DNA from: Chloroflexota bacterium | GTDB taxonomy: Bacteria > Chloroflexota > UBA11872 > VXOZ01 | Reading direction: 5' to 3' | Length of the DNA: 64,000 bases | NCBI GenBank assembly: GCA_026710945.1 | Contig: JAPOQA010000046.1 | Coordinates: 1 to 64,000, forward strand | Part shown: positions 1 through 64,000 of the stretch, one piece after another | How the letters are laid out: each line of letters starts with the position of its first letter | How positions within the stretch are numbered: position 1 is the stretch's first letter | Position numbers and translations under genes: made by a program | Notes under the pieces: model-generated | Told to the model about the DNA's origin: nothing | Databases searched by the model: none | The model's input: only the letters and a program-made list of their open reading frames with translations

Positions 1-152
1 GAAGCGCAGCGAAGAGAGGAATCTAAGATGTTGAGCCTATTGGGCGACACGTTGCATGGGCCCTAGATTCCTCGCTGCGCTCGGAATGACATGATCTGTC
101 AACACTGCCAATTTGGGAGAGAATTCTGTCAACGAATTACTCAACACTTACA
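1..152. mobile_element. Truncated MITE-like element, family A
   Basis: Only the right part lies in the window. It ends in an inverted-repeat terminus at 126-152 (CTGTCAACGAATTACTCAAC...), the same terminus seen at 13245-13271 and 36632-36658. Its interior (about 1-95) is a palindromic module with GGAATCTAAG and CTAGATTCC arms and is close to the reverse complement of the module at 13076-13195. There is no transposase, so this is a non-autonomous element. From 153 the sequence continues into another half of the same palindromic module (ATTCCGGGCGAAGCGTCG). 153-443 holds no gene that I can support. Confidence 0.7.
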
Positions 153-443
153 ATTCCGGGCGAAGCGTCGAACCCTGTTCGCGGAATCTAGGCACCCTGC
201 CAAGTGGACTGATTTCGCTTGCCCTAAATTGCTGAGAGGTGAGCGCCCTTGACCGTCGTTCCTGTGAGAGCGGGGTGCCAGGGGCAGGACGTTGGTGCCA
301 ATGCCGTCTATATTGACGAGTTGAATAACGAGGTAGGGGCATCGGTTGCGCCAAGAGGCGGGGGACAAGCTCCCTCGCTACGTTCCGCTAAGGAGAGCCG
401 GACACACACTGGCAATTGCCCAGCGGGAGAAAGCGAGTAAAAC

Positions 444-1358
444 GTGAAAATCTACATCTTTGCCGATCAAGAGGGCGTGGCAGGCGTTTTCAATCGCCGG
501 GAAGGCTACCTGAACGCCAGCGAGTACGCCACTATGGAACTGGCGGCGATCTGCGAGGCGCTCCTGGACAACGGCGTCACGGAAATCGTCCTGAACACCA
601 TCCACATCATGGAGTACCACAAGCTGCCGAAACCGGTGCAAGTTATTCACGGCCTGCCCCGGCACGACATCTTCACCGAACTGCTCGACGAGAGCTTCGA
701 CGCCGGCATGCTCGTCGGCTTCCACGAGATGGCGGGCAACCGCGAGAAGGGCTGCTGGCGGCATTCAATTCTGCCTCACCCAATTACGCGCGCGTATAGT
801 GCGGTTGAAGGCATCTGGCTGAACGACCTGCTCGTCGGCGAAATCGGCATCTTCGTGGCGTTCGCGGGCATTCACAACGTGCCGGCAGTGCTCAACACGG
901 GCGACTACTGGCCCTGCCGGGAAGCGGAAGACCGGGTGCCCGGCATCGAGACGGTCGCCGTGAAGAAAGGCACCAGCCACTTCAGCGCCATCTCCATGAC
1001 GCCTCAGGCCGCGGCGGAGGCGGCAGCGGAAGGCGCAGTGCGGGCGCTGGGCAAGATCGGCGCGGTCAAACCCCTCAAGCTGGAAGGACCGGTGACGCTC
1101 AAGGTCAAGTACACCTTCGCCGAGCGCGCTACCGACGCCATGAGCACGGTGGCAGGCGCCTTTCGCATCGACGAACACACCGTCGCTGCCACGTATCCGA
1201 GCATCGCGGCGGTACGCGACAACCTGGGCAACCTGCGCGCGCCGGAGATGGAAATCTACGCGAAAGACTCCGGCTTTGCTCAAACCACCGGCTTCTTCAC
1301 CCGCACCGGCGGCGAACCGTATGAGAGCAAACCGACATATCCACCGCCGTCGAGGTAA
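444..1358 (+). CDS. M55 family D-aminopeptidase (DppA-like)
   Basis: A zinc aminopeptidase of the DppA family, which removes N-terminal D-amino acids from peptides, probably for peptide or cell-wall scavenging in the cytoplasm. The N-terminus MKIYIFADQEGVAGV carries the family's D-x-E metal ligands (D8, E10). Further on are H59 in MEYHK, H94 in GFHEMAG, H107 in WRHSI (expected catalytic His) and E133 in VGEIGI, with spacing like that of Bacillus DppA. The length of 304 residues is slightly above the usual 270-280. The start is GTG with only a weak Shine-Dalgarno sequence. The gene stands alone, and no dipeptide ABC transporter is adjacent. Confidence 0.9.
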   Translation: MKIYIFADQEGVAGVFNRREGYLNASEYATMELAAICEALLDNGVTEIVLNTIHIMEYHKLPKPVQVIHGLPRHDIFTELLDESFDAGMLVGFHEMAGNREKGCWRHSILPHPITRAYSAVEGIWLNDLLVGEIGIFVAFAGIHNVPAVLNTGDYWPCREAEDRVPGIETVAVKKGTSHFSAISMTPQAAAEAAAEGAVRALGKIGAVKPLKLEGPVTLKVKYTFAERATDAMSTVAGAFRIDEHTVAATYPSIAAVRDNLGNLRAPEMEIYAKDSGFAQTTGFFTRTGGEPYESKPTYPPPSR

Positions 1359-1584
1359 AACCGCCATAGCCAGGTAGCTGAAATGTAACGTGTTGATTTA
1401 GCCAGTCCTGGCTACGAGCATTTGATAGACATGTGTGCAGCGCCTAGTATGTCATTCAATGCCCTATCGCAGTTCTCTGTTGCGCTTGAATTCACGCTCT
1501 CGCGTAAGATTCGCGTGGCGAGCTACCCACTCTCCTCGGGTCATTCAAGACCCTCCCCTTTATTGCCCAACCACTGATCAAGGT

Positions 1585-1606
1585 TCATCAAGACATTGCT
1601 TGATGA
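1585..1606. promoter_or_regulatory. Operator-like inverted repeat of the toxin-antitoxin operon
   Basis: A perfect 8-bp inverted repeat, TCATCAAG-N6-CTTGATGA, overlaps the -35 hexamer of the promoter for the next two genes. RHH antitoxins usually autoregulate through such sites, so this is the expected operator. The binding is inferred. Confidence 0.6.
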
Positions 1607-1624
1607 CGTAGTGAGAGCTACAAT
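1596..1624 (+). promoter_or_regulatory. Sigma70-type promoter of the toxin-antitoxin operon
   Basis: TTGCTT at 1596-1601 and TACAAT at 1619-1624 are separated by exactly 17 bp, about 25 bp upstream of the antitoxin start. A strong AGGAGG ribosome site follows at 1633-1638. Confidence 0.65.
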
Positions 1625-1647
1625 TGTGACTTAGGAGGGAACCGACC

Positions 1648-1875
1648 ATGTCGACAAAAATGCAGAAATTCTCCAGCCAGGCTGACTCTGAGCTTTTGGC
1701 TGCTCTTCGCGCAATAGCCAAACAGGATGGGCGACACTTTCACGCAATTCTGGAAGATGCCATGCGCGATTACATAGAAGCGCGCAGACAAGACAAGCCC
1801 CGCACCGCTGTCATGGCGCACTTCCGGGCTAGCCTCGAGAAGAATCGCCGTCTAGGTGAGTTGCTGGCCAAGTGA
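1648..1875 (+). CDS. RHH-type antitoxin
   Basis: A 75-residue basic and acidic protein whose first 50 residues (KFSSQADSELLAALRAIAKQ, then a helix ending in AMRDYIEARR) fit a ribbon-helix-helix DNA-binding fold. The C-terminal tail would wrap and neutralise the toxin. The ATG is preceded by TTAGGAGG. The stop codon overlaps the toxin start in a GTGA arrangement, implying translational coupling. The protein is assigned as antitoxin mainly because the next gene is a Doc-like toxin. It probably represses its own promoter through the inverted repeat at 1585-1606. Confidence 0.8.
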   Translation: MSTKMQKFSSQADSELLAALRAIAKQDGRHFHAILEDAMRDYIEARRQDKPRTAVMAHFRASLEKNRRLGELLAK

Positions 1876-2261
1876 AGAGTGAGTTTCCAACGCCAGGGGA
1901 GGTCATCGCTATTCATGCTCAGTCAATACTGGAATTCGGCGGGATCCCCGGCATTCGCGACGAAGCTGCATTGGCATCGGCGCTCATGCGCCCACAACTG
2001 GGCTATTACACTGGCGTAGTTCAGGAGGCAGCAGCATTGATGGAAAGTCTTGCAAACAATCACCCTTTTATTGACGGCAACAAACGCGCCGCCTTCTACG
2101 TAACCGACACTTTTCTTCGCATGAATGGATACTTCATCGACTGCGAGGGAGAAGCTGCTTACAAGTACTTCATGGCGTTGTTTGAGGCAGGCTCGTTCCG
2201 TTACGCGGCTTTGGAGACATGGTTGAAGGAAAACGTCAAGGCTTTGCCCACGTTTCAATAA
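1872..2261 (+). CDS. Doc/Fic-family toxin (death-on-curing type)
   Basis: A 129-residue protein of the Doc family. Its core motif HPFIDGNKR occupies residues 64-72. Doc proteins carry NKR where true AMPylating Fic enzymes carry NGR, and they phosphorylate EF-Tu to stop translation, so kinase rather than AMP-transferase activity is expected. The length matches phage P1 Doc closely. The start is GTG at 1872, sharing four bases with the antitoxin stop. It forms a two-gene toxin-antitoxin unit with the preceding RHH protein. The Doc call is firm; the EF-Tu target is from the family. Confidence 0.9.
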   Translation: MKSEFPTPGEVIAIHAQSILEFGGIPGIRDEAALASALMRPQLGYYTGVVQEAAALMESLANNHPFIDGNKRAAFYVTDTFLRMNGYFIDCEGEAAYKYFMALFEAGSFRYAALETWLKENVKALPTFQ

Positions 2262-2315
2262 TCGGAAGCAAACCGCACTGCCCGTGGAAGCAATTCAGCA
2301 AGTACCCAGAGATAA

Positions 2316-2354
2316 CAAAAGGAGCGCCCGGTGCTCGTGCACCGTAAGCGCTCC
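2316..2354 (-). terminator. Intrinsic terminator of the small RNA
   Basis: On the minus strand GGAGCGC pairs with GCGCTCC, enclosing a second GGTGC/GCACC stem with an ACGA loop, and the structure is followed by TTTTGTT. This is a textbook rho-independent layout and ends the unit that starts near 2455. Confidence 0.7.
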
Positions 2355-2385
2355 TTCAAATTCCTTAGGCCGCTCCGTGGTCTCG

Positions 2386-2433
2386 TTACCGAGACCTGAC
2401 GGAGGCGGCCCTGGATTTACAACTTACATCCAT
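2386..2433 (-). CDS. Possible 15-residue peptide inside the small RNA
   Basis: ATG at 2433 reads MDVSCKSRAASVRSR and stops with TAA at 2386-2388. The AGGAGG motif (2442-2447 on the opposite strand) lies 8 nt upstream and is unusually strong, with AAGGAGGTGAT matching the anti-Shine-Dalgarno almost end to end. An in-frame ATG six bases earlier would be too close to that site. The second half of the ORF forms one arm of the 2368-2410 hairpin, so translation and folding would exclude each other. No homologue is recognised. Confidence 0.4.
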   Translation of the reverse strand: MDVSCKSRAASVRSR

Positions 2434-2461
2434 GGGCATCACCTCCTTTCTCTTGTGAATT

Positions 2462-2491
2462 ATCATACAATACCGGCGGGCGCGCTGTCTA
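2462..2491 (-). promoter_or_regulatory. Promoter of the small RNA unit
   Basis: Read on the minus strand: TAGACA (2491-2486), an 18-bp spacer and TATGAT (2467-2462) within TATGATAAT. Transcription would begin near 2455, just before the ribosome site. Confidence 0.55.
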
Positions 2492-2857
2492 GCTCGGAAT
2501 GTCGCCGCGTCTCCCCTCTCACTCCGGCCCTCTTCCCCAGGAGAATTTTGCGTTACTCCGTCATTCCGGCGCAAGCCGGAATCCAGGGCGCCTTTACACC
2601 TAGAGATAGCATGATGTCAACTCATTTCACCCCCATCCCAGCCTTCCCCCTCAAAGGTGAATGGCTATGCAAAGGTCTACACGGGGAGTGGGAGGCCTGC
2701 TCACCGTGGCAGCACAGGTAGCGCGGGGCTCGCCAAGGAGAGCGCGCAAGTCTTGCCCACTTGGTGAAAGGTTGCGCGCGGGTCTCACCGGGCTAAGGTG
2801 GAGTAATCTACGCCTGCGGCGTGGACTGCGCAAAGGACACCGTGTAGCAGCCTAGAG
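2492..2857. repeat. Intergenic stretch with REP-like palindromes
   Basis: Contains a CTCACTCCGGCCCTCTTCCC block (about 2517-2545) and a GTCATTCCGGCG...GCCGGAATCC palindrome (about 2561-2584). Both families recur elsewhere in the window. I see no convincing gene here. Confidence 0.5.
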
Positions 2858-3625
2858 CTAGCTCCTGCCTTCTATCAGTTCCGCGTTGTGCAGGAATGTC
2901 GTCAGCAGGTTGCGCATTTGCGCGCGGTAGTGGGGTTCGTAGCGGGTGAACTCCCGCAGGTGGCGGGCGGCTTCTTCACTGGGGTCGAAACGGTCTCCCA
3001 TCAACTCGTAGTCGCCGGAGAGCTCCCGGTTCCACACCTGCAACTCCTCCAAAGTGAGTTGCGGCTCAAACTGGACTCCGTAAGACTTGCCGTACCGAAA
3101 GGCCATGTTGATTCTGCGGTAGGACCCGTCGCGGCAGAGCACGAGTCCTTCCGCCAGCCGGGTGGCGCCGTGGGGAATGGAGAAACACTCCCCGTGCAGG
3201 GTGGGCACCAGGGGGATGGTGAGCTTGCTGAAAACCGGATCGGCGTCGCCAGCGGCAGTCACGTCGAGCTTGCGCAGCCCGAATTGATAGCCGCCCGTCG
3301 GCTCCACCGTGCCGCCGAGTGCCGTTGCCATGATCTGCGCCCCCAGGCAGATGCCCAGCACCGGCACATCCAGGGACATGGCCCGGCGCAGAAATTCGCG
3401 CTCCTGGTGAATGGCGGGGTAAGCGTCGTTGGCCGACTGCGGGCCGCCCAGCGCCACGATCAGGTCAACTTGCTCCATTGGAGGCGGTGCAAAGTGGTCG
3501 AGTGCGGGGGCTGACTCGAAGACGTTCAGGGGTTCGAGGTGAAAGCCGTGCTGCTCCAGGACGCCGGTAAAATTGGCGGCCAGGGTCTCCGGCGCGGCAT
3601 GGCGGATGATCAACGCTCGCTTCAT
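2858..3625 (-). CDS. Class I glutamine amidotransferase-like protein
   Basis: A 255-residue protein with the class I GATase fold. The nucleophile elbow GICLGAQ puts the expected catalytic Cys at 93, and the oxyanion region VALGGPQSAND lies near 58-67. The usual C-terminal QFHPE, which supplies the catalytic His and Glu, reads QFEPQ at 185-189, so both partners of the Cys appear to be lost. Such stand-alone domains resemble the GuaA amidotransferase domain but have varied roles. Activity as a glutaminase is therefore doubtful. No synthetase partner is adjacent. Confidence 0.8.
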   Translation of the reverse strand: MKRALIIRHAAPETLAANFTGVLEQHGFHLEPLNVFESAPALDHFAPPPMEQVDLIVALGGPQSANDAYPAIHQEREFLRRAMSLDVPVLGICLGAQIMATALGGTVEPTGGYQFGLRKLDVTAAGDADPVFSKLTIPLVPTLHGECFSIPHGATRLAEGLVLCRDGSYRRINMAFRYGKSYGVQFEPQLTLEELQVWNRELSGDYELMGDRFDPSEEAARHLREFTRYEPHYRAQMRNLLTTFLHNAELIEGRS

Positions 3626-3696
3626 GGACTGTCCTCAATTAGGAAGTCACATTACGCCACTGTAAGGAACCTCAGCATGACATTGGCTAGCAGACA

Positions 3697-3810
3697 AGGA
3701 ATTCCCCTCACCCTAACCCTCTCCCCCAGGAGAGGGAACCGGAGCCACCTTCTCCTAGGAGAGGGGATCGGAGTCGCTCCGCATTCTTCAGGCTCCGATC
3801 CCCTCCCTTG
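3697..3810. repeat. REP-like CTCACCCTAACCCTCTCCC palindromes
   Basis: Two successive copies of a GC-rich palindrome (CTCACCCTAACCCTCTCCCC...GGAGAGGG) lie downstream of the GATase-like gene. The same family recurs near 6540-6640, 6730-6790, 22556-22640, 36147-36300 and 49926-49985. Confidence 0.6.
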
Positions 3811-3996
3811 GAGGCTGTCTCATAAGTCGACTCGATAAGCAAAATCGTGTTCGACACGCTCAGCACGAACGGGATTTGCCTGTTACGTTCGCCCCCGTAT
3901 CCGAGTACGGGGCGGGCTCTGAGCCTGCCTGTCCTGAGCCTGTCGAAGGGTCGAAGGGCAAGTCTACACTGAGCGATGCACTTTTGAGACAACCTC
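3811..3996. mobile_element. MITE-like element, family B, copy 1
   Basis: A 186-bp segment with 16-bp terminal inverted repeats (GAGGCTGTCTCATAAG and CTTTTGAGACAACCTC, 14 of 16 paired). It is flanked on both sides by CTTG, the likely target duplication. Removing it and one CTTG restores an uninterrupted CCCTCCCTTGACGGGAGAGG REP palindrome, so the element sits in the loop of a REP. A related copy lies at 36159-36286. It has no coding capacity. Up to 4227 the rest is REP tail and unremarkable sequence. Confidence 0.65.
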
Positions 3997-4227
3997 CTTG
4001 ACGGGAGAGGGCTGGGGTGAGCGCAAATCTTCCCGGAATATGCGGCCCATGTGACCAGTCTATTATGATTTCGAATTGTCCCTATCCGTCAAAAAATCGG
4101 GAGGAGTAGGGGTCTCCTCTCACCCTCGGATATATCCATAGGGGAAGGGACTAACCTACCTTCAGGCCAAGGCTATGCATCAGGCTAAAATCCGCGACTG
4201 CCCGCTTAAGTGACGGGAAAGCTCTCT

Positions 4228-5736
4228 TTAGAGCAGCTTGCGCGGTGACGGGTCTCTGCGATTTGGCGGCGGCTCGCTGCGGCCCAGGATAACGTTGGCG
4301 GCGTACTGGCGACCGGCATACGGATCTTCCAGTTGCAGCATCCAGTCCCACAGGCGGTCTTGCAGCCGCTCGCGCACGTCGGCGCAATGCGGATTCTCGG
4401 CGAGATTATAGGTCTCGTAGGGATCTTCCTGCAGGTCGTAGAGCTCGTCGTAATCAAACCCGTTGAAGACGAACTTGTAGCGGCCGTCGCAGATGGTGCG
4501 GTTCATGAAGTAGAAGATGTTGCCGTGGTCTTGCATGAAGAGTTCCCGGTGTTCCGGACGGTCTGCGGCGCCTTCCTGGCCTGAAAGCAGCGGTACGAGC
4601 GAGATGCCGTGGGCGCTCTTCAGCGGCTCTGCGCCGGCCAGATCGAGGAAGGTCGGCCCCAGGTCAAGCGTACGCACGTAGTCGTCGCACACCTGGCCCG
4701 CGGAAAACCCCGCCGGCCAGCGCATGATGTACGGCATGCGGTGGGTCTCTTCGTAAGGCCAGATGTCTTTGAACCACAGACCATGGGCGCCCATCATGTC
4801 GCCATGGTCGGAGGTATAGACCACCACCGTATTGTCGGCCTGGCCGGATTCGTCCAGAAAATCCAGTACCGAGCCGACGTAGTGGTCGATCAGGGAGCTA
4901 TAGGCCTGATAGTGCGCGTTGGACTTGCGGGTGTGCTCCTCATCAATCTCACGAAACCACGTCTCGCGCGCCCGGCGCACGTAGGCGGGCTTGGCTGCGC
5001 CGTCTGTGTAGAAGCTCGGCGGCACCGGCACGTCGCGCCAGTCGAAACGGTCCGCATACTCTTTGGGCACCACGTAGGGATTGTGCGGGCCGGTGAAATT
5101 CATCCAGAGGCACCAGGGATCGTCACTTTCTTCATCGGCGAGGGCGCGCAATTGCTGTAAGCCGGCCTCGGCTTGCATGGCGGTGGTAGTGGCTTCCGGC
5201 GGCCCGTCTTCCACACCGTAATGGAGCCAGTAAATGCCCGCCGCGTCGTGGAAGCCCCACGTGCCCGGCCGCGGCCCGCTGCCGGCGCTCGGCTTCGCCT
5301 CGCCGCCCTGCTGCTCTGTGCGGATGCGGTGGTCGCGCAGGTATGCAGCCTTGTCGAATTCCCGTTCTTCCGTATCGAAGCCGTATTCCACCGGACCGCG
5401 TTCCCAGCCGATATGCGCCTTGCCGGCGTAGCGCATGCGATAGCCCGCCGCGCTCATGGGCGGCCCCCAGGAAGGCACGCCGTCGCGAATCTCGCGGCTG
5501 ACGGCATAGGGCACATGGCAATTGTTCAGCACGTGGTGCGCGTGGGGATAGACGGCAGTGGCAATGGAGGCCCGCGCCGGAGCGCAGGGCGTGGTCACCG
5601 TGTAACCCCGACGGAACCAAATCCCCTCCCGCGCCAGCCGTTCCAAATTAGGCGAATACCCGTCCGCTGCCGGTCCCGCCGTGGCGTACTGCTGCTGATC
5701 GGACATGATGAGGAGGATGTTCGGTTGCTTAGCCAT
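4228..5736 (-). CDS. Sulfatase (arylsulfatase A-type)
   Basis: A 502-residue sulfatase that hydrolyses sulfate esters, probably on a sulfated sugar or polysaccharide. The start MAKQPNILLIMSDQQ contains metal-binding D13, and C51-A-P-A-R55 is the C-x-P-x-R signature whose Cys is converted to formylglycine. A second metal site is seen in TSDHGDMMGAHG. No signal peptide is visible, so it may act in the cytoplasm on imported substrate. The ATG at 5736 is chosen because GAGAGGG lies upstream; a TTG seven codons earlier overlaps that site. The maturase is not in the window. Confidence 0.92.
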   Translation of the reverse strand: MAKQPNILLIMSDQQQYATAGPAADGYSPNLERLAREGIWFRRGYTVTTPCAPARASIATAVYPHAHHVLNNCHVPYAVSREIRDGVPSWGPPMSAAGYRMRYAGKAHIGWERGPVEYGFDTEEREFDKAAYLRDHRIRTEQQGGEAKPSAGSGPRPGTWGFHDAAGIYWLHYGVEDGPPEATTTAMQAEAGLQQLRALADEESDDPWCLWMNFTGPHNPYVVPKEYADRFDWRDVPVPPSFYTDGAAKPAYVRRARETWFREIDEEHTRKSNAHYQAYSSLIDHYVGSVLDFLDESGQADNTVVVYTSDHGDMMGAHGLWFKDIWPYEETHRMPYIMRWPAGFSAGQVCDDYVRTLDLGPTFLDLAGAEPLKSAHGISLVPLLSGQEGAADRPEHRELFMQDHGNIFYFMNRTICDGRYKFVFNGFDYDELYDLQEDPYETYNLAENPHCADVRERLQDRLWDWMLQLEDPYAGRQYAANVILGRSEPPPNRRDPSPRKLL

Positions 5737-5901
5737 TTGAAATGCCCTCTCTTTCAACGGGGGAATCTAGAAAACGTCATGTCACTAGACTTCTGAGGCT
5801 TGGGTCGTTTGCCCCACTGTAGCAGCTTGATACGGACTAAGAGCGGCGAATTCCCGGGCGGAGCGGGGCAAATTTCCGAACGCAGCACGGACGAGGCCAA
5901 C

Positions 5902-6327
5902 CTACATTCGCACCCGCGGCCAGGTGGTGAGCAGCCACACGGTGATGGCGGCCGTGACGACGTGCATGACCATGAGGCTGGCGACGGCGGGGACGGTCGC
6001 GCCGGGGCCGTTCGTCGTGAGCATCAGGATGTTCGGCACGAAGGAGAGCAGGAGCAGGATGAACGCCAATCCGCGGAAGACCTTGATGGCGTGTTTCGTA
6101 AGGCGGGCCAGAATGGCAAAGACAATCGTCGCGCCCAAGACGCCGACAAATGTTAGGAAGATAATGCCTTGCCACTCCTGCAACGCAGCGAAGAGCGACG
6201 AGATGGGGAAAACGGCCTTCACCACAATGCGCACAAGGGCATTTGCGATCAGCGAGAGCACAAACGCGGCTCCGCCGGCCAGCCACACGCGACTTATTGC
6301 TATCCGGTCCGCCCAGGGCGTACTCAT
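5902..6327 (-). CDS. Four-helix membrane protein (DUF6069-like)
   Basis: A 141-residue hydrophobic protein with four predicted membrane helices: about residues 12-32 (VWLAGGAAFVLSLIANALV), 52-74, 83-103 and 112-134. The helix pattern and the conserved-looking NILMLTTNGPG and VMHVVTAAI segments suggest the DUF6069 family of unknown function. It stands alone between the sulfatase and a repeat region, transcribed in the same direction as the sulfatase. Function unknown. Confidence 0.7.
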   Translation of the reverse strand: MSTPWADRIAISRVWLAGGAAFVLSLIANALVRIVVKAVFPISSLFAALQEWQGIIFLTFVGVLGATIVFAILARLTKHAIKVFRGLAFILLLLSFVPNILMLTTNGPGATVPAVASLMVMHVVTAAITVWLLTTWPRVRM

Positions 6328-6955
6328 GTCCGCAAACTCCTCGTGAGAGCCGGCAAGACTCTAGATGATCGAAAATGGAAGCCCGATCAAATACCCGCCT
6401 GCGAAGACGCCTGCAATTGGAACAGAAAAACCCTTGTCTCTGCTGCCAACGCCGCCGCTCTTGCTGGCAGACGAGCGCATACCTTCAACCAAGCCTCCAA
6501 CTCACGCCTCCGTATCGTGTCGATACGCTGTATCGAGTACGGGGCAAGCTCTAGACCTCTCCCTCGGGAAGCCTCTGCGTAGCTTCGGCCGGAGGCGCAA
6601 GACTTACTCCCTCTCCCTGGGGAGAGGGCCGGGGTGAGGGGATTTCTGCCTATTCCGTCCTCATTACCTATAGAACCTACACGAAAATGTGCAACATCAA
6701 CAAGAAAGCTCCCCGATTGCGGGTATTTCCCCCTCACCCCCATATCGAGTACGGGGCAGGCTCTAACCCTCTCCCGGCGGGAGAGTGAACTTTCTCACCT
6801 CGGCAAGGGTTATGCAATGGTCTCCTCGGGGAGAGCGAATAATCGGCCTCAGAGCGAGCGCCGCTTGCTTGCGGTCCCAGCCATGCAAAGTCCGGTATTC
6901 ACGGCGCTGACGCGGGCATTCCTAGCCAATTGGTGTTGTGTGGGCGATTCCTACG
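6328..6955. repeat. Gene-free stretch with REP-like palindromes
   Basis: Holds two CTCTCCC...GGGAGAG palindromes (about 6549-6642 and 6730-6788). Each carries a short inserted module of the form (G/A)TATCGAGTACGGGGC (6530-6552 and 6742-6764). I see no gene. Confidence 0.55.
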
Positions 6956-8569
6956 CTACGGGTTCACGTTCATGTCGTACTTGCCCGGCGAGATTAGGGA
7001 TTCGGTAGTCATGCCCATAATGCCGCCGCTGGCGCCCTTGGTGAGGGAAGCGCGCACGACCTTGATCGGGTCTACTATGCCGGCCTTGATCATGTTGACG
7101 AATTTGCCGTTGTGCGCGTCGAAGCCGGTAGGATAGCGTCTGCGGTAGATGTCGGCAATGATGGCCTCAGGATCGTAGCCACCATTCAAGAGGATCTGGC
7201 GCAGCGGCGCCTCTGCCGCTTCGGCCATGATTCTAATGCCGTAGGCCTCTTCCTCGTCGGCAGCCTTGAGCTTGCGCAGCGCTTTGGCGGCGTGGATGAA
7301 TGCGATGCCGCCACCGGGCACCACGCCTTCTTCGAGCGCGGCGCGCACGGCCAACATGGCGTCGTCGGCGCGCAGCTTCTTCTCTTTCATTTCGCCTTCG
7401 GTGAACCCGCCAACTTTGAGGATTGCGATACCGCCGCTGAGCTTGCCCATGCGCTCGCGCATCTTATTGCGTTCGAACTCGTTCTTCTCGTCGGGCAAAA
7501 GCTTCTTGACTTCCTGGATACGGCGACGGATGGCCACCTCACTGCCCATGCCGCCCACGATGGTAAAGAAGTCGCGGTTGCACCAGACGCGCCGCGCGCG
7601 ACCCAGATCGGCTGCGGTAATGTCTTCGGTAAGGTCGCCGGAGTCGTCTGAGACGAAGGTGCCGCCGGTCATGATGGCAATGTCTTCGAGGATATGCACC
7701 ATACGGTTGCCAGCGCCAGGGGCCTTAATGGCCAGCGTTTGGATATCTCCCTCTTGCTTGTTTACCACCAACGTGGCGAGGGCTTCGGCTTCCACCGTGT
7801 TCGCAAAGACCACGAGGCTCTTGCCGCCGACCGACTTCACCGCTTCCAGCGCCGGAATCACCTCTTCAGCCCGCTTGAGCTGGCGGTCGGTCACCAGGAT
7901 AAACGGCGACTCAATGGTGCAGTCCATGCGGTCGGGATTGGTGATGAAGTAGGGAGAAAGATACCCCTTGTCCCACTGCATGCCTTCCACGTACTCGCGG
8001 TCGACGCGATTCATGCTGCGGGATTCTTCCACCACGATGATGGCGTCGCGACCCAGCGTTTCGACGATCTCGCCGATCAACGCGCCCATGTATTCATCGA
8101 GACAGACTACGCTCGCCAGCCGCTTGATCTCATCCCGGGTCTCGAGCGTAACGGTCAACTCGCTTATCTCATCCAGCATCACCTTGGCCGCCCGCTCGAT
8201 GCCCTTGCGCAGCGCCATGGGATTGAATCCGACAGCCATTGCTTTGTACGACTGGTCGAGAATGGACTGCGCAATCACGGCGGTCGTGGTGGTGCCGTCA
8301 CCGGCCTGTTCGCCTACGTGCCACGCCAAATGGCGTATGAGCATAGCGCCCATGTTCTCAAAGCGGTCCGGCAGTTCCACGATGCGGCGGGCGATGGTGG
8401 CGCCGTCATTCATGATCTCGGGCGGCGCAGTGCGCTGGGACATGCTCTCCAAGGCGACGGTACGCGCCTTGGGCCCCAGCGTGACCCGCAGCACGTTCGC
8501 CATGGTGTCAAAGCCGCGCTTGAAGGCTTCACGAGCTTCCGGTTCCAATAGCAAGCGTTCTTGTGGCAT
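6956..8569 (-). CDS. groEL: Divergent chaperonin GroEL
   Basis: A 537-residue 60-kDa chaperonin. The ATPase elements are intact: VTLGPKA near 30, NDGATIA, GDGTTTTAV near 90, the catalytic Asp in RADDAML and the VVPGGGIA loop. It is divergent from housekeeping GroEL: KARTVALES replaces KGRNVVLDK, and the C-terminus ends in DMNVNP without a GGM tail. It therefore looks like a second, specialised chaperonin or a lineage-specific form. groES lies upstream on the same strand, but 394 bp away and behind its own terminator, so the usual groESL operon is split. Confidence 0.93.
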   Translation of the reverse strand: MPQERLLLEPEAREAFKRGFDTMANVLRVTLGPKARTVALESMSQRTAPPEIMNDGATIARRIVELPDRFENMGAMLIRHLAWHVGEQAGDGTTTTAVIAQSILDQSYKAMAVGFNPMALRKGIERAAKVMLDEISELTVTLETRDEIKRLASVVCLDEYMGALIGEIVETLGRDAIIVVEESRSMNRVDREYVEGMQWDKGYLSPYFITNPDRMDCTIESPFILVTDRQLKRAEEVIPALEAVKSVGGKSLVVFANTVEAEALATLVVNKQEGDIQTLAIKAPGAGNRMVHILEDIAIMTGGTFVSDDSGDLTEDITAADLGRARRVWCNRDFFTIVGGMGSEVAIRRRIQEVKKLLPDEKNEFERNKMRERMGKLSGGIAILKVGGFTEGEMKEKKLRADDAMLAVRAALEEGVVPGGGIAFIHAAKALRKLKAADEEEAYGIRIMAEAAEAPLRQILLNGGYDPEAIIADIYRRRYPTGFDAHNGKFVNMIKAGIVDPIKVVRASLTKGASGGIMGMTTESLISPGKYDMNVNP

Positions 8570-8966
8570 TTACTCGCTGTCTCCCAATCAATGAGCAACT
8601 GTGGTGTTCTCCGCTTAAGCCACAGCGTATATTACAACTTACGCGTGCTAGCGAAGACGAGCACGTCGGAGATGGTTCAGTTATTGTTGCGGCCCTACCT
8701 TATGGAAAGCGCCACGTATGTACGATACACAAGAAAGGCAGCTAACCGCAAGGGGGCAAAGAAAGAAGAACCGGGGAGCGAGCGCGTCTTGGGTATGTGA
8801 TGCGCTTCATCCCCGGCCTCTTAAAAGTCTTAGATCGTGCGCCTTAGCGTGATCATTTCAGCCGTTGTATTGCGTCCGACAAGGTCTGCATTCACGCTGC
8901 CGGCATATCCGCTTAGAACGTGTATATAGCGGCGAACACCGGCGACCTTGTCGAAGACAGCACCGG
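8570..8966. other. Spacer between groES and groEL
   Basis: Apart from the terminator at 8757-8816 there is no gene. On the minus strand a weak TTGCGG-N18-TATCGT pair (about 8709-8740) might be a promoter for groEL. Confidence 0.35.
8757..8816 (-). terminator. Intrinsic terminator downstream of groES
   Basis: On the minus strand CCGGGGATGAAGCGC (8816-8802) pairs imperfectly with GCGCTCGCTCCCCGG (8785-8771), followed by TTCTTCTTTCTTT. It would end the groES transcript before groEL. Confidence 0.6.
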
Positions 8967-9272
8967 CTAGTCGAGAATCGCCAGCACGTCCTTTTCGCTA
9001 AGGATCAATAGCTCGTCGTCGCCCAGCTTCACCTCGGTCCCGGCATACTTGGCAAAGAGAATGCGTTGGCCCGGCTCTACGGACACAGTTACCTTCTCAC
9101 CGCTGTCAAGCGTGCGGCCTTCTCCTACTGCTACCACCTCGCCCTCTTGGGGCTTCTCTTTGGCGGTATCCGGCAGGACGATCCCGCTGCGGGTCTTCTC
9201 TTCTTGTTCAAGAGCCTTTACAACCACACGATCACCCAGCGGGGTAATCTTGGTACTCGTCGCTGTGGACAT
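8967..9272 (-). CDS. groES: Co-chaperonin GroES
   Basis: A 101-residue 10-kDa co-chaperonin that caps GroEL. Typical segments are [19 protein letters not shown], the mobile loop [16 protein letters not shown] and the C-terminal [14 protein letters not shown]. The ATG at 9272 is preceded by GGGAGGA; a TTG three codons earlier is less likely. It has a consensus promoter at 9373-9401 and an upstream inverted repeat, and is followed by a terminator, so it seems to be transcribed alone. Confidence 0.95.
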
Positions 9273-9322
9273 CCGTAACAATCCTCCCGATACGTAGAAA
9301 ATTATACAACCAATACGTCACA

Positions 9323-9355
9323 GCGCAGAGTGCGCACTTATCCAGCACTCTACGC
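9323..9355. promoter_or_regulatory. Inverted repeat in the groES leader
   Basis: GCGCAGAGTGC-N11-GCACTCTACGC, 10 of 11 positions paired, lies between the promoter and groES. It contains the GAGTGC and GCACTC half-sites of the HrcA operator CIRCE, but in the reverse (everted) order and with 11 rather than 9 bp between them. It may be a regulator site or an mRNA hairpin. Confidence 0.4.
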
Positions 9356-9372
9356 AGGGTAGTGATATCGCT

Positions 9373-9401
9373 ATTATACTGAGCGAACCCCGCGAGGTCA
9401 A
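9373..9401 (-). promoter_or_regulatory. groES promoter
   Basis: On the minus strand TTGACC (9401-9396), a 17-bp spacer and TATAAT (9378-9373). This is a near-consensus sigma70 promoter about 100 bp upstream of groES. Confidence 0.7.
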
Positions 9402-9484
9402 GGTATTACGCGCTTGATGGAACAGGATGCCAGGGACCGCAGCCTGTTACGCCGCAGGTAGACTCAAAGGCAGACACGCGCTGG

Positions 9485-10690
9485 CTAGCGCGAAGTGCAT
9501 CGCTGCCGGACGAGCGCAGCCACACGCTCGAGGACTACGGCGGCGACCTCAGATTTGGGCAGCAGGGGCAATGGCTCAGGAGGAGAACCCTGGCTCAGGA
9601 TTACAACCTTATTCGTGTCTGTGCCAAAGCCGCTATCGGGCTGCGAAATGTCGTTCCCCACAATCATGTCCGCGTTCTTGCGGGCGAGTTTGATCTCCGC
9701 ATTCTGCAGCAGGCCTTCGGTCTCCGCGGCAAAGCCCACCTTGACGAGAGTGGTAGGAACCTGGCGGAGAATGTCTTCATTTTCGATCAGCGTGAGGCTG
9801 AGCGGCTCGCCGGTGCGTTTCGTCTTCCGGCTCCCGGACGTCTCCGGGCGGTAGTCGGCAACCGCTGCGGCCATGATGAGCGCATCGGCTTGGACGGTGT
9901 GCTCCCTTACGGCAGCGAGCATGTCGGCGGCAGTGGTGGCAGACACCGCGGCAATGCCGGCAGGCGGCGGCTCGGTGGTAGCGCCTTGGATAAGAATTAC
10001 GCGCGCGCCGCAGTCACGGGCCGCCTCGGCGAGCGCAAACCCCATCTTACCGCTGGAGCGGTTCCCGATGTACCGCACCGGATCGAGCGGCTCTTGGGTG
10101 CCGCCGGCGGTCACCACGACCGTCTTGCCCGCCAGGGGACCGCTCTTGCCCAGCAAGGAGCGCATTTCAGCCATGAGCGCATCCACTTCCGGCATGCGTC
10201 CTTTGGCAACGAGTCCCGAGGCGGCCCGGCCCTCGAGCGGCTCGACGACGCGCACACCGCGTGCGTGCAGCGTGGCGAGGCTCGCCTGCGTGGCCGCATG
10301 GGTAAACATGCCGCCGTCCATGGCCGGTGCAACCAGCACCGGCGCCTGCGTGCTGAGAAACGTACAGGTAAGAAGATCATCGGAGAGTCCCTGCGCCATC
10401 CGGGCAAGCGTGTGGGCCGTGGCAGGAACCACCGCAAGCAGATCGGCCTCTTCTGCCAGGGCAATGTGCAAAATGCGGCCGGGGTCAGGCGTAAAGAGGT
10501 CCAAATGGGCCGGACGCTGCGTCACGCTGGCAAAAGAAAGGGGAGTTACGAACCGTGCGGCGTCTCTGGTAAGGATGGTTGTGACCGCTGCTCCGGCTTG
10601 TGTAAGCTGGCTGGCGAGCGCTACCGCCTTGAACGCGGCAATGCTCCCACAGACGCCGAGTACAATGCGTTTTTCTCTCAAGACACTCAT
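9485..10690 (-). CDS. coaBC: Phosphopantothenoylcysteine decarboxylase/synthetase CoaBC
   Basis: A 401-residue bifunctional flavoprotein: the CoaB part ligates cysteine to 4-phosphopantothenate and the CoaC part decarboxylates the product. The CoaC domain (1-180) has GSIAAFK and H75. Its substrate motif reads PAMDGG (D125 in place of the common Asn) and its flap reads AASGLVAKGRM (Ser at 159 where E. coli has the essential Cys). The CoaB domain (187-401) has NRSSGKMG, AAAVADYRP and GFAAET. The PAMD/ASGL pair occurs in other lineages, so activity is likely. coaX lies upstream on the same strand. Confidence 0.94.
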   Translation of the reverse strand: MSVLREKRIVLGVCGSIAAFKAVALASQLTQAGAAVTTILTRDAARFVTPLSFASVTQRPAHLDLFTPDPGRILHIALAEEADLLAVVPATAHTLARMAQGLSDDLLTCTFLSTQAPVLVAPAMDGGMFTHAATQASLATLHARGVRVVEPLEGRAASGLVAKGRMPEVDALMAEMRSLLGKSGPLAGKTVVVTAGGTQEPLDPVRYIGNRSSGKMGFALAEAARDCGARVILIQGATTEPPPAGIAAVSATTAADMLAAVREHTVQADALIMAAAVADYRPETSGSRKTKRTGEPLSLTLIENEDILRQVPTTLVKVGFAAETEGLLQNAEIKLARKNADMIVGNDISQPDSGFGTDTNKVVILSQGSPPEPLPLLPKSEVAAVVLERVAALVRQRCTSR

Positions 10691-10957
10691 TGATACACAA
10701 CCTCATACCGTCGCCCCGTCTGTCTTTCACTCTACACCAGTGCTGCAGCGGAGGGTAGGCGCGCAATCAGAATTGAAGACGCAGGCAAAATACAGCTAGC
10801 TGTCAATGCACTCCGCACTGCGCCAAGGTTGTGCCGTCACAGGAATTGGCATGTGGAGTAGGCTCGCGTTGGCATGGATTGAGCGTCTCAGTCAATAAGG
10901 CAACTCTAGCGCCGTAATCAAATCCTGCAGGCCAGCGGATCGCCTTGCGGCCCGTAC

Positions 10958-11725
10958 CTATGCTTGCTTCAAGCGCTCGTAAATAACGCGTAGCCCTTCC
11001 AGCGTCAGGTTCGGGTCTACAGCGTCGATTACTGACGTGTGTCTGGCAAAGAGTTGGGCAAAGCCGCCGGTAGCGATCACTTTGCACCGGCCAAGTTCGT
11101 TGTGAAAGCGCTCAATCATGCCTTCGACGAGTGAAAGATAGCCAAGCATGATGCCGGACTGCATGGCATGGTCGGTGCTCTTACCCACCACGGTCGCCGG
11201 TGGCTCGAATTCTACGCGGTAGAGCCGCGAGGCCTGCGCCACGAGCGCCTCCGTGGCGAGACCCAGACCCGGCGCTATGGCGCCGCCGACGTAATTTCCT
11301 TCCGACGAGACCACGTCGAAGGTCGTCGCCGTGCCGAAGTCGATGACGATGCAGGGCCCGCCGTGTCGCACAAACGCCGCCGCCGTATTGACCACCCGGT
11401 CGGCGCCCACCTCTTCCGGCCGGTCGATCTCCACGGCTACGCCTGGCACTCGGTGCGGGTCGATCAGGATTGGGGTGTGGCCGAGGTATTTTGTCGCGAA
11501 ATCGTGAATCGCACGGGCCAAGGGCGGCACGACGCTGGAAACAATGACGTCCGTACACTGTTCGACGCTCAGACCGGCTTGCTGGAGGAACCCAACGATC
11601 TGCACGCCGTATTCGTCGCTTGTCTTCCCAATGACGGTATTCAAGCGCCAGGAGCCTTTGAGATCGTTCCCGGCAAAAGCCCCCACGGCGATATTGGTAT
11701 TGCCCACGTCAACTACAAGAAGCAC
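10958..11725 (-). CDS. coaX: Type III pantothenate kinase
   Basis: A 255-residue ASKHA-fold kinase phosphorylating pantothenate, the first step of CoA synthesis. Motifs visible are DVGNTNI (residues 6-12, phosphate 1), GADRVVN near 105, DFGTATTFDVV near 129 and GGAIAPGLG near 147. It lies 19 bp after the unknown 11745-12761 gene and 267 bp before coaBC, all on the minus strand, giving three CoA steps in one cluster. Confidence 0.96.
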   Translation of the reverse strand: MLLVVDVGNTNIAVGAFAGNDLKGSWRLNTVIGKTSDEYGVQIVGFLQQAGLSVEQCTDVIVSSVVPPLARAIHDFATKYLGHTPILIDPHRVPGVAVEIDRPEEVGADRVVNTAAAFVRHGGPCIVIDFGTATTFDVVSSEGNYVGGAIAPGLGLATEALVAQASRLYRVEFEPPATVVGKSTDHAMQSGIMLGYLSLVEGMIERFHNELGRCKVIATGGFAQLFARHTSVIDAVDPNLTLEGLRVIYERLKQA

Positions 11726-11744
11726 GGAACACTATCCTTGCAGG

Positions 11745-12761
11745 CTATGGCTTGCTGCCTTCTTCGCCGCCAGAGTTTCCTTGCTCGTCGGCAGGCTCAT
11801 GTCGTGTGATCTCAGCAGCAGGAGGAAGACCTAAATTCTCCCTGCGCTTTCGCCGCAAGACCTCAAGAACCCTGCCGAGCCACCGCTGCGTATGCGTGCC
11901 GCTGCTGGGGCGCAGATGTTGCGCGGCGGCCGCCAGGTACGGCTGGCTGATGCGCTGCAGGTAGGCCGGCACGCCTTCCGTGCGGATGGTGCCGAGAGAG
12001 TCGCGATAGAAGGAAAAGAGATGCACGTTGCCGAGTTGAATGCCCGCCTGAATCGCGCCCGCCGCAACCAACGATGAGACTACGATCAGCGAACGGTTCT
12101 GCTCGGCTGCCGCTCTATTCATCTCCGTGAATATCTGGGTCATGTCGCGCGGGTCAGGGAGTTTTCCCGCATTTTGCCGGAATTGACCCAGGCTGGAGCG
12201 CATTTCATCGATGGCCAGGGGCGGTATATCTATCGTGTCCGCCATCTGGCCTGAAGTGCCTCCCAGCGCAGCCAGCAAGTCATCTACGGAGGAAACATCT
12301 GCATCCGCTGCCAAGACGTTCGAACGCTTGAGTTCCTGGACGAAGGTATCCAGATAGGCGCGGGTGCCGCCGGTTACGTCGGATGCAGCCGCCAAGAGCC
12401 ACAGCGGCGACCATCCCACCGCAAAGAGACTCGCCATCTCTACGGCGTTGCCCGCCAGCTTGCGCACGGCGAGGTCTTTGACGGCGAGCGACTCCGCCGA
12501 CTCTCCGCTGGCAACCCCACCCACGAATTCAACAACAATGCGCAGCATGCGGCCAATGGTGGACTGATAGAGCTGGGAGCGCCGCACCGGCGGCGGCAGA
12601 ATGAATTCCGACGTCTCATGCACCAGGCCGCCTGCGCCAGCCGCCGTAGTGCGCACCAGCCGCTCCGGCAGGGTTGCCACATAGGTTCCGGCCTCGAGCG
12701 TGCCCTCCTGCAAGCGCTTTGCGACCGATGGCTCCGTGTTGGGATCAGACGGCGTGTCCAT
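11745..12761 (-). CDS. Hypothetical protein upstream of coaX
   Basis: A 338-residue protein I do not recognise. The N-terminus is polar and rich in Pro and Glu. The middle has small-residue and hydrophobic stretches (AVEMASLFAVGWSPLWLLAA; VVSSLVAAGAIQAGIQLGNV), and the C-terminus is charged and basic then acidic. It might associate with membranes through amphipathic helices, somewhat like EcsC-type proteins, but that resemblance is weak. The ATG at 12761 follows GAGGACGG; another ATG lies 17 codons upstream at 12812. It is 19 bp from coaX and probably co-transcribed. Confidence 0.7.
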   Translation of the reverse strand: MDTPSDPNTEPSVAKRLQEGTLEAGTYVATLPERLVRTTAAGAGGLVHETSEFILPPPVRRSQLYQSTIGRMLRIVVEFVGGVASGESAESLAVKDLAVRKLAGNAVEMASLFAVGWSPLWLLAAASDVTGGTRAYLDTFVQELKRSNVLAADADVSSVDDLLAALGGTSGQMADTIDIPPLAIDEMRSSLGQFRQNAGKLPDPRDMTQIFTEMNRAAAEQNRSLIVVSSLVAAGAIQAGIQLGNVHLFSFYRDSLGTIRTEGVPAYLQRISQPYLAAAAQHLRPSSGTHTQRWLGRVLEVLRRKRRENLGLPPAAEITRHEPADEQGNSGGEEGSKP

Positions 12762-12964
12762 ATTTTCGTTCCGTCCTCGTAACAGACTTTGCTTAACCGG
12801 CGCTCCCTGCATCGCGCTGATTGCTCTACAAATATCCTACCACGAGCGGAACCCGTGGCCGTTTGGACCTGTGCGAAGGCATGTGCGAGCGGCGATTCTA
12901 TTGAGCGGCGCATCCGTTTGGCTGACTACATCTAAAGCCAAAGCATGCCGCGAAGTGTCATTCA

Positions 12965-13271
12965 TGTAAGAGTCGGGTGATTCGTTGACAGATTTGGTAG
13001 AAGAAACATGGGAGCAGGGCTCTGTGCCTGCCAGCATTTCATTCCTGTAAGTGTTGAGTAATTCGTTGACAGATCAAGTCATTCCGAGCGGAGCGTCGAA
13101 CAGGGTTCGCGGAATCTAGAGCCCATGCAACGTGTCGCCCAATAGGCTCAAAATCTTAGATTCCTCTCTTCGCTGCGCTCCGTTCGGAATGACATGTGTA
13201 CTGTTTATGTAGAGTGCTGCGTTCAGCTGCTTTTGTTCTCAAGTCTGTCAACGAATTACCTGACATTTACA
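12965..13271. mobile_element. Nested MITE-like elements, family A
   Basis: The main element is 13046-13271 with 27-bp terminal inverted repeats (TGTAAGTGTTGAGTAATTCG... at 13046-13072 and its counterpart at 13245-13271, 23 of 27 paired). ATTCC flanks both ends and is the likely target duplication. A second left terminus at 12965-12991, followed by a segment shared with 36419-36460, shows that one copy has inserted into or recombined with another. The interior 13076-13195 is a long palindromic module. No protein is encoded. Confidence 0.7.
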
Positions 13272-13565
13272 ATTCCGAGCGTAGCGTCGAACCCTGTTCG
13301 CGGAATCTAAGACGTACGCCTTCATCCAATGCCGCCAGCCTGCGGCGAGCGTTAGGCCCCACAGCAATACGAGTGTCAATCAAGGGTCCGCTGTGTAGCG
13401 CAATGCAGTCCGCGCCGGGCATGCCGGCAAGCCTGAGCTGAGCTTGCCGCAGTGTTCTCATGAGTCTCATCTAAGCACATACGGCTGTTACGTCCGGCAA
13501 TGTATAATCGTAGGCAGCACTTCACCCAGATCAGCTAACACCCCACGAAAGACAAGGAAACCGCC
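13272..13565. repeat. Partial palindromic module and leader of the amidohydrolase
   Basis: 13272-13312 repeats half of the family A palindromic module (GAGCGTAGCGTCGAACCCTG). The rest holds the leader of the next gene and nothing else I can name. Confidence 0.45.
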
Positions 13566-14384
13566 ATGGCAGCAGGAGCCGCAACCCAAACCACCGCCAG
13601 TCCGCTCCGCGAGCAAGCGCTCGATGGAACACCCCTTCACGGCACGCTAGTAATCGACAACCACTGCCACCTGGGCCCGGCGCCGCACTTCTACCAGACT
13701 TACAACGACGCCGCGGGCATGGTGGCCACCATGGACCGCGTCGGCATGGACCAGGCGTGCGTGTTTTCATCCATGGCGATCCTGTTCGACATGCGCGAGG
13801 GCAACGACATGAGCCTGGAGGCCGCCCGGCAGTTCCCCGGGCGTCTGCTGGCCTACGGCGTCCCCGATCCCCACGAGGCGGAACTGGTGCGGGACGAGTT
13901 GCAGCGGTGCATAGATGCCGGCGCGGTGGGTATCAAGATGCATGCGGGTGTGTCCCAATACCCCTTCGAAGGCCCCGGCTATCGGCCCGCGTTCGAGCTG
14001 GCCGACCGCCACCGCCTGCCCCTTATCAGCCACGGCACGGGCACCCCGGACACGCTGCGCCGCATCGCCCGCGAATACCCCGGCTGCCACTTTATCGTGG
14101 CCCACGCCGCCGGTGCTAGTCCCAGCAAGACCATTGACCTGGTAATGGTGGCGGCCGAGGAACCGAACGTCTACCTGGATACGGCGGCTTCCGTCGGCTA
14201 CCTGGGCGACTTCACCGAAATGGTGCGCCTCGCCGGCGCCAACAAGATCCTCTACGGCTCCGATATGCCCTGGACCTGCGCCACCTACCAACTCGGCCGC
14301 GTCCTCCTCTCCCCCATCACCGAGGCGGAAAAGAAGCTAATCCTCGGCGAAAACCTGGCGGAGTTGTTCAAGACCAAGTGCTAG
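13566..14384 (+). CDS. Amidohydrolase-family metal-dependent hydrolase
   Basis: A 272-residue TIM-barrel hydrolase of the Amidohydro_2 type (related to decarboxylases and lactonases). It shows DNHCHLGP (metal-binding H-x-H) near residue 31, KMHAGVSQ, a metal His in LISHGTGTP, IVAHAAGA, and the terminal metal Asp in LYGSDMPW near 238. The start ATG follows AAGACAAGGAAACCGCC. Substrate unknown; the neighbourhood of sugar genes suggests a sugar lactone or carboxylate. It stands alone. Confidence 0.88.
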   Translation: MAAGAATQTTASPLREQALDGTPLHGTLVIDNHCHLGPAPHFYQTYNDAAGMVATMDRVGMDQACVFSSMAILFDMREGNDMSLEAARQFPGRLLAYGVPDPHEAELVRDELQRCIDAGAVGIKMHAGVSQYPFEGPGYRPAFELADRHRLPLISHGTGTPDTLRRIAREYPGCHFIVAHAAGASPSKTIDLVMVAAEEPNVYLDTAASVGYLGDFTEMVRLAGANKILYGSDMPWTCATYQLGRVLLSPITEAEKKLILGENLAELFKTKC

Positions 14385-14457
14385 GGAGCAGAGCACTTTG
14401 CAACGATTTCGATAAGCTCTCTTACAGGTCTGACAGTTTCACCACGCAAGGCGAATG

Positions 14458-14489
14458 ATCCGTCATTCCCGCGAAAGCGGGAATCCATC
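14458..14489. repeat. REP palindrome, left boundary of an accessory block
   Basis: ATCCGTCATTCCCGCGAAAG..., a 32-bp sequence with a CATTCCCGC/GCGGGAATC stem. An identical copy in inverted orientation lies at 19445-19476. The two bracket the restriction-modification and kinase genes. Confidence 0.7.
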
Positions 14490-14563
14490 TGTATTGATTA
14501 GTGGGCCATATAGTTTAGCGAAACGCTAAGTATTCTAAAGTTGGAAAACCACGCTGCACGCCT

Positions 14564-17428
14564 TTGGACGCGCGTGAAGAGGCAACTGCGAAAGTGGCAT
14601 CAAGTGTCAAAGAACCCGAAACCACGCGGGAAGAAGAGGTCAACGTCCATCTTGCCCTCTTGCTCTCGCAGCGCGGCCTAAAGGCCAAGGCCGAGCGCCG
14701 CAGCCGCCAGGGCGTGCCCGATGTGCGCGTGACGTTGCGCAGTTTCCTAATCCTCCTGGAGTGCAAGTGGGAGGGATCGGAGAGTTCATTGGAAGCCCAA
14801 CTCCAGGAACGCCGCGCCGCATTCCCTGAGGCGCTCGCCGTGCTCGGCGTGCTCTATCCCGAGCGGCTAAAGCATGCGGAGGATACCCTAGCCGCGCTGG
14901 AAGAAGCTGACGATCTCCAGTGGTGGCAGGCGTCGTTGCCGACGCTGCTCGACCTGGCCAAGGATTCGCCCACCGAGCCACGCCGCATGAGCAGCGGGTC
15001 GGTTGACGATCTTGCCGATCACTTGCGCATCCTGCCGTTAGATCTGCAAGGCGTGGACCAGGTGCAAGCCGCCGCTGGCAGTGTGGAGTACGCCCTGGAG
15101 CAGGCGGCGTACCAGCTTGCCCGGCACGAGCGCATCGCCGGCCGCATCGCCGACATCATTGCGGAAACCGACCAAGAGAAGAACCGCGCCGCCGCGCTGC
15201 GCATCGGTTGTCTGGCGCTCTTCAACGCATTAGCATTTCAAGACCGCCTCGCCAAAGTCAACAAAAACGTGGAGACAGCACTTGAGACCTCGCGCCAAGA
15301 CATTGCCAGTTTGCAGAGCGCTTGGCAATACATTTGCGACAACATAGATTATGTGCCGGTGTTTGGTTTAGCAGCCGACATCTTGGATGTGCTGCAGGAC
15401 GGTCCGGCTGACGTGCGGACGCCCGTCATCGCTCCTCTGATTAAGGCAGTGGATCAGACTGAGAAAGTCGAAGGCCACGATCTCTCCGGACGGCTTTTCC
15501 ATACCCTCTTGTCCGACGCCAAGTTCACCGGTGCCTATTACACCTCAGTGCCGGCGGCCACGCTATTGACACGGATTGCCTTTCACGAGTGGCCGGCAGG
15601 CGTTGACTGGGGCGACCACGAGTTTCCCGCCTCGCTTAACGTGGCAGACTTGGCCTGCGGCACCGGCACGCTGCTGATGGCGGTAGCCGCAGAAGCGGAA
15701 CGCCGCCATACCGCCGCGGGCGGCAAGCGCTCCGCCGCGCTCCATAAGGCCATGGTGGAGCAAGCCCTGCACGGCTACGACGTGCAGCTTTCCGCCGTGC
15801 ACTTTGCCGCTACGAGTCTGGCAATGCTCAATCCGCACATTGAGTTCGACCACATGAACTTGGTGGTAATGCCCCTGGGAGATGATGGCGAGCGCGTTTC
15901 GCTGGGATCGTTGGATTTCTTGGGATCGAGCGAGGCAATAGTACAATACGCGCTGTCACGGAAGGAGAAAGGGGAAGCCACCGGGGACGTAACTAGGGTG
16001 ACTGGCAGCGAATCTGGTCGCGCGGAAGAGGCTGAGAAAGTGAAGCTGCCAAAACTTGACTTGGCTATCATGAATCCGCCTTTTACGCGCTCTAGCCTCA
16101 TGTTCGGTAGTTTGCCGACAGCGGAGCGGAGGGCGATCCAAGAGGAACTCAAGCGTCGTCTACAGACTCGGCGAGCCTCGGCAATTGCAGGCATGGGCGC
16201 CGCTTTCGTAGCCGCCGTCTCGCCTAGCCTGCGGCCCGGCGAGGGACGCTTGGCGCTGGTGCTGCCCCTCACCGTCTGCACAGGACGGTCGTGGGCACAG
16301 ACCCGCGCCTTGATAGAGCAGGACTACAGCCTTGACATGGTTATTTCGTCCCACGACCCACAACGCTGGAACTTCTCGGACAGCACGGCTCTTTCGGAAG
16401 CGCTGCTAATTGCCACACGCCGCGCTCGGACACCGGCAAAAGCTGGTCACCGCACCACGTTCGTCAACCTCTGGCAGAATCCCGACGGCGTGCTGGACGC
16501 CCACCGTGTAGCCCAAGCTGTCACCGCCACGACTCCGGCGCAACTAGAAGAAACGGGCACGGCGCTCCTGGCAGTCGACGGCCAACACATCGGCGAAGCG
16601 GTCTCGATTGCCGAAGCGGACCTGTCCGGCAAGCAATGGTTCGGCGTCCAATTCGCTCGCGCCGACGTGACCCGCAGTGCCACACGGCTGTTTGAAAAAG
16701 GGGAAGTCTGGATTCCCGGCGTAGTGGCAACTGCAAGCGTTCAGCTCCGCCGACTCGGTGCAATCTGTTCTATCGGCCCAGACCGCCGTGACATATTGGA
16801 CGGGTTCGAACAGACAGACTCCGTAACGGCCTACCCAATGGTGGTAGGCAACGACACTGAACAAAGGAAGCGCATGACCGTTGAGCCGGATAAGTACCTG
16901 GCGCCACTGGCACAATCTCGTCCGGGCCGACGCCTCAAGCAGTCTGCCCAACTGTGGCAAGGGGCAGCCCGGCTAATAGTCGCTGAAAGGCTGCGGCTTG
17001 ATACTGCCCGAGTTGTCGCTATGCGGTCAGAGTCAAAGGTACTGTCGAACGTGTGGTGGGAAGTCCAGGTTGAGGATGCGACGACCGAAAAGGCGCTTGC
17101 CGTTTGGCTGAACTCCTCCTTGGGATTGCTCACTATCGCGGCTCAGCGTACCAGCACGGAAGGCGGCTGGGTCGCCATGAAGAAGGCCGACCTGAAGGAA
17201 TTGCCCGTCTTAGACCCGCGCTGCCTCTCCGCCTCCCAGCTTCACGCGCTCTCCCGCCTCTTCGACAGCCTCGCCACCGCCGAATTCGAGCGTCTCCCCA
17301 ATATGGCGCACTGCCCCGCCCGCCAAGCCCTAGACGACGGCATCTCCCAAATCCTCGACCTCCCCGACCTCAGCACCCTCCGCCACCTCCTCGCCTCCGA
17401 GCCAGTTATCTCCAACCGGCGTTTGTAG
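14564..17428 (+). CDS. Type IIG-like restriction-modification enzyme (N6-adenine)
   Basis: A 954-residue protein combining nuclease and methyltransferase. An N-terminal PD-(D/E)xK site is visible: P52-D53 then E66-C67-K68. The N6-adenine methyltransferase core has motif I ADLACGTGT near 360 and the catalytic NPPF near 503, preceded by a helical linker (about 130-330). The region after 700 (ending WVAMKKADLKELPVLDP) looks like a target-recognition domain. It should methylate and cleave its own site without a separate subunit. The start used is TTG at 14564, with no good ribosome site. The gene converges with the kinase downstream, 73 bp away. Confidence 0.85.
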   Translation: MDAREEATAKVASSVKEPETTREEEVNVHLALLLSQRGLKAKAERRSRQGVPDVRVTLRSFLILLECKWEGSESSLEAQLQERRAAFPEALAVLGVLYPERLKHAEDTLAALEEADDLQWWQASLPTLLDLAKDSPTEPRRMSSGSVDDLADHLRILPLDLQGVDQVQAAAGSVEYALEQAAYQLARHERIAGRIADIIAETDQEKNRAAALRIGCLALFNALAFQDRLAKVNKNVETALETSRQDIASLQSAWQYICDNIDYVPVFGLAADILDVLQDGPADVRTPVIAPLIKAVDQTEKVEGHDLSGRLFHTLLSDAKFTGAYYTSVPAATLLTRIAFHEWPAGVDWGDHEFPASLNVADLACGTGTLLMAVAAEAERRHTAAGGKRSAALHKAMVEQALHGYDVQLSAVHFAATSLAMLNPHIEFDHMNLVVMPLGDDGERVSLGSLDFLGSSEAIVQYALSRKEKGEATGDVTRVTGSESGRAEEAEKVKLPKLDLAIMNPPFTRSSLMFGSLPTAERRAIQEELKRRLQTRRASAIAGMGAAFVAAVSPSLRPGEGRLALVLPLTVCTGRSWAQTRALIEQDYSLDMVISSHDPQRWNFSDSTALSEALLIATRRARTPAKAGHRTTFVNLWQNPDGVLDAHRVAQAVTATTPAQLEETGTALLAVDGQHIGEAVSIAEADLSGKQWFGVQFARADVTRSATRLFEKGEVWIPGVVATASVQLRRLGAICSIGPDRRDILDGFEQTDSVTAYPMVVGNDTEQRKRMTVEPDKYLAPLAQSRPGRRLKQSAQLWQGAARLIVAERLRLDTARVVAMRSESKVLSNVWWEVQVEDATTEKALAVWLNSSLGLLTIAAQRTSTEGGWVAMKKADLKELPVLDPRCLSASQLHALSRLFDSLATAEFERLPNMAHCPARQALDDGISQILDLPDLSTLRHLLASEPVISNRRL

Positions 17429-17501
17429 ACTGACTGGTCGACATTCTTCGGAAGATTCGCACAATAGGAGAGGTTTGGCAGTTGACGGCTGCCAGGCGTT
17501 C

Positions 17502-18569
17502 TCAAGTCAGTTCCTTAATTCTATCGACTTGAGATCGATTGACCTCACTGTTGCGAAGGAATCCGAATCCACAGGACTTGCACATGAGGGCACGGAAATC
17601 AGTGTCTTGTCTCGAAACTCCAAATACAAGGTGTGATTGAGGGAAATCCGTGAGTTCCCTTCGTCCGCAGGAAGGACATCGTCCCCATGTGTCTTCTAGA
17701 GGCGGGTACCCAGAATGGATTAGATAGCGTAATTCGCGTATTAAGTCGCAAACACTACGAGCAGAATCAAGTCGATCTTCACGTCTTTCGCGGATTGTCT
17801 TCTCAAAAATACAGGTTAAGTGCCACGTTTCAGTTTGCAGCGGAAACATCTTCGTCATCGACCGGTGTTGGAAAACAGGTTGTTCACGGGCAAAGGCCTT
17901 TTTAGATGTAATCGCCGACCAGAGTACTTTCGCAGCCGAGTAAAGGTCAGCGTATATCCCAATGAGGCGGTCGTCGCTGCCCGACTCACATTCTGGCGCC
18001 GTATAATCCCGAGCCCCTACACCTTCATCTGTCAGAGTAATTATATTGCCATCCTCGAAATGGCAGATTCCAAAGTCAATTAGACGAATGCTGCCATCCG
18101 TTAGGACGAGGATATTGTCGGGCTTGATGTCACGGTGGATAATTGGACGACTGGCCTTCTGACATTCCCCAATCGCTAAGACTATCTGCTCAAATAAATC
18201 TAGGCTCTTCAACGCATTCCCATGAAACGGGTTGCACTCTGAGAAGATGATGTCAGCAAGCGTCTTAGCGCCATCGTGATACTCCATCACGTAATACTGA
18301 AATTCATCGTCCTGCTTGGAGTGATCAAGAATTCGAATGATCGCGGAATCATTCGAATCACTCTCTAGATCAGTTAGTTGCTTCACAGCCTCGATTTCAC
18401 GCTGAAAGCGCTCTCGCGCTTGCTCGGAATCAACATAGCGGAGCACCTTTAGAGCATACTTGGGTCCCTTAGGATCGTTCTTTGCCACGACGAGATGCAC
18501 CTGGCCCTGTCCGCCCTCGCCCAATGTTTCACCTATTGCGCGCCAAGGCACACATTCCGGGATACCCAT
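17502..18569 (-). CDS. Ser/Thr protein kinase with C-terminal zinc ribbon
   Basis: A 355-residue Hanks-type kinase without a membrane segment. The Gly-rich loop GEGGQGQV is at 17-24, the ATP-binding Lys at 41, the catalytic loop HRDIKPDN at 145-152 and DFG at 165-167, so it should be active. A four-Cys zinc ribbon (C298, C301, C330, C333) replaces the PASTA or sensor domains of housekeeping kinases. Base composition is lower in GC than the neighbours, suggesting transfer. TTGGAGAG precedes the ATG. It converges on the restriction-modification gene and follows a small ORF on its own strand. A defence or stress-signalling role is inferred from context. Confidence 0.85.
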   Translation of the reverse strand: MGIPECVPWRAIGETLGEGGQGQVHLVVAKNDPKGPKYALKVLRYVDSEQARERFQREIEAVKQLTDLESDSNDSAIIRILDHSKQDDEFQYYVMEYHDGAKTLADIIFSECNPFHGNALKSLDLFEQIVLAIGECQKASRPIIHRDIKPDNILVLTDGSIRLIDFGICHFEDGNIITLTDEGVGARDYTAPECESGSDDRLIGIYADLYSAAKVLWSAITSKKAFAREQPVFQHRSMTKMFPLQTETWHLTCIFEKTIRERREDRLDSARSVCDLIRELRYLIHSGYPPLEDTWGRCPSCGRRELTDFPQSHLVFGVSRQDTDFRALMCKSCGFGFLRNSEVNRSQVDRIKELT

Positions 18570-18698
18570 GACTAACTCTCCAAAAATTGACTAGGGCCAG
18601 TGTCCCAATTTGGTCCAAACCTAGGAGCGCCTGATGACACGTGCGGGAAGCATCAAGGGGCAGGTTTTTCAGTAGATTGCTGGCTTGGCTCGGAGGCT

Positions 18699-18929
18699 TC
18701 ATCTGCGGAAGATTCCGCCAATGGCCGATCCGTTTCGTTTCCAGGCGCTGCCTGGCCAGGCATAGAAATCTTCCTCCCAGTCCTTGCCAAAGTCGTCGTA
18801 GGATTGGGTGAGGTACCGGTGCGACGACTTCAAGAAGTTGCGGAAAATAGCGACAAAGACAAAGTGCCGCAACAAAGCGGATTCATCTTGCGCGCTGATT
18901 TCCTCGATAGCTTTCTCTTGCGTTTTCAT
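18699..18929 (-). CDS. Small hypothetical protein upstream of the kinase
   Basis: A 76-residue ORF with AGAGGCGCCCT before its ATG and a TATAAT box upstream (about 18992-18997). The product is aromatic-rich (HRYLTQSYDDFGKDWEEDFYAW) with an Arg-rich end, and is not recognised. It precedes the kinase by 129 bp on the same strand and may be its partner or substrate. Real-gene status is moderately supported. Confidence 0.5.
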   Translation of the reverse strand: MKTQEKAIEEISAQDESALLRHFVFVAIFRNFLKSSHRYLTQSYDDFGKDWEEDFYAWPGSAWKRNGSAIGGIFRR

Positions 18930-19159
18930 AGGGCGCCTCTGATCGTTCGTCCCGTCTCGTAGCGAACCATTCCTACTCTACACTGTCCATTATACTAATA
19001 CATCTATACTAATACATCGCACTCCAATAAACCCAACGCTTACTGCGCAAACACCTCACTCCAAGCTATGCTGCGCGTGTCCGGGAGTATCGCACAGCCG
19101 CGGGACTGTTTTCACAGAGGTATGTTGCACACGATAAGCATGTTAATGAGGTTGATGAC

Positions 19160-19384
19160 ATGAAGAACGTAATCCTGAGCGCAAACGCGGGCTTGATTGA
19201 GGCGGCGCGGCGGCGGGCTGCGGCGGAGGGGACGACTCTGGATGCGCTCTTTCGGCGGTGGCTGGCGGAGTACGTGGGACGCGAGCAGCAGGCTGATAGG
19301 GCTATGGCGGTGATACGCGAGTTGCAGGAGACGATCGATACCGGTGGGCGCAAGTTCACGCGGGATGAGATGAACGAACGGTAG
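19160..19384 (+). CDS. Solitary RHH antitoxin-like protein
   Basis: A 74-residue protein with a likely ribbon-helix-helix start (KNVILSANAGLIEAARRRAA), the pattern EGTTLDALFRRWLAEYVG and the tail FTRDEMNER typical of antitoxins paired with PIN-domain toxins. A GAGG motif lies 8 nt before the ATG. No PIN toxin follows: the next 250 bp hold a REP palindrome and no ORF of that kind. It is probably the remnant of a VapBC-type pair. Confidence 0.7.
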   Translation: MKNVILSANAGLIEAARRRAAAEGTTLDALFRRWLAEYVGREQQADRAMAVIRELQETIDTGGRKFTRDEMNER

Positions 19385-19444
19385 TGGTTGTATAGTCACA
19401 TGTGTGTAGGTCTGCCGTTCAAAGAGAAGGCCGGTCGAAGAGAA

Positions 19445-19476
19445 GATGGATTCCCGCTTTCGCGGGAATGACGGAT
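19445..19476. repeat. REP palindrome, right boundary of the accessory block
   Basis: The exact inverted counterpart of 14458-14489 over 32 bp (GATGGATTCCCGCTTTCGCG...). Confidence 0.7.
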
Positions 19477-19638
19477 TACGCGCCCCTCACGTTACCCGCT
19501 TAACCTTTGCTCATTTGCACGCCTTCTCCAACATACAAATGGCGGACTACGAGGCGCAGTCTTTACCGCCCGTACTTGGGGCATTTATTGTGGTTAAGTA
19601 CGCAGTGAATTCGATGCAGCATTCGACAGGAGCATTTC

Positions 19639-20010
19639 ATGCAACTCGGGGCGTTTTCGGTGAGTTTGGCAGTGAAGGACATCGCGGCTTCGCGGGAGTT
19701 TTATGCGAAGTTTGGGTTTGAGGTGGTGGGCGGCGATGCGGCGCAGAATTGGCTGATACTCAGGAACGGCACTACTACCATTGGGCTCTTTCAGGGGATG
19801 TTCGAGCAGAACATCCTCACCTTCAATCCGGGGTGGGACTGGCAGGCGCAGCCGGTGGAGAGCTTTTCCGACGTGCGCGAGTTGCAGCGGCAGCTCAAGG
19901 CGCAGGGCGTGGAGCTCCTGAACGAGGCGGATGAGGACACCACCGGCCCGGCGAGCTTCGTGGCGGTGGACCCGGACGGCAATGCCATCCTGGTGGACCA
20001 GCACGTTTGA
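19639..20010 (+). CDS. VOC (glyoxalase-like) family protein
   Basis: A 123-residue protein of the vicinal-oxygen-chelate fold, with two beta-alpha-beta-beta-beta units ([21 protein letters not shown] at the start, [16 protein letters not shown] at the end). The subgroup resembles small YP-type glyoxalase or bleomycin-resistance-like proteins. The first-half metal His is not at its usual place, so catalysis is uncertain. ACAGGAG precedes the ATG. Function cannot be specified. Confidence 0.82.
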
Positions 20011-20135
20011 GTCTGCGGGCATCCTGTTGTCCCAAGATTGATGTGCACCGGTTAAGAGGGTCTCTGGCGGAGAGCGTTGTTTTCGAAAAGATAAACATGC
20101 GATAATAAGAGAACCGATTATTCTCACTATCGCTA

Positions 20136-21308
20136 ATGGGAAGCGCCGTGGAAACTGCGTCCGAAACCAACCGCCGTCCTCACGGTCGTCTCGTGAACTG
20201 CCCGGGCGGCTACCGGGCGTATGTGCCGTTTCCTTTGCCGCCGCCTCTGACATGGGGGCAGGAACTCACCGTCTGCCTCTCTCCAGCGGACCGGGCTATT
20301 GGCGAGCTCGCGGCTGAAGGTAGGCGGCTGCCCAATCCCCATCTTCTGCTCCGGCCTTTTGTGCGCAAGGAGGCCGTTCTCTCCAGCCGCATCGAGGGAA
20401 TTCAAACAACCCTCGAGGAACTGCTGGCCGCCGAGGCTGGCGCGGCCGGAGTGCACGGATCTGCCGATCTGCGGGAGGTGGCCAACTACGTTACGGCCTT
20501 GGAGTACGGACTAGAACGACTCAAGACCTTGCCCGTTTCGTTGCGCCTAGTACGAGAGTTGCACGAAGCGCTCATGCAGGGCGTGCGTGGAGACGTCGCC
20601 ACACCCGGGGAGTTTCGGCGCAGCCAGAATTGGATCGGGCCGCCCGGATGCACCCTGAACGAAGCTACATACGTCCCGCCGCCGCCAGCGGACATCATGG
20701 CCTGCCTGGACGCCTGGGAACGGTTTCTCCACAACGACGCCCTGCCGCCGCTCATTCACGCCGGTCTGGCGCATGCCCAATTCGAGGCGATTCATCCCTT
20801 TCTCGACGGTAACGGGCGCGTGGGCCGCCTGCTCATCACACTGCTGCTCATCGAGCGGGATGTCATCTCTTCCCCGCTGCTCTATCTAAGCGCTTTCTTC
20901 GAGACTACGCGGGATGAGTACTACGCGCGCCTGCTGGGTGTGACGGCGCGCGGCGCATGGGAAGAGTGGTTGACCTATTTCCTGAGAGGTGTCGCACTCC
21001 TATCACAAGACGCCGTGGAGCGGATTCGACGCATCGACCACCACTTCTCTCGCTGGAAACAAGAAATGGCACGCGGTCGGTCTCAGCTCCCAGTAAGGGC
21101 GCTCGACCTCTTTGCCGAGAATCCCTTCTGGACTGTGGGCGGCGTCGCAGGCAGGCTGGAGGTGGCGTTCACGACCGCGCAACGCACCCTCGACCGGTTA
21201 GAGGCGGCGGGCATCGTTTCCCAGGTTGGGCGGAGACGGCGCAATCGCATCTATCGAGCGGAGAAGATCCTCAGTGTACTGGAGGAGCCGCTGCGCCTAG
21301 CAAATTAG
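20136..21308 (+). CDS. Fic-domain protein, class II, with winged helix
   Basis: A 390-residue Fic AMP-transferase. The active-site loop HPFLDGNGRVGR starts at 220. The N-terminal inhibitory helix motif S83-S-R-I-E87-G88 fits the (S/T)xxxE(G/N) consensus, so this is a self-inhibited class II Fic. A winged-helix DNA-binding domain ends the protein (ALDLFAENPFWTVGGVAGRL and TTAQRTLDRLEAAGIVSQV), as in many bacterial Fic proteins of unknown target. It has no obvious partner and needs no separate antitoxin. Confidence 0.92.
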   Translation: MGSAVETASETNRRPHGRLVNCPGGYRAYVPFPLPPPLTWGQELTVCLSPADRAIGELAAEGRRLPNPHLLLRPFVRKEAVLSSRIEGIQTTLEELLAAEAGAAGVHGSADLREVANYVTALEYGLERLKTLPVSLRLVRELHEALMQGVRGDVATPGEFRRSQNWIGPPGCTLNEATYVPPPPADIMACLDAWERFLHNDALPPLIHAGLAHAQFEAIHPFLDGNGRVGRLLITLLLIERDVISSPLLYLSAFFETTRDEYYARLLGVTARGAWEEWLTYFLRGVALLSQDAVERIRRIDHHFSRWKQEMARGRSQLPVRALDLFAENPFWTVGGVAGRLEVAFTTAQRTLDRLEAAGIVSQVGRRRRNRIYRAEKILSVLEEPLRLAN

Positions 21309-21388
21309 AGACTTTGAACATGCAGACAATGCGCCGCTGCCGACTATGGCCAATGGCGGCGCTTGGAGGAAGACCTAGTCACGCTGCG

Positions 21389-22447
21389 TTACGCTGGAAC
21401 AAACGCCAAGTACACCTGCGCGTGGCCGGTGATGTCCGACGTGTAGACCACCGCGCGGCCGTCGGGGGTGTACGACGGATGGGGATGCGACCACTGGGGT
21501 CCGTAGGCGTCGTCGGGAGCGGTCTCGCCGAAATACGGCAGCGGTTCCGCCCACTGGAAACCTTGCGAAGAAGCCTGCGGGTGGCAGAGCGCCTCGCGCG
21601 CGCCGGACGTCGGATCAATGAGCTGCAGTCCTACGTCGGGCAGCGTGGTGTCGCAGACAATCTGCGCGCCGTCGCGGCGGGGCGCGGGGTGCCAGCAATT
21701 GAACGCCGCTACGTCACGTTCGCCGCTGCCGTCACGCCGGATGGCTTTCAGCGCATGGGGCCAGTACGTGAAGATGATCTCGTCGTTGGAGAGCCAGGCT
21801 TCGTGGGTAATCCACTCTTCACGGGTCTGGTCGCGCAGCGGACGCGGGTTCGAGCCGTCGGCTTCCACCAGCCACATGCGGGGCAGGTCGGACGAAAAAA
21901 GCACCGTGCGGCCGTCGGGACTCCACTGCGCGTGGGCCACAAGCTGATCGGTGCCGAAGAGCACGCGTTCGCCGCCGCCGTCGGTGCGTACCGCCAGGAT
22001 GATGTTCTTGCCGTCCCTCTGGGCCGCCAGCAGGATTTCCGAGCCATCGGGGCTGATGGAGCAGTTGCCGAGCCAGGACGACGGCGGCAGGTTGGTGAGC
22101 ACCCTCTCCTGGAGCGTTGCCGTGTCAATGGCGCGCAACTGGGTCGTCGCGGCATAGTAGACGTGCCCACCGTCGGGCGAAACGCACGCCGACCACGGAG
22201 AAACGTCACCGCTCGTCGTGAGTTGCTGCAGTGCGCCGTCGGGCAATTGAATGCCGTAGAGATTGGGCGCGCCGGCGCGGAAAGACGTGATGATGAGCAT
22301 GTCGTGGTTGGCCCCCGCCCAGGCGGGATTGAGAAAGTACGGCGCGTGGTTCACGCACGGCGCGTCGGTCAATTGCCAGATGGCAGCGCCGGTCCGCTCG
22401 TCTTGGAGTACTTTCTTTTCGGTCGGTAGTTGCGTGGCTATGCTCAT
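21389..22447 (-). CDS. Oligogalacturonide-lyase-like beta-propeller
   Basis: A 352-residue seven-bladed propeller with repeated SPDG blades (CVSPDGGHVYY, SISPDGSEILL, WSPDGRTVLFSS, YTPDGRAVVYTSD). ITHEAWLSNDEIIFTYW and QWSHPHPSYTPDG match the metal-binding His segments of oligogalacturonate lyase (Pectate_lyase22), which cleaves unsaturated digalacturonate to DKI. No signal peptide is seen, consistent with a cytoplasmic pectin-degradation step. The ATG at 22447 is chosen because GAGGAG lies 5 nt upstream; the GTG two codons earlier abuts it. The mannonate-dehydratase-like gene nearby fits uronate metabolism. Confidence 0.83.
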   Translation of the reverse strand: MSIATQLPTEKKVLQDERTGAAIWQLTDAPCVNHAPYFLNPAWAGANHDMLIITSFRAGAPNLYGIQLPDGALQQLTTSGDVSPWSACVSPDGGHVYYAATTQLRAIDTATLQERVLTNLPPSSWLGNCSISPDGSEILLAAQRDGKNIILAVRTDGGGERVLFGTDQLVAHAQWSPDGRTVLFSSDLPRMWLVEADGSNPRPLRDQTREEWITHEAWLSNDEIIFTYWPHALKAIRRDGSGERDVAAFNCWHPAPRRDGAQIVCDTTLPDVGLQLIDPTSGAREALCHPQASSQGFQWAEPLPYFGETAPDDAYGPQWSHPHPSYTPDGRAVVYTSDITGHAQVYLAFVPA

Positions 22448-23295
22448 CTTCACTCCTCTTTCGCTGCTTTACTTGGCTCGTCGTTGCCTTTGCAGGAAGC
22501 ATCTCCTGCGCGAAATTGACTAACTGGCAGAATAGGACTTTAGCCGGCCATATGGGTGCCCTCACTCCGGCCCTCTCCCACGGCAAGACTTACCTAGTCC
22601 TTGCCGAGGCGAGACAGTCTCCACTCATGAGGGAGACCTTTGCGTAGTTACCAGTGTAGGGGCGAAAATAGGGTAATTCAACCCCAAGCCGTGGGGAGGA
22701 CGCAATGCACGCGAATTGCGTCGACCGTCACTGGCGGGGTCCTTACTGCCGGAATCGTTGGGACACAGAGAAGTGAGCGGTTGTTTGGGGAGTGGACGGC
22801 CACGTTGGTACGGGGACTGTGATAAAGGCTGACTGCGTCAAGGACGCACCGCTTTGGCAACCTAACGCACGGATTGAGGGACAGTAGGACGCAGCAGCGG
22901 GGGCACAACTACCAGCGGGTACGGTACCGTGGACTGGCACGCGACAGTGTGACTGGCAGTGCGATTAGCGCTGATGGCGTTCTACCTGAGGAAGGTGGTG
23001 GCACTGACGGCAGAGGCAAGATAAAGTGTAACAACAACAGGGAAAGAGCAGAGGATTCGCGCTCGCCACGGCAATAAAGGCACAATCTAAACCGCTCTGC
23101 CAGCGATTTGAGGCTGCGGACAGAAAAGGAAGCTGTGTTACCCAACCCAAAGAGCCGCGCCGCATGCCACACCGGAGTAGTGCAAGGGTTTCCGCCGGGA
23201 GAGTGGGTAGTTTTTGAGAGCGCGAAATTCCTTGTCCTGCATGGACAAACAGGCTGTTTCCCGTCACGTCTTGTTTAGCACAAGGAGGACCACGC
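22448..23295. other. Gene-free stretch
   Basis: Contains a CTCACTCCGGCCCTCTCCCA REP-like sequence near 22560 and no supported gene. Short ORFs here have no ribosome sites or recognisable composition. Confidence 0.45.
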
Positions 23296-24258
23296 ATGAG
23301 AGTAGGATTTGGTCAATTCCGTGACCCGTCGCCGGAATATCTCCAATTCGCCGCACAATACGGCGCAACGGACGTGCTGGTGAACACGGCGAATTTGCCG
23401 GGCGACAACGGGCGCTGGGAGCTGGATGACCTCGTTAAGCTCCGCGAGACTATCGAGCAGTACGGCTTGAAGCTCTCGGCCTTGGAAAACGTGCCGGTCG
23501 AGTTCTACGACCACGTGATGCTGGGCGGTCCGCGCCGCGATGAACAGATTGAGAACATGGTCGCCACTATCCGCAACATGGCACGGGCGGGTATTCCTAT
23601 CTTTGGCTATCATTGGATGCCGTCGCACGTCTGGCGCACCACGCCCGCGGAGATTCGCTGTGGAGCCGTCGCGACCGCTTTCGACTACGCCGAGGCCGAG
23701 CAACAACCGATCAGTCACGGGCGCGAGTACACCGAAGAGGAAGTCTGGGAAAACCTGGAGTACTGGATCAAGCTCATCACGCCCATCGCCGAGGAAGAAG
23801 GCATCCGCCTGGGCATTCACCCCTGCGATCCGCCCATGGAGCGGCTCGGCGGCATCCCACTGCTCTTCCGCAACTTCGACTCCTACAAGCGGCTGATCGA
23901 GATCTATCCTTCCGACTGCAACGCCATCGAGTTTTGCCAGGGCACGTTTGCCGAGATGCAGGGCGAGGATATCTACGAGATGATTCGCTATTTTGGCGAG
24001 CGCAAGAAGATTCTCTATGTCCACTTCCGCAACGTCTCGAGTCCGGTGCCGAAGTTCCAGGAAGAGTTCATCAATACCGGCTACGTGGACATGCACAAGA
24101 CGATGCAGATCTACCAAGAGGTGGGCTTCGATGGCTTCTTCATCGACGACCACGTGCCGCAGACCGACGGCGATTCAGCCTGGGGCCACCGCGGTCGCGC
24201 CTTCGCCAACGGCTACATCCAAGCGTTGATTGACGTGGTGACGAAAGAGGGGAGCTGA
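23296..24258 (+). CDS. Mannonate-dehydratase-like protein (UxuA family)
   Basis: A 320-residue TIM-barrel protein of the UxuA family, which dehydrates D-mannonate to 2-keto-3-deoxygluconate. Visible features are GATDVLVNTANLPG near the N-terminus, the barrel segment IRLGIHPCDPPMERLGGIP (metal His and Asp), NAIEFCQGTFAEM, VHFRNVSSPVP (metal His, Arg) and FIDDHVPQTDGDS near the end. GGAGG precedes the ATG by 7 nt. A second member lies at 46497-47489. The shorter length than E. coli UxuA (394) leaves the exact substrate open. Confidence 0.85.
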   Translation: MRVGFGQFRDPSPEYLQFAAQYGATDVLVNTANLPGDNGRWELDDLVKLRETIEQYGLKLSALENVPVEFYDHVMLGGPRRDEQIENMVATIRNMARAGIPIFGYHWMPSHVWRTTPAEIRCGAVATAFDYAEAEQQPISHGREYTEEEVWENLEYWIKLITPIAEEEGIRLGIHPCDPPMERLGGIPLLFRNFDSYKRLIEIYPSDCNAIEFCQGTFAEMQGEDIYEMIRYFGERKKILYVHFRNVSSPVPKFQEEFINTGYVDMHKTMQIYQEVGFDGFFIDDHVPQTDGDSAWGHRGRAFANGYIQALIDVVTKEGS

Positions 24259-24398
24259 CGGGGCGTTTCAACTGGACTTATAGTAGGCCAATCCTGTCCC
24301 AATTGAATGCGCTGAACAGCTATTCAGGCAAGGGTTCATCTGTCCAGCTAAAAATGTGAGGCACAAGTGCCCAAGGTGAGGACAGTACCTAAGTAAAC

Positions 24399-24551
24399 AT
24401 GATAGACATCAACTGGAACGACCCGCTGGCCGTCGTGATTAGCCTGCTAATCTTCGCCGCCGGCATCATCGGGTTGGTCTATATGGTGATACCCGAAGAC
24501 GATGGCGATAGAGGAGATAGCGACATACACAACCTGGCCGGCGATGAGTAG
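24399..24551 (+). CDS. Small single-helix membrane protein
   Basis: A 50-residue ORF, MIDINWNDPLAVV then a clear membrane helix (about residues 11-31, ending VYMVIP) and a strongly acidic tail (EDDGDRGDSD). No good ribosome site is visible. The hydrophobic helix with polar ends argues for a real protein. It precedes the 24589 gene by 37 bp on the same strand. Confidence 0.5.
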   Translation: MIDINWNDPLAVVISLLIFAAGIIGLVYMVIPEDDGDRGDSDIHNLAGDE

Positions 24552-24588
24552 GTTTAGCCGGTATGAACAGGAGGCATTGATGTAACAA

Positions 24589-24915
24589 ATGGAACAATAT
24601 GAAACCACAATAAGCAAGTTCATATCGGAAGGAGCGCCGCGACGCGTTGCGGAGCGAGCCATCGAAGCGGCTGTGGAAGGGGTGCGTGCAGGCACAAGGG
24701 CCCCGCTCAACCATGATCAAGACCTGACATTTGAGGGATGCTACAAGCCACGTTGCGGACACGACACCCAAGACTTTGGATTCGGCTGCCCTAAAATTGT
24801 GGCCTGCCCCAAATGTGGGGAGGAAACATGGCACTTGCAGTTCGTCACAATTTATAGGGCGCCCCCATATCCTCCAATGGTCATTTGCTTGGAGGAATTT
24901 AACGCTAGCGTCTAA
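24589..24915 (+). CDS. Hypothetical protein with Cys motifs
   Basis: A 108-residue protein with a helical N-terminus (ISKFISEGAPRRVAERAIEAA) and two Cys clusters (CYKPRCGHD and CPKIVACPKCGEE) suggesting a zinc site, ending in VICLEEFNASV. AGGAGG lies 13-14 nt before the ATG, with an in-frame ATG-TAA mini-ORF between them. Not recognised. It lies 93 bp from the convergent NYN gene, which also contains a CPxC zinc motif. Confidence 0.55.
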   Translation: MEQYETTISKFISEGAPRRVAERAIEAAVEGVRAGTRAPLNHDQDLTFEGCYKPRCGHDTQDFGFGCPKIVACPKCGEETWHLQFVTIYRAPPYPPMVICLEEFNASV

Positions 24916-25008
24916 CCCGATTCCACGGCGCGGTCAAGAAAACCTGGTGCTTACCGGCTAGAAAGGCTGTGACCCGGGCCTTAGCGCCAAAAATATGGGG
25001 GCACTCTC

Positions 25009-25665
25009 CTACTGCCTGCGGAGCTTTTCCCTCATTGGGTAAATGTCAAAAGACGCCCAGCATGACGTGGCAAGGTGGGCACCGGAAGGAGGAAAGCCCG
25101 CCTGGATCAGCTTTAGGCCACGTGAATCAAGGAACTCAACAGCCGGAACGAAGTCACTATCAGACGAGACAACGACACCGACGTCATAGGCATCTTCCCA
25201 TGCAAGCCGAACCATGTCCGTTACCATAGCGGTGTCGATCCCCTTCTCCTCTGTCGCAGCTATCGGCTCATCGCAATGGGGGCATTGTTCGATTGACTTT
25301 CTGCAACTTGGACACGTTGGAGATCTTTTCCGGCGTCTTTCCTTTACCATTACCTGAATGCCTGGCTGTCGGTCAAGCCATGTCATCAGCCACTTCTTGA
25401 GTCGGGCATCTGTATCGCCAACTTTGTAGGAGGCATAGACAATAGCGCCATCGTACGAGTAGTCGCGCAAGCCTACTATTCTCGCAGCTTCGGAGGCCAT
25501 GGCTTGAGGAAACGATCTCCAATCTATCTCGAAACGTGCATCGGCGTTCCCAGTAGACTCTGCCTCTCTACTGTTGAAGGCAAGCTGCAGGTTCCAGAAG
25601 TCAATGAAAACTCTGACGCGGTCCCGTCTGTGAGGTTGGAACTGTTGTTCGATAGCCATGGGCAT
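25009..25665 (-). CDS. NYN-domain (PIN-like) putative ribonuclease with zinc motif
   Basis: A 218-residue NYN/LabA-type protein. Acidic active-site residues appear in FIDFWNLQ (residues 20-27), EKGIDTAMVTDM and VVVSSDSDFVPAVEFLDSRG, matching metal-dependent PIN-like nucleases. A CPSC...CPHC zinc knuckle is inserted in the middle (about residues 117-132), which may bind RNA. No ribosome site precedes the ATG, so the message may be leaderless. An inverted repeat immediately upstream (25677-25705) may control it. Confidence 0.85.
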   Translation of the reverse strand: MPMAIEQQFQPHRRDRVRVFIDFWNLQLAFNSREAESTGNADARFEIDWRSFPQAMASEAARIVGLRDYSYDGAIVYASYKVGDTDARLKKWLMTWLDRQPGIQVMVKERRRKRSPTCPSCRKSIEQCPHCDEPIAATEEKGIDTAMVTDMVRLAWEDAYDVGVVVSSDSDFVPAVEFLDSRGLKLIQAGFPPSGAHLATSCWASFDIYPMREKLRRQ

Positions 25666-25676
25666 ATGTATGATTC

Positions 25677-25705
25677 AAGGGGTGCATTATTCTAATGCAC
25701 CCCTT
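25677..25705. promoter_or_regulatory. 13-bp inverted repeat upstream of the NYN gene
   Basis: AAGGGGTGCATTA-TTC-TAATGCACCCCTT is a perfect palindrome with a 3-bp centre, ending 12 bp from the NYN start codon. A repressor site or a leader hairpin is possible. From here to 26039 no gene is supported; a GGAG ribosome site precedes the dipeptidase. Confidence 0.55.
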
Positions 25706-26039
25706 GGGGTTTAGACTATCAGCAGCTGCCCGAAGTGGGTTACTAATGCCGCCGATGGGTTTGTATGCATCCATTATAGACTATTCGTAAAGGAATTGAG
25801 ACAGATTTGAGACTATTCTTAGCCCCTTTTCTGCATGAAATAAGCGCAAGTTTCTGCCAATTTTGGCGTTGAATTGTAGCGCCAAGCCGGGTTTTTTCCA
25901 AAGATCGCCCTCCACTGGCTACGCTTTGGGAGCCGTTCACATTCTGAGGCATTCGACCAGACAAAGCACAGTACATGGAATTAGCTCACTTGTTTTGAAC
26001 GCCTTGGTTTTTCTCACTTCAAGTTCATAAGGAGCAAGC

Positions 26040-27080
26040 ATGACTACCGAATCTACAGCCTCTCAGTTGCACAACTCGTCCCTCGTTATCGACTCCCACA
26101 ACGACGCTATCGTCGCCTATCTGCTACGCAAAGGGGAAAGCATTGCCGGTCCGGATGCACCGGCGCGCTCGGAGCCCGAGAGCGTGGTGACGTTCCTGCG
26201 GGGTTCGCTCATGCCCGGCGGGCGCGAGATGCAGGTAAACATCCCGAAGCTCCGCGCGGGCGGCATAGACGTTGTTTACTGCGCGGTGGACGTCACCCGC
26301 GCCTGGGGCAATCACCTGCTCTACGCCATGGATGCCTTTGGCTGGTTTCTCGCCGAGGTGGACGCCCATGCCGATCAGATTGCCATTGCGACCACGGCGG
26401 AAGAGATTGAAGCCATCGCGGCGAGCGGCCGGATCGCCGCCGTGCTCACCATCGAGAATTCCGAGGTCTTGGAGCGCAGCCTCTGGGTGCTGCCGGTGCT
26501 CCAACGGCTTGGCGTGCGCTCTATGACGCTCACGTGGAGTTACCGCGCCCATGCCGCCGACGGGGCGTTTGAAAACGTGACCGGCGGCGGCCTGACGCAC
26601 TTTGGGCGCGATCTGGTGCGCTCCATGAACGAACTCGGCATGATTGTGGACATCTCCCACATCAGCGATCAGGGCTTCTGGGATGTGATGGACGTGACGA
26701 ACGCACCCATCATCGGCTCCCACAACGCCTGCCGCGCCCTGTGCGAGCATCCGCGCAACCTCACCGACGACCAAATTCGCGCCGTGGCAGACAACGGCGG
26801 CGTGGTCGGCGTGACGTACGTGCCCGCGTTCGTGGATGCCGACGAAAGCAAGCGCACGCTGGACCGGCTGCTCGATCACTTCGACCACATCGCACAGGTA
26901 GCCGGCACCGACTGCGTCGGCCTGGGCTCGGACTTCGATGGCGGCGGCGACGTGCTGAAAGACGCCACCGTGGTGCCGCAGATCACCGAGGGCTTGCTGG
27001 CCCGCGGCTGGCAGGAAGACGACCTGCGCAAAATGCTGGGCCTCAACCACCTGCGTGTCTTCCGCCAGGTGTGCGGCTGA
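26040..27080 (+). CDS. M19 membrane dipeptidase-like zinc hydrolase
   Basis: A 346-residue member of the renal dipeptidase family, cleaving dipeptides including D-amino-acid-containing ones. The metal motif H20-N-D22 is in DSHNDAI, the bridging Glu is in LTIENSEVLE, ISHISDQGFWDV and IIGSHNACRALCEHPRN carry the other metal His residues, and GLGSDFDGGG completes the site. No signal peptide. ATAAGGAG precedes the ATG. Together with the M55 aminopeptidase at 444 it suggests use of D-amino-acid peptides. The gene stands alone. Confidence 0.92.
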   Translation: MTTESTASQLHNSSLVIDSHNDAIVAYLLRKGESIAGPDAPARSEPESVVTFLRGSLMPGGREMQVNIPKLRAGGIDVVYCAVDVTRAWGNHLLYAMDAFGWFLAEVDAHADQIAIATTAEEIEAIAASGRIAAVLTIENSEVLERSLWVLPVLQRLGVRSMTLTWSYRAHAADGAFENVTGGGLTHFGRDLVRSMNELGMIVDISHISDQGFWDVMDVTNAPIIGSHNACRALCEHPRNLTDDQIRAVADNGGVVGVTYVPAFVDADESKRTLDRLLDHFDHIAQVAGTDCVGLGSDFDGGGDVLKDATVVPQITEGLLARGWQEDDLRKMLGLNHLRVFRQVCG

Positions 27081-27404
27081 GCGCGCACAAGCTCCCCAGC
27101 AGCTATGCTAATCTGGGAAGTGAGAGTGGCTGTATCCGGCACGAGCCGATGATGAAGCACTACGGTATCGCGCTGATCATATTTCGGTTTAGGCTCTTAC
27201 TCCGTGCTCCGCAGGTTACAAACCTGCGCTACCGGGGATTGGATCTCGGCATAGGGTAGGTGCGCTCGATTGGATTGCGTCTTTTAGCTTGGCGGCTATT
27301 GCCAAAATAGCGGCCATTGAGGCGCATACTTCAGCGTAAGAACCTGATCAAGCGGCAGATGCGGATTGGACTTTGGGCAGGTGTGGAAAGTAGGGAGAAC
27401 TACG
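27081..27404. other. Intergenic region with a REP half
   Basis: Contains a GCAGGTTACAAACCTGCGCT palindrome at about 27211-27233, related to the tandem units at 28134-28400. Otherwise nothing is seen. Confidence 0.4.
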
Positions 27405-28073
27405 ATGGAACTCGGACGATTCCTTTCAAGTTTTGGCAGACAGTCAGGCGACGACGCGGTAATGCCGGAGAGCGTGCGCGAAGAAGCTGCAGACGCGCTC
27501 GACGCCCGGCCCACTGACCAATCGCGCGTGCCGCCGGGCCAGTGGATAACCCGCGGCTGGCCGGTGCTCACGTACGGCTCCACGCCCCGTTTCGATCCCG
27601 CCAGATGGGACCTTCGCATCGTCGGCCTGGTGGAGAACCCGCTCACTTGGGACTACGAGACCTTTATGGATCTGCCTACCAAGAAGGTGCTCTGCGACAT
27701 CCACTGCGTTACCACGTGGAGCTTGCTCGATAATGTGTTCGAGGGCGTGCCGGCTCTGCATGTAGCCGAACAAGCCCAGATATCGCCCAGCGCCACCCAC
27801 GTCATCGCCCACGCCGAACAAGGCTACACCGCCAATCTGCCCTTGGCGGACTTCCTTCGCGACGACGTGCTGCTGGCGTACAAGCACAACGGCGAGAATC
27901 TCGCGCACGACCACGGCTGGCCGCTGCGCTTGATGGTGCCCCACCTCTATTTTTGGAAGAGCGCCAAATGGCTGCGCGGCTTGGAATTCGTGAACGCCGA
28001 CGCGCCCGGTTTCTGGGAACAGCGCGGCTACCACATGCGCGGCGACCCCTGGACCGAAGAGCGCTACGGATAG
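27405..28073 (+). CDS. Molybdopterin-dependent oxidoreductase (sulfite-oxidase fold)
   Basis: A 222-residue protein of the SuoX/MsrP molybdenum fold. C101 in DIHCVTTWS is the expected molybdenum ligand. Other marks are RFDPARWDLRIVGLVENPL, GYTANLPLADF and HGWPLRLMVPHLYFWKSAKW. Unlike MsrP it has no Tat signal, so it is cytoplasmic, and it lacks a heme or dimerisation domain. The ATG at 27405 has GGGAG 7 nt upstream; an upstream TTG in frame is unlikely. Substrate unknown. Confidence 0.88.
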   Translation: MELGRFLSSFGRQSGDDAVMPESVREEAADALDARPTDQSRVPPGQWITRGWPVLTYGSTPRFDPARWDLRIVGLVENPLTWDYETFMDLPTKKVLCDIHCVTTWSLLDNVFEGVPALHVAEQAQISPSATHVIAHAEQGYTANLPLADFLRDDVLLAYKHNGENLAHDHGWPLRLMVPHLYFWKSAKWLRGLEFVNADAPGFWEQRGYHMRGDPWTEERYG

Positions 28074-28133
28074 CACAGCGGTGCAATAGTCTAGGCCATC
28101 AAGATCGAGTTGCGGAGTATGGCGGACCCTGCA

Positions 28134-28408
28134 CTCCGGTAGCGCAGGTTTGCAACCTGCGTCCGCAGTTGTTAGAGAAACAAACACACGGGCACGACGT
28201 GTCGTGCCGCTACAACCCGCCGGTGCGGATGACTGTGGATGTAGGTTGTCCCGCTCCGGTAGCGCAGGTTTGTAACCTGCGTCCACGGCTTCTTGAGAGG
28301 TAAACGTACGGGCACGACATGTCGTGCCGCTACAACCCGCCGGGGCGATAAACTGTGTATGAAGGTTGTCCCGCTCCGGTACCGCAGGTTTGCAACCTGC
28401 GCCCAGGT
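28134..28408. repeat. Tandem 120-bp repeat made of two palindromes
   Basis: Units begin at 28134, 28254 and 28374, a period of exactly 120 bp with 2.2 copies. Each has a GCGCAGGTTTGCAACCTGCG palindrome and, about 35 bp later, GGGCACGACGTGTCGTGCC. The units differ at scattered positions, so the array is not recent. Confidence 0.75.
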
Positions 28409-28462
28409 GTCCCGGATGAGTGGCGAGGGCGAAGCGGCGTCTTACGGTATTGAACAGGTGTT

Positions 28463-28490
28463 GTAGGGGCACGATATATCGTGCCCCTAC
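28463..28490. repeat. REP palindrome of the RAYT type
   Basis: A perfect 28-bp palindrome with arms GTAGGGGCACGATA. It is identical to the three copies around the transposase at 44298-44912. Confidence 0.75.
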
Positions 28491-28534
28491 GTGCGGCGAA
28501 CGGAAATTCGGGAGAAAACCTCAAAGGATCTGAA

Positions 28535-29368
28535 ATGACGAACACAAGCTGCTCCACGGCGCTCTTTCGAGACCGCGAACTGCCTGCCGCTCTTGACGCC
28601 ATTGCCGCGGTGGGCTTTCCTCAGGTGGAACTCAACGTGCGGGAGCCCCACGTCCATGGGTCGGATGCTGCAGAAGAGCGCCGTCTCCTGGAGCTCTTTG
28701 CGGGGCATGCGGTGCACGCGCGGACGATGCACGCGCCGTCGGGCCGCAGCATCCTGGCCGCGTTGGATGACGAGTGGCGACGGGAGAGCGTTGCCGTGCT
28801 GAGCGGATACCTGCGGCTGGCCGGCAGTCTTGGCCTCACGGAGATGGTCATTCATCCCATTCCAAATCCGGATTATGTTCCCGACACTGACGACCCGGCA
28901 CTGCCGCAGCGGTTGCGTGATGGCATTCAGGGCTCTCTGGACGCCCTGCTGCCCGTCATCGAAGAAGCAGGGGTGCGCGTGACGTTGGAGAACCTGCCGT
29001 ATCCGGACATGCCGCTCAATAACATGGAAGAACTGCGCGAGGTCGTAGCTCCCTACCCCAGTGATGCGGTGGGTCTCATCATCGACCTAGGACACGCCGG
29101 CAAGGTCAGGCGCGATCCGGCGGACGAGATTCGCGCTGCCGGAGAACGCCTCTGCGGCACGCACATCCACGACCTCGACTCGCCCAACGGCGACGTCGAT
29201 CACCACTCGCCGGCCCTCAACTCCTATGACTGGGCCGCAATCCGGCAGGCGTTCGCCGCAATCGGCTACGCGGGTCCCTGGACCATGGAAGTTTCCAAGA
29301 CGAGCCGCGGCGAGAGTCTGGAAGAACTGGCCGGGGAAATCAGCGCCTGGCTGGCCGGATGGCTGTAG
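28535..29368 (+). CDS. Sugar phosphate isomerase/epimerase (xylose isomerase-like barrel)
   Basis: A 277-residue AP-endonuclease-2-fold barrel. Metal-binding residues are visible in VIHPIPNPD, VTLENLPYPDMPL (Glu), IIDLGHAGK (Asp, His), GTHIHDLDSPNGDVDHHSP (His) and WTMEVSK (Glu). Such proteins isomerise or epimerise free or phosphorylated sugars or inosose. ATG 28535 is chosen for AAAGGA 7 nt upstream; the open frame extends 18 codons earlier into the REP. Substrate unknown. Confidence 0.88.
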   Translation: MTNTSCSTALFRDRELPAALDAIAAVGFPQVELNVREPHVHGSDAAEERRLLELFAGHAVHARTMHAPSGRSILAALDDEWRRESVAVLSGYLRLAGSLGLTEMVIHPIPNPDYVPDTDDPALPQRLRDGIQGSLDALLPVIEEAGVRVTLENLPYPDMPLNNMEELREVVAPYPSDAVGLIIDLGHAGKVRRDPADEIRAAGERLCGTHIHDLDSPNGDVDHHSPALNSYDWAAIRQAFAAIGYAGPWTMEVSKTSRGESLEELAGEISAWLAGWL

Positions 29369-29494
29369 CAGCCTGAGAGCGAAGGTGGTCCCCGGCTACA
29401 CCCCCCTGGACTCCGGTTTGCGCCGGAGTGACAGCTCCGTGGTCAACCGCGTCTTTCAATTCAATTACTTTGGCAAGCGCCGCCGAAATGACCT

Positions 29495-30214
29495 CTATCG
29501 CCGTCGCCATGTTGCTTCCAACCGGTCCTGTGGCGTGAAGCCGAGGAGTCGCTCGTTCTTTTCGTTGGAATACCGCTGGTGCGGCAGGTCGGCGTGGATG
29601 TTGAAGACCTCGCAGCGGGAGGGGAGCGTTGCCAGGTCTACCGTGAGACCCAGGCGAATGGCCTGCGCCGCGTCGCGCCACGTGATGGCGAAGGGGTGGT
29701 TGCTGCCCGGTTCCGGCGCGTCGTGGTCACGAAAGCTGAAGAAGAGGAAGCAGAGCACGTGGACGTTGTGGTTCTCCGTGAAGACCTTGCAGATCTCCTG
29801 TCCCAGCCCTTTGCTGAGCGCGTAGAGATTGGTGCTGGGATGCGGCGGCACGTCGGGGCTGATCTCATAGTCAAAGGTCGTGTAGGTATCGCCCTCGATC
29901 GTAAAGTGCGGGCCGGTATTGAGCACGCGCGGGATGCCATGAGCGACGGCGGCACGCATCATGTTGTAGCAGCCGCGTGTATTCACGTCGAAAGCCACCT
30001 GGCGGTCGGGCCGCACCACTGAACAGTTGACGATGGCGTCCATGCCCTCCGCCGCGCGGAGCACCTCTTCCGGTGAGCCAATATCCACGGGCCGAAACTC
30101 ATGGGGTGTGTCCACTGGAATAATGTCCGTGACGCACAGCGTATGTTCTCCTTCGAGCGCACGAATGACGTAGGGTCCGAGACGCGCCGCACCGCCGAGA
30201 ATCAAGACGTTCAT
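29495..30214 (-). CDS. NAD-dependent epimerase/dehydratase (SDR), last gene of the polA operon
   Basis: A 239-residue extended SDR protein. LILGGAARLGPYVIRAL is the nucleotide-binding loop, and the catalytic Tyr-x3-Lys is present in LYALSKGLG. NAD-sugar epimerase, dehydratase or reductase chemistry is likely. ATG 30214 overlaps the stop of the preceding gene (ATGA) and has GGGGGAAG before it; the frame is open upstream but inside the neighbour. It is co-translated with the 30211-30939 paralogue. Confidence 0.85.
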   Translation of the reverse strand: MNVLILGGAARLGPYVIRALEGEHTLCVTDIIPVDTPHEFRPVDIGSPEEVLRAAEGMDAIVNCSVVRPDRQVAFDVNTRGCYNMMRAAVAHGIPRVLNTGPHFTIEGDTYTTFDYEISPDVPPHPSTNLYALSKGLGQEICKVFTENHNVHVLCFLFFSFRDHDAPEPGSNHPFAITWRDAAQAIRLGLTVDLATLPSRCEVFNIHADLPHQRYSNEKNERLLGFTPQDRLEATWRRR

Positions 30215-30939
30215 GATGCTTCCCCCGCGTGGCGCTGGCGTGGAGCATAGCCGAGCGCAGCCCGCGCCTTGTCCGTGCTGAAGCGCGCCTCCGGGAATGC
30301 GGACTGAATGTGGTAGACCGCCCACGGTTCCGGCGGCGCTGCCAACGCGCACTGGAAAGCGTGCACGGCGTCAGCACGAGCCAGCCACAGCGGATCATCC
30401 GGCTGCGCGTCAGCGTCGTCTGAATGTTCCAGTTTCCCCAAGCGCAGGCAGGTAATGGCAAGGCGTCCTTCCCGCGCGAATTCGCGGCAGGTGAATTCAC
30501 CTAGGTGCTGCGCCAATATCGTCGGCTCCGGGGAAGGCCGGGGCCGCCACTGTTCGTCGACGGCCCAATCCTCTTCACAACCCGTAAACAGGCTCAGGCT
30601 GCTGGCGTAGATGCACCGAGGCACGCCGGCCTCGCTGGCGGCGAGCAAGAGGTTATAGGTGCAGCGGGTCTGATAGTCGATCAGCCGGTTCGCTGAGTCT
30701 GCTGCATTGCCAGTTGCATCATCAGCGTACGTTGAAAAGCAATCGGCCAGATGGATGAGCACGTCCACATCTTCCACCAGCCGGTCGGTTGCCGCAGCGT
30801 GACCGAGGTCGCAGCGCACAAAAGGGAATGGAGTTGACACGTCCCCGACATCGGTCAGGCGTACGTTATGCTCACTTGCGAACGCTGCCGCCAGGTCTGC
30901 GGCCAACGCGGAAGCGGCGGAAGTAATGAGAATGTTCAC
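30211..30939 (-). CDS. SDR-like epimerase lacking the catalytic Tyr-Lys
   Basis: A 242-residue protein with the extended SDR outline (DVDVLIHLAD, CTYNLLLAASEAGVPRCIYASSLSLF, SFPEARFSTDKARAALGYAP-like tail) but with two defects. The nucleotide loop reads ITSAASALAADLA instead of GxxGxxG, and no Tyr-x3-Lys follows the ASSLSLF strand. It may have lost catalysis and act as a partner of the intact downstream enzyme. The start is GTG, overlapping the polA stop in GTGA. Confidence 0.82.
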   Translation of the reverse strand: MNILITSAASALAADLAAAFASEHNVRLTDVGDVSTPFPFVRCDLGHAAATDRLVEDVDVLIHLADCFSTYADDATGNAADSANRLIDYQTRCTYNLLLAASEAGVPRCIYASSLSLFTGCEEDWAVDEQWRPRPSPEPTILAQHLGEFTCREFAREGRLAITCLRLGKLEHSDDADAQPDDPLWLARADAVHAFQCALAAPPEPWAVYHIQSAFPEARFSTDKARAALGYAPRQRHAGEAS

Positions 30940-33647
30940 CCCAGCGGCTCCATTTCATCCCAGCTCGCCCCTACCTTCGCATCCACCTTAACCGGCACGG
31001 CCAGTGCGACGGCATTCTCCATGAGCGGCACCACCAGATCGGCGCTCGCATCTAAAACGGCCTCATCGCACTCAAAGACAAGCTCATCGTGCACCTGCAG
31101 CAGCATGCGCACCGGCAGTCCGGTTGCCGCCAGTTGCTCGGCCACGTGCAGCATGGCTACTTTGATGATGTCGGCGGACGTGCCCTGCACGGGCATGTTG
31201 ATGGCCATCCGCTCAGCGGCCTGGCGCACGTTGAAATTCGATGCCTGCAACTCCCGTATGTAGCGGCGGCGTCCCAAGACCGTCTCCACGTAGCCGTGTT
31301 CATGTGCGAACTGCTTCGTCTTATCCATGTACAACCGCACACCGGCATAGGTGTTTAGGTAATTCTCGATGAAGTCCGCCGCTGCCTTGAAGTCAAGGTC
31401 GGTACGTTGCTCCAGCCCGTGAGCGGTCACGCCGTAGATGATGCCGAAGTTCACGGTCTTCGCCGTGCGCCGCATGGCAGCGGTAACGTCGTCCATCGCC
31501 ACGTCGAAGAGCTGGCTGGCAGTGAAGGAGTGAATGTCCTCCTCGTTGCGAAACGCCTTGCAAAGCTCCTCATCTTGGCTCAGGTGCGCCAGCACGCGCA
31601 GGTCGATCTGCGAATAGTCGGCGGCCAGCAACACGTGATTGGGGGCGCCCGCGACGAACGCCTTGCGAATCTTGCGCCCCTCGTCGGTGCGGATGGGAAT
31701 GTTCTGCAGGTTGGGATCGTTTGACGAGAGCCGCCCGGTGGCCGCGCCGGTCTGCTCGAATGACGTGTGGATGCGGTGCGTCTGCGGATTCACCTTGGTC
31801 GGCAGCGCGTCGAGATAGGTGGACTTGAGCTTCGTAAGCTGGCGGTATTCAAGTACGTGCCCAATTACGGGATGTGCCTCCCGAAGCGCTTCCAGGATCG
31901 AGGAATCGGTGGAAAACCCGGTCTTCGTTTTCTTGGTCAACTCGATGCCAAGCTCGTTGACGAGGATATCGCCGAGTATCTTGGGCGAGTTGATTTTGAA
32001 TTCATGCCCGACATCCTCATATATCTCGCCCGTGATCTTCTCGATGCGCCCTGCCATGTCTTCTGTAAGCCGCTGGAGCAGGTCCACGTCCACGGCGATG
32101 CCTGCAAACTCCATGTGCGCAATCACGGTGGCCAACGGCAACTCAAGCTCATCATGCAGCTTGCGCACGCTCCGTTCATCGAGGACTTTGCTCAGGGCAG
32201 CGCGGAGAGCCAACAGCACTTCTGCTTCATGCGCGGCTGTCTGCGCCAAGGCAGCGGGATCGGCGCCGGCCAGCGCTTTCTTGCGGTCGCGCAAGTCGTC
32301 CACGCTCTCCATCGTCGCTCCGAGTACGTCAAAGACCACGTGCTTAAGCGCGGTGGAGCGCGTGCCGGTGACGTTAGCCAGATAGCCGGCCAGGTGGCAA
32401 TCGAAGACGACACCGGACAGGAAGATGCCTTGAGCCAGCAAAGCCAAACTCAAAGTCTTGGCATCGAATACGACCTTAGGCACATTCGTGTCGTCGAGCA
32501 CGGGCCTGACGGCCTGAAGCGCAGAAGCATCGGCCACGTCAACGTATGCGGCTTCGCTGTCACCCCACGCAAGTGCGAGACCAAGCAGCCGGGGCCAGGC
32601 GGGTGGATCGGGGTCTAGGACTGGCGTCACGGCAACTTCACCGACGTCACGCAGCGCGGCGCACAGTTGCTCTATGGCGCCGGACTCGCTCAGAACCTGA
32701 GCCTGTGTGTCAGTCTTGGTCTCGCCAAAGAGCGCGCTCTGCTCCGGCGCCCCGGCCGGTTTTGGCAGGCGATCGAGCAATGAACGAAAACTCAACTCTT
32801 GGAACAAGGCGAGCACTTGCTCCCGATCGTAATCCCCCAATTCGCTAGCCCCGGGATCGAGCGCAATGTCCACGTCCCGCACAATCGTCACCAACCCGCG
32901 ACTCTGCGCAAGCTGCTCCCTGTCCGCCGCCAGCGCCTTCTGTTGGCGCGTGGGCAGCTCATGGACATTGCTAAGGATACCTTCGATATCACCGTACTTC
33001 TGCAGGAGCGTTCCGGCGGTCTTCTTGCCGATGCCGCGCACGCCCGGCACGTTATCGGAAGTATCGCCCACCAGGGCCTTATAGTCGATGACTTGTGCGG
33101 GGGTGAGTCCTTCAAAGCGCGCCGCTACCTCCGCGGGGCCGACCTCTGCCAGCTCGCCGGTGCGGGGCCGGGGCACGAGCAAGTGCACCACGTCGTCTAC
33201 AAGCTGGTAGGCGTCGGTGTCGCCGGTCACGATAAAGGTGGGAATCTCCTGCTCCGCCGCCTGGCGCGAAAGGGTGCCGAGCACGTCATCAGCCTCATAG
33301 CCCTCCACCGCGAAGATGGGAATGCTGAATGTATCCACCACCTGCCGCACCCGGTCCATCTGCTGATAGAGCAGCGGATCGCCTTCCGGACGCGTCGCTT
33401 TGTATTCGGCGAACTGCTCGTGGCGAAAAGTGGGACCCGGCAGATCAAAGGCCACGACGACGTACTTCGGCTTGATCATATTGATCACGTAGAGCAATGT
33501 GTTCGTGAAGCCAAAGACCGCATTGGTCGGCTCGCCGGAAGCGCTCGCAAACTCTTTCGGCACCGCGAAGAACGCCCGATGGACGATGGAGTGTCCGTCT
33601 ATGAGGACAAGCGAATCGGCCGGCATCTTGGCTTTTGTGGGACTCAT
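30936..33647 (-). CDS. polA: DNA polymerase I
   Basis: A 903-residue family A polymerase for repair and Okazaki-fragment processing. The 5'-nuclease domain (1-about 300) starts LVLIDGHSIVHRAFFA and has EGYEADDVLGTL and the H3TH segment GVRGIGKKTAGTLLQKYG. The 3'-5' exonuclease-like domain (about 310-480) has no DxE active site (VAVTPVLDPDPP in its place), so proofreading is lost, as in Taq polymerase. The polymerase domain shows motif A DYSQIDLRVLAHLS, motif B RRTAKTVNFGIIYG and motif C VHDELVFE. It is the first gene of an operon with two SDR genes. Confidence 0.97.
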   Translation of the reverse strand: MSPTKAKMPADSLVLIDGHSIVHRAFFAVPKEFASASGEPTNAVFGFTNTLLYVINMIKPKYVVVAFDLPGPTFRHEQFAEYKATRPEGDPLLYQQMDRVRQVVDTFSIPIFAVEGYEADDVLGTLSRQAAEQEIPTFIVTGDTDAYQLVDDVVHLLVPRPRTGELAEVGPAEVAARFEGLTPAQVIDYKALVGDTSDNVPGVRGIGKKTAGTLLQKYGDIEGILSNVHELPTRQQKALAADREQLAQSRGLVTIVRDVDIALDPGASELGDYDREQVLALFQELSFRSLLDRLPKPAGAPEQSALFGETKTDTQAQVLSESGAIEQLCAALRDVGEVAVTPVLDPDPPAWPRLLGLALAWGDSEAAYVDVADASALQAVRPVLDDTNVPKVVFDAKTLSLALLAQGIFLSGVVFDCHLAGYLANVTGTRSTALKHVVFDVLGATMESVDDLRDRKKALAGADPAALAQTAAHEAEVLLALRAALSKVLDERSVRKLHDELELPLATVIAHMEFAGIAVDVDLLQRLTEDMAGRIEKITGEIYEDVGHEFKINSPKILGDILVNELGIELTKKTKTGFSTDSSILEALREAHPVIGHVLEYRQLTKLKSTYLDALPTKVNPQTHRIHTSFEQTGAATGRLSSNDPNLQNIPIRTDEGRKIRKAFVAGAPNHVLLAADYSQIDLRVLAHLSQDEELCKAFRNEEDIHSFTASQLFDVAMDDVTAAMRRTAKTVNFGIIYGVTAHGLEQRTDLDFKAAADFIENYLNTYAGVRLYMDKTKQFAHEHGYVETVLGRRRYIRELQASNFNVRQAAERMAINMPVQGTSADIIKVAMLHVAEQLAATGLPVRMLLQVHDELVFECDEAVLDASADLVVPLMENAVALAVPVKVDAKVGASWDEMEPLG

Positions 33648-33943
33648 CGGGGGAAATCCTATTGCTCGTTTTGCTGCCAGGCGCGCCTACTTCTCGTTTT
33701 CTAGCATACGCCGCCACGATGCCCTGGGCAACACTACAACGCGATTTCGAAGCGCCTGCCAGCGGCAGCGGGGGCGTAAGGGGACGAAGTTTTCTGGTAG
33801 GGTTGCAAGGAGATGCATTCAGTAATTGGTGAAGAGTATCCGGCTCAGTTGCAGCGCGCCGCCTCCCTCCGTTGGCGAGGACTGCCGTGTCCACACTGGT
33901 CCCGCACCTAGCGGCGAGGGCGGAGTGAACGTCAGGAGAAGTC

Positions 33944-34999
33944 GTGCAACTCAGACACTTCTTCGTTCGCAATAGCGACGCCCCGGAACTCATCGAGCTC
34001 TTTCTCGTCGCGGGCATCGCGTCGGTGTTGGCAATCCGAGGCGCCCTTGCCGCCACCGGCTATCCGCAGTTGGGCGGCGATGGACTGCACATTGCGCACA
34101 TGCTCTGGGGCGGCCTGTTCATGACCGTGGCCCTGCTCCTGCTATTTGCCGCGTTGGGCCGGGTGGCCCAACGGCTGGCCGCAATCTTGGGCGGCATAGG
34201 GTTCGGCACGTTCATCGATGAGTTGGGCAAATTCATCACCAGCGACAACGACTATTTCTACGAGCCCACCATCGGCCTGATCTACATTATTTTCATCGCG
34301 ATCTTTCTGGTGCTCGAAGCCTTTCGACGGCAGGAGCCGGGACCGACGGAGGCGCTGGCGAACGCCTTCAACCAATTGGAGTTGGCCGCCGGCAGACCGC
34401 TCGACGCCGATACCAAGCGCACAACCCTTGATTTGCTGGCGAAGTCCGATACGTCCGACCCAATTGTCCAAGGGCTAACCAGGTTTGTGCGGACTATCGA
34501 ACCGCAGCCCGTACCGGACATGGGCTTCTACTTTCGGGTGCGGGACTACGCCGTGCGTCTCTACAGCCGGGTGGTGCTGTCGCGGTAGTTCAGGCCGGTG
34601 CTCATTGGATTCTTCCTGTTGTTTGCCGTTGTACAGATTGCCATAGTGCTGCTCATTGGTGCGGCCGGGCTTCTTGCCGGCGGGTTCGACGAGATGCAGC
34701 TAGGGTTCACAGGCACTGCCACCCTTTGCTCTGTGGCGGTTACCGGTTTGCTGACGCTCATTGGCATCCTTCAGTTAAGACGTTCGCGACTTGCCGCCTA
34801 CCACTGGTTTGTGCGCAGCGTGCTGGTGAGCATCTTCGTGACACAGGTGTTTACGTTCTTGGAATCGGAACTCTCGGCGCTTTGGGGCTTTTCGCTCGAC
34901 ATCCTGATATACACCGCGCTCAAGATCATGATCGAGCAGGAGCAACGCATTGAATCGGGTGCAACGGCTCCGACTGCGCCGGCCGAGGGGAAATCCTGA
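33944..34999 (+). pseudogene. Membrane protein gene interrupted by an in-frame amber codon
   Basis: Two ORFs, 33944-34588 (214 residues) and 34598-34999 (133 residues), lie in the same frame and are separated only by TAG at 34586-34588 and three codons. Together they make a protein of about 350 residues with membrane helices at roughly 18-36, 50-75 and 100-120 of the first part, an acidic loop, then three more helices (FFLLFAVVQIAIVLLIGAAG and following). The start is GTG with AGGAG 5 nt upstream. It is either a nonsense-mutated gene, a genuine split gene (GTG at 34598), or an error. Function unknown. Confidence 0.65.
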
Positions 35000-35238
35000 G
35001 AAGCGCTCTTCGCCGCAAAGAAGAGCGGCTGCGCCGCAGTGCTCCGGCCCTATGGGGAAAGGCAGGCACTACGGCAGTCTGCCATGCATGTTTTCCCTCA
35101 CCGGTAGTTTGGCCGGGTTTTGCGGGGAAAGCCGCCAAGAGATGGATAACACGGCGGGACGGCCCACCTGCATGGCATACTCTACACACATACGTGCACC
35201 TATGACATTAGGGGCGCTGTCTCAAATCAGAAAGCTAT

Positions 35239-35901
35239 GTGATGCTACCGGTACCCAGAACCAAGGCGCAGGCACGGGCAAGCTACGACAGGATGAGCCG
35301 CTCGTACGACCTCTTTGCCGGCGCCTTTGAAAAACGACTGCGCGATCAAGCGTTGGAGCGGCTGGGCATAGCAACGGGCGAGACTGCCTTGGAGATCGGC
35401 TTCGGTACGGGACACAGTCTGGTGCAGATCGCTCAAGCCGTGGGCGCCAATGGCCGCGTGCACGGCGTGGACCTCTCCGCCGGCATGCGTGAGGTCAGCC
35501 AACGGCGGCTGGACCGGACTGGAATGTCGAAGAGAGTGGCATTGCATTGCGGCGACGCGGCACATCTGCCGTATGCAGATGAGACCCTCGATGCCGTCTT
35601 CATGAGTTTCACCCTGGAACTGTTCGATACGCCCGAAATCCCAATCGTGCTCGGCGAGATCAGGCGGGTGCTGAAGCCGAACGGCAGGCTGGGCGTGGTC
35701 AGCTTATCGCGAGAGGACGGCATTTCGCTGATGGTGCGGGTGTATGAATGGCTGCACCAACGCCTGCCGCAGCTCATAGACTGCCGGCCCATCTACGTGG
35801 AGCAGGCGCTCAAAGAGGCCGGTTTCCAGCTAACTCACAGCGAAAGAGAGAATCTCTGGGGTCTGCCGACAAAGATTGCGGTGGGGGTGAAGGACCTCTA
35901 A
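35239..35901 (+). CDS. SAM-dependent methyltransferase (UbiE-like)
   Basis: A 220-residue class I methyltransferase. SAM motif I is ALEIGFGTGHS (near 50), the acidic loop VHGVDLSAGM follows, then CGDAAHLPYADETLDAVFMSF and RVLKPNGRLGVVSLS. The AxxYDRMSRSYDLFAG start resembles UbiE/MenG and arsenite-methyltransferase relatives. Target unknown. The start may be GTG 35239 or the adjacent ATG. It stands alone. Confidence 0.9.
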   Translation: MMLPVPRTKAQARASYDRMSRSYDLFAGAFEKRLRDQALERLGIATGETALEIGFGTGHSLVQIAQAVGANGRVHGVDLSAGMREVSQRRLDRTGMSKRVALHCGDAAHLPYADETLDAVFMSFTLELFDTPEIPIVLGEIRRVLKPNGRLGVVSLSREDGISLMVRVYEWLHQRLPQLIDCRPIYVEQALKEAGFQLTHSERENLWGLPTKIAVGVKDL

Positions 35902-36158
35902 GTGAGAGCCTGCAATACTATTGAGATTCGAATTCGGCATCCTTCGTTCAAACCTCGTGCAGTTCGGTGGCTTGTCCCCCGCTCTGGGAAATCCACCTAA
36001 TCAATGGGCGGATGGGTTCCCCGCGGGCGCGGGATGAACTTTAGTTAGCGCCGCGCTCGACGTAGTCGTTGGGGCGAGGATCGTAACACTCCAACTCTCT
36101 CATCGGTGACCTTCGCGTAACTAGCCCCTGAGGAAAGTGTGTTACCCCCTCTCCCCGG
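35902..36158. other. Short gene-free stretch
   Basis: No gene. It ends in the left half of a CCCCCTCTCCCC REP palindrome that is interrupted by the next element. Confidence 0.4.
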
Positions 36159-36286
36159 GAGGCGGTCTCATAAGTCGACTCGATAGGCGAGATCGTGCTT
36201 CGATCCTTCGGCAAGCCCGTCCTGAGCCTGTCGATGGGTCGAAGGGCAAGTCTACCCGGAGCGATGCATTTATAGGGACGGCCTTC
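36159..36286. mobile_element. MITE-like element, family B, copy 2
   Basis: A shorter, more diverged relative of 3811-3996. The left end is GAGGCGGTCTCATAAG; the right end (TTATAGGGACGGCCTTC) pairs imperfectly with it. Interior blocks (TAAGTCGACTCGATA, GGGTCGAAGGGCAAGTCTAC, GAGCGATGCA) match copy 1. It too sits between halves of a CTCTCCCC REP palindrome. Confidence 0.55.
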
Positions 36287-36391
36287 TGGTTAGAGGGAGT
36301 ATTTCTCGCTCCGCCGTCCGGAAATGCGCCAAGGTCTCCCAAGAGGATGCCCCCGCATTGCTTCTGTCCGGCTTCAAATAGAGGTTATTCC

Positions 36392-36658
36392 CGTAAATGT
36401 CAGGTAATTCGTTGACAGATTTGGTAGAAGAAACATGGGAGCAGAACTCTGTGCTTGCCTACATACATGTCATTCCGAACGGAGCGTAGCGGAGTGTCGC
36501 TCTTAGCGCGGAATCTAGAGTGCTGAGGCCGTGAAAGTGTGTTAAGCAGGGACCCTAGATTCCGCGAACAGGGTTCGACGCTACGCTCGGAATGACAAGG
36601 CCTTGTAGCGCTTTCTACGGGAAAGCGAATTCTGTCAACAAATTACTCAACACTTACA
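36392..36658. mobile_element. MITE-like element, family A, complete copy
   Basis: A 267-bp element with 27-bp terminal inverted repeats at 36392-36418 and 36632-36658, flanked by ATTCC on both sides. The interior has the same spacer (ACAGATTTGGTAGAAGAAAC) as 12989 onward, then the GGAATCTAG/CTAGATTCC palindromic module. It is inserted at the stop codon of the 36654-37070 gene. Confidence 0.75.
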
Positions 36659-37070
36659 ATTCCCAGGGATTCTCCTGCGCCGCGAGCTCAGCACGAATGA
36701 ACAGGTACGCCTGCAAGCAGGCCAGTTCAGGCGTTTCCGCTACCACGTCGGCGATGCGGCGGCTCACTTCGTCAAAGCAGATGCAGGCAAAGTCGCCCTG
36801 ATAGCAATCTAGCACGGTGTGGGGCGAGACCGCGTTCAGCATTGCAAGCAGCTGATCGAGGCGGGGCAGCCAGCAAACGGTGCGGTCGGTTACGAGTTCA
36901 CTTCCGCGTTTCGCGGCGCCATCATCGAGCAGGCTTACCGCGTCATCCTGCATCACCCAATCGCCGACGGTCGGCGTCCACTGCCCAGACAATTCTCTGC
37001 GCGCCGCCCGGCACCGCTGGACGTAGCCTGGTGGAAATGGATGGGTTCTTTCCGGCTCGGCTTCGGACAT
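36654..37070 (-). CDS. Hypothetical protein ending at a MITE insertion
   Basis: A 138-residue protein, not recognised. It carries VGDWVMQDD, TVCWLPRLDQLLAML and VLDCYQGDFACICFDEVSRRIADVVAETPELACLQAYLF, the last probably a long helix. Its final codons ...GAA TTG TAA run into the terminus of the family A element. Without the insertion (keeping one ATTCC) the frame would read GAA TAA, so the protein gained one Leu only. There is no clear ribosome site. Proteins of this look occur in mobile regions, but no function is assigned. Confidence 0.55.
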   Translation of the reverse strand: MSEAEPERTHPFPPGYVQRCRAARRELSGQWTPTVGDWVMQDDAVSLLDDGAAKRGSELVTDRTVCWLPRLDQLLAMLNAVSPHTVLDCYQGDFACICFDEVSRRIADVVAETPELACLQAYLFIRAELAAQENPWEL

Positions 37071-37396
37071 CGAGGGTCTGAGCCTCTCTACGCATTATGA
37101 GACCGGCACAACCGGCCGCCGCCGCGGCAGCGCTACCCAGTGTATCATGGAAGATGAGGAGCGGTGATTGGGGGTCGTGCGTCCGTTATTCGAGTGCTGA
37201 ATCGGACGACAAGCAGATGGACACATGCGCACGTTCTGCCTTCCCGGCCGCTGGCGCAAAGTCAACGATCTCCTGTCGAACCAAACCTAATTCTCGTCAG
37301 CAAGCCGTAGCGCGGGTGCTTGTTTCCCTGCTTCTATGGTGCAAGAAAACAACCGTCGTCTTGGGCTAGGTGCTGGGTTGCAGGAAAGGAAGCCGC
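37071..37396. other. Gene-free stretch
   Basis: No supported gene. It contains the leader of the downstream dehydrogenase with AAAGGAAG before its start. Confidence 0.35.
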
Positions 37397-38734
37397 ATGA
37401 ACAAAAGCGCAGAAGCGCATCTCCCGAATTGGAGGCTGGCAGCTTTGAAGCTGGGGCTACTCTCGCTGCTGGTCGTCCTTGGCGCCACTCTCATCAGCTC
37501 GTGCGGCGGCGACGAGCCGGAGCCACCAGCCACTACGTCGGCCGTCGCCACGGCCTTACCGACACAAATTCCTGCAACTGCAGTGCCGCAGCCAACCGCA
37601 GCGGTCGTCCCAACGGCGGCTCCCGTTCCCTCCGTTCGCACGCCAATGCCGCCGGCAGAAGGCGCTTATGGCCTGGAGACCGTAGGTACGGGATTCAAGC
37701 GTCCGCTCTACCTCACCTATGCGCCCGGCGACGCCGGCGGACGGCTCTTCATCGTAGAGCAGAACGGCACGATCGCAATTCTCAAAGACGGTCGACGGCA
37801 GGAGCCGCTGTTTCTCGATATAGACTCGCGCGTCGGCTCCAGTGCCAATGAGCAGGGCCTCTTGAGCATGGCATTCGATCCGGAATATGCGGCGAACGGC
37901 ATTTTCTACGTCTACTACACGGACAACCGGGGAGATACGGTGGTCGCGCGCTATCGCGTTTCTGCCGACAATCCCGACGCGGCCGATCCCGATAGCGAAG
38001 AAGTGCTCCTGCGCGTGGAGCAACCCTATGGGAATCACAACGGCGGCTTGATCAAGTTCGGCCCCGACGGCTATCTCTACGTCGCCCTGGGTGACGGCGG
38101 CTCCGGCGGCGACCCGTTAGACAGCGGACAAGACCTGGGAACGTTGCTTGGCACGTTGCTCCGTATCGACGTGCGCACAGGCGGCGGCTACGCCGTGCCG
38201 GCGGACAATCCATTCGTCGGACGTGAGGGGGTGCGAGCGGAGATCTGGGCATGGGGACTGCGCAACGTCTGGCGATTCTCGTTCGACCGCGATACCGGCG
38301 ATCTCTTTATGGCCGACGTGGGGCAAAACAAGCTGGAAGAGGTGAGTTTCCAACCGGCTGCCAGTCCGGGCGGCGAGAACTACGGCTGGAACCGGTTTGA
38401 GGGCAGCCAGCCCTACGGCAACCGCAGTACGGAGGGCATGGTCCGTAGAGAGATGGTCTTTCCGATTGCGGAATACGGCCGCAACGAGGGCTGTTCCGTT
38501 ACCGGCGGCTACATGTATCGCGGCCAGCAGCTCCCGGCGCTCGCGGGCAACTATATCTTTGGCGACTACTGTTCCGGCATCGTCTGGACCCTGACACCCC
38601 AGGCCGACGGCGCCTGGCTGCGCACCGTGCTATTCGTCGCGCCATCGGAAATCACCTCTTTCGGCGAGGACGCCGACGGTGAAGTGTATGTGATCATCCG
38701 TAACGGCACGATCTACCGCATCACGAGCACGTAG
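37397..38734 (+). CDS. Lipoprotein PQQ-type sugar (glucose/sorbosone) dehydrogenase
   Basis: A 445-residue secreted six-bladed propeller of the GSDH family, which oxidises aldoses with PQQ. A lipoprotein signal ends in LISSCGGD (lipobox Cys near 37), followed by a Pro/Thr/Ala-rich linker to about 95. The propeller has FIVEQNGTI, DIDSRVGSSANEQGLLSMAFDP, VEQPYGNHNGGLIKFGPDGYLYVALGDGGSGGDP (catalytic His, calcium site) and GENYGWNRFEG, ending with GNYIFGDYCSG. The ATG at 37397 has AAAGGAAG upstream. Substrate unknown. Confidence 0.92.
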   Translation: MNKSAEAHLPNWRLAALKLGLLSLLVVLGATLISSCGGDEPEPPATTSAVATALPTQIPATAVPQPTAAVVPTAAPVPSVRTPMPPAEGAYGLETVGTGFKRPLYLTYAPGDAGGRLFIVEQNGTIAILKDGRRQEPLFLDIDSRVGSSANEQGLLSMAFDPEYAANGIFYVYYTDNRGDTVVARYRVSADNPDAADPDSEEVLLRVEQPYGNHNGGLIKFGPDGYLYVALGDGGSGGDPLDSGQDLGTLLGTLLRIDVRTGGGYAVPADNPFVGREGVRAEIWAWGLRNVWRFSFDRDTGDLFMADVGQNKLEEVSFQPAASPGGENYGWNRFEGSQPYGNRSTEGMVRREMVFPIAEYGRNEGCSVTGGYMYRGQQLPALAGNYIFGDYCSGIVWTLTPQADGAWLRTVLFVAPSEITSFGEDADGEVYVIIRNGTIYRITST

Positions 38735-38771
38735 CCTGCATCGTACGTGTTCGTGACCGCTTGATTCAACA

Positions 38772-39998
38772 GTGGAGAGATGTGGATTGAGAGACCTGGA
38801 TAGCGATGCCTGGATGCAGCTATTGCGTGAAGGGGAATCGGACCGCGTCGAGTTCAAGCAGTCGTTGGGTGGCGATGCGCCCAACCGGACCCGTGAAGCC
38901 ATCTGCGCCTTTGCCAATGATCTGCCCAACCATCGATTACCCGGCTATGTCTTTGTCGGTGTTGAGGATGATGGCGTCCCGTCAAGTCTATCGGTCACGG
39001 ACGAGTTGCTCCGGCAACTGGCGGACATGAAGACCGACGGTAAGACCTTACCGCCGCCCTCGCTGACGGTTGAGAGACGCTCAATTGGCGGCAAGGATGT
39101 GGCCATCGTCACGGTCCAGCCATCCGATTCACCGCCGGTTCGCTACAGTGGTCGTGTGCACGTCCGCATCGGCTCGCGACGCGGAATCGCAACAGCGCAG
39201 GACGAACGCATTCTCACCGAGAAGCGCCGCTATGGAGATATTCCGTTCGATATTCAGCCTATTCCGTCTGCCTCGCTAAGTGATCTCCATCTGACTCAGT
39301 TTATGAATGAATACCTTCCTCAAGCCTTTGCTCGAGAGGTATTGGATGCCAATGAGCGCAGTATTGAAGAGCAGTTGGCTGCTGCAAAAATGGTCGCTAC
39401 TTCTAATGAGCCTTTACCCACGGTACTAGGCCTGCTCGTATTAGGAAGACGGACTCTGGATTACCTGCCCGGGGCATATGTTCAATTCTTGAGATTCGAC
39501 GGCTCGGATCCGACGGACCCCATCGCCGACGAAGAGGCATTCAGCGGCACAATTACGGACGTCATTAGCCGGTTGGAGGACAAGCTTCGAGGGCATAACC
39601 GGACTTCAGTTGACTTTACGTCCGGACCCATCGAAAAACGGACAAGCACCTATCCAATCGAAGCAATACAGCAAATTGCTCGCAATGCTGTAATGCATCG
39701 TTCGTACGAGGGTAATAACGCACCAATTCGAGTGTATTGGTATGATGATCGCATAGAGATTATCAGTCCCGGGGGCACGTTTGGCTCGGTAAACGAGGGA
39801 AGCTTTGGCTCTCCGGGCTTTACTGCATACCGTAACCCTAACCTTGCGGAAGCCATGCGAACGCTGGGCTTTGTGCAGCATTTTGGACTGGGTATCCCTT
39901 TGGCAAGGAAATTGCTAAGTGAAGCGGGGCACCCTGAGATTCAGTTCGACGTTGATCAATATAACGTACTGGTTACGATACCAGGACATAAGGTTTAG
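38772..39998 (+). CDS. AlbA_2 (Schlafen-type) and HATPase-domain protein
   Basis: A 408-residue protein. The N-terminal AlbA_2/Schlafen-like domain has LLREGESDRVEFKQSL near 17-32, AICAFANDLP, GYVFVGVEDDG and YSGRVHVRIGSRRGIATAQDE. The C-terminal half matches the HATPase_c_4 region of such regulators (YPIEAIQQIARNAVMHRSYEG with the Asn, RIEIISPGGTFG, LGFVQHFGLGIPLARKLL). AlbA_2 proteins act as regulators or nucleic-acid-binding defence components. The start GTG 38772 is tentative; TTG 38787 has a better-spaced GGAG. A ParA-like gene follows after 13 bp. GC falls along this gene relative to the flanks. Confidence 0.85.
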   Translation: MERCGLRDLDSDAWMQLLREGESDRVEFKQSLGGDAPNRTREAICAFANDLPNHRLPGYVFVGVEDDGVPSSLSVTDELLRQLADMKTDGKTLPPPSLTVERRSIGGKDVAIVTVQPSDSPPVRYSGRVHVRIGSRRGIATAQDERILTEKRRYGDIPFDIQPIPSASLSDLHLTQFMNEYLPQAFAREVLDANERSIEEQLAAAKMVATSNEPLPTVLGLLVLGRRTLDYLPGAYVQFLRFDGSDPTDPIADEEAFSGTITDVISRLEDKLRGHNRTSVDFTSGPIEKRTSTYPIEAIQQIARNAVMHRSYEGNNAPIRVYWYDDRIEIISPGGTFGSVNEGSFGSPGFTAYRNPNLAEAMRTLGFVQHFGLGIPLARKLLSEAGHPEIQFDVDQYNVLVTIPGHKV

Positions 39999-40011
39999 AA
40001 AGTGATCTGAG

Positions 40012-41025
40012 ATGAGCGTCCCTGTTCTCACCTTCTTCAACAACAAAGGCGGGGTTGGCAAGACCTCCCTCGTTTATCACTTGGCGTGGATGTACGCTGA
40101 ATTGGGTGTACGTGTTGTAGCGGCAGACCTTGACCCGCAAGCGAACCTTACTAGCATGTTTCTTGCGGAGGAGCGTCTGGAGGCATTTTGGCTCAAGAGT
40201 TCGCCAGAAAAGACAATCTATGGAGCTCTGCAGCCGCTCTTAGATGGTACCGGTGACGTTACGCCACCCTGCCTTGAGCAGCCTGGTCAAGGATTAGCTC
40301 TCGTCGTGGGGGATCTTAAACTGTCCTCTGCCGAGGGTGAGTTGTCGAGCCAATGGCCGGCTTGTCTTGATCGCCAACCTCGTGCTTTCCGCGTTATCTC
40401 GGCATTGTGGCGCATTCTGCAGAAAGCAGCAGCAGAAAGTGATGCAGAAATCGTGCTTGTAGACGTAGGCCCTAACCTGGGTGCATTGAACCGAGCAGTG
40501 CTGGTAGCTACAGATTTCGTAGTCGTACCGCTAGCTGCCGACTTATATTCCCTTCAGGGTCTACGAAATCTAGGCCCGACACTCCGAACTTGGCGGGCTG
40601 AGTGGAGCGATCGTAGCGACCGCAACCCGGTCTCAGACCTCCCGATGCCCAAAGGACGTATGCAACCGATCGGCTATGTAGTACAGCAACATGGAGTCCG
40701 TCTGAGTCGTCCAGTACAAGCGTATGATAAGTGGATCAACCGGATGCCAGAGGAATACGCGGAGAGTCTTTTGGGCAATGAGAACGGTACTTACCCGGGC
40801 ACACCAGAGGATGACGAGAATTCTCTTGCTACTGTCAAGCATTACCGGAGCCTTGTTCCCATGGCACAGGAATCACGCAAGCCAATCTTCAAGCTCGCAC
40901 CTGCGGATGGCGCTCGCGGCGCTCACGCCACCGCTGCCAGGGATGCCTACACCGACTTCAAGACGTTGGCTGATAAGATTAAGGCGCTTTGGTCACGGGA
41001 ACTTGCGGGTAGCGTAGCCGTCTGA
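40012..41025 (+). CDS. ParA/MinD-family ATPase paired with the AlbA_2 protein
   Basis: A 337-residue deviant-Walker ATPase. NNKGGVGKTSL (residues 10-20) is the P-loop with the signature Lys, DLDPQANLT is the switch I region, and VLVDVGPNLGALNRAVLVATDFVVVPLAADLYSLQGL carries Walker B. An insertion of about 70 residues (WRAEWSDRSDRNPVSDLP to NGTYPGTPEDDENS) separates it from plasmid ParA. There is no ParB gene and no parS-like array nearby, so chromosome partition is unlikely. It is co-transcribed with the AlbA_2 gene; the pair is an accessory module of unknown job. Confidence 0.85.
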   Translation: MSVPVLTFFNNKGGVGKTSLVYHLAWMYAELGVRVVAADLDPQANLTSMFLAEERLEAFWLKSSPEKTIYGALQPLLDGTGDVTPPCLEQPGQGLALVVGDLKLSSAEGELSSQWPACLDRQPRAFRVISALWRILQKAAAESDAEIVLVDVGPNLGALNRAVLVATDFVVVPLAADLYSLQGLRNLGPTLRTWRAEWSDRSDRNPVSDLPMPKGRMQPIGYVVQQHGVRLSRPVQAYDKWINRMPEEYAESLLGNENGTYPGTPEDDENSLATVKHYRSLVPMAQESRKPIFKLAPADGARGAHATAARDAYTDFKTLADKIKALWSRELAGSVAV

Positions 41026-41228
41026 ACCACGCTCCTTGCTGAATCTGCGCCTACCAGTTTTCATTCTCCATTCGTGTCTTGCTCGGCCACCGCTTTCACG
41101 CCACACTCGGGGTCGCATAGTCCTCTCTTCGGTGTATGCCGCTTGTCTCTCGCTATCATTGATGCGTACAATGCACCCTAAAGATGCGTTGAAACGCTGC
41201 CTGTGCAATCCGTTTGGAGGCTCCTCTA

Positions 41229-44186
41229 ATGGATAGAGAGACATTTAAGCATCCCGGTGTCGAGTATCGCGCTGTGCCGTTCTGGTCGTGGAACGACTGG
41301 TTGGAGGACGACGAGTTGGTGCGGCAGATCGACGAGATGGAGAAGGCCGGGTGGGGCGGCTTCTTCATGCACTCGCGGCTGGGCCTCGAGACGCCCTACA
41401 TGACGCCGGAGTGGATGGACCGCATTCGCACGTGCGTGGAGGAAGCCCGCAAGCGCGGCATGCACGCCTGGCTCTACGATGAAGACAAGTGGCCCAGCGG
41501 CTTCGCCGGCGGCATGACCGCGCTCAAAAACCCCGACTACCGCATGCGGGTGCTCGCCCTCCGGGTGTTCAATCGCTATGACACCTATCCCGAGAGCGTG
41601 GCGGTGTTTGCGGGCAACCTCAGCAACGGCGCGCTCACCGACGTGCGGCAGGTGGACGCGCAGCAGGACGACGCCCATCTCACGTACCTGCAGTTTCACG
41701 AATGGATCGCGCCGCTCGGGAGCCCCTGGTTCAATGGCGCTGCGTACAGCGACCAGCTCAGCGTTGACGCCGTGGGTGAGTTCATCGACAACACCTATGT
41801 CGCCTATCGCGACGTCCTTGGCGACGATTTCGGTTCAGTGGTTCCCGGCATCTTTACCGATGAGCCGAATTACTGCTCCTTCCACCAGGAGCACCCGGAG
41901 ATTTCCGTACCCTGGACTAAGGGGTTTGCCGAGATATTCGCGGGGAAGTTTGGCTATGACCTGATTCCGCATCTGCCGTCGCTCTTCTATGAAGTCGGTG
42001 ATTATCGCAAAGTGCGCTACCACTACTGGCGCGCCATCACGGAGCAGTTCGTCGAGGCGTTCTCGAAGCAGATTTACGACTGGTGCGACGCTCACAACCT
42101 GAAGCTCACCGGGCACTATCTCTACGAAGATTCGCTACAGCAGCAAGTACCGGTCTCGGGCGCGGTGATGCCCCACTATGAATATATGCACTACCCCGGC
42201 ATAGACCACCTGCGCCGCAACATTGCGGACCTCGTCACACCCAAGCAATTGGATAGCGTGGTCTGCCAGCTTGGCAAAGAGCGGGCGCTTTCCGAGACCT
42301 ACGGCTGCTCCGGGCAAAACCTCTCGTTTGAAGGCCGCAAGTGGATCGGCGACTGGCAGTGCGTACTGGGCATCAATTTCCTCAACCCGCACCTGTCGTC
42401 GTATACGTTGCGCGGCGCGCGCAAGCGGGACTATCCGCCGGACATCTTCTACCAGCAACCGTGGTGGCCGCACAATGCCTTGATCGACGACTACTACGCC
42501 CGGCTGTCCTATGCGCTCAGTCAAGGGGAGCGTGTGGTAGACCTCCTCGTCGTGCACCCCATAGGCAGTGCGTGGTCCGTCTATCGCCCGCAAAATCCCC
42601 AATCAGCGCGAGCAATTAACGATCCATGGGTCGCGCTTTCCACGCGGCTCCTGGAGGAACACTTCGACTTTCACTTTGGCGATGAATCAATCATGGCACG
42701 GCACGCCCGCGTGGAAGACGACTGCCTCGTCGTCGGTCAAATGCGCTACCGCGTCGTCATCGTGCCACCGAGCATTACGCTGGCAGGTTCTACGGTGGCG
42801 TTGCTGCAGGCCTTCAGGGCTGCTGGCGGCGTTGTGTTCTTCTGTGATGAGAAGCCGACGCTTATCGAAGGCGAACGCGACGAGTCCGTGGATGCGCTGA
42901 TTGCCGCGTGCGACACACTATCGCTCGGCGACGCACCCCTGGCCGCGACGCTGGAGCCGCACCTGGCACGACCGGTACGGGTGACCAATGGGGACGGCAG
43001 CACAGTGCCGCACGTCTGGTACAACCTGCGGCGCAACGGCGGGGACCAGACTCTCTTCTTGGCAAACACGAGCCAAGATGAAGGCGGCGACTACACCGTG
43101 CACCTGCCGAACGGTGGCAATTGGCAGCTCTGGGACGCCGCGACCGGCGAGATTGAACCGCTGCCGGCACGGAATGGGGCTTCAAACGGCGCCGTTACGC
43201 TGCCGTTCGCTCCGGTGGGTTCATACCTGCTCGTCAACGCTGCGCACGGCCCCGCCGCCGAGGCGGCGCCCGCGCCGGACTTTACCCAATCAGTCGCTGT
43301 GGGCGATACCTGGGACGTGGAATTGCTGGATCCAAATGCGCTCACGCTTGACTACTGCGCGTATCGCGTTGCCGACGGCGACTGGCAGGAGCCCGTACCC
43401 CACCTGAAAGCCCTGGAGAATTTGCGGAAAGCCGGCACTCTGGAACACGTACGCATAACCGGCAGCGGCGTGCCGTTCTCCGTGCGGTACACCTTTGAAT
43501 CCGGTCTTGCGGCGGGGCACGAACTCACGCTGGTGGTGGAACGTCCGGATGAATTTCGCATCGCGGTGAACGGCACGGCGGTCGCGCATGATGCCAGTGA
43601 CGGCTATTGGCTCGATTCGACCTTCCGGCGCATTCCCATCGGCGCGCTCGCCCAACCGGGGGCGAACACGATCACGTTGGAGGGCGTCACGAGTCTCGAC
43701 ATGGAGATTGAAGCCTGCTACGTGATTGGCGACTTTGGGGTTGAACAGAATGGCAATGCGTTCAGGCTCGTCCCGGCTCCGACTCAAGCGCAGTCGGGCG
43801 ACCTTACGCCTCAGGGACTGCCCTTCTATGCCGGCCGCGTGCGACTCAGCCAGCAGGTGGAGGTATCCGAAAAAGGAGATGCCGCGGCACTCGCGCTCGA
43901 TGGGCTGGACGCTACGGTGACGATCGTGCGCGTAAACGGCCAAGAGGCCGGCACAATCGTCTGGCGGCCCCACGAACTGGACATTTCATCTCATTTGGTC
44001 GCGGGCGAAAACACCTTGGAACTGGAGCTGATAGGCACGCTCCACAACTTGCTGGGCCCACACCACCACCGCGACGGCGAAATCCTGGCAGTCTCGCCAG
44101 CCACGTTCTCCGATTGGCTCAACTGGACGGACGACTATACTTTCGTGCGCTTCGGTTTGGAGGGCGCACGGATTTTGCAAGGATGA
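41229..44186 (+). CDS. GH106-like glycoside hydrolase (alpha-L-rhamnosidase type)
   Basis: A 985-residue protein. The N-terminal half matches the catalytic barrel of GH106-like enzymes: YRAVPFWSWNDWLEDDELVRQIDEM, GWGGFFMHSRLGLETPYM, HAWLYDEDKWPSGFAGG, FTDEPNYCSF, TGHYLYEDSL and QCVLGINFLNPHLSSYTLRGARKRDYPP. A middle domain (about 430-690) and C-terminal beta-sandwich, sugar-binding-like domains follow (VRYTFESGLAAGHELTLVV; WRPHELDISSHLVAGENTLELEL). No signal peptide. GGAGG lies 8 nt before ATG 41229. Rhamnosidase activity is inferred from the family. Confidence 0.87.
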   Translation: MDRETFKHPGVEYRAVPFWSWNDWLEDDELVRQIDEMEKAGWGGFFMHSRLGLETPYMTPEWMDRIRTCVEEARKRGMHAWLYDEDKWPSGFAGGMTALKNPDYRMRVLALRVFNRYDTYPESVAVFAGNLSNGALTDVRQVDAQQDDAHLTYLQFHEWIAPLGSPWFNGAAYSDQLSVDAVGEFIDNTYVAYRDVLGDDFGSVVPGIFTDEPNYCSFHQEHPEISVPWTKGFAEIFAGKFGYDLIPHLPSLFYEVGDYRKVRYHYWRAITEQFVEAFSKQIYDWCDAHNLKLTGHYLYEDSLQQQVPVSGAVMPHYEYMHYPGIDHLRRNIADLVTPKQLDSVVCQLGKERALSETYGCSGQNLSFEGRKWIGDWQCVLGINFLNPHLSSYTLRGARKRDYPPDIFYQQPWWPHNALIDDYYARLSYALSQGERVVDLLVVHPIGSAWSVYRPQNPQSARAINDPWVALSTRLLEEHFDFHFGDESIMARHARVEDDCLVVGQMRYRVVIVPPSITLAGSTVALLQAFRAAGGVVFFCDEKPTLIEGERDESVDALIAACDTLSLGDAPLAATLEPHLARPVRVTNGDGSTVPHVWYNLRRNGGDQTLFLANTSQDEGGDYTVHLPNGGNWQLWDAATGEIEPLPARNGASNGAVTLPFAPVGSYLLVNAAHGPAAEAAPAPDFTQSVAVGDTWDVELLDPNALTLDYCAYRVADGDWQEPVPHLKALENLRKAGTLEHVRITGSGVPFSVRYTFESGLAAGHELTLVVERPDEFRIAVNGTAVAHDASDGYWLDSTFRRIPIGALAQPGANTITLEGVTSLDMEIEACYVIGDFGVEQNGNAFRLVPAPTQAQSGDLTPQGLPFYAGRVRLSQQVEVSEKGDAAALALDGLDATVTIVRVNGQEAGTIVWRPHELDISSHLVAGENTLELELIGTLHNLLGPHHHRDGEILAVSPATFSDWLNWTDDYTFVRFGLEGARILQG

Positions 44187-44210
44187 ATTGAAACAGAATA
44201 GAGAATGAAC

Positions 44211-44252
44211 CGCAGTCGTAGGGGCACGATATATCGTGCCCCTACGACTGCG
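44211..44252. repeat. REP palindrome, left of the RAYT gene
   Basis: A perfect 42-bp palindrome with arms CGCAGTCGTAGGGGCACGAT. Its central 28 bp are the common REP. Confidence 0.8.
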
Positions 44253-44297
44253 ACAGACTCAGGTTGAAATGCTTGAAAGAGAAACTTGCTTGGGGGA

Positions 44298-44912
44298 ATG
44301 GTGGCTGACTCTACTCGACGACCTAAGCGACGGTCCGTTCGCTTGAAAGAATTCGATTATGCGCAACCAGGAGCGTACTTTGTGACGGTCTGTGCGAACG
44401 ACTGGAGGGATGTATGGGGCAAGGTGCGCGGTGGAGACGTTTCGCTCAACGACCTTGGACTCATCATTGAAGATTGCTGGGAGAATATACCTGCTCACTT
44501 TCCCCACGTAAGGCTCGACCAATTCTGCGTGATGCCTAATCACCTGCACGGCATTCTCCTATTTACCGACACCGGTAGGGGCACGATATATCGTGCCCCT
44601 ACTGAGGCGTTGAGTGGTACGGTGGGAATCGATTCACCTAGCGAAGCCGGAAAAGAGCAGTTTTCTCAGCCAGTTGCGGGATCGCTGCCAACAGTAATTC
44701 GGACCTTTAAGGCGGCGGTCACAAGGTACGCGCGCAGCATTAGGGAACATGGGGATTTCAAGGTTTGGCAGCGAGGGTACTATGAGCGGGTAATTCGCGA
44801 CGAAAGGGAACTCGAAGAAGTGCGCAAATACATTGCCAACAATCCAGCGAAATGGGATTTGGATATTGAGAATCCAGCAGTTCGAACCAAAGAATCGTTG
44901 GGTACGCATTGA
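44298..44912 (+). CDS. REP-associated tyrosine transposase (RAYT, Y1 family)
   Basis: A 204-residue Y1-type HUH transposase. The pattern is ARRPKRRSVRLKEFDYAQPGAYFVTV-like at the start, the HUH pair in MPNHLHGILL, and the catalytic Tyr in VWQRGYYERVIRDERELEEVRKYIANNPAKW. RAYTs nick and join single-stranded REP ends. Identical REP palindromes lie on both sides, and a third interrupts the frame at 44575-44602, encoding GRGTIYRAP without breaking it. The insertion lies just after the HUH motif, so activity is uncertain. The start ATG 44298 is tentative. Confidence 0.9.
   Translation: MVADSTRRPKRRSVRLKEFDYAQPGAYFVTVCANDWRDVWGKVRGGDVSLNDLGLIIEDCWENIPAHFPHVRLDQFCVMPNHLHGILLFTDTGRGTIYRAPTEALSGTVGIDSPSEAGKEQFSQPVAGSLPTVIRTFKAAVTRYARSIREHGDFKVWQRGYYERVIRDERELEEVRKYIANNPAKWDLDIENPAVRTKESLGTH
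44575..44602. repeat. REP palindrome inside the RAYT coding region
   Basis: The same 28-bp palindrome (arms GTAGGGGCACGATA), read in frame within the transposase gene. Confidence 0.8.
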
Positions 44913-44924
44913 GACAATTCAATC

Positions 44925-44952
44925 GTAGGGGCACGATATATCGTGCCCCTAC
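44925..44952. repeat. REP palindrome, right of the RAYT gene
   Basis: The fourth identical 28-bp palindrome. It ends 23 bp before the likely MFS start and overlaps the longest possible MFS frame. Confidence 0.8.
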
Positions 44953-44975
44953 CCACTAGAGCAAGATTCTACCCC

Positions 44976-46181
44976 GTGGCAGCAACTCAGCAAGAGACAT
45001 CAACCGACTCCCCTGCTCAGCCTGATCGGCTGACCATCTGGGCATTCTATGTCGGCACGTTTCTCTACTGGGGCGCGCTGTACATCTACTCGCCGATCCT
45101 CTCGGTTTATGCAGAGTCGCTGGGAGCGACGTTTACGCTCATCGGCATCGTGGTTGGCACCTACGGCCTGGTCCAAATGGTGCTCCGCATACCGCTGGGC
45201 ATACTATCCGACCGCTGGGGCCGGCGGCTGCCGTTTCTCTACGCGGGACATTTCTTCAACATCGTCGGCTGCTTGGGCTTGGCGCTCGCGCCTACCGCCA
45301 CGTATTTGGCCGTGTTTCGCGGCGTGTTGGGCATCAGCGCTGCCACCTGGGTGGCGTTTACGGTGCTTTATGCCAGCTACTTTCCGGCCGACGAGGCACC
45401 CAAGGCCATGGGCATCATGTCGGCGATTAATGGCGTCTCGCTGATCGTGGTGAATCTTGCCGGCGGCCAAATCGCCGAATCCTTGGGCATGGTAGCCACG
45501 TTCTACGCCGGCGCCGGCCTGGCCGTCATCGGTCTGATCTCGACCGTCCCGATCAAGGAAAAGCGCGTTACGCGCAAACCGCCAACCCTCCGGCAGATTT
45601 GGCGCATCATGACCCATCCGGCGCTCATCATCGTGGCCTCGGTGACGGCGCTGAACCATTACGCCTTCTGGGCGACGACGTTCAGCTTTGTGCCCGTCTA
45701 CGCCGACGACCTGGGGGCAAGCAAGTTTACGCTGGGCATCATCGGCGTGGTCTCGCTGGTGCCGTATACGCTGGCGTCACTCGTCAACCACCGCTTTGCC
45801 CAACGCCTCGGCGACAATTGGGCAGTCTTCACCGGCATGATGATCATGGCCGCTACCACGTTTGTGGTGCCGCTAATTCAAGACATACCGCTCCTCGCGG
45901 CCTCCCAGGGCATCAACGGCATCGGGCGCGGCATTGTCTATCCCTTGCTCATGGGGCTGAGCATTCGTGAGATTTCCAGCGAAGACCGCGCCACCGCCAT
46001 GGGCGTCTTCCAAGCCGTATACGCCATCGGCATGTTCGTCGGCCCTATGACGGCGGGCGCGGTGGCCGACCTGCTCGGTCTGGGCGGTGCGTTCATTCTC
46101 TCCGGCGCTGTGTCGGTTTTCGCGGCGCTGACGGCGCTCGTGCTCATCAAGCGGAGACCGGCGGAGCAGGCGGCGGGATAG
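44976..46181 (+). CDS. MFS transporter
   Basis: A 401-residue major-facilitator protein with about 12 helices. Family marks are the loop 2-3 motif GILSDRWGRRLPF and, in the second half, LVNHRFAQRLGDNW; the helix-5 region has INGVSLIVVNLAGG. The substrate cannot be read, but placement between a GH106-like hydrolase and sugar-acid genes suggests a sugar or sugar acid. The GTG at 44976 is preferred because the longer frame starts inside the REP palindrome; no clear ribosome site is seen. Confidence 0.85.
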   Translation: MAATQQETSTDSPAQPDRLTIWAFYVGTFLYWGALYIYSPILSVYAESLGATFTLIGIVVGTYGLVQMVLRIPLGILSDRWGRRLPFLYAGHFFNIVGCLGLALAPTATYLAVFRGVLGISAATWVAFTVLYASYFPADEAPKAMGIMSAINGVSLIVVNLAGGQIAESLGMVATFYAGAGLAVIGLISTVPIKEKRVTRKPPTLRQIWRIMTHPALIIVASVTALNHYAFWATTFSFVPVYADDLGASKFTLGIIGVVSLVPYTLASLVNHRFAQRLGDNWAVFTGMMIMAATTFVVPLIQDIPLLAASQGINGIGRGIVYPLLMGLSIREISSEDRATAMGVFQAVYAIGMFVGPMTAGAVADLLGLGGAFILSGAVSVFAALTALVLIKRRPAEQAAG

Positions 46182-46496
46182 CGCGGCAAACGCGAGAATA
46201 CGGGGTCAATTGCGGAGCACCTATCATCTTAACTTGGGGATGATTGGCGTTAGGTCTAGATAAGTCTTGGCGGCCTGCCTTTGATGCTTCCCCAATTGTC
46301 GGGATTCCGGCTTGCGCCGGGATGATGGACTGTCGCGCGTTTCCCTTACGGAACCAGTGCACATGGACGGCATACGACGCCTGCACAGTGTCAGCATGAG
46401 CAATACCATGTAGCATACAAGGGCATTCAGTGAAAGCAATACACAGCGGCAGAGAGATTCTCACTAGAGCTTGAGATGAGCAAAGGAGCAATCGCC
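46182..46496. repeat. Intergenic region with a REP palindrome
   Basis: GGGATTCCGGCTTGCGCCGG at about 46299-46318 belongs to the GTCATTCCGGCGCAAGCCGG family. No gene is seen. AAAGGAG precedes the next start. Confidence 0.5.
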
Positions 46497-47489
46497 ATGA
46501 AGATCGGTGTACGCGCGAACCGGCAGTCGCTAAAGAGTGGCGGAGACGATTACCTGCGCTTCCTGCAGCAGATCGGAGTGGACTGTATCGATATCGAACT
46601 TGGGATGGTGCCAGGATACGACGAGACCGGGTGCTTTACGCGGGAAGGATTGCACGACATCGTGACGCGCTTTGCCACGGCCGGTCTGCGCATCGAGCGT
46701 GCCAATGCCACCAATTCTCACCACCTCGATGCCCTTATCGGCGGCCCTAACGCGGCCCGGCAGCGCGAACACCTTTGCACCATGGCGGAGTTGCTGGGTG
46801 AGGTGGACGTGCCCGTGATGGGCGTCCAGTGCTTTCAAGCCGCCAATGCCGGGGGCAGCACCACAACCGGGCGCTCCTGGCCGGAGGGCCGCGGCGGCTA
46901 CCGCTACTACCACTTCGACCTCGCGGATGAAGAGGCAGGGCAAACCGCCCCGCGCTTCACCGTTACCGCCGACCAGCTCTGGGAAAATCTTCTCACCACC
47001 TACAAGCAACTAATACCTGTGGCTGAAGGCGCAAACATAAACGTCGCGATGCACGGCAACGATCCGCCGCTGTATGAACTCTACGGCAATCCGCAGATCC
47101 TCTGCCGCTTTGCCGACTTCGACCGCCTCTTCAGCGAGGTTCCCAGCCCGCACAACACCATGACGTTTTGCGTCGGCACGCGCTACGAATCAGGCGAGAG
47201 CATCTTTGAGGGAATCCGCCACTTCGGCGGGCAGGGCAAAGTCGTCCACGTGCACTTCCGCAACGTGCGCGGCAGGCTGCCGGTAGACGGCAGCTACAGC
47301 GAGGTCTTCTTGGATGAGGGCGACATGCACATGCAGCAAGTCGTGGAGGCACTGCATGGGGTACACTACCAAGGTGCCATTGACTTCGACCACGTGATGC
47401 GGTTGACCGGCGACACGGCGAATGGACATCAATACGTTGCCTACTCGGTGGGCTACGTGCGGGCGCTGCTGCAGGGGTTGGGGAATTAG
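46497..47489 (+). CDS. Mannonate-dehydratase-like protein (UxuA family), second copy
   Basis: A 330-residue relative of 23296-24258. Shared segments are NVAMHGNDPPLYELYGNPQIL (metal His, Asp), NTMTFCVGTRYESGE, VHVHFRNVRGRLPVDGSYSEVFLDEGDMHM and IDFDHVMRLTGD near the C-terminus. It likely dehydrates a sugar acid to a keto-deoxy acid, the substrate for the aldolase encoded downstream. ATG 46497 has AAGGAG 8 nt upstream. Confidence 0.87.
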   Translation: MKIGVRANRQSLKSGGDDYLRFLQQIGVDCIDIELGMVPGYDETGCFTREGLHDIVTRFATAGLRIERANATNSHHLDALIGGPNAARQREHLCTMAELLGEVDVPVMGVQCFQAANAGGSTTTGRSWPEGRGGYRYYHFDLADEEAGQTAPRFTVTADQLWENLLTTYKQLIPVAEGANINVAMHGNDPPLYELYGNPQILCRFADFDRLFSEVPSPHNTMTFCVGTRYESGESIFEGIRHFGGQGKVVHVHFRNVRGRLPVDGSYSEVFLDEGDMHMQQVVEALHGVHYQGAIDFDHVMRLTGDTANGHQYVAYSVGYVRALLQGLGN

Positions 47490-47609
47490 GGTGACTTTCC
47501 CGATGTCACGGCGAACCATTGCTTGGATGTAGGTTGTGAGAGACTTTACCCCCGTTTGTTGATATAGGCACGCGCCAAGAGTGCTTCGACCCTTCGACAG
47601 GCTCAGGCC

Positions 47610-47900
47610 GGGCAGGCTCAGCACAAGCGGAACAAGGGGACTAAGCCGACTGTCCTTGACGACAATCGAGAGAGACTCTAGCCGTTCGCCCTGAGCACAG
47701 TCGAAGGGTAAACGGCGGCACAGCAGCGGGCTAGGGATGTACCGCACGAACGGCATGGAGCCGGACAAACGGCACTGGGCAGGCTCAGCACAAACGGAAC
47801 AGGGGGACTAAGCTGACTGTCCTTGACGACTATCGAGAGAGACCCCAGCCGTTCGCCCTGAGCACAGTCGAAGGGTACACGGCGGCACAGCGTTGGGCTA
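47610..47900. repeat. Direct repeat of about 124 bp
   Basis: 47610-47733 and 47777-47900 are close copies, offset by 167 bp (GGCAGGCTCAGCACAAGCGG ... GGCGGCACAGC). Each contains GTTCGCCCTGAGCACAGTCG, a widespread REP sequence. No gene lies between 47490 and 48013. Confidence 0.7.
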
Positions 47901-48013
47901 TTGGATCCGCAGAAACTCGCTGCAACGCACAAGGCTGGATTGAAGACACAGAGATACAAGTCACGAGACAAGATCCAAATTCACTCTTGGGTAGAGCAAG
48001 GAGCACAGAAAAA

Positions 48014-48778
48014 ATGCAGAAGAATCGGGCGCTGGCGAAGATCCGCGCCGGGGGCGTCACCGCCGGACCCGCGATGGGCATCGACTCGCCGGACTTGGCG
48101 GAGCAAGTCGCCCACGTGGGCTTCGACTTCGTGAGCTTTGACTGGCAGCACGGGCAGTGGACCGAACTGTCGCTGAACAACGCGCTAGCGCGCTTTCTCC
48201 ACACCGATACTGCGCCCATCGTACGCGTGAAAGGTCACGAGCCCGGTACCATCAACCGCGTGCTCGACATGGGGGCACTGGGCGTCATTGTCCCCATGGT
48301 GGAGACCGCCGAACAGGCCGCGGCCGCTGCGAGCCCGGCGCGATTCCCGCCCGCTGGCACCCGCTCCGGCGGCGGCATGCGCCTCAATCTCATCGGGGGC
48401 GGTACCGCGCAGGACTACTTTGCCGCCGCCAATGATGAGGTCATGGTCATCGTCATGGTGGAGAGTGAAGAGGCCATTGCCAACGTGGAGAGCATCATGC
48501 AGGTGGAGGGCGTGGACGTCGTGCTCATCGGCCCCGGCGACCTCATGATCAACGTGCACGCCCACGGCCATGACGAGGCCCACCATGAGGCGCTGGTGCA
48601 GCAGGTCGCCGCCGCCGGCAAACGCACCGGCACCGCGGCTGGCTACGTCTGCCAGAGCTACGAGCAAGCCCAGCAGCGTGTTGCTGAGGGCTTCCGCTTC
48701 CTCTGGTTCGGCAACGATAGTGTCTTTGTAAGTACCGGCATGCAGAATCTCCGGCAGGAAATTGAGACGCTGGGATAG
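48014..48778 (+). CDS. HpcH/HpaI family aldolase
   Basis: A 254-residue class II pyruvate aldolase that splits keto-deoxy sugar acids. Family residues: the basic HG pair in SFDWQHGQWTE, PIVRVKGHEPGTI (Arg), GVIVPMVETAEQA, metal Glu in VMVESEEAI and metal Asp in LIGPGDLMINV. AAGGAG precedes ATG 48014 by 10 nt; the open frame extends nine codons upstream. It lies 57 bp before a Gfo/Idh gene and after the UxuA-like gene, which would make its substrate. A broken C-terminal copy lies at 50048-50152. Confidence 0.9.
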   Translation: MQKNRALAKIRAGGVTAGPAMGIDSPDLAEQVAHVGFDFVSFDWQHGQWTELSLNNALARFLHTDTAPIVRVKGHEPGTINRVLDMGALGVIVPMVETAEQAAAAASPARFPPAGTRSGGGMRLNLIGGGTAQDYFAAANDEVMVIVMVESEEAIANVESIMQVEGVDVVLIGPGDLMINVHAHGHDEAHHEALVQQVAAAGKRTGTAAGYVCQSYEQAQQRVAEGFRFLWFGNDSVFVSTGMQNLRQEIETLG

Positions 48779-48835
48779 GCAGCGTTGTGTTCGGAGCGGA
48801 TGTGAATTCGTAAGTGTAGCAGAGCGAGGAGTGCC

Positions 48836-49900
48836 ATGAGCAGCGATTTGCGGGCGGGAGTCTTGGGCGTAGGTCGGGGGCTGAGCTTTGTCCGTGTGCT
48901 CCAGGCCATGGATGGCGTGAATGTGACGGCCGTAGCGGATATGAACGCCGAACGGGTGCAAACGGTATGTGACGAGCACAACGTGCCCCACGGCTTTGCC
49001 ACGCTTGAGGAGATGCTGGCAGAAGACTTGGACCTCGTGGTGGTAGCCACACCGATAGCCCAGCACGCCGCGCATGCCATACAGGTGCTCGAGGCGGGCG
49101 TGAACGTGCTCTCCGAAATTCCTACGCTCGCCACGCGGGAGGAGGCCGACCAGTTAGTAGCCGCCGTTGAAAAGAGCGATGCGCTCTACATGACCAGCGA
49201 GAACTGCAATTACTGGGCGTACGTGCACTCTCTCCGGCACCTCAATGAGCGGGGAGACTTCGGACAGATCTTCGCCGCGGAAGCCGAGTATATTCACAGC
49301 ATCCCCAGTCTGCGGCGCGACGAACACGGCAATCCCACGTGGCGGGCGACGATGCTGCCGATCATCTACCTCACCCACAGCCTCGGCCCGGTGATGTCGG
49401 TCACCGGCCAGTATCCCGTGGAGGTGGTCTGTCTGGGTACAGCGGAGCACTTCGAACCGGGCCTCACCGACATTCAGATGGCCATCTTTCGCATGACTGA
49501 TGACAGCGTCGTGCGCATAACGTGTTCTTTCGCCAACTGCCATTGGGGCAACCACCGTCAGGTCTTCATGGGTACCGAGGCAACGTTTGACTCCGGCTGG
49601 ATCGGCAAGGATGAGCCGAAATTCCGCTACGCGGGAGGAGACTTCACCATACCCGATAACCTGCCGCTGGGCACGAACTATCCCGATGCGCCGGAAGCCG
49701 CTGCCCTCGGTGGACACGGCACTGCCGAATGGTACATGCTGGAGGACTTCTTCACGTCGATCCGCACCGGCGGACCGGTGCCCATCGACGTCTACGAAGG
49801 CATTATGTACAGCCTGCCGGGTATCTGCGCGGCGGAATCCGCCGCCAACGGCGGCCGGCCGGTCGCAATTCCCCAGTACCAACTGCAGCGCGGCGGTTAG
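48836..49900 (+). CDS. Gfo/Idh/MocA-family oxidoreductase, copy 1
   Basis: A 354-residue NAD(P)-dependent sugar or polyol dehydrogenase. The Rossmann loop is GVLGVGRGLSFVRVLQ, then AVADMNAERVQTVC and VVVATPIAQHAAHAIQVLEAGVNVLSEIPTLA. The canonical EKP motif reads EIP, losing the catalytic Lys of many members. C-terminal domain features are ENCNYWAYVHSLRHL and NCHWGNHRQVFMGTEATFDSGW. GCGAGGAG precedes the ATG. It is nearly identical in layout and length to 50209-51273, with which it forms a tandem duplication. Confidence 0.9.
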   Translation: MSSDLRAGVLGVGRGLSFVRVLQAMDGVNVTAVADMNAERVQTVCDEHNVPHGFATLEEMLAEDLDLVVVATPIAQHAAHAIQVLEAGVNVLSEIPTLATREEADQLVAAVEKSDALYMTSENCNYWAYVHSLRHLNERGDFGQIFAAEAEYIHSIPSLRRDEHGNPTWRATMLPIIYLTHSLGPVMSVTGQYPVEVVCLGTAEHFEPGLTDIQMAIFRMTDDSVVRITCSFANCHWGNHRQVFMGTEATFDSGWIGKDEPKFRYAGGDFTIPDNLPLGTNYPDAPEAAALGGHGTAEWYMLEDFFTSIRTGGPVPIDVYEGIMYSLPGICAAESAANGGRPVAIPQYQLQRGG

Positions 49901-49919
49901 CGCAGGGCGCAGCCTGATT

Positions 49920-50000
49920 TGTCGCCCTCACCCCCGTATCACGTACGGGGCAGGCTCTAACCCTCTCCCCCAGGTGAGGGAATTTAAGCTAAGCCGCGGG
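49920..50000. repeat. REP-like palindrome between the duplicated genes
   Basis: CCCTCACCCCCGTATCACGT... with the CTAACCCTCTCCCC block; carries the same short GTATC(g/a)CGTACGGGGC-type module (49936-49958) seen near 6530 and 6742. Confidence 0.6.
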
Positions 50001-50047
50001 CGCAGCAGATCCCCAGCGGAGCGATGTACTGAAAGTGAAAGAGAAGG

Positions 50048-50152
50048 ATGCGCGTCGATGAAGGGTGTAGTTTCCTCCGGTTCGACACCAGCGCGGTCTT
50101 TGTGAACAACGGTGTGGGAGACTTCCTTGAGGAGATGATCACGGAGGCCTAG
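50048..50152 (+). pseudogene. C-terminal fragment of a second HpcH/HpaI aldolase
   Basis: ATG at 50048 opens a 34-residue frame whose product (RVDEGCSFLRFDTSAVFVNN, then GVGDFLEEM) aligns with the last 34 residues of the aldolase at 48014-48778 (RVAEGFRFLWFGNDSVFVST, then GMQNLRQEI). The rest of the gene is missing; REP sequence lies upstream. It sits directly before the second Gfo/Idh gene, in the same place the intact aldolase has before the first. Confidence 0.7.
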
Positions 50153-50208
50153 GCGGTTCCAATTTTGGACTCGAATAGAATCTTCGGCAAAGTGGAGCGA
50201 GGAGTGCT

Positions 50209-51273
50209 ATGAGCAGCGAATTGCGTGCGGGCGTATTCGGCGTGCGGCGCGGGCGAAGTTTTGTGCGCGTGTTGCAGGCCATGGACGGCGTGAGCGTTAC
50301 GGCAATTGCCGATATGAACGCCGAACGGCGGGAAACGATTTGTGAAGAGCACAACGTGCCTAAGGGTTACGCCACGCTAGAGGAGATGCTGGTAGAGGAC
50401 TTGGACCTCGTGGTGGTGGCGACACCGGCGCCCCAGCACGCTAAGCATTCCATACAGGTGCTCGAGGCGGGCGTGAACGTCATCTCCGAGATTCCCATCC
50501 TTGCCACGCGGGAAGAGGCCGACCAACTCGTTGCCGCGGCGGAAAAGAGTGACGCCCTCTATATGTGCGGTGAAAACTGCAGCTACTGGGCGTATGTACA
50601 CACTCTCAAGCACCTCAACCAACGCGGGGACATGGGACAGATCTTCGCCGCGGAAGCCGAGTACATTCACAACATTCCCAAACTGCGGCGCGACGAGCAT
50701 GGCAATCGTATCTGGCGGTCGCCCATGCCCCCAATCACGTATCTCACGCACAGCCTGGGCCCGATCATGTGGGTCACCGGACAGTATCCGGTGGAGGTCG
50801 TGTGTCTGGGGACCAAAGAGCACTACGAACCGGATCTCGACGACATCCAGGTGGCGATCTTCCGCATGACCGATGATAGCGTTGTGCGCATTTCCTGCTC
50901 GTTTGCCAATTCCCACTGGGGCAACCATCGGCAGGTGTTCATGGGCACCAAGGCGACGTTTGACTCCGGCTGGATCGGCAAGGACGAACCGAAGTTCCGC
51001 TACGCCGGAGAACGAGAGTTTGTCGTGCCAGACAATCTCCCCCTGGGCACAAACTTCCCCGATGCGCCGGAAACCGCCGCTCTGGGCGGTCACGGCACCG
51101 CCGAGTGGTTCATGCTAAAGGACTTCATGAAGGCCATCCGCGAGGGCAGTCCCGCGCCCATCGACGTTTACGACGGCATCATGTACAGTCTGCCGGGCGT
51201 CTGCGCCGCCGAATCCGCCGCCAACGGCGGCCAGCCGGTAGAGATACCACAATATCAGTTACAGCGGGACTAG
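50209..51273 (+). CDS. Gfo/Idh/MocA-family oxidoreductase, copy 2
   Basis: A 354-residue tandem paralogue of 48836-49900, with most segments identical (AVEAEYIHN-like block, QYPVEVVCLGTKEH, NSHWGNHRQVFMGTKATFDSGW). The Rossmann loop has changed from GVGRG to GVRRG, losing a glycine expected to contact the dinucleotide phosphate. EIP again replaces EKP. AGCGAGGAG precedes the ATG. It may have altered cofactor preference or be decaying, though the frame is intact. Confidence 0.9.
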   Translation: MSSELRAGVFGVRRGRSFVRVLQAMDGVSVTAIADMNAERRETICEEHNVPKGYATLEEMLVEDLDLVVVATPAPQHAKHSIQVLEAGVNVISEIPILATREEADQLVAAAEKSDALYMCGENCSYWAYVHTLKHLNQRGDMGQIFAAEAEYIHNIPKLRRDEHGNRIWRSPMPPITYLTHSLGPIMWVTGQYPVEVVCLGTKEHYEPDLDDIQVAIFRMTDDSVVRISCSFANSHWGNHRQVFMGTKATFDSGWIGKDEPKFRYAGEREFVVPDNLPLGTNFPDAPETAALGGHGTAEWFMLKDFMKAIREGSPAPIDVYDGIMYSLPGVCAAESAANGGQPVEIPQYQLQRD

Positions 51274-52049
51274 CAGTTAAAAAATGAACGAGATACTGGA
51301 AGGCTTCAATAGGGAGAATCGTGAATGACGGTTCCAGGTTGAATGCAGATGAGCACAGAGTGTCAACTTGGCATGAAGCGTCTAGGACTGAATGTGAATG
51401 GATTTTCTGGCTGCCGTTTCGAACGTCCTTCCGAAGCGAATTTCCAAGTGCAGTACGTCTAATGGGGCATGGAGGGCCGGAATGAGCAGTGCCGAGACCC
51501 AATTGATTGTTCCTTGACAGTGGAATGTACAAGTGTTACGTTTCGGTCTAGGAGCAGTTAGGCAAGTCTGAGGAAGGGCCCTAAGCCGAGCTCGTTGAGA
51601 AGTAGAAAGCATGACGCCCTCTAGACAGTGTCATGCCACCAACAATGCTAGACGCGTCGAAGAACGCGGCAAAGAGCGTACTTACATTTCCGCCGAATAG
51701 CAACAGCTTGCTAGCGATTGAGGTGCCTAGTGCCCAAGAGTACTCGTGGTTCGCACTTAGTCTGCATTTGGCCACTGGTGGTAGCAACGATTGCAATTGA
51801 CATGCTGTGCCCTTCGATATCTGGAAATTAGCCACAGCCGGACTCATTCCGCTAGTAACCCCGTTGTTTATCAAGACCCTATCTGGCGGTCCTATATTCA
51901 TCCGGCGGATACTTGGGCAGTAGTTTGCTGAGGGCCGAACCATAATCCTAGTTGAGTCTTTTCTGTGACATTCTAACTGTAGGTTCGAATTGTCCTGCAT
52001 TTGGTATGTTCGGTTTCTCAAAGTCAGAGCGAGGTTTGGACGGTTTACA
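51274..52049. other. Lower-GC stretch without a supported gene
   Basis: Composition drops here as it does in the following two genes. A 146-codon minus-strand frame at 51581-52021 shows no start signal or recognisable features. This may be decayed accessory DNA. Confidence 0.35.
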
Positions 52050-52730
52050 ATGACACAGACAGAAAAAGAACTCTTTAGGGGACTTTACACCTTACCGGAT
52101 GCTGCAAGGCTACTGCGGGCAACGACGCCTGCCACTATTGAATCCAAAGGTGCGTCCATTAAGCCAACTGCAAGGCACTTAGCACGGTGGACGCGTCGGG
52201 ACGGGATGTCAAAGAAAAAACGTGTAATAACGTTTTTCGACCTTATACGCTTGCGAATGATTGCACTTGTTCGGTCCAGAGGAATATCCTACCGAAAGAT
52301 TGAACTTGCGGAAAAGTACATTAGTGAAGTTTGCGATACCGAACACCCGTTCTTATTAGAGGATATGTGGACTGCCGAGTTGGAGTTGTTTGTAAGCTCT
52401 AAGGAAAAGTTGATTGCAGCCTCGAAATATGGCCAGACTGCTTTTGATGAGTTATTGACTCAAATCCTAATCCCTGTTCCCGACCACGGTCTTTCGTTTG
52501 GAGCCGATAAAACACCAGAATCCTGGCGTCCCAAGAAGAGCGTACTAATCGACCCTGAAATTCAGTTTGGATCGCCATGCATCGAAGGCACGCGAATTGA
52601 TACCAAGACGATTTGGTCATTGAAGCAAGATGGCAATAGCGAGGCTTCTCTTGCTGAAATGTTCGACTTGGAAGGAGACCAAGTAAGATGTGCACTTGAG
52701 TGGGAGACCCATCTAAACAGTGCGGCCTAA
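52050..52730 (+). CDS. DUF433-domain antitoxin-like DNA-binding protein
   Basis: A 226-residue protein with a MerR-like helix-turn-helix N-terminus (LYTLPDAARLLRA, HLARWTRR, VITFFDLIRLRMIALVRSRGISYRKI) and a C-terminal DUF433 domain (VLIDPEIQFGSPCIEGTRIDTKTIWSLKQDG, SLAEMFDLEGDQV). This layout is that of VapB45-type antitoxins paired with PIN-like toxins, and the toxin gene follows at once. ATG 52050 is preferred over an upstream start. GC is lower than the flanks, consistent with acquisition. Confidence 0.83.
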   Translation: MTQTEKELFRGLYTLPDAARLLRATTPATIESKGASIKPTARHLARWTRRDGMSKKKRVITFFDLIRLRMIALVRSRGISYRKIELAEKYISEVCDTEHPFLLEDMWTAELELFVSSKEKLIAASKYGQTAFDELLTQILIPVPDHGLSFGADKTPESWRPKKSVLIDPEIQFGSPCIEGTRIDTKTIWSLKQDGNSEASLAEMFDLEGDQVRCALEWETHLNSAA

Positions 52731-52734
52731 GAGC

Positions 52735-53139
52735 ATGAGGTTTGTTCTTGACGAGAACTTACCCAAGAGAGCTGCACAAGCACTTGGCCTTGTAGGTTAC
52801 CCAGTCGACACATTTCCTGAAGACAAACGGGGAACTAAAGACCCAGAACTCTTAAGATGGATGGCGCAGAAGAACTACATTTGGGTGACCAAAGATCTAG
52901 GTGCGCAGCGTGAGCATGGGGTCCTAATGAAAAAGCTAGGTGTTTCAGTGATTTGGCTGCGCGGTCACGTTGGAAGAGAGAGTGCATTAGCCGCGAGGGA
53001 TGTGCACCTGCTGTTGACAACAAAACTGGATTCACTCTTGCGGCAATTTGAGAGTGCGTGTGGCCCACTGTACTTTACGATTTTACTTACCAAGGCAGGT
53101 CCGAGGCTAATGGCAATTAGGGATGATGACATCGGTTGA
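52735..53139 (+). CDS. DUF5615 PIN-like toxin
   Basis: A 134-residue PIN-like protein starting RFVLDENLPKRAAQAL, the DUF5615/Mut7-C pattern with the acidic Asp-Glu, then ELLRWMAQKNYIWVTKDLG (second acidic Asp) and VSVIWLRGH. Such proteins are predicted ribonuclease toxins. The ATG at 52735 lies 4 bp after the antitoxin stop; a GTG at 52720 would overlap it. It is translated together with the DUF433 antitoxin. Confidence 0.85.
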   Translation: MRFVLDENLPKRAAQALGLVGYPVDTFPEDKRGTKDPELLRWMAQKNYIWVTKDLGAQREHGVLMKKLGVSVIWLRGHVGRESALAARDVHLLLTTKLDSLLRQFESACGPLYFTILLTKAGPRLMAIRDDDIG

Positions 53140-53340
53140 TCGCTCTAGGGACGCATTTTGGTCGCCCCTGTACTCTCAGCACACGATGCCTCCGGCCGAT
53201 TCTTGCACACCCTTTGGAACCGTAGAAATCCTAAATGGATGGTAATAGGACAAACTACATCCGCATTCTGCATTGCCACAGCAGGCGACAAGTGGCAGAG
53301 GTGCTCCCCGGGAATCCTTCTTCTTTGAAACCCATTAGCC

Positions 53341-53380
53341 ATACAAGACAGCACCGCCGAATTGCGGTGCTGTCTTGTAT
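53341..53380. terminator. Strong hairpin downstream of the pst operon
   Basis: A perfect 17-bp stem (ATACAAGACAGCACCGC) with a 6-base loop, 27 bp beyond the pstB stop. It has no clear T tract on either strand. It probably ends or stabilises the pst transcript and may also block read-through from the toxin gene. Confidence 0.5.
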
Positions 53381-53406
53381 CTGATCGTAACCTTCCGGCA
53401 AAGTTT

Positions 53407-54288
53407 CTAGCCAAAGCGGCCGGTAATGTACGCCTCGGTGCGCTCGTCCGTGGGAATTGTGAAGAGGTCGGTGGTGGGGCCGAACTCGATGAGCTTGCCC
53501 CGGGCTGTGTCGTCGGAGAGCATGAAGGCCGTGTAGTCGGAGACGCGGGCGGCCTGCTGCATGTTGTGGGTAACGATGATGATGGTGAAGTCCTTGGCAA
53601 GCTCGCGCATGAGGTCTTCGATCTTCAGCGTAGCGATAGGGTCCAGCGCGGAGCACGGCTCGTCCATGAGCAGCACTTCCGGTGAGACCGCGATGGCGCG
53701 GGCGATGCAGAGGCGTTGCTGCTGACCGCCGGAAAGTGCGAGACCGCTCTGCTTCAGATCGTGCTTGACCTCATCCCAGAGGGCCGCGCCGCGCAGCGCC
53801 GCTTCCACCAGTTCATCCTCGTCGGCTTGATAGCCGTTGACGCGCGCGCCAAAAAGGATGTTGTCGCGGATCGAGCGCGGGAACGGGTTCGGCTTCTGGA
53901 AGACCATGCCGATGCGCCGCCGCACCTCAACCGGGTCCACCGTATCCGCGTAGATGTCCGTGCCTTCCAACAGCACGTTGCCTTGAGTACGCACGCCGCC
54001 GATGAGTTCATTCATGCGGTTGACCCCACGCAGCAGCGTGCTCTTGCCGCAGCCGGAGGGACCGATGACGGCCGTGATCTTCTTGCGCGGAAACCTGATG
54101 GAGACATCAGTAACGGCCTGGAAATCCCCGTACCATAGACTGAAGTTATTCACTTCAACGGCCGGATCGGGAATCTCCATTGGAGCGTCCTTCGGCAATT
54201 CCGCAGGGGCAGGTTGCGTCACCACAGCTTCGACAGTGCTTTCTTCCGCATCGGCCTTCTTTAATGGCACCTTTATCATACTGTTCAT
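53407..54288 (-). CDS. pstB: Phosphate ABC transporter ATP-binding protein PstB
   Basis: A 293-residue ATPase of the high-affinity phosphate importer. Walker A is GPSGCGKST, the Q-loop is in [13 protein letters not shown], the signature is LSGGQQQRL, Walker B is [13 protein letters not shown] and the H-loop is IIIVTHN. An extra acidic N-terminal extension of about 45 residues precedes the ABC domain and is not usual. Last gene of pstSCAB, 13 bp after pstA. Confidence 0.97.
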
Positions 54289-54301
54289 CCCTTCCCCTGG
54301 G

Positions 54302-55198
54302 CTAATATTTAGTGCGAAGTCGTTGACGCAGATAGATTGCTACGGAGTTTAGCGCAATGAGTACGACGAGCAGGACTATGATGCCGGCTGCCGCCAGTTC
54401 ATGGAATTCCGACTGTGCGCGTGAGACCCAGTTGAAAATCTGAATCGGCAACACGGTAAAGCGATCGAGCGGATGTTCAGGGAGAAACGGCACGAACGTC
54501 AGGGCGCCGATGGTAATGAGCGGCGCGGTTTCGCCGATGGCGCGCGCCGCCGCCAGAATGGCGCCGGTGAGCATGCCGGGCAGGGCATACGGCAACACGT
54601 GGTGGCGTACGGTCTCCCACTTGGAAGCGCCAAGCGCAAAAGAAGCTTCCCGCATGCTTGGCGGCACGGCGCGTATCGCCTCGCGGGAAGCAACGATGAT
54701 GATGGGTAGGATAAGCAGCGCCATGGTGCATGAACCGGCCAGCACGCTGCGCCCCATCTCCATCCAACGCACGAACACCTGCAGGCCGAGCAATCCGTAC
54801 ACGATAGATGGCACCCCGGCCAAGTTGGCAATGTTCACCTGAATAAACTGGGTAAACCAGTTATCGCCGGCATATTCTTCCAGGTAGATTGCCGACATAA
54901 CTCCAATGGGCACGGCGAGCAGCATGGTAAAGAGCATCATATAGAGCGTGCCGAAGAGTGCCGCCTTAATCCCGGCACGTTCCGGAAAACGCGAGTCGAA
55001 GCTGGTAAAGAATTGCCAGTCCAGCCAACCGGTGCTCTGAATAATTACGTCTGCCAGAAGCACGAGCAGCGTGACAACACCGAGCAACACGCTCAGCAGG
55101 CCCAACACCACAAAGAAGTGGGCCTTGATGCGCCGCCACTGCATGCTGGCTTTGAAGATTGGCTCGCTGCGGCTAACCGTACGGGTTTCTTCAGCCAT
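54302..55198 (-). CDS. pstA: Phosphate ABC transporter permease PstA
   Basis: A 298-residue permease with six membrane helices and the coupling loop [31 protein letters not shown] (EAA motif). The helix bundle has [18 protein letters not shown] and [12 protein letters not shown]. The ATG shares one base with the pstC stop (TGATG). Confidence 0.96.
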
Positions 55199-56139
55199 CA
55201 GTCATATTCCTCCCGGAAGCGGCGGACAAACCAGTGAGCGAAGATGTTCATGGCAAAGGTCAAGATGAAGAGCATGGTACCCACGGCAAAGATCGTGCGA
55301 TATTCAAGCGAGGCAAACGGCGTGTCTCCAAGGCTTACCTGCACAATGTACGCGGTCATCGTCTCTATCGGCACACGGGGGTCCAGCGTAAATGTGGGGT
55401 TTTGGCCCGCCGCGATAGAGACAATCATGGTTTCGCCAACCGCGCGTGAAAGCGCCAACACTGCCGAGGCCACGATGCCGGAGAGCGCCGCCGGGACCAC
55501 GACCTGGGTAGCCACCTCAAAGCGGGTCGCTCCCAAACCGTACGCCCCTTCACGCAATGCCTGCGGCACGGCGCCGATGGCATCCTCGCTCAAGGAGGCT
55601 ACCATCGGAATAATCATGACGCCCATCACGATGCCGGCACTAAGTGCATTGAAGATGCGCAATCCCGGAATGAACTCCTGCAGGATTGGCGTCACCAACG
55701 TCAGGGCGAAGTAGCCGTAAACGACGGTGGGCACACCGGCGAGTACCTCAAGCACGGGCTTGACGACGTCGCGTACCCGCGGTCGAGCAAATTCGCTGAG
55801 GTAGATTGCGATGAGCAGGCCGGTGGGGATAGCCACCGCCAGCGCGATGAAGGCGACAAGCGCGGTAGCAGTGACCAGCGGCCAGATCCCAAACTTCTTT
55901 ATTGAGAAGAGTGGGGTCCACTCGGTCTCGGTGAGAAACTCGAAGATTGAAACTTCCCTGAAGAAGAACAACGTCTCTCCCATGAGGGAGAAGAGGATGC
56001 CGAGGGTCGTAACGATAGAGAGCGTTGCCGTTGCCATGAGCGCATAGCGTATGGCTTCCTCTTTCAAGTTGCGGCTCGCCCGTTTGCTCATGTCGTTGCG
56101 CGACGGATAGTGCGAGAACGGGGATACGTCCTCTGCCAT
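55198..56139 (-). CDS. pstC: Phosphate ABC transporter permease PstC
   Basis: A 313-residue permease, partner of Pst[17 protein letters not shown] and the EAA loop [25 protein letters not shown] are typical; [15 protein letters not shown] follows. ATG 56139 has GAGAGGAG 5 nt upstream; the open frame extends 11 codons earlier. pstS lies 205 bp upstream with a hairpin in between. Confidence 0.96.
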
Positions 56140-56248
56140 CGGAGCTCCTCTCTTCACAACTGCCGACATCATGCAGTTGCTGCGTTACGATTCAACTGTA
56201 TTCGAAGGCTGGCTTCTCACCAGGCGCAACGCGGCGGGGGAGCCAGCC

Positions 56249-56277
56249 CCGGCACTCTCCGCGCGGGAGAATGCCGG
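56249..56277. terminator. Intercistronic hairpin between pstS and pstC
   Basis: CCGGCACTCTCC and GGAGAATGCCGG flank a GCGC-type loop with one mismatch. It probably attenuates or processes the transcript so that the binding protein is made in excess, as is usual for this operon. Confidence 0.5.
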
Positions 56278-56344
56278 TAGCGTGTCTTCAATTGGATTGA
56301 TGTACGCCGCAGTAACGCTGCTTGGGTTGCGGCGAAGACGGCTC

Positions 56345-57400
56345 TTACTGCATGTAGCGGTCGAGCGATGCGCCGACCTCAGCGCCGTTCGGCCACAACG
56401 TGCCGGTGACGCGATCAGCGAAGCGCTGGGTAAGCGCCGCGTAGATCTCGCTGGAGAGCTGCACGTAGCCAACCTCGGGACTGGAAATCAGGGGCGTGAA
56501 CTCACTGCTGAGATAGTACTTGACGAACGCATCCACCTCAGGACGCTCTGCCGCGTCTTTCCGCACATAGATAAAGATCGGGCGGCTTAGCGGCTGGTAG
56601 CTGCCGTCGGCGACCGTTGCGAAGGACGGTTCCACGCACGTGCCGTTACCGGAGTCAATCGGGACGGCCTTGACTTTATCGGTGTTTTCCACGTAGTAGG
56701 AAAGACCGAAGTAGCCGATGGCGCTCTTGCTGCCGGAGACGCCGGTCACGAGCACGTTGTCGTCCTCGCTGGCCTGAAAGTCGCCGCGGCTGGACTGGGC
56801 CTCGCCAACGATGGCCTCGGTGAAGTAGTCGAACGTACCGCTATCCACGCCGGGGGCGAAGAGGTCCAGCGGCATATCCGGGAAGCTATCACGAATCTGA
56901 TTCCAGTTCGTGACTTCGCCCTGCGCTGCCGGTTCCCACATCTTCTTCAGTTCGTCCACCGTCAGGCAGTCTACCCAGTCGTTCTCGGGGTTGACGACCA
57001 CGGTGAGGCCGTCGTAGGCAACCGGAATTTCGATGAACTCAAGCCCGGCGGCAGTTACCGCCTCCATCTCGGAGGGCTTGATGGGCCGCGAAGCGTCCGA
57101 TATGTCAGTCTCGCCGGCGGCAAACTTCTTGAAGCCGCCGCCCGTGCCGGAGACGCCTACGCTCACGCGCACGCCGCTATGCATGATGCTGAATTCTTCG
57201 GCAGCGGCCATGGTGATGGGGAAGACCGTGCTGGAGCCATCGACGATGATGTCTCCTTTCAGCTCATCACTCTCGCCAGCCAGTCCATCACTCTCGCCAG
57301 CGCCGGAATCTCCTCCGCACGCAGCCAGCAGGGCAAAGCCTGCCACGCCTGCCGCGGCAAAAGTGAACCGTCGTCTGCTCATCCGAAGCGGTGCTGTCAT
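56345..57400 (-). CDS. pstS: Phosphate-binding lipoprotein PstS
   Basis: A 351-residue periplasmic-type binding protein, exported as a lipoprotein ([10 protein letters not shown], Cys near 29, preceded by [10 protein letters not shown]). Phosphate-binding segments are [34 protein letters not shown] and [20 protein letters not shown] precedes the ATG. First gene of pstSCAB. Confidence 0.96.
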
Positions 57401-57574
57401 TTCATTCCTCCCATTCTTGGTGCGACAGCAGTCTGTCCCTTCGCGCCCGCCAACCGAACGTGGTGCACTCCCCTTTTCCTCATCTCGCCGTGGGCAGGGA
57501 GGGTGCCACCCTGTGCAAACCTACGCCAGTGAACGCGGGCAGGGAACAAAGTTCTTCTCTCAACAGTGAGGAAA

Positions 57575-57602
57575 AGTATCACGGGCTCCGAATTGCGGTC
57601 AA
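57575..57602 (-). promoter_or_regulatory. Possible pst promoter
   Basis: On the minus strand TTGACC (57602-57597), a 16-bp spacer and GATACT (57580-57575), about 175 bp before pstS. Upstream TGTTAACATGG (57616-57626) could be part of a PHO box, but direct repeats are unconvincing. Confidence 0.4.
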
Positions 57603-57626
57603 CGCACAGTTGGGCCATGTTAACAA

Positions 57627-58241
57627 TCAGATAAAGATGCGGACATTGTTGCTATGACTGGGAAAGAGCAGCTTTGGCAAACGCAACTCGCGCTTTCCTC
57701 TATCTCCTCGAACTGGCGCGATACAAGGCAGTAAACGGCTTGTCGCGCTTGGCGCATGAGAGAAGAAGAGTTCATCTAATGTTCACATAGTGTCTACGCT
57801 GCGTTCATACGGCGCCGCCGCACGAGATGGATGGGGCGCGCAACGATGCTATTGCGCTCCCATTGGCACTGCCGGCATGCAGCGAGGTAGGCTGACTTCC
57901 CGTAGAGGCACGAACGGTAGCGAACCGCCTCGCGCGGGGATGGAGTTCTGCCGCACTCTCGATGATGAGTCATCCAGTGTGCGTGAATGGCAAGCGACCA
58001 CTGGGTTGCAGACTGTAGCGGAATTCTTGAATGGACGACGTAAAGAGGGGGGCAACCTGAAGTTGGCAGTTGCCGCAGGCATCGGCTGTCCCGTGGAGTG
58101 GGAAGAAGGAATGTCGACCTGCAGCATGTTGCTCCGGCAGAATCCGGAGTTCAGTAACTGGCGAAGACAGATTCCGGCTTCTGCCGGAAATGTAGATTTC
58201 AGGAAAGCTGTATCTAAAGCGCGCTGGCTAGTCTCGTTCGC
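57627..58241. other. Gene-free stretch
   Basis: An open plus-strand frame at 57790-58305 has no start signal, runs into the opposite gene and has unconvincing composition, so it is not called. A REP-like GATTCCGGCTTCTGCCGGAA palindrome is at 58171-58190. Confidence 0.4.
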
Positions 58242-59228
58242 TCACGACTGCGCGAGCCCATCCACCAGCGCAACCACCGCTTTGCCCAGGCCCTCCAGGT
58301 CGTAGCCGCCTTCCTGGACTGCGAGTAGCGGCACGGAGAGCGAGGCTAGCTGTTCGCCAATGGCCTGATAGCACTCATCGTTGAGGGAAAAGGCGCCGAC
58401 GGGATCGCCGGCTCGCGTGTCGAACCCACTTGAGAGGATGAGATAGGCAGGAGCAAACCAGGCGATCTTCTCCAGAGCCTGAGAGAAGGCATCCAGAAAG
58501 GCATCATTCTGGGTGAACATGGGCAGGGGCAGATTGAGGTTGAAGTTTTCGCCCGCGCCTGTGCCCGTCTCTTCCGGCCAACCGCTAAAGCGCGGGTACG
58601 CCCAGGCGGGATGGCCGTGCAAGCTGACGTAGAGCACCTCGTCGGTGTCGTAGAAGATGTCCTGCGTGCCGTTGCCGTGGTGGAAGTCGATGTCGAGTAC
58701 GGCGACGCGGCCGTGTGCTTTGAGAACGCTGGCAGCCACCGCCGCGTGATTGATGTAACAATAGCCGCCGTATTTGTAGCGGCCCGCATGGTGCCCCGGC
58801 GGGCGCTCCAAGGCATAGACACAGGGCGTTCCGCCTCGCAGCATTTCGGCGCCGGTGAGCACCACACACGATGCCAGCCACGCCTTTTCCAGCGTATTCG
58901 CCGCCAGCGGCGTGTCGGGACTGATGGTGTACGGTGTTTCCAGCACGGAGTCGTCATCAGACTCGGCGAGGCGGGAGGTGGTCTGCTCGAGGAACGAGAG
59001 GAGACTCTCATCATGCACTTCGGCGGCGAACTCAAACGGGAACATGCTCGGCTCCACAAAGCTTCCGGCGTGCCCCGCCTGCTGCAAGGCTTTTGCCATC
59101 ACTTCGACGCGCTCCGGCACCTCCGGATGATCTACTACAACATTGTAGGAAAGCTCGATACGCGGCACGTGGGGTTGATGCAGCGGCGTGTAGATGATAG
59201 GAATCGTACGGCGCTGGGTGCGGGTCAT
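58242..59228 (-). CDS. Histone-deacetylase-family amidohydrolase
   Basis: A 328-residue arginase/deacetylase-fold zinc enzyme of the AcuC/APAH group, removing acetyl groups from lysine or polyamines. Key motifs are RPPGHHAGRYKYGGYCYINHAAVAA (general-base His pair), VLDIDFHHGNGTQDIFY (zinc Asp and His), VSLHGHPAWAYPRFSG, and ILSSGFDTRAGDP with the second zinc Asp, ending in QEGGYDLEGLG. Polyamine deacetylase or acetoin-utilisation roles are both possible. It precedes no related gene. Confidence 0.93.
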   Translation of the reverse strand: MTRTQRRTIPIIYTPLHQPHVPRIELSYNVVVDHPEVPERVEVMAKALQQAGHAGSFVEPSMFPFEFAAEVHDESLLSFLEQTTSRLAESDDDSVLETPYTISPDTPLAANTLEKAWLASCVVLTGAEMLRGGTPCVYALERPPGHHAGRYKYGGYCYINHAAVAASVLKAHGRVAVLDIDFHHGNGTQDIFYDTDEVLYVSLHGHPAWAYPRFSGWPEETGTGAGENFNLNLPLPMFTQNDAFLDAFSQALEKIAWFAPAYLILSSGFDTRAGDPVGAFSLNDECYQAIGEQLASLSVPLLAVQEGGYDLEGLGKAVVALVDGLAQS

Positions 59229-59254
59229 AATAGCAGGTGCATTTTCTGAATGAG

Positions 59255-60577
59255 CTAGGTTGAGCCGACGGCGTAGGGTCGTAGTGCCGGCCAGTATTTT
59301 CGGGGGAGCGTCCCTTCGATCACGGTGCCGTCGGCACGGTGTTGCTCGCGGCGAATGCTGCCCCGCTGGTGGAAGAGGCTGACCAATCGCCCCTCTCGGT
59401 AGGGGATGCGCACGTGCACGTCTACCGAAAGCTGCGCGTCTAATGTGTTCGCCACCGTATCTAAGAGCGTCTCCAGTCCGTCCCCTTCACGGGCGGAAAC
59501 GAACACAGGCTTGGGGTGATCCGCCGGATTCGGCGCGAGTCCCTCAAGCCGGTCGATCTTGTTGAGGACCGTGATGATGGGCTTATCTTCGATGCCAAGG
59601 TCGGCCAGGGTCTGGTAGACCGCCGCTACTTGGCGCTCGGACTGCGGATGGCTGACGTCCACAACGTGCAGTAAGATGTCGGCGGCCAGGATCTCTTCGA
59701 GCGTCGCGCGAAATGCCGCTATGAGCATGGGCGGCAAATGGCGGATGAAACCCACGGTGTCGCTGAATACCACTTCCAGTCCGTTAGGCAGCTTTACGCG
59801 GCGCGTGGTGGGATCCAAGGTAGCAAAGAGCTTATCTTCAGCCAGCACGCCGGCCTGTGTCACGGCATTCAGCAGCGTGCTCTTGCCGGAGTTCGTATAG
59901 CCGACGAGCGATGCCACCGGAATGTCATTCACCGTGCGCCGGGCTCGTTGGCGGGCGCGCCGGGCGCGCACCGCTTCGAGTCGCGACCGCAAGTGTGAGA
60001 GCCGCTGGCGGATGAGCCGCCGGTCCGACTCAATCTGCGTCTCGCCGGGGCCGCGGGTGCCAATGCCCGCGCCGAGACGCGAGAATTCTACCCAGAGCGT
60101 GGAGAGCCGCGGGAGCAGATACGTGAGCTGCGCCATCTCGACCTGCAGCTTGCCCTCGGTGGTCTGGGCGCGCGTGGCGAAGATGTCGAGGATGAGCGCC
60201 GTGCGGTCGAGTACCTTGACGTCAAGCTTCTCTTCAAGGTTGCGCTGTTGACTGGGCGTGAGGTCGTTATCGAAAATGACCAGGTCGTAGGCCTGCTCGT
60301 GCCGCAGCGCCTTTATTTCCTCCACCTTGCCCTTGCCAATGAAGGTTGCCGGGTCCGGTTTACGCCGCCGCTGGTAGTACGTGTCGACGACGATGGCGCC
60401 GGCGGTGCGGGCGAGGCTGGCAAGCTCCTGCAGGGATTCCTGCACCGGCCATTGCTCGGAATCATTGCCGAGCGCGACGCAGACGAGTACCGCGCGTTCC
60501 GACCCACGCTCCGTGCCAACGCTGTGCTGAGAGAAATCAAGCAATAATTGTGCCTCTGCAAACGAGTCTGTGCCCAC
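59255..60577 (-). CDS. hflX: GTPase HflX
   Basis: A 440-residue ribosome-associated GTPase that splits stalled 70S ribosomes. The N-terminal domain has [22 protein letters not shown] and [24 protein letters not shown], the linker [21 protein letters not shown]. The G domain shows GYTNSGKST (G1), [11 protein letters not shown] (G3) and LNKIDRLEG (G4). The start is uncertain: GTG 60577 is used, but the frame is open to 60661, and a TACAAT box just before 60577 could instead be a promoter for a still later start. Confidence 0.93.
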
Positions 60578-60661
60578 ATTGTACCATAGAAATCTCGACC
60601 ATTGAGCGGTTAACCGACGAGCCGGGGGAAGACCTGAAAGGCACTTAGCCGCATCGTGCAC

Positions 60662-61155
60662 TCTATTCTGCCTTGGATCGGGAATTCATTTCTCCTTGCA
60701 GGTCTCTGCATTGCTCTGGTCAGCGGCGCGAGGACTTTTTTTTCGCTCGAATGAGGGCCGGGGGTGAGAGGAAGCCGGCGCCAATCCAGCCCAAGGTCAG
60801 CTATTCGGTAAGGATTCGCGGAGAATTCCATCGGCCCAGAAATGCGGGGGACAAGCCCCCGCGCTACTTTGACTTGCCGATGCTCAGCCTAATGGGCGCC
60901 GTGCCGCCCACGGGCGGAATTGCATGCTGAACCCAGTGCAGATGCTGCCCATGGAGGTAGGCAACATTCTTTAAGTAGCTAAGGCTGCCGTAAGGCAGCC
61001 TTGCGCCCTTTCGCCGAAGCATCCAGGGGGTGTACGAACTAATAGTGACCGGTTCACGTGAGGGTTGCCAACTGGCAGTTGCCATTGCGGAAGCAAGGCT
61101 CAATGTGCCTGCAAGAAAGCATTTCAGGACTTTGGCGGAGACAGCTTCCCTGCCG
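60662..61155. other. Gene-free stretch with two hairpins
   Basis: GCGGGGGACAAGCCCCCGCG at about 60844-60863 is a REP also seen in part at 356-378. AAGGCTGCC-GTAA-GGCAGCCTT at 60981-61002 is a perfect 9-bp hairpin with a GNRA loop on the plus strand and may be a terminator. No gene is seen. Confidence 0.5.
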
Positions 61156-61839
61156 TTAAGATTCCTCCGCCTCTTCCTGCTCTCCATTCAAGACAAACGT
61201 CACTCCAAGGTCCATGAGCTCCTTGAAAGCTTCCGCGAGGCGCAGCAGGCTCTGCCCCTTGGTGGTCAGCCGATACTCGTGGCGTCGACCGAGAAGGCCG
61301 AAGAAGATGGTCTTCTCTTCGTCGGCGAGACAGTCCTGCTCGACGAGGGACATGACCGCCTTCGTTTCCAACTCAGGGGCAGGAGTGCGGGCAATGTCAC
61401 GATCCGTCACGATAGCCTGGAACTTGCTCAAGGCGTCAATGCCGCGGCGATCGAGCAACTCTACGACGGATGGCTCCAGAATCGCGCGCACCGTGTTGGC
61501 AAATTCCTCGCGCGTGCGCTCAGCGTTGCGGCCCGCCTGGTAGCGGAAGATGTCATGGTAGCCGGGGAGCATGAGCGACGGAGCGATATAGTCCGGCGTC
61601 ACGTCGAATGTGGTGCCGCGGGTGCGGCTCTCGTGCTTGATCCCAAATCCAAGCTGAGTGAGCCGTCCTAAGCTCTCTTCCTGCACGCGCGTGGGGCTAA
61701 ACTCCTGCCCTTTCATCGTGCGCCGCGCGGACTGATAGAGAATTTCGATGTGCTGGTCACCCAGGTCTCGCGCATACATCTCGCGCACCTGCGTGATAAG
61801 GTCGTCAACCCTTAATTGTTTCGCCATGTCGACAGCCAT
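61156..61839 (-). CDS. Hypothetical, possibly winged-helix regulator
   Basis: A 227-residue protein, not recognised. The N-terminus (KQLRVDDLITQVREMYARDLGDQHIEILYQ) is helical. The C-terminal part alternates helices and strands in a way that could be a winged helix (KAVMSLVEQDCLADEEKTIFFGLLGRRHEYRLTTKGQSLLRLAEAF, where LLGRRHEYRLTTKG resembles a wing). GAGAGGG lies 5 nt before the ATG. It stands alone; a weak TATAGT box lies upstream. Confidence 0.6.
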   Translation of the reverse strand: MAVDMAKQLRVDDLITQVREMYARDLGDQHIEILYQSARRTMKGQEFSPTRVQEESLGRLTQLGFGIKHESRTRGTTFDVTPDYIAPSLMLPGYHDIFRYQAGRNAERTREEFANTVRAILEPSVVELLDRRGIDALSKFQAIVTDRDIARTPAPELETKAVMSLVEQDCLADEEKTIFFGLLGRRHEYRLTTKGQSLLRLAEAFKELMDLGVTFVLNGEQEEAEES

Positions 61840-62156
61840 GAGCGCCCTCTCTTCCGTTGTCGCTATCCACCAAATGCACGAATTCTGACTATAACTATAC
61901 TACCGCTAGATCGAATATTCTGCACACACGCTACCATGCGTATGGGCGAGCGTCAAGCAGTGCAATTTGGTTCATCTCTGTAGAAATATCCAGGTTAAGA
62001 GTTGGCAAGGAGATTTTACTCTGGTAGGATAAGTACGCTCATAGGACACAAGTGGGCTTCGTTACCTAGGGTAGGCCGTAAGGCCGCAGTGCCAGTGCTC
62101 AATGGCGCCTGCTGGCATCCTATATCTTGCAGAGAATCTCCCAGAGGGTAGCACTG
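61840..62156. other. Divergent intergenic region
   Basis: Separates the regulator-like gene and the M23 gene. A TATAGT box (minus strand, near 61890) is the only promoter-like sequence seen. Confidence 0.35.
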
Positions 62157-62858
62157 GTGCAATCGCTATCGCGCCGTCTTCTATTGAAGTATGCCGGGCT
62201 CTTCGTCCCCGCCAGCAAACTCGCGCCGCGTGAGCTCCCGCTTCCCGCTGAGCAAGAACCCATCTACCAGCTTCCCTTCAATACGCCGCCGGGACCGAGC
62301 ACCTGGTACGTGGCGCAGTGGTATGGGAATACGAACCTGGCACACCGCTTCCGCCACACGGTCTATCGGGAAGGGCAGGGGATTCATTTCGGCATCGACT
62401 TTGCCTGCCCGTGCGATACTGAGATCAGGGCGATCGGCGACGGCGTGGTGATCGGCGCGGACGACCTCTCCTTTGGCGCGGGTCCCCATAACGCGATCGT
62501 GCTGCACCCCAACGGTGACCTGTCGTTGTACGGACATCTGCGCCGGTTTCCGGCAGTTCCTGCCGGCGGCTCGGTGCAAGCGGGCGATCTCATCGGCTAC
62601 GCGGGTGACTGGCTCGATAACGTGGCTTGCTTAGCCGCGCCTCACCTGCACCTGGAGATCCGACGGCCGGACCGCACCCGCGCGGTCAATCCGGCGCCCT
62701 TGATCAAGGCTGATTGGCACAATGCGGCGTTGGGCCGCTTCCTCGGCTTTGTCAAAGACCTTGAGAATCCGCGCCGTTGGCAATTAATCGAAGATCAGCC
62801 GGACACGCTTTTCGGCGGGCGCATTCTCAATGACTACGCCCGCCTTTGGATGCGTTAA
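62157..62858 (+). CDS. M23-family peptidase with Tat signal
   Basis: A 233-residue LytM-type metallopeptidase that would cut peptidoglycan cross-bridges. SRRLLLKYAGLFVP near the start fits a twin-arginine signal. The catalytic domain has the zinc motif H-x3-D in GIHFGIDFACP, VVIGADD, YGHLRRFPAVPAGGSVQAGDLIGYAG and the terminal HLHLEIR. GTG 62157 is chosen because GAGGGT lies 7 nt upstream and it places the signal at the N-terminus; a TTG ten codons earlier is open too. It is 18 bp from the lipoprotein gene that follows. Confidence 0.86.
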   Translation: MQSLSRRLLLKYAGLFVPASKLAPRELPLPAEQEPIYQLPFNTPPGPSTWYVAQWYGNTNLAHRFRHTVYREGQGIHFGIDFACPCDTEIRAIGDGVVIGADDLSFGAGPHNAIVLHPNGDLSLYGHLRRFPAVPAGGSVQAGDLIGYAGDWLDNVACLAAPHLHLEIRRPDRTRAVNPAPLIKADWHNAALGRFLGFVKDLENPRRWQLIEDQPDTLFGGRILNDYARLWMR

Positions 62859-62876
62859 GGCGCTGTGGTACGGCAT

Positions 62877-64000
62877 ATGCGGCGTCGTCTTGGCGCAAGT
62901 CTTCTCCTCGGGCTTTGGCTCTTGCTGGGCAGCGGCTGCGCGTACACGTACGTGCCAAACGCCGAGGGTACGCCGGTGCTTACCTTGCAGGTTTCCCTTC
63001 CGCCGACGCCGACAGTCTTGCCGGCCACCGGCACGGCGTTCGAGCCAACACCGACTGCGCTGCCGGCCATCGGCACGCCATTTGCCCCGACGCCAACACC
63101 GAGCCCGGTGCTAAGACGCCTTACCGCGCCCGGGTGCTGCAGCAGTATCTGGTGGTCGGCCGATGGCACGCAGGTGCTCTACGTTGATAAGCCGGATGAC
63201 CGTCCGGCCGCAATCTGGGGCGTGGACATCGCCACGGGAGCAGCGGCGCTGTATAGCGCGGTGGTGGGCGTGCTGCAATATAACGATCGGTACGTAATCG
63301 CGCTGGCGCACCAAACGCCGCTGGGCGTCACCGTGCATGATCGGCAGACCGGCGAGGGTTGGGCGCTCTTTGGCGTGGGCAGCCTACCGTTCATCTCTCC
63401 CGACGGCGCTCGTGTTGCGTATGATGGGCGTCCGTCGCAGCAGACGTTGTTCGCCAGTCGCCGCGAGAACCCGATTGTGGTGGCGGCGCTGGACGGCAGC
63501 AACCCGCAGCATCTAACCACGCTCTACGGCGTCGGTATTGTGGGCTGGTTCCCCGACGGCGCACACTTGCTGGTGTTGGGTACACGGGACCCCGACACCG
63601 AACGCCCTACCCTCTGGCAGGTCGACGCGACCAACGGCGCACTTGAGAAATTCGATGACGGCGTGCATTTGCGCAACATCTCACTCTCGCCCGACGGCGC
63701 ATGGCTGGTCTTTCTCAAGGCGTTTGAGGAAGACCCGGACTTGAACACCACCTGGGCAATGAATGTAGCTACCGGCGCGCAAAAGCGGCTCGACTTCGCG
63801 GTCAGATACGCCTGGGTCGGCGCTGAGGGCGCATCGCTGCTCTACATTCCGGCGCGCGAGACACCGGCCTCCGGCTTCGGTGTGTGGAAGCTGGACGTCG
63901 CTTCCGGCGAACGGTCTCGACTCACCGATCCGGCGCAGACGCCGCTCTTCATTGCCAACGGCGACTGGGCGCTCGCCCCCGCTGGCCGGCACCTTGCTTT
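62877..64000 (+). CDS. Propeller lipoprotein, cut by the window end
   Basis: The frame opens at ATG 62877 (MRRRLGASLLLGLWLLLGSG then the lipobox Cys) and stays open to the last base, at least 374 codons. After the signal comes a Pro/Thr-rich linker (LPPTPTVLPATGTAF, PFAPTPTPSPVL), then TolB/WD40-type blades (WWSADGTQVLYVD, FISPDGARVAYDG, WFPDGAHLLVLGTRD, SLSPDGAWLVFL). It is probably exported and anchored to the outside of the membrane, and co-transcribed with the M23 peptidase. Function unknown. Confidence 0.8.
   Translation, partial: MRRRLGASLLLGLWLLLGSGCAYTYVPNAEGTPVLTLQVSLPPTPTVLPATGTAFEPTPTALPAIGTPFAPTPTPSPVLRRLTAPGCCSSIWWSADGTQVLYVDKPDDRPAAIWGVDIATGAAALYSAVVGVLQYNDRYVIALAHQTPLGVTVHDRQTGEGWALFGVGSLPFISPDGARVAYDGRPSQQTLFASRRENPIVVAALDGSNPQHLTTLYGVGIVGWFPDGAHLLVLGTRDPDTERPTLWQVDATNGALEKFDDGVHLRNISLSPDGAWLVFLKAFEEDPDLNTTWAMNVATGAQKRLDFAVRYAWVGAEGASLLYIPARETPASGFGVWKLDVASGERSRLTDPAQTPLFIANGDWALAPAGRHLA

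Follow-up and report, generated by a model that had tools for sequence, protein, structure and literature searches.

In leader-peptide attenuators of the trp and erm types, the translation state of a short ORF picks between alternative hairpins. The RNA unit described here lies in a window of Chloroflexota DNA (the whole stretch that was analysed, 64,000 nucleotides); unlike such attenuators, it ends in a terminator of its own, and its neighbours are unrelated from lineage to lineage. Of the mechanisms worked out so far, the nearest is that of the aapA3 type I toxin mRNA of Helicobacter pylori, for which the accessible part of the report describes mutually exclusive hairpins hiding the Shine-Dalgarno (SD) sequence, supported by covariation, with one anti-SD sitting within the ORF as in the window unit (PMC6733600). 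aapA3 differs in being a toxin, in its antisense antitoxin and in its 5'-3' long-distance lock, and a stop codon placed in a hairpin loop, as in the window unit, is not described in that part of the report (PMC6733600).

Among cyanobacteria, yfr6 (Downstream-peptide RNA) of marine members is about 250 nt long and carries a short ORF (PMC2864571). The sRNA ncl0160, first found in Synechocystis 6803 and conserved in 83 of 89 cyanobacterial genomes, is described in the accessible part of its report as having a terminator, an RBS and a conserved, likely translated peptide of 23-25 aa, with ATG or GTG as start codon and all three stop codons (TAA, TAG and TGA) in use (PMC4734099). Rfam scans of the window unit and its relatives at gathering and permissive thresholds gave no relevant family above threshold, and none, Downstream-peptide included, reached gathering score on the cyanobacterial and Chloroflexota unit loci. 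The only relevant family with even weak similarity to the window unit was CC2171 (RF01867), at 13.6 bits and E = 0.83 against a gathering cut-off of 75, the match being mainly to the SD stretch.

Layout of the unit in the window

The unit spans positions 2491 to 2316 on the minus strand, would give an RNA of about 140 nt and is present as a single copy in its 3.5 Mb genome. A preliminary description of this DNA had placed on this strand a -35/-10 pair, an SD complement, a 15-codon ORF and a stop codon within a hairpin, and each of these was located (Table 1). The promoter has 10 of 12 consensus matches and was the sole hit of the promoter scan within 2.5 kb. The extended SD AGAAAGGAGGTGAT is complementary to what we take to be the conserved 3' end of bacterial 16S rRNA (AUCACCUCCUUUCU). 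In the hairpin, referred to as P2, the 5' arm is within the ORF, the stop codon in the loop and the 3' arm past the stop. Both the hairpin and its GTAA loop, the TAA of which is the ORF stop, are present as had been claimed, with 19 predicted pairs in place of the 18 counted before. The terminator, called classic, is real, its stem and T-tract being kept in congeners, but its stem is bulged; for this reason the simple terminator scanner was silent on 2357-2318, and the call comes from the fold. Folding of the 145-nt RNA gave -70.6 kcal/mol (z = -6.6), and none of 200 shuffles was equally stable. A feature absent from the preliminary description is that the ORF arm of the hairpin also complements the SD/start region. 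The resulting duplex, P1, was computed at -21.0 kcal/mol for the window unit.

Table 1. Features of the RNA unit in the window
Feature	Position	Strand	Basis or details
Sigma70-type promoter TAGACA-18-TATGAT	2462..2491	minus	consensus promoter scan; hexamer regions kept in 6/6 genus members
Extended SD AGAAAGGAGGTGAT	2438..2451	minus	read from sequence
15-codon ORF MDVSCKSRAASVRSR	2386..2433 (stop TAA 2388-2386)	minus	sequence; frame kept family-wide
P1 (putative closed state)	2401..2446	minus	SD/start strand 2446-2428 with ORF strand 2416-2401; loop GTAAGTTGTAA 2427-2417
Switching arm GGGCCGCCTCC, common to P1 and P2	2401..2411	minus	
P2 (putative open state), the hairpin of the preliminary description	2367..2411	minus	fold and family covariation
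Intrinsic terminator	2316..2357	minus	bulged stem 2357-2318, then T-rich TTTTGTTA; stem kept in 6 congeners (fold)

All five congeneric species carry the unit, at 89-91% identity. Conserved within the genus are the promoter hexamers, the SD, the ORF, both hairpins and the T-tract, and the spacers vary. The P2 loop is CTAA in one congener (G001), while in another (G003, locus L012) a one-base insertion changes GGTAAC to GGTTACC, by which the hairpin is retained, the stop is abolished and the frame becomes 43 codons long. The GNRA cap noted earlier is correct for the window unit and is ruled out as a functional motif, since the loop varies even inside the genus. Because the stop of G003 is gone, placement of the stop in the loop is frequent without being a fixed rule, or else the G003 assembly is wrong at this site. 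The stop in the P2 loop is also lost in unit L030, where 21 codons are read; in these two units the hairpin is retained or altered.

The downstream neighbour in the window is a convergent doc gene: positions 1648-2261 of the plus strand hold an antitoxin-like ORF that overlaps a Fic/Doc gene (PF02661). Antitoxin- or doc-like sequence also flanks the unit in several congeners. Clustering of the genes within 5 kb of the units detected no neighbour shared across Chloroflexota lineages. The earlier observation that no gene follows which the unit could lead was thus borne out, and a conserved downstream target gene, or an attenuator, was rejected for Chloroflexota. The suggested leader peptide detached from its operon, taken as a degenerate remnant, is not supported; the unit is an old, usually single-copy gene, independently kept in several phyla. 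No opposing sigma70-like promoter was found at the unit in the consensus scan. In cyanobacteria, genes that we take, by sequence recognition and not by database search, to encode a PCD protein and an SLH porin often follow the unit, and presumably psbD sometimes precedes it (within 5 kb). Elsewhere in the window, the near-palindrome GTAGGGGCACGATATATCGTGCCCCTAC is repeated at 28451, 44206, 44563 and 44913.

Distribution of the relatives

Of 301 Chloroflexota genomes, 44 matched the SD 18-mer AAGGAGGTGATGCCCATG with at most one mismatch; the reversed control gave no match. Nearly all loci read from this search were units of the window's kind. L014, from a distant Chloroflexota family, is a short match that shares the layout with a different sequence; L016 and L017 match the pattern and were rejected as members on reading. 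The exact 18-mer was found in at least 117 stretches of the named genome collection, mostly Chloroflexota and Cyanobacteria plus one Bdellovibrionales. The matches listed included Chloroflexus, Oscillochloris, Chloroploca, Herpetosiphonaceae, Thermomicrobiales and Ardenticatenaceae for Chloroflexota, and Nostoc, Fischerella, Planktothrix, Leptolyngbya and others for Cyanobacteria. Matches in Firmicutes, Desulfobacterota, Acidobacteriota, Alphaproteobacteria and Synergistota were set aside, being ordinary SDs before longer ORFs or lacking P1. In Paenibacillus (L051) and Lachnospiraceae (L054), the same 18-mer is followed by a hydrophobic peptide of 24-27 aa and a hairpin; these loci are type I toxin-like and without P1.

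A covariance model, R1, was built from 40 units and used with a cut-off of E <= 0.01 for Chloroflexota. The RNA was detected in 61 of 301 Chloroflexota genomes, with one match each except for one genome with a second, weak match; those of the weak-scoring matches that were inspected were mostly genuine-looking, L230 being doubtful. Cyanobacterial genomes were positive in 52 of 146 cases, and the layout was seen in about 70 cyanobacterial loci. Within the phylum of Bdellovibrionales, 5 of 59 genomes gave matches, and L242, L243, L244 and L235 show the layout when inspected. Matches at 22-29 bits need such inspection, because ordinary SDs of unrelated phyla also score in this range. The covariance-model search for relatives with covarying stems, proposed in the preliminary description, was strongly positive, with P2 covarying in Chloroflexota and in cyanobacteria, and origin as a REP or MITE copy, the alternative it had raised in the case of REP, is ruled out by the single copy per genome. 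The window unit belongs to a broad, previously unassembled RNA family. The SD core AAGGAGGTGATG is kept, with variation, in the relatives found by R1, and its invariance is in part a matter of ascertainment, because a fixed SD 18-mer served to seed the families.

In cyanobacteria the RNA has a length of about 250 nt, with a conserved 3' domain and a terminator. Its ORF follows AAGGAGGTGATGCCC-ATG and typically encodes 23-24 aa (MIESSKRMGHQVAVSRLCAGAVL and variants), and TAA, TAG and TGA stops were all seen. An ORF of 23-25 aa behind an RBS, its start, its stop usage and its wide occurrence all fit ncl0160 as far as the accessible description goes, and the cyanobacterial units are very probably ncl0160, matched by description and not by sequence. 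The earlier statement that no described family was recognised holds for Rfam and very probably fails for these members. Chloroflexota units differ from ncl0160, so far as its report was available, in being about 140 nt long, in their local P2 and in another peptide C-terminus, and the main text of that report, in its accessible part, mentions neither a P1/P2 switch nor non-cyanobacterial relatives (PMC4734099). R1 scored the cyanobacterial loci at E values of 1e-4 to 6e-8 per genome, much of the score coming from the shared SD, with a different P2 topology.

In the CC2171 loci (L258-L297) of Alphaproteobacteria, GAAAGGAGGTGATCC or a close match to it is immediately followed by the start codon, which opens an ORF of 14-35 codons, both in 33 of the 33 loci read. 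Codon 2 of this ORF is Ser in 32 of the 33, through all four UCN codons. CC2171 is like the window unit in its full SD complement, start codon, short ORF and terminator; it differs in that the score is far below gathering and only part of its members show P1 clearly. Because R1 does not find CC2171 convincingly (17.8 bits at best), the likeness is one of layout only and should be taken as an analogy.

Competing helices at the start codon

The ORF arm in most Chloroflexota units reads 5'-GGG(C/U)(A/G)U(C/U)(A/G)CC, and complements both the SD with the start codon (P1) and the arm after the stop (P2). As one arm serves both helices, P1 and P2 are mutually exclusive, and both pairings were found to be retained. 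For P2 of 40 Chloroflexota units, 91.8% of cells are paired, compared with 35-55% when the arms are slid, and seven pairs carry double changes, with 38 double-change cells and 0/500 in shuffles; these, like the P1 counts below, are raw counts in which kinship is ignored. For P1, 91.9% are paired in register and 26-50% when slid. Double changes could hardly appear in P1, because the search pattern fixed its SD side. Changes in the arm mostly keep the pairing with the SD, being A to G opposite U and C to U opposite G, as in arm columns 70 (A/G opposite U), 69 and 72 (both C/U opposite G), each in 40 of 40 units. The window genus is off this register, and a two-base bulge retains an 11-pair SD duplex (GGAGGUG/CGCCUCC plus GCCC/GGGC). 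The motif AGUNGUAA after the start codon, in the P1 loop, recurs in Chloroflexota and cyanobacterial units among L001-L162; its form AGTTGTAAA was found in the window, L095 and L128.

The energy of the SD:arm duplex was low in all 53 pattern-found units (mean z = -3.3, each below -1.8), against a z close to 0 for 16 control sites that carry this 18-mer. In relatives found by R1 with an altered SD flank, P1 is kept by compensation: GGTGATGCCCGGAA/TTCCGGGCGTCACC, GATGCCT/AGGCATC, GATGCTA/TAGCATC, CGAAATG/CATTTCG and GTGCAG/CTGCAC, as well as GCCCTTA/TAAGGGC in a Bdellovibrionota member. In silico, the expected number of SD:arm pairs was 12.4 when the RNA stops at the end of the ORF; it fell to 6.7 once the 3' arm was included and was 11.6 with that arm shuffled, and the drop on adding the 3' arm exceeded 2 in 48 of 52 units. 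The effect in the window unit is modest (12.9 to 9.6, in silico). Addition of the 3' arm lifts the mean probability that the SD region is unpaired only from 0.19 to 0.31; this value shifts less than the SD:arm pairs because other pairings compete.

In cyanobacteria P2 is long-range: the arm GGGTCATCAGGTTGCA pairs with TGCAACCTGAAGACCC, and a second helix joins CTG..CCGG with CCGGCAG. Among 28 units, 95.7% of P2 cells are paired, with 44 double-change cells and 0/500 in shuffles (kinship ignored). Cyanobacterial P1 is short (CCCATG/CATGGG and neighbours) and 89% paired, with a mean z of -1.2; covariation was looked for in this helix and none was found, its pairs being invariant or changed on one side. 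Because P1 is there invariant or one-sided, and energetically weak, the closed state is no more than plausible for cyanobacteria; for Chloroflexota it has good support. As judged from these comparisons, gating by a bistable fold appears well supported, the comparative support being good for Chloroflexota and lesser for cyanobacteria.

Reading frame and candidate functions

The distance from AUG to the arm in Chloroflexota is 17, 20 or 23, and 28 or 31 in one clade; that from the arm to the stop is 22, 25 or 28, and 23 in the clade with 28/31. Upstream of the stop, the spacing steps within each group are thus multiples of three, whereas the distance from the stop to the 3' arm takes all residues modulo three. 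We argue that the ORF is read, because the frame is kept as far as the stop and not beyond it. Some 15-25 nt separate the arm from the stop that follows, and the 3' arm of P2 comes mostly 9-14 nt after this stop; by the generally known size of the ribosome footprint, both would be near the borders of a ribosome in the act of terminating. SD, arms and frame are kept from phylum to phylum, unlike the peptide sequence, the middle of which is dictated by the switching arm. Codon-position entropy of the cyanobacterial ORF (0.52, 0.55 and 0.59) did not separate peptide from RNA constraint.

These sequence comparisons suggest that the unit is probably a self-contained mini-mRNA, with its own promoter, one short ORF and its own terminator, the translation of which is gated by the bistable fold. 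During transcription, the ORF arm would first pair with the SD and start codon behind it (P1, closed); after the 3' arm emerges, the ORF arm could switch to it (P2), and the SD would be freed (open). A ribosome reading the 15 codons would open P2 and end at the stop in its loop, where its footprint, by the spacing, would hold the P2 arms apart. Translation would be self-limiting, because this footprint leaves the ORF arm free to re-form P1 behind the ribosome. The purpose is likely to be translation in a small and strictly gated amount, either of the peptide or as ribosome engagement.

The divergence of the peptide between phyla, with SD, arms and frame retained, would also fit a ribosome decoy or sensor, in which the SD of 11-14 nt captures 30S, P1/P2 tunes the capture and the peptide is a by-product. 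The complement to the 16S 3' end is indeed longer than usual SDs, but the strength of the SD may be no more than competition with P1 demands, and a pure 30S trap needs neither the frame nor the stop that are preserved; we consider this function unlikely. A trans-acting base-pairing sRNA, with ORF and SD incidental or only self-regulatory, is quite improbable: the RNA is short, structured, terminator-ended and single-copy, and AGUNGUAA recurs in the P1 loop of both phyla, yet the constraint is on SD, start, frame and arms and not on a single-stranded seed, and ncl0160 is called likely translated in the accessible part of the published analysis (PMC4734099). A type I toxin mRNA with SD-sequestering folds is very unlikely, even though the anti-SD in the ORF, the exclusive SD hairpins and the compensatory changes are mechanics shared with aapA3 as far as the available description goes, and a Doc/antitoxin pair adjoins the unit. 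MDVSCKSRAASVRSR and the Chloroflexota relatives are hydrophilic by inspection and not membrane-spanning, genomes of several phyla usually carry a single copy of the unit, and the scan gave no opposing promoter. A remnant leader or attenuator, or a REP/MITE copy resembling the unit by chance, agrees with the lack of a downstream gene and the other repeats in the window but is scarcely credible for a single-copy unit present in all congeners and having covarying relatives in three phyla.

If the mini-mRNA reading is carried further, it is tentatively possible that the Chloroflexota units, ncl0160, the Bdellovibrionota units and CC2171 form one ancient class of mini-mRNA reporting the state of the translation machinery. 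Such an RNA, usually single-copy and with an extra-long SD, would be closed without ribosome engagement and reset by each terminating ribosome, and its output would act on ribosomes and not on a neighbouring gene. An RNA that at least two deep phyla keep, as a rule once per genome, and that has competing folds at its own start suggests a shared function unnamed in databases. Through the family, an orphan sRNA of cyanobacteria, which is very probably ncl0160, is connected with Chloroflexota, and attention is drawn to the similar layout of the orphan Rfam family CC2171; the R1 covariance model can be reused for surveys.
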